DNA from: Oscillospiraceae bacterium
Lineage (GTDB): Bacteria; Bacillota; Clostridia; Oscillospirales; Oscillospiraceae
NCBI GenBank assembly: GCA_017624645.1
Contig: JAGAMQ010000160.1
Span: forward strand, 1-21,347
Length of the DNA stretch: 21,347 nt
Direction: 5' to 3'
The notes beneath the pieces are model-generated. The model searched no databases. It was not told the origin of the DNA and saw nothing but the letters and a program-made list of their open reading frames with translations. Shown here in pieces: positions 1 to 21,347 of this stretch. How positions within the stretch are numbered: the first letter of the stretch is position 1; each line of letters starts with the position of its first letter. Made by a program: the position numbers and the translations under genes.

Positions 1-112
1 CAAGTTTCTTGCAGGAAGTAACGGATGCGACATAGGTGCCCACGTCGAGCAGCAGATCCTGACCGATAATGACTTGATAATTTCGGGATGCGGTAACGTC
101 AATGGTTGTCAT
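1..112 (-). CDS. aroB: 3-dehydroquinate synthase, N-terminal fragment (runs off the left edge)
   Basis: Only the first 37 codons are in the window. They read MTTIDVTASRNYQVIIGQDL and onwards, which resembles the N-terminus of AroB, where a short beta strand is followed by a Y-x-V-x-I-G motif. AroB is the cytoplasmic, NAD- and metal-dependent enzyme that converts DAHP to 3-dehydroquinate, the second step of the shikimate pathway. The ATG overlaps the tyrA stop codon as ATGA, so it is probably translationally coupled to tyrA. Context supports the call strongly: DAHP synthase, which makes the AroB substrate, is two genes upstream in the same operon. The catalytic part lies outside the window, so integrity cannot be judged. 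Confidence 0.85.
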   Translation of the reverse strand, partial: MTTIDVTASRNYQVIIGQDLLLDVGTYVASVTSCKKL

Positions 113-939
113 CCGTCTACCTCCTCCTTGCGCCTTCTGCCCTCATCCAAAAGAGAGAACAGCGATTGTTCATCCACTTCATCGATTGCTTTTCTGTATG
201 CCATAAGATTGTCTAAAAGGGTATCCAGTTCCTCTAGAATGTTTTTTCTGTTGGAAAGGAATAATTCGGTCCACATTTGCGGGTTCAGCCATGCAACGCG
301 AGTAAGATCCTTGTAGCTGCCTGCAGAAAAACCGCTGTGAGACAGGGCAGTGGGAGACTTGATAAATGCATTACTGATAATGTGGGGCATTTGGGATGTA
401 AATGCAATCATTTGGTCATGTTCCTCTGCGGTGGTCACTGAATAGGATTTGAAACCGCAGGGAGAAAGTGCATCCTTAACCCGCTGCAAAAGAACAGGGT
501 CGTCGAATTTGGGCGGTACGATTACCATAGGAGCGCCCTGAAAGAGATTCGAGCGGCTGTATTTGAAGCCGGAATTGTGAGAACCGGCCATGGGGTGACC
601 ACCCACAAAGGTAAAACCGAATTGTTCCGCTAACGGGAAGCAACGTCTGCAGATGTCCTTCTTAATGCCGCAGCAATCCATCACCAAAGCATTGGAATTA
701 ATGTATCCGGCATTTCTTTCCAACCATCCGGCAGAGGCATCTGCGTATACACAAAGTAATACCAATTCGCATGTATCAAGATTGTTCTCATCCAGTTTGT
801 CCGCCACGGCACCGGAAAGCTGTGCGAAAGTCAGCATGCTTTCGTCTTGATCCCAGGCATAAACACGGTGTCCTGCCTTGGCGTAGGCCCGGGCAAAGGA
901 ACCGCCGATTAAGCCAAGACCTAAAATACCTACATTCAT
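109..939 (-). CDS. tyrA: Prephenate dehydrogenase without ACT domain
   Basis: 276 residues. The protein opens with a Rossmann dinucleotide motif GLGLIGGS (residues 7-14) and carries the family motif GGHPMAGS (about 113-120), followed by the helical dimerisation domain with FTSQMPHIIS. This is prephenate dehydrogenase, which oxidatively decarboxylates prephenate to 4-hydroxyphenylpyruvate on the way to tyrosine in the cytoplasm. An arogenate-using enzyme cannot be excluded. The length fits the catalytic core only; the C-terminal ACT domain found in many Bacillus-type TyrA proteins (about 370 residues) is absent, so tyrosine feedback through that domain is not expected. The reading frame is open further upstream, but the ATG at 939 has GGAGG seven bases before it (947-951) and gives the exact Rossmann start. 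It overlaps the aroF stop by four bases (ATGA) and overlaps aroB downstream in the same way. Confidence 0.93.
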   Translation of the reverse strand: MNVGILGLGLIGGSFARAYAKAGHRVYAWDQDESMLTFAQLSGAVADKLDENNLDTCELVLLCVYADASAGWLERNAGYINSNALVMDCCGIKKDICRRCFPLAEQFGFTFVGGHPMAGSHNSGFKYSRSNLFQGAPMVIVPPKFDDPVLLQRVKDALSPCGFKSYSVTTAEEHDQMIAFTSQMPHIISNAFIKSPTALSHSGFSAGSYKDLTRVAWLNPQMWTELFLSNRKNILEELDTLLDNLMAYRKAIDEVDEQSLFSLLDEGRRRKEEVDG

Positions 940-1937
940 TGAATTGCCTCCCGAACCCTTTTCACAGCATGGGCCAACTGTGTAAACTGGGCAGGTGTGA
1001 TGGACTGGGCACCGTCGCACAGGGCGCAGGAAGGATTATTATGAACCTCGACCATGATTCCGTCTGCACCGCAGGCTGCGGCAGCAAGGGCCATGGAGGG
1101 TACAAGCTGTGCCCTGCCGGTGGCGTGGCTGGGATCCACTACGACAGGCAGGTGCGTCAATTCGTGAAGCACAGGTACAGCGGAAAGGTCCAGGGTGTTT
1201 CTCGTGTAGGTTTCGTAGGTGCGAATTCCACGCTCACAAAGAATTATGTTTTCGTTTCCTTCGCTCATAATATATTCCGCGCTCATAAGAAGCTCCTGGA
1301 GTGTGTTGGCAAGACCTCTTTTCAGAAGGATAGGCTTTTTGGTTTTGCCCAGCTCCTGCAAAAGATCAAAATTCTGCATATTTCTGGCACCCACCTGAAT
1401 GATGTCCACCTCTTCAAAAAGCGCAAGGGAACGGACGTTCATGATCTCTGTAATGATCGGCAGCCCCGAGACCTTTTTTGCTTCCAGCAGTAATTTCAGT
1501 CCTTGCTCCTTCAAGCCCTGAAATGCATAGGGGGATGTACGAGGCTTGAATGCACCACCGCGTAAAACATCAGCGCCGCCTTCTTTAACTTCGTTGGCGA
1601 TACCGATGATCTGTTCAGAGGATTCTACAGAGCAGGGACCAGCGATCATTGCAAAAAAGCCACCGCCGATCTTGACGTTACCGGCCTCAATAATACTGTC
1701 GTTGGGATGAAATTTTCTGTTAGCCTGTTTAAAAGGCTCAGAGACGCGTTTTACGGAATCCACAATTTCAAGACTGGTAAGCAATTCCATATCCACTCGG
1801 CTGGTATCACCCACAAGGCCCAATACTGTGACCTCCTGACCGGAGGAAACATGGACGTCAAGATTCATTGTCTTAAGCCAGCGGATCAAATGATCTGTCT
1901 GCTCAGCGGTTGTACCTCTTTTAAGAACTGCAATCAT
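936..1937 (-). CDS. aroF: 3-deoxy-7-phosphoheptulonate (DAHP) synthase, type I beta with N-terminal regulatory domain
   Basis: 333 residues. It condenses phosphoenolpyruvate and erythrose-4-phosphate, the committed step of aromatic amino acid synthesis. Residues about 1-65 form the ferredoxin-like (ACT-like) regulatory domain seen in the Thermotoga maritima enzyme, and the rest is the TIM barrel. Visible motifs are AGPCS (99-103), KPRTS (131-135), GARNMQ, LCERGIRTYE, DPSHATG and EVHNNP. The expected metal ligands are all present: Cys102, His271, Glu297 and Asp308. In the family the N-terminal domain mediates inhibition by Tyr and/or Phe, so feedback control is likely. The start ATG has AGGAGG seven bases upstream (1945-1950). 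It is the first enzyme gene of an aroF-tyrA-aroB operon and is preceded by a Tyr/Phe-rich leader peptide and attenuator. There is no fused chorismate mutase domain. Confidence 0.96.
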   Translation of the reverse strand: MIAVLKRGTTAEQTDHLIRWLKTMNLDVHVSSGQEVTVLGLVGDTSRVDMELLTSLEIVDSVKRVSEPFKQANRKFHPNDSIIEAGNVKIGGGFFAMIAGPCSVESSEQIIGIANEVKEGGADVLRGGAFKPRTSPYAFQGLKEQGLKLLLEAKKVSGLPIITEIMNVRSLALFEEVDIIQVGARNMQNFDLLQELGKTKKPILLKRGLANTLQELLMSAEYIMSEGNENIILCERGIRTYETYTRNTLDLSAVPVLHELTHLPVVVDPSHATGRAQLVPSMALAAAACGADGIMVEVHNNPSCALCDGAQSITPAQFTQLAHAVKRVREAIQ

Positions 1938-1944
1938 GGAAAAA

Positions 1945-1990
1945 CCTCCTAAAAATGGAAATACCGCACAGAATCGGCTCTGTGCGGCAA
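1945..1990 (-). terminator. Terminator-like hairpin of the aroF attenuator
   Basis: On the minus strand CCGCACAGA (1987-1979) pairs perfectly with TCTGTGCGG (1972-1964) around a six-base loop. A G-U and a U-A pair can extend it to 11 bp. It is followed by TATTTCCATTTTT and then directly by the aroF AGGAGG. The U-tract is interrupted by CCA, so termination strength is uncertain. Its place between a leader peptide and the first structural gene is that of an attenuation terminator. An upstream strand (2026-2018) can pair with its 5' arm instead. Confidence 0.7.
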
Positions 1991-2017
1991 TTAATACAAA
2001 AGTCTACGGATTTTGGT

Positions 2018-2076
2018 GCAGCACAAGTCGCTATTACTTTTTTACATAAAAAAAGTAATAGTAGGAATCGAACTTG
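2018..2076 (-). promoter_or_regulatory. Attenuator RNA: pause/protector hairpin and alternative antiterminator strand
   Basis: A 13-bp perfect inverted repeat (2031-2043 with 2049-2061, five-base loop) covers the YYYFFY codons and the stop codons of the leader peptide. Further pairing is possible: CAAGTTCG (2076-2069) with CGACTTG (2030-2024, one bulge), and GTGGCAG just upstream with CTGCAC. The strand TTGTGCTGC (2026-2018) belongs to this structure but can instead pair with GCCGCACAG (1988-1980), the 5' arm of the terminator, with one mismatch and one G-U pair. An inner CAAAA/TTTTG pair (2015-2011 with 2001-1997) fits inside that loop. A ribosome stalled on Tyr or Phe codons would open the first hairpin and favour the antiterminator. 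The pairings were drawn by eye, without energy calculation. Confidence 0.65.
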
Positions 2077-2093
2077 ACTGCCACATTCTGCAT
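2034..2093 (-). CDS. Aromatic-rich leader peptide of the aroF attenuator
   Basis: A 19-residue open frame reads MQNVAVKFDSYYYFFYVKK and ends in tandem stops TAA TAG. Seven residues are aromatic (four Tyr, three Phe), six of them consecutive at positions 11-16. The start has GGAGG nine bases upstream (2103-2107), and a strong promoter lies about 25 bases before it, so it would be the first thing translated on the aroF transcript. The peptide has no expected function of its own. As with the enterobacterial pheA and pheST leaders, the ribosome would sense charged tRNA-Tyr and tRNA-Phe while reading it and decide whether the downstream terminator forms. It overlaps a 13-bp hairpin and is followed by antiterminator and terminator segments. 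The product of the operon, DAHP synthase plus prephenate dehydrogenase, matches the amino acids sensed. Too short for usual gene finders. Confidence 0.85.
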   Translation of the reverse strand: MQNVAVKFDSYYYFFYVKK

Positions 2094-2123
2094 AGAACAG
2101 AACCTCCATAAAAGATTAGTCCC

Positions 2124-2152
2124 ATTGTATCACCATGGATTTCAATTTGCAA
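2124..2152 (-). promoter_or_regulatory. Sigma-A promoter of the aroF-tyrA-aroB operon
   Basis: On the minus strand TTGCAA (2152-2147) and TACAAT (2129-2124) are separated by exactly 17 bases. Transcription should start near 2117, about ten bases before the leader peptide ribosome-binding site. It lies downstream of the terminator of the kinase-like gene, so the aromatic operon is an independent unit. Confidence 0.75.
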
Positions 2153-2185
2153 GGTATTTTTTGACTTTTTCAAAAAATGTCGAGA

Positions 2186-2215
2186 TTGGAAAACCGGCAG
2201 CTTTCGCTGCCGGTT
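2186..2215 (-). terminator. Intrinsic terminator of the kinase-like gene
   Basis: On the minus strand AACCGGCAGC (2215-2206) and GCTGCCGGTT (2201-2192) form a perfect 10-bp stem closed by a GAAA tetraloop, followed by a short T run. It starts five bases after the stop codon of the gene at 2220. Confidence 0.85.
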
Positions 2216-2219
2216 AGAA

Positions 2220-5200
2220 TTATGCTTTCACAGTAAAGGCTTGTTCGCCTACCAAAGCTCCGTTAAAATAAACAGACACAGTGTAGTTGCCCGCTGCGGA
2301 GGGGAGAGCGGGAATGTTAAACTCTCCGTAATTCTTGTGCCACATGGAAGACCACTTTTTGCTTTGGTTTGCGATACTGACAACATTGTTGTTATTGTCA
2401 CGGATTGCAAATTGGATGGTAACCTGATCAGAGGAAATGCCGTATTGTCCGCTGATATGCATCAGGAAAGAGGCTTTTTCGCCGCTCTTGAAACTGGTGG
2501 TATAGTCGGATTTGGAAAGATCATGCCGATCCCAGTTTTGTTTGCGGGGCGTCTTACACATTCTCAGATCGATTCTGTTTGCAGAAACCTTATATGCGTT
2601 GAACTTTTCTGCATCCCTGGTGGTAAGCTGCGCTGTACCCCCGAGAATGGGATTTCCGGATGCGGTCTGCAGTGTGAATGTGTATTTTGAACCGGGCAAA
2701 GGATAGATAAGAGCAGTGTTGCTGCCGCCCTCTACCACAATCTCCTGAATTGGAGAACCGTCAACCTGATAGCAAATCTTGACCTGAGCTTCTCCATCTG
2801 TGTTGAGGCTGCCCCAGGAAAGCTTTACCGTACTTTCCTCTGTTTGAACCGCTTCAAAATCCTTAACGGTAACAGAGTTCTTTTCGATAACGACTCTCTC
2901 GCTGACGCTCATTCCGGCAGCAGTGACCTCAAGGGTGTAGCCGTCTGTGGTGGTGATATCCTCCAATACTACGGAGTTGGTGTCTACAACCACAGTCTTA
3001 TCATAACCGTTGTCGTTGTAGCAATGGACGGTCCAGCTATCAACGGAAGCATCCTGGGGTACCGACCAACCGGCTTCCAGCTTGCCGTCAGCACAAGATG
3101 TAACAGCGAGGCCTTCGGCACGGACCAGTTTTTTGGCAACATGTGTGGTTTTGTTGTTACCTGTAACATAGAGCTCGGTTGCAGGATACAGCTCAAAGGT
3201 GTACTCAGTTCCAACGGTCAGACCCGTCAATGTGTACATGTGGCCGGTAAACAGTGCTTCCCTGGGTTCTGCACCGGTAACACCGTATACCAGCTTCCAC
3301 TGATCCACATCGGGACCTTCAATGGCAAATCCAATAACTGCGCTGCCATCTTCGGTGCCGGTAACAGCTCCAAACTGAACGATTTCCGTACGAACAGGCG
3401 TTGTATAAGCAGTGGTTGTTTCGCCCTTAAGCTTGTGGAAGCCCTTGATTGCTAGCTCTACTCTATAGGCAGAGTCTGGAGCAAGATCTGTAAAGACAGC
3501 TTTTCCGTCAACCACAGGCTGCACAGTCTGAATTCCGTAGGTGTCGGTGCAGATGACAGAAAGCAACTCGTCATTAATTTGTGAATCCACGTAAACCGTC
3601 AAATGATCCTCGCTGCCTTCCAGACTGATGGAATCAACCAGCTGAAGGTAGAAGTTTTTGTAGAAGAAATATCCGCCAACCAGCAGCGCAAGGATCAGCA
3701 ACACAATAAAGGTATTACGGACCCAGTGGCTCTTGGGTTTTGCTGCGGGGACTTCCTCGGTCGCATCAGTATCCCCAGACGCTTCGGTATCTTCAGGAAT
3801 TTCCTCGTGGGATGTTTCTTCTGAATCTTCGGGTTCTATATTGGAGACTTCATCTGCGTCACAGGATTTCACTTCATCAATTTCTTCCGCCTGGGGTTCC
3901 TGTTCCGGAACGGCATCTTCAGGACCGTCCTGCTGATCCTGTTCTGGTTCTGCCTCCGTAAACTCAGGGGGCAGAGTTACCTCAATGGCCTCGGGCGGGA
4001 TCACGGGATCCGGGGTAGGATGGGAGATGAGATCGTCAGCTTGGTTAAGAATATCAGACACCTCAACAGATATCTGATCATAATCCACATCCGCGGTGTC
4101 CTCGCCGGGGAGTGTTTCATCAGAGGAAAGCTCTTCCAGGAAGGAAAGATTACCAAAATCATCCTCTGTAAATACGCTTTCGTTGGTACTGCTCTGGGTG
4201 TTTTCTTCAACTGCCTGCGAATCCGTCATAACATCTGCAGTTTCCGTGATTTCGTTATGTACCGAATCTTCGGTGCAGACAGTCTGGGTTTGCGTTTCTG
4301 CTTCGGGAATATCTCCGGTAGCCTCATCCTCAAAGGATTCGTCATCCGTTTCCTCGTTTTGAGGTTGCTCTGCCTCGGGGGGTATTGGAGGGACAATGGG
4401 AGTATCATGGGCACCGTTTCTTTGCATATAGCTCACGATTGCCTGACCCATCTCTATGGGATCCTGCCAACGTTCCTTGGGATCAGAGGCGCAGGCCTTC
4501 AGGATGATCTCAGCGATTTCGTAATCCGCATAATCGGGAGGAGGCAGTTGCCCATCCACCTGTGGAAGAACACCGCCGTTGAAGGCCTGGTATAGAATCA
4601 ATCCGGCAGCATAAACATCAATAGTGGTGTTCAGACTGGAATAGGCATCTTCAATTTCCGGAGCTGTGTATGCACTACGGTATCTGTCGGGAAGGGATGC
4701 ATATTTCAAAGCATCCAGTTTCAAAAAACCAATATCGCCGATGCGGTAGCCTTGATCCTGGGTCAAATATATATTTTCCGGTTTCAAGGCCACATACAGG
4801 TATCCGCTTTGTCTTGCAACAGCAAGGGCGGCACAAAGATCCAAACCAAGATTTAACGCGCCAAGATGCGTCATGGTATTCTTGGACAGATACCTGGCAA
4901 GGGATTTGCGGTAGGGGCTGAGCAAATAAACATCAAAGCCGCATCCATCCACCATGGGTTCAATCTGCTGATCTTCATAGCAAAAGAAGCCCTCAAGGTT
5001 AGAAAGTCTCTGCAGGATTTTGGTCTCTTCAAGAATCCCGTTTGCAACACTTTCGTAATATGCAAGGGCATCCGCCTTGTCGGAATATGCACCGCTGAGC
5101 AGCAACGCTTCCAATTGGGAAGGGGAAGCCGGAATAGAAATGATCTTAACGATATATTTATCTTCGGAATCTTTTTTCATTGCAGGGCAGGCTTTGATGC

Positions 5201-5273
5201 CCCCGCGATCACTCATAGGATCACCCATAATAAAGGGATCGAGCAATGGCGAAATCAGCTTGGGTTCTGACAC
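2220..5273 (-). CDS. Membrane-anchored protein kinase-like protein (probable pseudokinase) with fibronectin-III-like ectodomain
   Basis: 1017 residues. Residues 20-285 have a Ser/Thr kinase fold: Lys43 in IVKII, a C-helix region, LKPEN (163-167), DIG (180-182) in place of DFG, and APE (204-206). The HRD triad is Tyr160-Val161-Ala162, so the catalytic base Asp is missing, and the glycine loop is degenerate. It may bind nucleotide without phosphorylating. Residues 290-515 are a long acidic, low-complexity linker. One membrane helix lies at about 521-538. The rest (about 545-1017) is outside the cell: several beta-rich, fibronectin-III-like repeats and a distinct C-terminal beta domain from about 905. 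PASTA repeats are absent, unlike PrkC. The start is GTG with AGGAGG eight bases upstream (5282-5287); an ATG two bases further up is out of frame and reads only six codons. It is divergent from a zinc-ribbon/Big2 membrane protein. The ligand is unknown. Confidence 0.85.
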   Translation of the reverse strand: MSEPKLISPLLDPFIMGDPMSDRGGIKACPAMKKDSEDKYIVKIISIPASPSQLEALLLSGAYSDKADALAYYESVANGILEETKILQRLSNLEGFFCYEDQQIEPMVDGCGFDVYLLSPYRKSLARYLSKNTMTHLGALNLGLDLCAALAVARQSGYLYVALKPENIYLTQDQGYRIGDIGFLKLDALKYASLPDRYRSAYTAPEIEDAYSSLNTTIDVYAAGLILYQAFNGGVLPQVDGQLPPPDYADYEIAEIILKACASDPKERWQDPIEMGQAIVSYMQRNGAHDTPIVPPIPPEAEQPQNEETDDESFEDEATGDIPEAETQTQTVCTEDSVHNEITETADVMTDSQAVEENTQSSTNESVFTEDDFGNLSFLEELSSDETLPGEDTADVDYDQISVEVSDILNQADDLISHPTPDPVIPPEAIEVTLPPEFTEAEPEQDQQDGPEDAVPEQEPQAEEIDEVKSCDADEVSNIEPEDSEETSHEEIPEDTEASGDTDATEEVPAAKPKSHWVRNTFIVLLILALLVGGYFFYKNFYLQLVDSISLEGSEDHLTVYVDSQINDELLSVICTDTYGIQTVQPVVDGKAVFTDLAPDSAYRVELAIKGFHKLKGETTTAYTTPVRTEIVQFGAVTGTEDGSAVIGFAIEGPDVDQWKLVYGVTGAEPREALFTGHMYTLTGLTVGTEYTFELYPATELYVTGNNKTTHVAKKLVRAEGLAVTSCADGKLEAGWSVPQDASVDSWTVHCYNDNGYDKTVVVDTNSVVLEDITTTDGYTLEVTAAGMSVSERVVIEKNSVTVKDFEAVQTEESTVKLSWGSLNTDGEAQVKICYQVDGSPIQEIVVEGGSNTALIYPLPGSKYTFTLQTASGNPILGGTAQLTTRDAEKFNAYKVSANRIDLRMCKTPRKQNWDRHDLSKSDYTTSFKSGEKASFLMHISGQYGISSDQVTIQFAIRDNNNNVVSIANQSKKWSSMWHKNYGEFNIPALPSAAGNYTVSVYFNGALVGEQAFTVKA

Positions 5274-5303
5274 ATAAATCGCCTCCTTTTTAATACACTG
5301 TAT

Positions 5304-5332
5304 ATGATAAAATAAATTTACAAAAAAAGCAA
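5304..5332 (-). promoter_or_regulatory. Promoter of the kinase-like gene
   Basis: On the minus strand TTGCTT (5332-5327) and TATCAT (5309-5304) are 17 bases apart. The start would be near 5297, ten bases before the AGGAGG of the GTG-initiated gene. It sits back to back with the promoter at 5344-5372. Confidence 0.6.
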
Positions 5333-5343
5333 CATGTTTATGG

Positions 5344-5372
5344 TTGTTTTATTCTGCAATAAATGCTATAAT
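5344..5372 (+). promoter_or_regulatory. Promoter of the zinc-ribbon/Big2 gene
   Basis: TTGTTT (5344-5349) and a perfect TATAAT (5367-5372) are 17 bases apart. The transcript should begin near 5379, leaving a leader of about 44 bases. The -35 elements of this and the divergent promoter are only 11 bases apart, so one regulator bound between them could control both genes. Confidence 0.7.
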
Positions 5373-5422
5373 TGGACACATAGATGTAAATGTGTATTGG
5401 AACACAAAAATGGAGGTTACTT

Positions 5423-6694
5423 ATGAGCAAGATCATATGCGATGTTTGCGGCACTTCCTATCCGGAAAATGCCAACCAGTGTCCGATTTGCGGATGTGTA
5501 CGGTCTGTAGAGGCCAAAACAGTTTCCGGTTCCACCGACAACGCGGTGCCTGAAGTTGTGAGCAGCTATACATATGTCAAGGGCGGTCGCTTTTCCAAGA
5601 AGAACGTCCGTAAACGCAATCTGGAGCGTGTTTCTTCCGAGCAGGATAAGCCTGCCGCTGAACCAGCACCGGAAGAAAAGCCGAAGAAGCAGGATAAGGG
5701 ACTGGTGGTTGCGGTAATTGTTTTGCTTCTTGCTATCGTAGCAGTATTTGTATATATTGCTGTACGTTTTTTGATCCCCGGGGCACAGAGTGGTGTTCCC
5801 GACAATATCGACGGGACTATAATCACCACTGCTCCTACAACGGAATCCACCTCTCTGGTGATTTCCTGCGAAAAGCTCATCCTCTCCGATACGGTGGTTG
5901 AACTGAAGACTGCCGGAGCCATTCAGCTTCTGAGTGTTAAAACTGAGCCTGCTGATACAACAGATACCGTTATCTTTGCCAGCGAGGATGAAAACATTGC
6001 AAAGGTCAATGAGGACGGTAAAATTGAGGCGGTGGGACCCGGTCAGACCACAATCACCATTACCTGTGGTGAGCAGACAGAGACCTGTCGGATTACCTGC
6101 ACCTTCGAGGCGGAGAATACAACTGCTCCCACCGAAGAGACCACCGTGCCTGTATATGATCCTTCTGAGCTGAAACTTCTGAAGTCGGATGTCACCCTTT
6201 CTAAGAAAGCAGAGGTATGGGTAGCCTATCGGGGAAAGATTCCGGCAGGGGACATCACATGGACCTCTGATAACGAAAAGGTTGCCACTGTTCAGGATGG
6301 AAAGGTTACCGCAGTTGGAAAAGGTAACACAACGATTCACGGCGAATACGGCGGCGTTAAGGTTTCCTGCATTATCCGCTGTTCTGCCAGTGTCGGCGCA
6401 TATGTGGAACAGGAAGAGGCAACCCAGCCGACACAAAGCTCCCGAAAGTATCATCTGAACACAGATAATAACAGTCAAAAGAACGATATCACACTTAAGA
6501 TTGGTGAATCTTTTACCTTTAAACTACGAGATTCCGAAGGTAACGAGGTGGCTGCGGAATTTAGCTGTAGCAACGTACAGGTTTGCTCCCTGTCCGGAGC
6601 TGAAGTAACCGGACTGGCCGTCGGCACAACCAATCTCGTGGCGGAATATGAGGGTGAAACCCATATTTGTACTGTCCGTGTGTCCAATTCCTAA
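5423..6694 (+). CDS. Zinc-ribbon membrane protein with three bacterial Ig-like (Big2) domains
   Basis: 423 residues. The N-terminus is a small zinc ribbon with Cys6, Cys9, Cys20 and Cys23. A basic, then Pro/Glu/Lys-rich stretch leads to one membrane helix at about 94-114, so the ribbon is cytoplasmic. Three Big2-type domains follow outside the cell, each with a recognisable signature: S-x-D-E-N-I-A-K-V (first), WTSDNEKVATVQDGKVTAVG (second), and a third from about residue 355 with the G-x-T-x-L-V-A-E pattern. Thr-rich spacers separate them. Function is unknown; adhesion or a scaffolding role in the envelope is possible. The frame is open to an ATG at 5390, but the ATG at 5423 has GGAGG seven bases upstream (5412-5416) and begins exactly at the ribbon. 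Its divergent neighbour has the same inside-helix-outside plan, which suggests a shared function. Confidence 0.85.
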   Translation: MSKIICDVCGTSYPENANQCPICGCVRSVEAKTVSGSTDNAVPEVVSSYTYVKGGRFSKKNVRKRNLERVSSEQDKPAAEPAPEEKPKKQDKGLVVAVIVLLLAIVAVFVYIAVRFLIPGAQSGVPDNIDGTIITTAPTTESTSLVISCEKLILSDTVVELKTAGAIQLLSVKTEPADTTDTVIFASEDENIAKVNEDGKIEAVGPGQTTITITCGEQTETCRITCTFEAENTTAPTEETTVPVYDPSELKLLKSDVTLSKKAEVWVAYRGKIPAGDITWTSDNEKVATVQDGKVTAVGKGNTTIHGEYGGVKVSCIIRCSASVGAYVEQEEATQPTQSSRKYHLNTDNNSQKNDITLKIGESFTFKLRDSEGNEVAAEFSCSNVQVCSLSGAEVTGLAVGTTNLVAEYEGETHICTVRVSNS

Positions 6695-6702
6695 AGATGT
6701 TG

Positions 6703-6732
6703 AAAAGACGGCAGCCATCGCTGCCGTCTTTT
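6703..6732. terminator. Bidirectional intrinsic terminator
   Basis: AAAAGACGGCAGC (6703-6715) pairs perfectly with GCTGCCGTCTTTT (6720-6732) around a four-base loop. The terminal A and T runs make it work on both strands. It serves the Big2 gene, which ends at 6694, and the convergent DUF378 gene, which ends at 6744. Confidence 0.9.
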
Positions 6733-6743
6733 CGGTTGCTTTA

Positions 6744-6950
6744 TTATTCTGCATCGATTGCCTGACGACCTCTGCGAAACAGCAGGGTGATGCACCAAAG
6801 ACCGGCCAGGCCCACAAGGGTATAGATGATACGACTGAAGATAGCATCCTGACCGCCAAACAGCCATGCAACCAGATCAAACTGGAAGATGCCCACAAGT
6901 CCCCAGTTGATCGAACCGATAATTGACAGAATTAATGCAATGGTATCCAT
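6744..6950 (-). CDS. DUF378 family small membrane protein (YuzA-like)
   Basis: 68 residues with two hydrophobic helices (about 5-30 and 38-58) and the family signature IGSINWGLVGIFQFDLVAWLFG. It ends in a short basic and polar tail. DUF378 proteins, such as Bacillus subtilis YuzA, are small inner-membrane proteins of unknown function. The ATG has GGAGG eight bases upstream (6959-6963). It stands alone, convergent with the Big2 gene and divergent from the DUF1015-ispE operon. No strong -35 is visible upstream; TATGAT at 6988-6983 is the best -10 candidate and lies in a 13-base palindrome. Confidence 0.85.
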   Translation of the reverse strand: MDTIALILSIIGSINWGLVGIFQFDLVAWLFGGQDAIFSRIIYTLVGLAGLWCITLLFRRGRQAIDAE

Positions 6951-7033
6951 CCTTCTTACCTCCGTTTCTTTTGGATATGGGTATCATACCCCATGGAAAC
7001 AAAAATATACATCTGCAGCGCTTTGTTTTGGGA

Positions 7034-7062
7034 TTGCAAAAGAACAGTTTATCCGATATAAT
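7034..7062 (+). promoter_or_regulatory. Sigma-A promoter of the DUF1015-ispE operon
   Basis: TTGCAA (7034-7039) and a perfect TATAAT (7057-7062) are 17 bases apart, giving a start near 7069 and a short leader before the AGGAG at 7075. The -35 hexamer is the same as in the aroF promoter. Confidence 0.75.
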
Positions 7063-7087
7063 AGTAAAAATGAAAGGAGAGATTGAA

Positions 7088-8296
7088 ATGTCTTGTTTTT
7101 TTCCTGGGAACATTCTTCTGCCAAAGGATGTTTCCTATGAAAAATGGGCAGTGATCGCATGTGATCAGTTTACCTCTGATGCTTCCTATTGGGAACGGGT
7201 TGCTGAAACAGCGAAGGATGTGCCCTCTGCATATCATCTTGTGTTTCCTGAGATTTATCTTGAAGACCGTCCTGCTGAGCGTATCGGGGTAATTGCCGAT
7301 AATATGAAGAATTATCTTGCCCAGGGCGTATTCCAGGAATATCCCCATTCCTTTGTTTATGTGGAAAGGACGCTTCTGGACGGATCCATCCGACCCGGTA
7401 TTGTGGGACTTATTGATCTGGAGCAATATCATTATGACCCTGCGCTGAAACCCGCTATCGGTGCAACAGAGCAAACGGTTCTGGAGCGTGTTCCCCCCAG
7501 AATTGCTGTGCGCAGAGAAGCGGACCTTGAATTTCCCCATGTGATTCTTTTCTGCAACGATGCAGATGACCGGTTGATCGCCCCCATACAGCAAAGTAAA
7601 TCCTCACTGAAGAAGCTTTATGATTTCATGCTCATGGAAGAAGGCGGTCACATCGCCGGATGGCTGATTTCCGGAAGTGAGGCAGACTGTCTGCAGGAAC
7701 AGATCGATGGGTATTTGCGTAAGGCACGAGGCGCTGCGTTGCTGGTTGCTGACGGAAACCATTCCTTGGTGACTGCAAAATGTTGGTATGAGGAACTGAA
7801 GAAAAACAATCCCGGTAAAGATCTTTCTGATCATCCTGCAAGATACGCACTAGTGGAGCTTGAAAATATTCTCGATCCCTCGGTGGTATTTGAGCCTATT
7901 CACCGCGTTATCTTTGATACAAATGTGGATAAACTTCTGTCGGATCTTCTGGAACTGTCTTCTCCCACAGGTACGCCTGTGGAATGGATTGCAGGGGATC
8001 GTAGAGGTACCGTTCATTTGAATGTTCCCAGCGGGCAGTTGCCTGTAGCAGTTCTTCAGAACTTCCTGGATGAATGGCTGAAAAATAATGAAGGTAAGAT
8101 CGACTATATACACGACACGGATGCCGTTGAGAAGTTCGCAGCGAACAGTAACACCCTTGGTTTGCTGTTGCCGGTGTTTGACAAGGCAGAGCTGTTTGCT
8201 TTTGGTGCATCGGGAAAAATTTTGCCCCGCAAGACTTTCTCGTTGGGTCACGGAAGAGAAAAGAGATATTATTTGGAAGGCAGAAAGATCAGATGA
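7088..8296 (+). CDS. DUF1015 family protein
   Basis: 402 residues, the usual length for DUF1015 proteins. The family pattern is visible: an N-terminal P-G-N-I-L-L-P-x-D motif followed by W-A-V-I-A-C-D-Q-F-T, and a conserved LLVADGNHSLVTAK segment with Asp222-Gly-Asn-His225, reminiscent of a catalytic or ligand-binding site. No signal peptide or membrane segment is seen, so it is cytosolic. The biochemical function of the family is not established. An upstream extension of the frame exists, but the ATG at 7088 has AGGAG eight bases upstream (7075-7079) and lies after the promoter. The stop codon overlaps the ispE start by four bases (ATGA), so the two proteins are probably made in step. Confidence 0.88.
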   Translation: MSCFFPGNILLPKDVSYEKWAVIACDQFTSDASYWERVAETAKDVPSAYHLVFPEIYLEDRPAERIGVIADNMKNYLAQGVFQEYPHSFVYVERTLLDGSIRPGIVGLIDLEQYHYDPALKPAIGATEQTVLERVPPRIAVRREADLEFPHVILFCNDADDRLIAPIQQSKSSLKKLYDFMLMEEGGHIAGWLISGSEADCLQEQIDGYLRKARGAALLVADGNHSLVTAKCWYEELKKNNPGKDLSDHPARYALVELENILDPSVVFEPIHRVIFDTNVDKLLSDLLELSSPTGTPVEWIAGDRRGTVHLNVPSGQLPVAVLQNFLDEWLKNNEGKIDYIHDTDAVEKFAANSNTLGLLLPVFDKAELFAFGASGKILPRKTFSLGHGREKRYYLEGRKIR

Positions 8297-9150
8297 TTAC
8301 TTTACATGAACCGGCGTATGCCAAGCTGAACCTTACATTGGATGTTTTGGGAAAAAGGGAGGACGGATATCACGATATCCGCAGTGTTATGCAGACCATC
8401 TCCCTGCGGGACGATGTACTCATCGAATTGGATACCGGCAAACCTTGGGTACTGGAGTGCACCGACGAAACGATCCCCTGTGACGAGAGTAATCTTGCAT
8501 GGAAGGCAGCGAAACTGTACTTGGATACTATGAACAAAGATCCCAATGGTATACGCATCCACATTACGAAGCGGATTCCTACACAGGCAGGACTGGGTGG
8601 CGGCAGCGCGGATGCAGCTGCAGTTCTTCGGGCACTCAATCGTCATTACGGGGACCCGCTGTCTATTTTGGCGTTGGCAGAGCTTGGTGCCGGCGTAGGC
8701 AGTGATGTACCTTTCTGCGTAATCGGCGGAACGGCTATGGCTGAGGGCAGGGGAGAACGGCTTCGCAAATTGCCCAATATGCCCGACTGCATCTTTGTTG
8801 TTTGCAAGCCGGATTTTGTTGCTTCCACTCCGGAGCTGTATCGAAGGCTGGATGAATCTGTAATAGGCAAAAGACCCGACAGTCAGCTGATGGAAAGTGC
8901 ATTGCTGGCAGGAGACCTCGGCAAGGTTGCTGTAAATCTGTGTAATGTATTTGATCCTTTGGTTACTGCGGAACACCTTGAGATGAACTATATCAAATCC
9001 ATCTTTAACAGCTACGGATCCATCGGCCAGCAGATGACCGGTTCCGGTTCGGCAGTTTACGCCATTGTAACAGAGTTTGAATATGCCGCAGTAATCTGTA
9101 ATATGCTGAAAGAAAACTATCCTCAGGTGTTTATTGCCAAACCTGTATAA
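8293..9150 (+). CDS. ispE: 4-diphosphocytidyl-2-C-methyl-D-erythritol kinase
   Basis: 285 residues, the normal length. A GHMP-family kinase that phosphorylates CDP-methylerythritol with ATP in the methylerythritol phosphate route to isoprenoids, in the cytosol. The N-terminal AYAKLNLTLDVLG motif contains the substrate-binding Lys11, the GHMP phosphate loop PTQAGLGGGSADAAA spans about 96-110, and GVGSDVPFC carries the catalytic Asp138. The C-terminal MTGSGSAVYAIV glycine motif is present. All key residues are intact, so it should be active. Start ATG overlaps the DUF1015 stop (ATGA). Gram-positive genomes often place ispE near housekeeping or sporulation genes; here spoIIR follows after 52 bases. 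Confidence 0.96.
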   Translation: MITLHEPAYAKLNLTLDVLGKREDGYHDIRSVMQTISLRDDVLIELDTGKPWVLECTDETIPCDESNLAWKAAKLYLDTMNKDPNGIRIHITKRIPTQAGLGGGSADAAAVLRALNRHYGDPLSILALAELGAGVGSDVPFCVIGGTAMAEGRGERLRKLPNMPDCIFVVCKPDFVASTPELYRRLDESVIGKRPDSQLMESALLAGDLGKVAVNLCNVFDPLVTAEHLEMNYIKSIFNSYGSIGQQMTGSGSAVYAIVTEFEYAAVICNMLKENYPQVFIAKPV

Positions 9151-9173
9151 TTTTTGAGAATACCGTCCATACT
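9145..9173 (+). promoter_or_regulatory. Candidate sigma-F/sigma-G-type promoter for spoIIR
   Basis: GTATA (9145-9149), 15 bases, then GTCCATACT (9165-9173) resembles the forespore sigma-F consensus GyATA-N15-GGnnAnAnT with one mismatch among the fixed positions of the second box. Transcription would start near 9180, inside the loop of the hairpin at 9162-9196. In Bacillus subtilis spoIIR is sigma-F dependent, which fits. Judged by eye. Confidence 0.5.
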
Positions 9174-9198
9174 GATAGTATTTCAGTATGGACGGTGT
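9160..9198 (+). promoter_or_regulatory. 14-bp perfect hairpin sequestering the spoIIR initiation region
   Basis: ACCGTCCATACTGA (9162-9175) pairs perfectly with TCAGTATGGACGGT (9183-9196) across a seven-base loop, and U-G and A-U pairs can extend it to 16 bp. The 3' arm contains the ATG at 9188 and the weak ribosome-binding site GGACGG (9190-9195) of the ATG at 9203. There is no proper T run after it, so it is a poor terminator. Confidence 0.7.
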
Positions 9199-9202
9199 CT
9201 TT

Positions 9203-9802
9203 ATGAAGAAAACAGCAAAATTTTTATGGTGTGTTGTGTTTGTCGTGACATTGGGTGTGGTAGGCGCTTTGATTGCCGATATGCAGTACTTGCAGGAAAA
9301 TGTAGTGCGTCTTCATGTCCGTGCAAATTCAGACAGTGCAGAAGATCAGCTTGAGAAGCTTGCCGTCAGAGATGAGTTGCTTTCATACCTTTCTATGCCA
9401 GCAACAGAATTTAAGACGGCACAGGATGCAAAAGCGTATTTACAGGAAAACTTACATGAATATGAGGATCGTATCAACAGTTATCTGCTGGAACAGGGCT
9501 CTTCTCATCAGGCAAAGTTAATTATGCGAAGGGAAGCCTTTGACACCCGCAATTATGAAAGCTTCCGGCTTCCTGCCGGGATTTATGATTCCTTGGTTGT
9601 ACAGATCGGAAGCGGTGTAGGACAGAACTGGTGGTGCGTTGTTTTTCCTTCGTTGTGCTTGCAGGACTTCTATACTGCAGCCGCTGCCGTGGATATGGAC
9701 ACAGATATGCAGAATACCCTTACAGGAGGCAACGGTTATCAGGTGAGGTTCTTTCTGCTGGAATGTCTTGGAAAACTGGAGAATTTCTTTTATAAATCAT
9801 GA
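9203..9802 (+). CDS. spoIIR: Stage II sporulation protein R
   Basis: 199 residues from this start. A hydrophobic segment (about 7-27) acts as a signal or anchor, followed by the SpoIIR signatures VVRLHVRANSDSAEDQ and, later, GVGQNWWCVVFPSLC. SpoIIR is made in the forespore under sigma-F, is exported to the intermembrane space and triggers SpoIIGA to process pro-sigma-E in the mother cell. This is a strong marker of endospore formation. An in-frame ATG at 9188 would add five residues (MDGVF). I prefer 9203 because it gives a typical MKK signal start and has GGACGG, a weak ribosome-binding site, seven bases upstream. The initiation region lies in a stable hairpin. Confidence 0.92.
   Translation: MKKTAKFLWCVVFVVTLGVVGALIADMQYLQENVVRLHVRANSDSAEDQLEKLAVRDELLSYLSMPATEFKTAQDAKAYLQENLHEYEDRINSYLLEQGSSHQAKLIMRREAFDTRNYESFRLPAGIYDSLVVQIGSGVGQNWWCVVFPSLCLQDFYTAAAAVDMDTDMQNTLTGGNGYQVRFFLLECLGKLENFFYKS
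9768..9796 (+). promoter_or_regulatory. Candidate promoter for addB-addA inside the end of spoIIR
   Basis: TTGGAA (9768-9773) and TATAAA (9791-9796) are 17 bases apart, with a start near 9803 and a leader of about 60 bases. A second possibility is the extended -10 TGATATGAT at 9831-9839, but its start would fall within the addB ribosome-binding site and it has no good -35. addAB is expected to need a vegetative promoter because spoIIR should be forespore-specific. Confidence 0.4.
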
Positions 9803-9862
9803 ATTTGTCCTGTTAATAAGACAGTATTTGTGATATGATAGGCAAAAGGAGTGTGATGCGTC

Positions 9863-12800
9863 ATGCTGAAGCTTTTATTGGGCAGGGATTGGGTTGCAAA
9901 TCGCAGCATGATCCTTGACCTGGTTGCCAAGGATATCCAGGCCCGCCAGGGGAACAGAATCCTTATGGTCCCGGAACTGATCAGTCATGATACAGAGCGC
10001 CGTCTTTGCGCTGCAGGTGGTCAGACAACAAGCCGTTATGCGGAGGTGCTGACGTTTACCCGGCTTGCCAATCGGGTGGCTGACACATTAGGTCATGCCG
10101 CGCAGGAATGTCTGGACAACGGCGGTCGTGTGGTAGCTATGGCCAGCGCTGTCCAACAGGTGCTCAGTAAGCTTAAGGCGTACGCCGCCGTTGCTACGCA
10201 GCCGGAGTTTTATGTAAGTCTTTTAGACGCTGTGGATGAGTTTAAGCGTTGTTGTATTACCCCTGGGGATCTGGTATTTGCCTCCCGGCAAACCAGCGGA
10301 AGCCTTGCGCAAAAGCTCGAGGAGCTGTCGCTGGTGCTGGAGGCGTACGACGGTATTTGCTCCCGTGGCAGGCGTGATCCGCAGGATCAGATGTCCTGGC
10401 TTTTGGAGGAACTTACCGGCAGCGATTATGCCAGTGAGCATGTGTTCTACATAGAAGGTTTTCCGGACTTTACCCGTCAGCATATGGCTATTCTGGAGCA
10501 TCTGATTTGCGCATCCGGATCTGTCACAGTCAGTCTGAACTGTGATGCCCCAGACTCCCGTCAGCTGGCATTTGAACAGGCAGGAAAGACTGCCCTTGAA
10601 CTCTTGAAAATTGCGCAAAAACACGCAATTCCATACCAGATTGAGGAAGTCCGGGAAGAGCGATCTGAGTTGAGCGCGCTTCGTGACCGTTTGTTCCAGG
10701 GTAACACAAAAGAGGTATCCTGCAGTGCATTAACTGTTTTTCAGGCAGATTCTCTTTACCAGGAATGTAACGCCGCGGCAGAACGGATTATGGCGCTGGT
10801 TCGCAGCGGTGACCGATATCGTGACATTAGTGTTGTATGTGCGGATATGCCGCAATACAGCAGCATGCTGCAGATGGTTTTTTCCCGATGTAATATCCCT
10901 GCGTACATTTCCGGAACAGAGAGTGTGCTGGACAGACCGGTTATGGCGACAGTTTTGTCCGCTTTGGATGCGGCACTGGGCGGTTTCGATCGGGATGAGG
11001 TCCTTCGTTATATGAAATCCGCCTTATCGCCCATCCCAAACGAGATTTGTGATTCCTTGGAGAATTACTGTATTCTTTGGGGAATACACGGCGTCCAATG
11101 GACACAACCTTTCACCAAAAATCCCGACGGTTTGACAGAAAACTGGACAGACGACGCGTTAACCCGGCTTTCTTCTTTGGAGGAAGCAAGGGAGGCTTTG
11201 ATAAAGCCGCTTCAACAAATGCGCACTGAATTTGCCGGTTCGGCGAATCTCGGTCAGCAGATTTTGGCATTGTATCGTTTTTTAGAGGAGATCTGTCTTG
11301 CTGAAAGGCTGGACAAATTGGCCAATGAACTGGATGATGAGGGAGATTTCCGCAGCGCACAGATCCTGCATCAGCTTTGGGACATCCTGCTAAATGCCCT
11401 GGAGCAGATGTACGATGTCATGGAAAATTCTCCCTGGAATCCTGATACATTTCCCAGACTGTTCCGTATGTTACTGGATCAATATGATGTGGGAACCATC
11501 CCGCATGTTTTGGATGCTGTGACTGTAGGACCTGTGAATTCTATGCGCTGTCAGGAAACAAAGCATTTGATCGTCCTGGGCGCATTGGAAGGGTCCCTCC
11601 CGGCATACAGCAGCGCCAAAGGTGTTTTGACGGAACAGGACAGGACAACCCTTTGTTCGGTAGGTCTTCCCCTGGCAGGGGGATGCGCAGAGGCACTGCA
11701 GGGTGAGTTTGCGGAGATATACGGTGTATTTTGCGGTGCAAGAGAAACTGTGTGTGTTAGCTGCCCAGGAGGACAGCCTTCTTATCTCTACCAGCGCCTT
11801 AAAGAACTTGCCGGCACTGAAAAACGCCTTTCTCCCACCTTGGGGGCGGCGTTATGCGATCCCTTTGAAGCTGCGGCATATCTGTCAAGATGGAATGGTG
11901 AGCAGGAAGCCCAGTCCTTGGGCCTGAACGAGAGCTATCAGAAAGTTTGTTACCACAAAAACTTTCTTCGCGGCACAATTTCTTTTGAGAATGTACAAAA
12001 GCTGTACGGAAAATGTCTTCGACTTTCGGTATCGCAAATCGATCAACACGCTGTCTGTAAACTCTCCTATTTCTTACGCTATGGCCTTAAGGCCAAGGAA
12101 CGCAAGCAGGTAGAGGTGGATCCGGCTGAGTTTGGTACATATGTCCATGACGTTTTGGAAAACACATTCCGGCAGGTGATGCAGCTGGGAGGCTTTCGAG
12201 CTGTCAGTGTGGAGAAAATAATAGAAATAGCCGCTGAAGCTTCCGAAAAATATCAAAAGACGCACTTTGCTGCCATGGATTCGGCAAGAACCACCTATTT
12301 GTTCCAGCGCAATTACAAGGAGTTGGAATGGATCGTCAGAGAGCTTTGGGATGAGCTTCGTCAAAGTGAATTCATTCCTGCTTACTTCGAGCTGCGATTT
12401 GATGAAGGGGGAGATCAGCCATCCATTCCGATACATGGAGAAAAGATGGATGGATTCCTTCGGGGTGTGGTGGATCGGGCCGATATATGGAGGAACGGCC
12501 AACAGCAGTTTTTGCGAATTGTTGACTATAAGACCGGAAAAAAAGAGTTTGATTACTGTGATATTCTCAACGGTGTGGGTTTGCAGATGCTTCTTTACCT
12601 GTTTGCATTGGAAAGCGCCGGAGACCCCCACTTGGGAGTATGTTTGCCTGCCGGTGTGCAGTATTTCCCCGCAAGGGTGCCAATGATCCAAACATCCGGC
12701 GCGGATGCTTCCTGGGAAAAAGACCGGGCAGATAAGTGGAAGCGCAGCGGTTTGCTCTTGGGTGAGGATGCTGTGCTGTACGCCATGGAACCGGTGGAAA

Positions 12801-13108
12801 AGCCAAAAAGGATGCATTATTCCCGGAATAAAGACGGAGAGATTTCCGGCATGTTGGCAACCAGAACACAGTTTGGTCAGCTGAAAAAATATGTATACCT
12901 GCTCTTAAAACGGCTTGTAGACAATATTTGCCAGGGTGATGTGGAGCCGGATCCGTATATGCGCGGAAGCAGCTTCAGTGCCTGTAAGTACTGTCCGTAC
13001 CATCAGGTTTGTCACCCGGCGAACGTAGAGAATGTGCGCAATTTTAAAACCGTATCCGCAGAGAGATTTTGGCAGGATATCGAACAGGAGGTGAAGGATA
13101 ATGGCTGA
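9863..13108 (+). CDS. addB: ATP-dependent helicase/nuclease subunit AddB (no Walker A motif)
   Basis: 1081 residues, close to the family length. AddB with AddA forms the double-strand-break resecting helicase-nuclease of Firmicutes. The N-terminus aligns with known AddB (LLLGRDWVANRSMI, then RILMVPELIS), but the GRxGxGKT nucleotide-binding loop is replaced by GRDWVANR, so this subunit should not bind ATP there. The C-terminal RecB-type nuclease is intact: Asp871 in GVVDRAD, and Asp888 and Lys890 in VDYKTGK. It is framed by iron-sulphur cysteines Cys732, Cys1041, Cys1044 and Cys1050, matching the C...CxxCxxxxxC pattern of the AddB 4Fe-4S cluster. The start ATG has GGAG eleven bases upstream; other upstream ATGs are out of frame. 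The stop overlaps addA by eight bases. Confidence 0.95.
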   Translation: MLKLLLGRDWVANRSMILDLVAKDIQARQGNRILMVPELISHDTERRLCAAGGQTTSRYAEVLTFTRLANRVADTLGHAAQECLDNGGRVVAMASAVQQVLSKLKAYAAVATQPEFYVSLLDAVDEFKRCCITPGDLVFASRQTSGSLAQKLEELSLVLEAYDGICSRGRRDPQDQMSWLLEELTGSDYASEHVFYIEGFPDFTRQHMAILEHLICASGSVTVSLNCDAPDSRQLAFEQAGKTALELLKIAQKHAIPYQIEEVREERSELSALRDRLFQGNTKEVSCSALTVFQADSLYQECNAAAERIMALVRSGDRYRDISVVCADMPQYSSMLQMVFSRCNIPAYISGTESVLDRPVMATVLSALDAALGGFDRDEVLRYMKSALSPIPNEICDSLENYCILWGIHGVQWTQPFTKNPDGLTENWTDDALTRLSSLEEAREALIKPLQQMRTEFAGSANLGQQILALYRFLEEICLAERLDKLANELDDEGDFRSAQILHQLWDILLNALEQMYDVMENSPWNPDTFPRLFRMLLDQYDVGTIPHVLDAVTVGPVNSMRCQETKHLIVLGALEGSLPAYSSAKGVLTEQDRTTLCSVGLPLAGGCAEALQGEFAEIYGVFCGARETVCVSCPGGQPSYLYQRLKELAGTEKRLSPTLGAALCDPFEAAAYLSRWNGEQEAQSLGLNESYQKVCYHKNFLRGTISFENVQKLYGKCLRLSVSQIDQHAVCKLSYFLRYGLKAKERKQVEVDPAEFGTYVHDVLENTFRQVMQLGGFRAVSVEKIIEIAAEASEKYQKTHFAAMDSARTTYLFQRNYKELEWIVRELWDELRQSEFIPAYFELRFDEGGDQPSIPIHGEKMDGFLRGVVDRADIWRNGQQQFLRIVDYKTGKKEFDYCDILNGVGLQMLLYLFALESAGDPHLGVCLPAGVQYFPARVPMIQTSGADASWEKDRADKWKRSGLLLGEDAVLYAMEPVEKPKRMHYSRNKDGEISGMLATRTQFGQLKKYVYLLLKRLVDNICQGDVEPDPYMRGSSFSACKYCPYHQVCHPANVENVRNFKTVSAERFWQDIEQEVKDNG

Positions 13109-16100
13109 AAAATTGACACCTGCACAGCATGATGCTGTCTATGACCGGGGAGGCAATCTGCTTGTTTCTGCAGCTGCGGGCTCCGGTAAGACAAAAGTGC
13201 TGGTAGACCGCTTAATGACCTATATCACCGATCCCCATGATTCTGCCAATATTGACGATTTTTTGATCATTACCTACACTCAGGCTGCGGCAGCAGAGCT
13301 TCGGGGAAAAATCGCAAAAAAGCTGTCTGAGCATATTGCACGGGACCCCGGGAACCGCCACCTTCAACGGCAGACACAGCGGTTGTATATGGCTAACATC
13401 TCCACGGTACACTCCTTTTGCAAAGACCTGCTTAAGGATTATGCCTATCGTATAGACATTCCGGCTGATTTTCGTGTAGCGGATGAAAATGAGTGCGTGG
13501 AATTGAAAGACAAAGCTATGCAGGCGGTTCTGGAGGAAGCGTATAATATCATGGCGGATTGCCCAGAGCTTGCCGCATTTTTGGATAGTCAGGGTCTATC
13601 CAGAGACGACCATCTGATTCCTGACATTATCCATCTGACCTATCAAAGCTCAAGATGCCATCTGGATCCGGACCTGTGGCTTGAGAAATGTCTGGAAATG
13701 GCGGATGTTTCGGAAATTACGGACGCATCCCAAACCCCATGGGGAGCGTTTATGATGGAGGAGCTACGGGCATTTTTACAACTTCAAATAAATGTTTATC
13801 AGCGATGTGCAGATGCTGCCCAGAAATATCCCTCTATGGAAAAGACGGCGCTTTTATGCCGATCCTGTGCTGACCAGCTGTGTGCGTTAAAGGATAGTAC
13901 CACCTGGGAACAACTGCTTGGTCGTAAGGAGATCGATTACGGCAGACTCGTAAAACCCAAGGATCCGGAGGCATTGGACCTTCACGAGACCATCAAGGAA
14001 TTGCGGGAAAGCTGTAAAAAAAAGTTGGCATCCAAGCTGGAACGGTACTGCGACAGCAACGACAGAATCCTGTTTGATATTGCGTCATCTGAACCTGCAA
14101 TGCGGGGCTTGGTACGGTTGGTCCGTAGTTTCGCTTTCGAGTACGCCAGGTTGAAAAAAGCTAGGCATGCACTGGATTTTAACGATCTGGAGCAGAGAAC
14201 GTTGGATCTCCTTTTGGGGAAAAAGCGTTCCGGTGCAACGGCGATCTCCTGTGAGGTCGCTGAGAAATACAGACAGATCATGGTGGATGAATACCAGGAT
14301 TCCAATGCGGTTCAGGATGCAATCTTCCATGTACTGACAAAGAAGCATAACAATTGCTTTATGGTTGGGGATGTAAAGCAGTCTATCTACCAGTTCCGTC
14401 TGGCAGATCCTGGGATATTCCTGCAAAAATACCATACCTATGCGCCTGTGGCAGAGGCACAGGCAGGTGAAGGCAGGAAAGTCCTCCTTAGCCACAACTT
14501 CCGTTCCTCGGAAGCAGTAATCGACGCTGTAAACGATGTTTTTTCTGTGTGTATGACAGAAAAAACCGGTGGTCTTAAATACGGGGAGGACGAGGCACTG
14601 CGTCTGTTTGTCCCCAAGCCCGTACAGTTGGATGATCCATCCGTTGAACTGTATGCAATTGATGTAGAAGAGGATACATACCTTACCGAGGCCAACTTTG
14701 TTGCAGGAAGGATCATGCAACTGCTGGATGGAAAACATATGATCTGTGATGGAGAGGGTGTTCGTCCCATCAGGCCTGAGGATATTGTAATTCTTTTACG
14801 CGCTCCGGGTTCCAGCGGTGAGATATTCCGTTTTGCCTTAGAAAATAGTGGAATTCCTTGTGTCAGTGAAAAAAACAGCATGTTCCAATCTGAAGAAATT
14901 GAGGTGCTTTGTTCGGTCCTTCAGACCATCAGCAATCCGTTGCAGGATATTCCGTTGATTGCAACACTCAGCAGCAGGATCTTCACATTTTCTTCCGACG
15001 ATCTTGCCCGTATCCGCAGCACCCGGAAGCATGGGCCATTTTATTATGCTCTGGAAAAAGACGATGCAGAAAAGTCCCAAAATTTCAGGCTTCTTTTATC
15101 GAAGCTTCGTAAGGAATCCGGGATGTGCAGCATCTCACAACTGATCAGCCGTGTTTTTGCTCTTACTAGGATCGACAGCATCTATGGTGCCATGGAGGAT
15201 GGATCGGCAAGAAAAGAGAATCTTCATGCATTTTATCAGCTTGCAGTATCCTTTGAGGTAAGCGGCAACAGCAGCCTTGACCAGTTCCTTGACTATCTAG
15301 TGGCTGTTTCCCTGCGGGGATTAAAAAAGGACGAAGAAGATACCCATGTAGGCGCGGTCTCCATTAAGAGTATTCACAAATCCAAGGGCCTTGAATACCC
15401 GGTTGTATTTCTGTGCGGATTATCCAAACGTTTCAACACCGAGGACCTGAAGGAACAGGTGTTTTGTGATAGCGAACTGGGTCTGGGGCTTGTTGCATCG
15501 GATATACAAAATCGTGTTATGTATCCAACCCTTTCCAAACACTCCATTCATATTAAAAAGACCGCGGATGCGGTCTCGGAAGAACTTCGTATTCTGTATG
15601 TAGCTATGACCAGGGCACGGGACAGGCTGATCATGACCTACGCCAACAACCACCTTGAAAAAAAACTATCCCAGCTGATTCGTTTTCGGGATCTTATGGG
15701 CAATGCTTATCTTTCCAACATTGCTGCCTGTGCCGGAGATTGGGTGCTTCTTGGTGCTGTTTACCGGCATGAGGCAGACGCACTATATCAATATGCCCAC
15801 AGACCGGATACTACAAAAAGCAGCAGACATCCATGGCTGATAAAGGTTATAAAGCCACAGGGACAGACGGGTGAAAGCTTGCAGCAGGATCCGACAGGTG
15901 ATGAACTTTCCCCAGAGGTTGTAGAAAGGATCAAGCAATCACTGAGCTATGCTTATCCATATCAACCGGCAACACAGACCCCGTCCAAGCAGACCGCAAC
16001 TCAGCTAAAAGGACGTTATAAGGACAGTGAGGTGGCAGAAGATTCCAAGGAATTGAGCCGCCGTCCGTATTATTGGAGAAAACCGTCCTTCCTAAGCAAG

Positions 16101-16616
16101 GATGCTCAAGGAAAGCAACTGGGCACAGCGGTGCATACAGTGATGCAATACATTGATTTCAGTGCCTGCGGCTCCATTGAAGGGGTGGAAAAAGAAATCC
16201 GCAGGCTGGTTGACGAAGGTCTCATTTCTGAAGAATGTGCGGCGCTGACAAGCAGTCAGGATATTGCTGACTTCTTCGCTACGGATATGGGAAGAAGAAT
16301 CCGCAGCAGTACAACCATTCTTCGTGAGTTTAAGTTTTCTATTCTGGATGATGCGATCCGGTATCATTCCCAAACAACCGGCGAGCGGGTATTACTTCAA
16401 GGTGTAGTGGACTGCGCACTTGTTGAGGAGGATAGCATAACCGTTCTCGATTTCAAGACAGACAAAGTAACCACACAAACACTTCCGGATGCTGTAGAAC
16501 GGTACAAACCGCAGGTGTTGGCGTACGCCCGGGCATTGGAACGCATCTACGAGAGGAAAGTCATATCCGCACAGCTGTATTTCTTCCGACTGAAGAAATT
16601 TGTGGAGATCTTATAA
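13101..16616 (+). CDS. addA: ATP-dependent helicase/nuclease subunit AddA
   Basis: 1171 residues. A UvrD/Rep-type (superfamily 1A) helicase fused to a RecB-family nuclease; with AddB it unwinds and trims DNA ends for RecA loading. Motifs in order: Q-motif LTPAQHDAV, Walker A AAAGSGKT (24-31, Lys30), TVHSFC, Walker B DEYQD (396-400), GDVKQSIYQFR, SHNFRSS, HKSKGLEYPVV and YVAMTRARDRL. The nuclease domain has LGTAVHTVMQY, Asp1104 in GVVDCAL, and Asp1117 and Lys1119 in VLDFKTDK. All catalytic residues are present. The ATG has AGGAGG nine bases upstream (13086-13091) inside the addB coding end. The eight-base overlap with addB suggests coupled synthesis of the two subunits in equal amounts. A strong terminator follows. 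Confidence 0.97.
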   Translation: MAEKLTPAQHDAVYDRGGNLLVSAAAGSGKTKVLVDRLMTYITDPHDSANIDDFLIITYTQAAAAELRGKIAKKLSEHIARDPGNRHLQRQTQRLYMANISTVHSFCKDLLKDYAYRIDIPADFRVADENECVELKDKAMQAVLEEAYNIMADCPELAAFLDSQGLSRDDHLIPDIIHLTYQSSRCHLDPDLWLEKCLEMADVSEITDASQTPWGAFMMEELRAFLQLQINVYQRCADAAQKYPSMEKTALLCRSCADQLCALKDSTTWEQLLGRKEIDYGRLVKPKDPEALDLHETIKELRESCKKKLASKLERYCDSNDRILFDIASSEPAMRGLVRLVRSFAFEYARLKKARHALDFNDLEQRTLDLLLGKKRSGATAISCEVAEKYRQIMVDEYQDSNAVQDAIFHVLTKKHNNCFMVGDVKQSIYQFRLADPGIFLQKYHTYAPVAEAQAGEGRKVLLSHNFRSSEAVIDAVNDVFSVCMTEKTGGLKYGEDEALRLFVPKPVQLDDPSVELYAIDVEEDTYLTEANFVAGRIMQLLDGKHMICDGEGVRPIRPEDIVILLRAPGSSGEIFRFALENSGIPCVSEKNSMFQSEEIEVLCSVLQTISNPLQDIPLIATLSSRIFTFSSDDLARIRSTRKHGPFYYALEKDDAEKSQNFRLLLSKLRKESGMCSISQLISRVFALTRIDSIYGAMEDGSARKENLHAFYQLAVSFEVSGNSSLDQFLDYLVAVSLRGLKKDEEDTHVGAVSIKSIHKSKGLEYPVVFLCGLSKRFNTEDLKEQVFCDSELGLGLVASDIQNRVMYPTLSKHSIHIKKTADAVSEELRILYVAMTRARDRLIMTYANNHLEKKLSQLIRFRDLMGNAYLSNIAACAGDWVLLGAVYRHEADALYQYAHRPDTTKSSRHPWLIKVIKPQGQTGESLQQDPTGDELSPEVVERIKQSLSYAYPYQPATQTPSKQTATQLKGRYKDSEVAEDSKELSRRPYYWRKPSFLSKDAQGKQLGTAVHTVMQYIDFSACGSIEGVEKEIRRLVDEGLISEECAALTSSQDIADFFATDMGRRIRSSTTILREFKFSILDDAIRYHSQTTGERVLLQGVVDCALVEEDSITVLDFKTDKVTTQTLPDAVERYKPQVLAYARALERIYERKVISAQLYFFRLKKFVEIL

Positions 16617-16618
16617 TT

Positions 16619-16646
16619 AAGAGCCGGGGGTGCCCCCGGCTCTTTT
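16619..16646. terminator. Intrinsic terminator of addBA, probably bidirectional
   Basis: AAGAGCCGGGG and CCCCGGCTCTTTT form a GC-rich stem with a small GTGC loop and a T run on the plus strand, three bases after the addA stop. On the minus strand the tail is AT-rich, so it may also stop transcripts from the convergent spoVAD-spoVAE unit. Confidence 0.9.
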
Positions 16647-16649
16647 CCA

Positions 16650-16781
16650 TTAGCGCTCGTTTCTGTTCTGGTTCTGATTGTTCTGCTGATTCTGGCTGCG
16701 GTTCTGGTTGTTCTGCTGGTTCTGATTATTCTGGTTGTTCTGGTTGTTCTGGTTGTTCTGATTCCGATTCTGATTGTTCAT
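16650..16781 (-). CDS. Asn/Gln-rich 43-residue protein next to spoVAE
   Basis: A short gene of 43 codons. Of 43 residues, 22 are Asn and 14 are Gln; the others are Met, four Arg, one Ser and one Glu. The middle is a tandem NNQ repeat coded by a 9-base unit, and the protein ends RNER. It has no hydrophobic residue apart from Met1, so it must be disordered and soluble. A strong AGGAGG lies nine bases before the ATG (16791-16796), and the frame is closed neatly before the addA terminator. It follows spoVAE by 57 bases on the same strand, with no clear terminator between, so it is probably co-expressed in the forespore. Gamma-type small acid-soluble spore proteins are also Gln/Asn-rich, but their conserved repeats are not seen. 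I do not recognise the family; a spore-associated protein is an inference. Confidence 0.65.
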   Translation of the reverse strand: MNNQNRNQNNQNNQNNQNNQNQQNNQNRSQNQQNNQNQNRNER

Positions 16782-16838
16782 AATAAAATTCCTCCTTTGT
16801 CGTTTGCGGCTCTCCGCTATGATAGATTGCCCGTTTTT

Positions 16839-17195
16839 TTAGGATTTATCCTTTACCTTAAAGATAAGACCTACGACAAGGGCGGCTACAATAGCTGCTG
16901 TGATCCCGGCAGCTGTTGCTTTCAGACCTCCGGAAAATGCCCCCAAAAGTCCCTGTCGCTCTACGGCCTCTTTTACGCCTTTGGCAAGCAGATAACCGAA
17001 TCCCGTAAGGGGAACTGAGGCACCGGCACCTGCAAATTCCACAAATGGTTTATAAATACCGATTCCACCTAGAATGACACCCATCACCACATAGCATACA
17101 AGGATCCTTGCAGGGGTCAGCTTGGTTTTATCAATAAGGACCTGTCCAATCACACATAAGATACCGCCGATTATAAATGCCTTTATGAATTCCAT
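16839..17195 (-). CDS. spoVAE: Stage V sporulation protein AE
   Basis: 118 residues with several membrane helices and the strongly conserved SpoVAE signatures IGGILCVIGQVLIDKTKLTP and FVEFAGAGASVPLTGFG. It is a membrane component of the SpoVA channel that moves calcium-dipicolinic acid into the forespore during sporulation and out during germination. It matches the short SpoVAEB form of Bacillus. The ATG has GGAGG six bases upstream (17202-17206) and overlaps the spoVAD stop by 13 bases, so the pair is tightly coupled. The gene ends in a basic VKDKS tail. Confidence 0.95.
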   Translation of the reverse strand: MEFIKAFIIGGILCVIGQVLIDKTKLTPARILVCYVVMGVILGGIGIYKPFVEFAGAGASVPLTGFGYLLAKGVKEAVERQGLLGAFSGGLKATAAGITAAIVAALVVGLIFKVKDKS

Positions 17196-18211
17196 ACTTT
17201 ACCTCCGCTGATAGAAACGGCGTGACACACTCCCGGGATAGAAAGTCCCTGCTGTGATGAAGTGGGGGAGAGCAGTGCTCCGGTACCGCAAAAAAGTATT
17301 CTGTTCATCTTATTGTTCTGTAATTGATCCAGAAGATATCCGCACAGGGTGATTGCACTGCATCCGCACCCCGAACCTCCGCAGTGTACATCCTGTTTCA
17401 GTGTGTCAAATATCAACGTGCCGCAATCTGCAAGCTTTCCGCCAAGCTGCAAACCCTCCTGTTGTGCCATGGTTAATAGGATTTCTTTGCCCAATTGCCC
17501 CAAATCGCCGGTGACGATCAGGTCATAATCCTGTACGGATAAGGATGTGTCTTCAAAATGCTGACGAATCGTTGCCAACGCAGCCGGTGCCATAGCTGCA
17601 CCCATGTTGTTGGCGTCCTTAATTCCAAGGTCAACCACCGTTCCAACAGTACAGCCGGTAATGACAGGTCCTTTTCCGTGTTGGGAAACCAGCGCCGCAC
17701 CTGCACCGGTCACGGTCCACTGGGCTGTAGGGGTCCTTTGACCGCCGTAAACCAGCGGAAACCGGTATTGACGTTCAGACGAAGCAAAATGAGATGATGT
17801 CATAGAAACGACGTTCTTGCAGAAGCCTCCTGCTACGCACATTGCTCCAAGAATTAAACTTTCTGCCATGGTAGAACAGGCACCGTATAGCCCAAGATGG
17901 GGCACAGCCATATTCTTAAGTGTGAAAGAAGAACTGATGCATTGATTCAGCAAATCTCCCGAAAATGCAATGTCGATGTCCCGGTATTCCAGCTTTGCTT
18001 TTTCCAGAAGGGTTTTCAGTGCCAGCTGTTGCATTTTTCGTTCTGCCTGTTCCCACGTCTTTTGACCAAAATATGCATCTTTTTCCGTGATATCGAAGGT
18101 GTGTTTCAGTGGCCCTTCGGATTCTTTTTTTCCGGCAACACTTGCCCAATGGGATATTACCGGTGGCTTCCCAAACAAAAAGGTTCGTTTTCCAGTTTTA
18201 CAGTTTTCCAT
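17183..18211 (-). CDS. spoVAD: Stage V sporulation protein AD
   Basis: 342 residues, the usual length. SpoVAD is a thiolase-fold soluble protein that binds dipicolinic acid at the forespore inner membrane for uptake by the SpoVA channel. Recognisable segments are GKRTFLFGKPPVI near the N-terminus, GLYGACSTMAESLILGA, the SSHFASSERQYRFPLVYGGQRTPTAQW region (given here in part), and GGSGCGCSA near the C-terminus. The open frame extends 15 codons upstream, but the ATG at 18211 has AGGAGG six bases before it (18218-18223) and starts at the conserved region. spoVAC, which usually precedes spoVAD, is not found upstream; a terminator and an unrelated small gene are there instead. Confidence 0.95.
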   Translation of the reverse strand: MENCKTGKRTFLFGKPPVISHWASVAGKKESEGPLKHTFDITEKDAYFGQKTWEQAERKMQQLALKTLLEKAKLEYRDIDIAFSGDLLNQCISSSFTLKNMAVPHLGLYGACSTMAESLILGAMCVAGGFCKNVVSMTSSHFASSERQYRFPLVYGGQRTPTAQWTVTGAGAALVSQHGKGPVITGCTVGTVVDLGIKDANNMGAAMAPAALATIRQHFEDTSLSVQDYDLIVTGDLGQLGKEILLTMAQQEGLQLGGKLADCGTLIFDTLKQDVHCGGSGCGCSAITLCGYLLDQLQNNKMNRILFCGTGALLSPTSSQQGLSIPGVCHAVSISGGKVWNS

Positions 18212-18229
18212 GATCGTCCTCCTTTGTGC

Positions 18230-18258
18230 TATTATGTGCAAAAAGAGGGAAAACATAA
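18230..18258 (-). promoter_or_regulatory. Candidate sigma-G-type promoter of spoVAD
   Basis: On the minus strand TTATG (18258-18254), 17 bases, CATAATA (18236-18230). The second box matches the sigma-G -10 pattern CATnnTA, and spoVA genes are sigma-G dependent in Bacillus. Only about 30 bases lie between the upstream terminator and the spoVAD ribosome-binding site, so the promoter must be here or within the terminator. The weakness is that the predicted start (about 18223) coincides with the AGGAGG, giving an almost leaderless message. Confidence 0.35.
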
Positions 18259-18292
18259 AAAACAGCCGGCATAGCCGACTGTTTTTTATGTT
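18252..18292 (-). terminator. Intrinsic terminator of the ireB unit
   Basis: A 19-bp stem (18252-18270 with 18274-18292, three-base loop) with A and T runs in its arms. On the minus strand the only imperfection is a G-U pair, while on the plus strand it would be a C-A mismatch, so it works best for the minus-strand gene ending at 18299. It separates that gene from spoVAD. Confidence 0.88.
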
Positions 18293-18298
18293 GGTAAA

Positions 18299-18589
18299 TT
18301 ATTTTCCGGCCAGAGCTCTTTCAAGCCATACACAGCCGAAATCCAGCGCGGTATAGAAACCGGGCTTTTCGCCCTTCTTGACAATTCTGTCACGGCTCTT
18401 GACGGAGGGATCTGTCAGCTGCAACTGAACAGACACACGGGTAGCAATATCCACATCGTTTACCTTCTTGGTCTCCAGAACCTGAAGCATTACAATATGG
18501 GAATCCGCCATGGAACCATAATAGATCAGGTTGTCCTTTCGCATCAGAGGATGCCCCTTATACATAAGAACCTTATTTTCCTCAGCCAT
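18299..18589 (-). CDS. Small cytosolic protein of unknown family downstream of ireB
   Basis: 96 residues, starting MAEENKVLMYKGHPLMRKDN. I do not recognise the family. There is no signal peptide, membrane segment or low-complexity region; the pattern of alternating hydrophobic residues (IVMLQVLETKKV, VSVQLQL) suggests beta strands, with a basic middle (KSRDRIVKKGEK) and a helical C-terminus. The frame extends 20 codons upstream through a hairpin, but the ATG at 18589 has AGGAGG five bases before it (18595-18600). It follows ireB by 56 bases on the same strand and ends at a strong terminator, so the two probably form one unit. In Bacillus the gene after the ireB homologue yrzL encodes the RuvX/YrrK nuclease; this protein is too short and lacks that look. 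Confidence 0.8.
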   Translation of the reverse strand: MAEENKVLMYKGHPLMRKDNLIYYGSMADSHIVMLQVLETKKVNDVDIATRVSVQLQLTDPSVKSRDRIVKKGEKPGFYTALDFGCVWLERALAGK

Positions 18590-18612
18590 AATTGCCTCCT
18601 GATAATGTGTTT

Positions 18613-18639
18613 GGACGGCGTTTGTTGAAAACGCCGTCC
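18613..18639 (-). repeat. Intergenic inverted repeat between ireB and the next gene
   Basis: GGACGGCGTTT (18613-18623) and AAACGCCGTCC (18629-18639) form a perfect 11-bp stem with a five-base loop, seven bases after the ireB stop. On the minus strand no T run follows, so it is not a classical terminator. It may protect the ireB message or tune expression of the downstream gene, whose ribosome-binding site is 13 bases further on. Confidence 0.75.
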
Positions 18640-18645
18640 GTTGAA

Positions 18646-18909
18646 TCAATGTTTGTCAAACAGATAGCAACGTACGAGCTCCTGCAGAAGCTCGTCCCGA
18701 TCCAGCTTGCAGATCATACTGCGGGCATTATTGTAGTTAGTGATATAGGTGGGATCCTCGGTCAAAAGATATCCGACAATTTGGTTGACCGGGTTGTATC
18801 CTTTTTCGCTCAGGGCGTCGAACACACTACGGAGCGTTTGACGCATGTTGTCCTTATCATCACCGGGGACAGTAAATTTGATGGTGCTAGTGAGTGTTTT
18901 ATCCGTCAT
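18646..18909 (-). CDS. ireB: IreB family regulatory protein (YrzL, UPF0297)
   Basis: 87 residues matching the family throughout: [20 protein letters not shown], then [20 protein letters not shown], then [21 protein letters not shown]. In Enterococcus faecalis IreB is a small dimeric protein phosphorylated on threonine by the membrane kinase IreK and tunes cephalosporin resistance; elsewhere the role is unclear. The N-terminal [11 protein letters not shown] is rich in Thr and could hold the phosphosites. The ATG has AGGAGG seven bases upstream and a near-consensus promoter further up. The phosphorylating kinase would be a PASTA-type enzyme, which is not in this window; the kinase-like protein at 2220-5273 appears inactive. 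Confidence 0.95.
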
Positions 18910-18939
18910 GGGAACGACCTCCTTTCTGTAATTGGATAT

Positions 18940-18968
18940 ATTATAGCCTAATTTTTTTATTGTGTAAA
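18940..18968 (-). promoter_or_regulatory. Sigma-A promoter of ireB
   Basis: On the minus strand TTTACA (18968-18963) and TATAAT (18945-18940) are exactly 17 bases apart, close to the full consensus. Transcription would start near 18933, just before the AGGAGG. The region lies between the pheT stop and ireB; only a weak AT-rich hairpin and no convincing pheT terminator are seen there. Confidence 0.8.
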
Positions 18969-18993
18969 GTATATTTTAAAAAAATACCCACAA

Positions 18994-21347
18994 TTAACGC
19001 AATGTTGCGCCGATCTTCTCATTGAGAGCGGTCAAAACCTTGGATACAACGCCCTCAGAATCGGCATCTGTCAAAGTGCGGTCGTCTGCCCGAAGAATCA
19101 GGGAGAATGCCAGACTCTTCTTTCCTTCGGGGACACCCGTTCCCTTATAGATGTCAAAGAGCTGCACCTTCTTCAGAAGCTTTCCGGCAGATCGTGCAAT
19201 AATTTCCTCCACTGAGCCTACCGTTACATCTTCATCGCAAATGAGAGAAATATCTCTGGTAACCGCAGGGTATTTGGGCAGGGGAACATAGGTGGGATCC
19301 GGCTTTTTCAGATCAAACAGAGCGGTGAAATTGATTTCTGCACAGTAAACCTCACAGTCGATGCCGTAATTTTTTGCCACCAGGGGATGTACCTGACCCA
19401 TGTAGCCCAGGTGGATCTCTCCGATGCTGACTGCGGCACAACGACCGGGATGGTAAGAGGGATTGTCCTTAACAGCGGTATAGGTTGCTTCCGGCAGGTT
19501 AAGTCCGGCAATAATACCATTCAGATCACCCTTGAGAGAGAAGAAGTTTTCGCCCTCGCCATAGGTGCCAAGAACCAGCATTTTAGGTTCTGCAGGCAAA
19601 GCCTCATCTTCGACCGGCTGATAGATTTTGGCAAGCTCATAGAGTTTGGCGCACTTGTTGTGATATGCATTGTTTCTGGAAAGAATGTCAAGCATAGACG
19701 GAAGTGCAATGGTACGCATCACAGAGGTGTCTTCGCCCAAAGGATTTTGAATCTTCATGGTGTTTCGCAGAACGGAATCTTCAGGAATTCGGATCTGATC
19801 AAAGATAGAAGGGGAAACAAAGGAGTAGGTGATGATCTCGCTGTAGCCCAGGCTGCGGCAAAGGCTGCCTGCTTTGTTTTCCATGATCATTACAGGAGAG
19901 TAGCCGCCCTGTGTGGATGTCTTGAAGGCTGTTGTGGGAATTTCGTTATAACCGAAGGATCGGCCTACCTCTTCAGCAATGTCTGCCATAAGATTCAGGT
20001 CCGGACGGAAAGAGGGGACCAAAATGGTATCACCTTCCACAGGGATCTCCAAAAGCTGCAGGTACTTGACCATATCTTCCTTAGAGATGGCAGTTCCCAG
20101 AAGTTTGTTGATCTTCTCCGGCTCAAGGGGGAGTGTCCTAGGCTGGGGAACATAGTTGACGATATCGATAATGCCATCCATGACATCACCTGCACCCAGC
20201 ATTTCTACCAATTCGCAGGCTCGCTCCACTGCAGGTACGGTCATCATGGGATCCAGGTTCTTTTCAAACTTGCCGGAGGCATCGGTACGCATACCCAAAG
20301 CCAACGCAGTCTGGCGGATAGAAGTGCCGTTGAAGTTGGCGGATTCAAACACAACTATGCTGGTATCCTCGGTAATTTCAGAGTTTTCGCCACCCATAAT
20401 GCCCGCAAGACCGATGGCCTTTTCATCATCGGCAATTACAAGCATGCCCGGGGTCAGCTGGCGCTGAACGCCGTCAAGGGTCGTCAGAGACTCGCCGCTT
20501 TCTGCTTCCCGAACCACGATCTTTCCGGAGCCCACATACCGGTAATCGAAGGCATGCATAGGCTGACCGTACTCCAGCATGACATAGTTGGTGATGTCCA
20601 CGATGTTGTTGATGGGACGAATACCGTTGGCACGCAGCCGCTGACGCATCCACTTGGGAGAGGGGCCAATCTTGACATTCTTGACCATGCGTGAGGTATA
20701 GCGATTGCAAAGAGTCTCCGCAGGAACCTCAACATCCAGCATTTCAAAGACAGAACCTGCATCGCTTCCCTTTACTTGGGGTGTGTGGTGGCGCATCTGC
20801 ATACCAAAGGCAGCGGCAGCTTCCCGTGCCAAACCGATAACAGAATAGCAGTCGGGACGGTTGTTGGTGATCTCGAATTCTACAACAGTATCATCGTTGC
20901 CGATAACCAAATTGATGTCGTCGCCAACCTTGCAGTCTTCCTCGTTAAGAATCCAAATGCCGTCAGCAAAGACACCGGGCAGGTCGTTCTGGGTCAGTCC
21001 CAGCTCCGCAAAGGAGCACAGCATGCCGTTGGACTTTTCACCCCGAAGCTTGCCCTTAGTGATATGGATACCACCGGGAAGCCAGGAGTTATGCAGTGCC
21101 ACAGGAACCAAGTCACCCTGATTCACATTCTGTGCGCCGGTAACGATCTGCACAGGCTCTTCCTGTCCCACATCCAGCTGGCAAACCCACATATGATCCG
21201 AGTTTTCGTGGCGAAGGATAGAAAGCACCTTGCCTACGACAACATTTTTAATTTCTTCATCCATCCGCTGATAGGTCTCTACCTTTTGACCAAAAACCGT
21301 CAGCTTCTCAACAAACTCTTTATCGGAAACATGGGAAAGATCCACAA
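18994..21347 (-). CDS. pheT: Phenylalanyl-tRNA synthetase beta chain, lacking its first few codons (runs off the right edge)
   Basis: 783 residues are visible of about 795 expected. The frame is open to the window edge; the first in-frame start-like codon, GTG at 21345, reads as Val in the conserved VDLSHVSDKEF and is not the true start. Visible parts: the OB-fold tRNA-binding domain (about 40-150, with GKLRGEKSNGMLCS), the B3/B4 editing domain, the B5 domain, the catalytic-like core, and the C-terminal ferredoxin-fold anticodon-binding domain (YPAVTRDISLICDEDVTVG and onwards). With PheS it forms the tetrameric enzyme that charges tRNA-Phe; the beta chain also hydrolyses Tyr-tRNA-Phe. pheS should lie just beyond the right edge. 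No frameshift or missing motif is seen. Confidence 0.96.
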   Translation of the reverse strand, partial: VDLSHVSDKEFVEKLTVFGQKVETYQRMDEEIKNVVVGKVLSILRHENSDHMWVCQLDVGQEEPVQIVTGAQNVNQGDLVPVALHNSWLPGGIHITKGKLRGEKSNGMLCSFAELGLTQNDLPGVFADGIWILNEEDCKVGDDINLVIGNDDTVVEFEITNNRPDCYSVIGLAREAAAAFGMQMRHHTPQVKGSDAGSVFEMLDVEVPAETLCNRYTSRMVKNVKIGPSPKWMRQRLRANGIRPINNIVDITNYVMLEYGQPMHAFDYRYVGSGKIVVREAESGESLTTLDGVQRQLTPGMLVIADDEKAIGLAGIMGGENSEITEDTSIVVFESANFNGTSIRQTALALGMRTDASGKFEKNLDPMMTVPAVERACELVEMLGAGDVMDGIIDIVNYVPQPRTLPLEPEKINKLLGTAISKEDMVKYLQLLEIPVEGDTILVPSFRPDLNLMADIAEEVGRSFGYNEIPTTAFKTSTQGGYSPVMIMENKAGSLCRSLGYSEIITYSFVSPSIFDQIRIPEDSVLRNTMKIQNPLGEDTSVMRTIALPSMLDILSRNNAYHNKCAKLYELAKIYQPVEDEALPAEPKMLVLGTYGEGENFFSLKGDLNGIIAGLNLPEATYTAVKDNPSYHPGRCAAVSIGEIHLGYMGQVHPLVAKNYGIDCEVYCAEINFTALFDLKKPDPTYVPLPKYPAVTRDISLICDEDVTVGSVEEIIARSAGKLLKKVQLFDIYKGTGVPEGKKSLAFSLILRADDRTLTDADSEGVVSKVLTALNEKIGATLR

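Follow-up and report, generated by a model that had tools for sequence, protein, structure and literature searches.

Organisation of the aroF locus

The window analysed here is a 21,347-nucleotide stretch of DNA from an Oscillospiraceae bacterium (contig JAGAMQ010000160.1 of assembly GCA_017624645.1). Two genes of aromatic amino acid synthesis lie near its beginning on the minus strand. The first, aroF (936..1937), encodes 3-deoxy-7-phosphoheptulonate (DAHP) synthase according to Pfam PF00793 and NCBIfam PRK08673. The second, tyrA (109..939), encodes prephenate dehydrogenase according to Pfam PF02153 and PF20463, and its ATG overlaps the aroF stop codon (ATGA). The contig of this genome (G000) stops after tyrA, the sole product-branch gene seen there. 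In two relatives, G001 and G011, Pfam matches give the operon as aroF-tyrA-aroB-aroA-aroC-pheA-aroE/K-aroQ, with pheA being chorismate mutase/prephenate dehydratase, aroE/K a shikimate dehydrogenase-shikimate kinase fusion and aroQ a class II dehydroquinase. Prephenate dehydratase was matched in 17 of 19 genus genomes. In 14 of the 17 it lies on the contig and strand of aroF, 5.4–5.6 kb further downstream (in G016 the gene is split at a contig end). In G010, a genome lacking the leader described below, the distance is 4.7 kb, and G000 and G004 have a partial match on another contig only.

Other features of the window were noticed in passing. Upstream of the operon, on the same strand (2220-5273), lies the gene of a 1017-residue protein that has a protein-kinase domain and also matches fibronectin type III; a GC-rich inverted repeat follows its stop codon. 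The phenylalanyl-tRNA synthetase beta chain is located at the opposite window end (18994-21345); its start and any leader lie beyond the contig end. Sporulation genes (SpoIIR, SpoVAD, SpoVAC/AE-type) fit a spore-forming Gram-positive bacterium.

The leader of aroF-tyrA is arranged entirely on the minus strand. It starts with a promoter-like site, TTGCAA-17-TACAAT, at 2152-2124 with an extended -10 (TG before the second hexamer). Of the 38 genus relatives, 35 have the looser pattern TTGnnn-16..18-TAnnnT ahead of the leader, against 26 of 380 shuffles. A ribosome-binding site GGAGG (2107-2103) precedes a frame of 19 codons, MQNVAVKFDSYYYFFYVKK, which runs from the ATG at 2093 to the tandem stops UAA UAG (2093-2031; TAA at 2036-2034, TAG at 2033-2031) and is conserved among relatives. 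Within this frame, the aromatic run Tyr-Tyr-Tyr-Phe-Phe-Tyr (YYYFFY) occupies 2063-2046, as read from the sequence and the alignment of relatives. The minimum free energy (MFE) fold of 1940-2125 (–60.3 kcal/mol, z –5.1, none of 200 shuffles as stable) contains a 13-pair hairpin over the aromatic codons. The arms of this hairpin, called 1:2, are 2061-2050 and 2042-2031, and both stop codons are on the 3′ arm. Downstream of it lies segment 2b, CUUGUGCUGC, at 2027-2018, which alignment and covariation suggest as the antiterminator strand. A terminator-like stem of 12 pairs follows at 1989-1962. Its 5′ arm, segment 3 (1989-1979), is the proposed partner of 2b, its 3′ arm is segment 4 (1972-1962), and both arms are marked out by sequence and covariation. 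An interrupted U-tract, UUUUCCAUUUUU, lies in the region 3′ of the stem (1961-1951) and is directly followed by the aroF ribosome-binding site AGGAGG (1950-1945). The preliminary description of this DNA had claimed a promoter, a ribosome-binding site, the 19-residue YYYFFY frame with tandem stops, a 13-bp hairpin over those codons and a terminator-like stem right before aroF. All of these are indeed there, and the promoter-like site reaches partly beyond the interval given for the element. The U-tract had been called the weakest part, and rightly so: of the 9 nt scored, 5 are U, compared with an average of 6.1 (range 3–7) in the alignment of 38 relatives, to which the window belongs.

Conservation of the leader in the genus

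A leader was called when a ribosome-binding site and a frame of 8–45 amino acids with at least six Tyr or Phe in 10 codons were found within 400 nt. The genus set was chosen on aroF identity, independently of the leader: it takes in each distinct upstream region with an aroF of 73% identity or more, 38 in total. All 38 carry the leader, against 0 of 38 on the antisense strand and 3 of 380 dinucleotide shuffles. A chance short frame was rejected on such counts. Counted by genome, aroF was matched in 34 of the 37 genus genomes (the window's own included) and the leader is found in 31 of the 34. The three genomes lacking it, G034, G010 and G035, have a diverged aroF (64%, 62% and 55% identical, respectively). 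The aroF match of G035 starts only at residue 79, which leaves the upstream region of this genome uncertain. In the other two, a hairpin with a T-rich tail lies directly before aroF. Relatives thus keep the short frame, as the preliminary description required of its reading, at an aroF identity of at least 73%, and these three same-genus genomes with diverged aroF do not. A further count over 123 distinct upstream regions used a stricter ribosome-binding site pattern than the counts of 38, 98 and 40 loci in this study, and it gave the leader in 85 of them, against 2 of 1230 shuffles.

The pattern GTAATAGNNNTTTGTGCTGC was searched in 61 genus genomes, sites being counted at any position in the genomes added for this search. 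With up to two mismatches it is present in 49 of the 61. Exactly one site with 0–1 mismatch occurs in 48 of the 49, and the leader site of G017 has two mismatches. There are 14 further sites at two mismatches, and the reversed control pattern gave 15 hits in 13 of the 61 genomes. The named relatives are metagenome-assembled genomes titled Oscillospiraceae, Clostridia or Bacillota bacterium, and one is titled Faecousia.

Trp is absent from the scored windows of the 38 genus leaders. The trpE and IGPS models match none of the 19 genus genomes, of which eight are at least 90% complete, whereas both models give matches in 14 of 14 control genomes (trpE above the cut-off in 5 of the 14). Therefore, the amino acid products of the pathway in this genus are probably Tyr and Phe only, fitting the lack of Trp in the scored leader windows and a sensing of Tyr and Phe only. 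The leaders of G042 and G044 are also rich in Tyr and Phe although trpE is present in both. As an observation in its own right, the lack of any trpE or IGPS match in 19 of 19 genomes (G000–G018) suggests tryptophan auxotrophy.

Spread in the order and the class

Outside the genus, 98 aroF loci of the order were sampled, and 61 of them have the leader (18 of 21 families; antisense 1 of 98, shuffles 4 of 980). Outside the order, 20 of 40 aroF loci of the class have it (18 of 37 families; antisense 0 of 40, shuffles 3 of 400). Because the loci were selected by hand among the listed matches, at roughly one for each genus or family, these counts are not unbiased frequencies, and a few of the calls with six Tyr or Phe may be chance. 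A terminator-like hairpin, defined as at most –12 kcal/mol with a T-rich tail, was found after 79 of the 81 leaders of the order and the class; with that stretch shuffled, the count fell to 6 of 81. Of the 57 loci in which no leader was called, 34 also have such a hairpin before aroF. The preliminary description had called for aligning related aroF upstream regions in search of conserved aromatic runs with covarying hairpins, and this comparison gave a positive outcome at all three levels, genus, order and class. The leader is real, well conserved and apparently widespread.

Other short frames before aroF were noticed in passing. Those of one family (f23; L048, L205, L209, L211) have fewer aromatic residues and share a pattern like RFTGF.YPR.FM, and their conserved non-aromatic residues suggest a different leader variant. 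Three loci of other genera in family f1 (L161, L163, L164) carry related, conserved-looking frames around TTASFLFSFGWARFMGTGFFG, below the criterion of six Tyr or Phe. G091 and G219 each have a second DAHP synthase gene (L162 and L165), and the leader before it is a distinct one with GYGYYRC-YF-SGVSACP.

Compensatory changes and segment 2b

In the 38-sequence alignment, hairpin 1:2 and the terminator together have 93.8% of cells in standard pairs and ten pairs changed on both sides, a level reached in 0 of 500 shuffles. Of the ten, nine fall in the terminator and one, seen in L029, in hairpin 1:2, which hardly varies in the genus. For the 2:3 antiterminator the paired share is 85.8%; three of its pairs changed on both sides (9 of 500 shuffles), and one mismatch persists in all 38 sequences. 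In L005 and L026, segments 2b, 3 and 4 change jointly. Segment 1b (2082-2072), the leader codons that are predicted by folding to hold 2b without a ribosome, pairs with 2b in 67.6% of cells with no covariation signal in the same alignment.

The comparison was widened to 242 distinct upstream regions, which hold 67 sites like 2b. At 55 of these 67 sites (35 in the genus, 20 wider) all 10 pairs of the hairpin core can form, compared with only 30 of 1340 shuffles; the best-pairing site was chosen where there were several, a choice not repeated in the shuffles. Two-sided types appear at the same position, for example A-U/U-A and A-U/C-G. The generic test of the aromatic run against downstream RNA was weak, with p ≤ 0.05 in 14 of 38, 22 of 61 and 4 of 20 leaders. 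In the generic antiterminator test, p ≤ 0.05 was obtained for 21 of 79 wider loci, 13 of 59 from the order and 8 of 20 from the class. Taken as sequence comparisons, the compensatory changes support the aromatic-codon hairpin and the terminator, and argue more weakly for the antiterminator.

Conservation is largely of the RNA: even where a change would be synonymous or would fall outside the frame, CUAUUAC/GUAAUAG and UUUGUGCUGC hardly vary. Among the 242 upstream regions there are 157 leaders, 56 of them with the stricter 2b motif, which lies after the stop codon in 36 and is translated in frames 0, 1 and 2 in 1, 13 and 6, respectively. Because it is untranslated and occurs in three reading frames in the wider family, segment 2b is kept as RNA and not as peptide. 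Its pairing to downstream RNA was mixed in the 21 wider loci with 2b (p from 0.000 to 0.475). Therefore, 2b may serve more than the terminator. In L036, L046, L069, L136 and others, 2b is conserved and its downstream pairing is no better than in shuffles; a further partner or role may exist.

Folding with and without a ribosome

In ribosome-free RNA of the window, the predicted partner of 2b is the leader stretch that precedes the aromatic core (probability 0.88), and its probability of pairing with the core itself is about 0. Over the 38 sequences the upstream pairing has a mean of 0.61 and exceeds 0.5 in 27, while pairing of 2b with segment 3 has a mean of 0.10. The preliminary description had proposed a strand that can pair with either the aromatic hairpin or the terminator. 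A strand with alternative pairings, 2b, is there; its predicted holder is the codons upstream of the aromatic run instead of the aromatic hairpin.

Stalled ribosomes were modelled on 37 of the 38 sequences, L029 being left out as its stop codon is not at the aligned column. When the RNA behind the ribosome was free to pair forwards, the mean probability of the 2:3 pairing with the A site at codons –9 to –5 before the stop was only 0.13–0.25. This RNA was therefore left out of a second model, and leaving it out is an assumption of attenuation models. With only the RNA ahead, P(2:3) at codons –9 to –5 was 1.00 in the window and averaged 0.58–0.79 (37 sequences, front edge +11). In this model, stalls almost anywhere from codon –18 to –1 expose 2b, so the aromatic codon position is not singled out by it. 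A ribosome at the stop codon left P(2:3) at 0.91 when its front edge was set to +11 and blocked the pairing (0.00) only when it was set to +14. The antiterminator is predicted to be weaker than the terminator (mean stability –10.6 against –19.6 kcal/mol). Therefore, its success would have to be kinetic.

Discussion

The element before aroF is very probably a ribosome-mediated leader-peptide transcription attenuator that senses scarce charged tRNA-Tyr and tRNA-Phe and controls the operon of the shikimate pathway and the Tyr/Phe branches. Three traits of this attenuator class are found: a short frame with a ribosome-binding site, a codon run for the product amino acids and a terminator-like hairpin before the first gene, with a weak U-tract in the window. 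A mutually exclusive antiterminator is suggested by complementarity and some covariation in the genus, with model results that vary with the assumptions. From the observed conservation, position, alternative pairings and compensatory changes we infer stalling, termination, read-through and a response to Tyr and Phe as follows. When Tyr and Phe are ample, the ribosome would reach the tandem stops, its front edge would cover 2b and the terminator would form. When it stalls on the Tyr or Phe codons, the ribosome would open hairpin 1:2 and cover the upstream codons that would otherwise hold 2b. The freed 2b could then pair with the 5′ arm of the terminator, and transcription would continue into aroF. 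If no ribosome is present, the leader codons would capture 2b and the terminator would form. The overall picture from the models is consistent with classical attenuation. The preliminary description had the operon sense both charged tRNAs, in agreement with its products. This reading is supported: joint sensing would suit an operon that has both tyrA and pheA in two relatives.

Four other explanations were weighed. One of them, which we consider unlikely, is translational control, with the ribosome position altering access to the aroF ribosome-binding site and not termination. The weak U-tract of the window copy, the aroF ribosome-binding site directly after it and the whole-leader MFE fold, which pairs RNA near this site with the leader 5′ end, all speak for it. 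On the other hand, the conserved hairpin does not include the aroF ribosome-binding site, the U content of the 38 relatives is higher on average (6.1 in the 9 nt scored), and 79 of the 81 wider leaders are followed by a terminator-like hairpin with a T-rich tail. It is very improbable that the short frame makes a functional aromatic micro-peptide whose place before aroF is incidental. The ribosome-binding site, frame and aromatic residues are kept in 38 of 38 genus relatives, as such a peptide would require, but the residues around the aromatic run vary freely, and conservation is largely at the RNA level, as the near-invariance at synonymous and untranslated positions indicates. Segment 2b is untranslated in 36 loci and otherwise falls in frames 0, 1 and 2 (1, 13 and 6). 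A functional peptide as the main explanation was therefore rejected on RNA-level conservation and the frame independence of 2b.

Just as improbable is a T-box, riboswitch or protein-binding leader controlling aroF with the frame being secondary. Rfam T-boxes do precede aroF in two order loci, L050 and L051, as an alternative at the same gene. The window's own genome has 10 T-box matches elsewhere, three of them over the cut-off, so it has both T-box and leader systems. The Rfam trpB motif (RF04312) also matches weakly over 1952-2062, but its 28 bits are far from the gathering cut-off of 59 bits. Before aroF in the window, the T-box model RF00230 gave no match above the cut-off, while the same library finds the T-boxes of L050 and L051. 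Since the window gave no match at or above the cut-off for any Rfam family, a T-box or other Rfam family was rejected, and the absence of a T-box noted in the preliminary description holds. The T-box motif search flagged only L050 and L051 among 100 loci, an Rfam scan of 20 of those loci, most of them lacking a strong leader, found these two again, and the Rfam scan of the 40 class loci was empty. The general expectation that T-boxes serve aromatic genes in these bacteria thus fails for DAHP synthase in the sampled genomes (2 of 100 loci in the motif search, 0 of 40 class loci in the Rfam scan). Finally, we find it hardly credible that the hairpin serves just as a constitutive terminator or as a processing site, with a leader that senses nothing: terminator-like hairpins are also seen where no leader was called (34 of 57 loci), but the Tyr/Phe bias, the covarying aromatic hairpin and segment 2b are left unexplained by this view.

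The attenuator reading has precedents. The aroR-aroF attenuator of Corynebacterium glutamicum is said to have been described by Neshat et al. in 2014. Leader-peptide attenuation at aroF has been reported in that organism (PMC11802643, PMC4046766). According to the parts of these reports on aroR, it is similar in having a short Phe/Tyr leader (Phe-Tyr-Phe) before a DAHP synthase gene of a Gram-positive bacterium, with enhanced transcription on ribosome stalling. It differs in belonging to an actinobacterium and in having three aromatic codons instead of six, the comparison made here being one of descriptions, and its response is described there as being to Phe and not Tyr (PMC11802643). In Acholeplasma, leader-peptide attenuation at aroF was proposed for the uORFC-13-1 motif, in which a uORF with promoter, ribosome-binding site and start codon comes before a terminator stem and aroF (PMC8632094). 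By its description, that motif differs in its source (Acholeplasma and environmental sequences, 24 representatives) and in having at least one Phe codon in a U run; the section on the motif mentions no Tyr run (PMC8632094). Two uORF candidates with Phe and Tyr codons before shikimate genes are alike as far as a figure legend describes them (PMC6429828). His leader-peptide attenuators are described in Firmicutes, Eubacteriales included, as an alternative to T-boxes (PMC9413887, PMC2965389); in the accounts given there they differ from the present leader in their His codons and in preceding his or hisS genes. The enterobacterial pheA and pheST leaders share aromatic codons and terminator control, as summarised in one report (PMC11802643), and are Phe-centred, from another phylum and before other genes; they are likened here by these general features. 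The paper on the trpB motif, in its discussion of that motif, leaves a classical attenuator possible (PMC11109978), and an earlier survey states, where it treats Firmicutes, that no aminoacyl-tRNA synthetase gene was then known with classical attenuation (PMC1262725). No title or opening abstract describing a Tyr/Phe leader before DAHP synthase in Clostridia was found in our literature search, whose scope left out most subscription journals. The Clostridia leader adds to the known leader-peptide attenuators, such as C. glutamicum aroR-aroF and the His leaders of Firmicutes.

Leader-peptide attenuation is thus a known kind of switch that appears to be unexpectedly frequent at aroF among the relatives of this bacterium. 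With somewhat better than even confidence, we propose one ancient RNA family, made of the aromatic-codon hairpin and the frame-independent antiterminator strand UUYGUGCUGC, as the default DAHP synthase switch across much of the class Clostridia, with T-boxes as the rare exception; in a Trp-auxotrophic Oscillospiraceae lineage, a single leader reading Tyr and Phe would govern the shikimate pathway and both end branches. The element, which was recognised by none of the Rfam scans made, offers a mechanism for the control of aromatic amino acid synthesis in Clostridia. It also indicates that leader-peptide attenuation appears often at a gene for which one would expect T-boxes. Since the leader has long runs of both Tyr and Phe codons, the integration of two charged tRNAs by one attenuator becomes testable.
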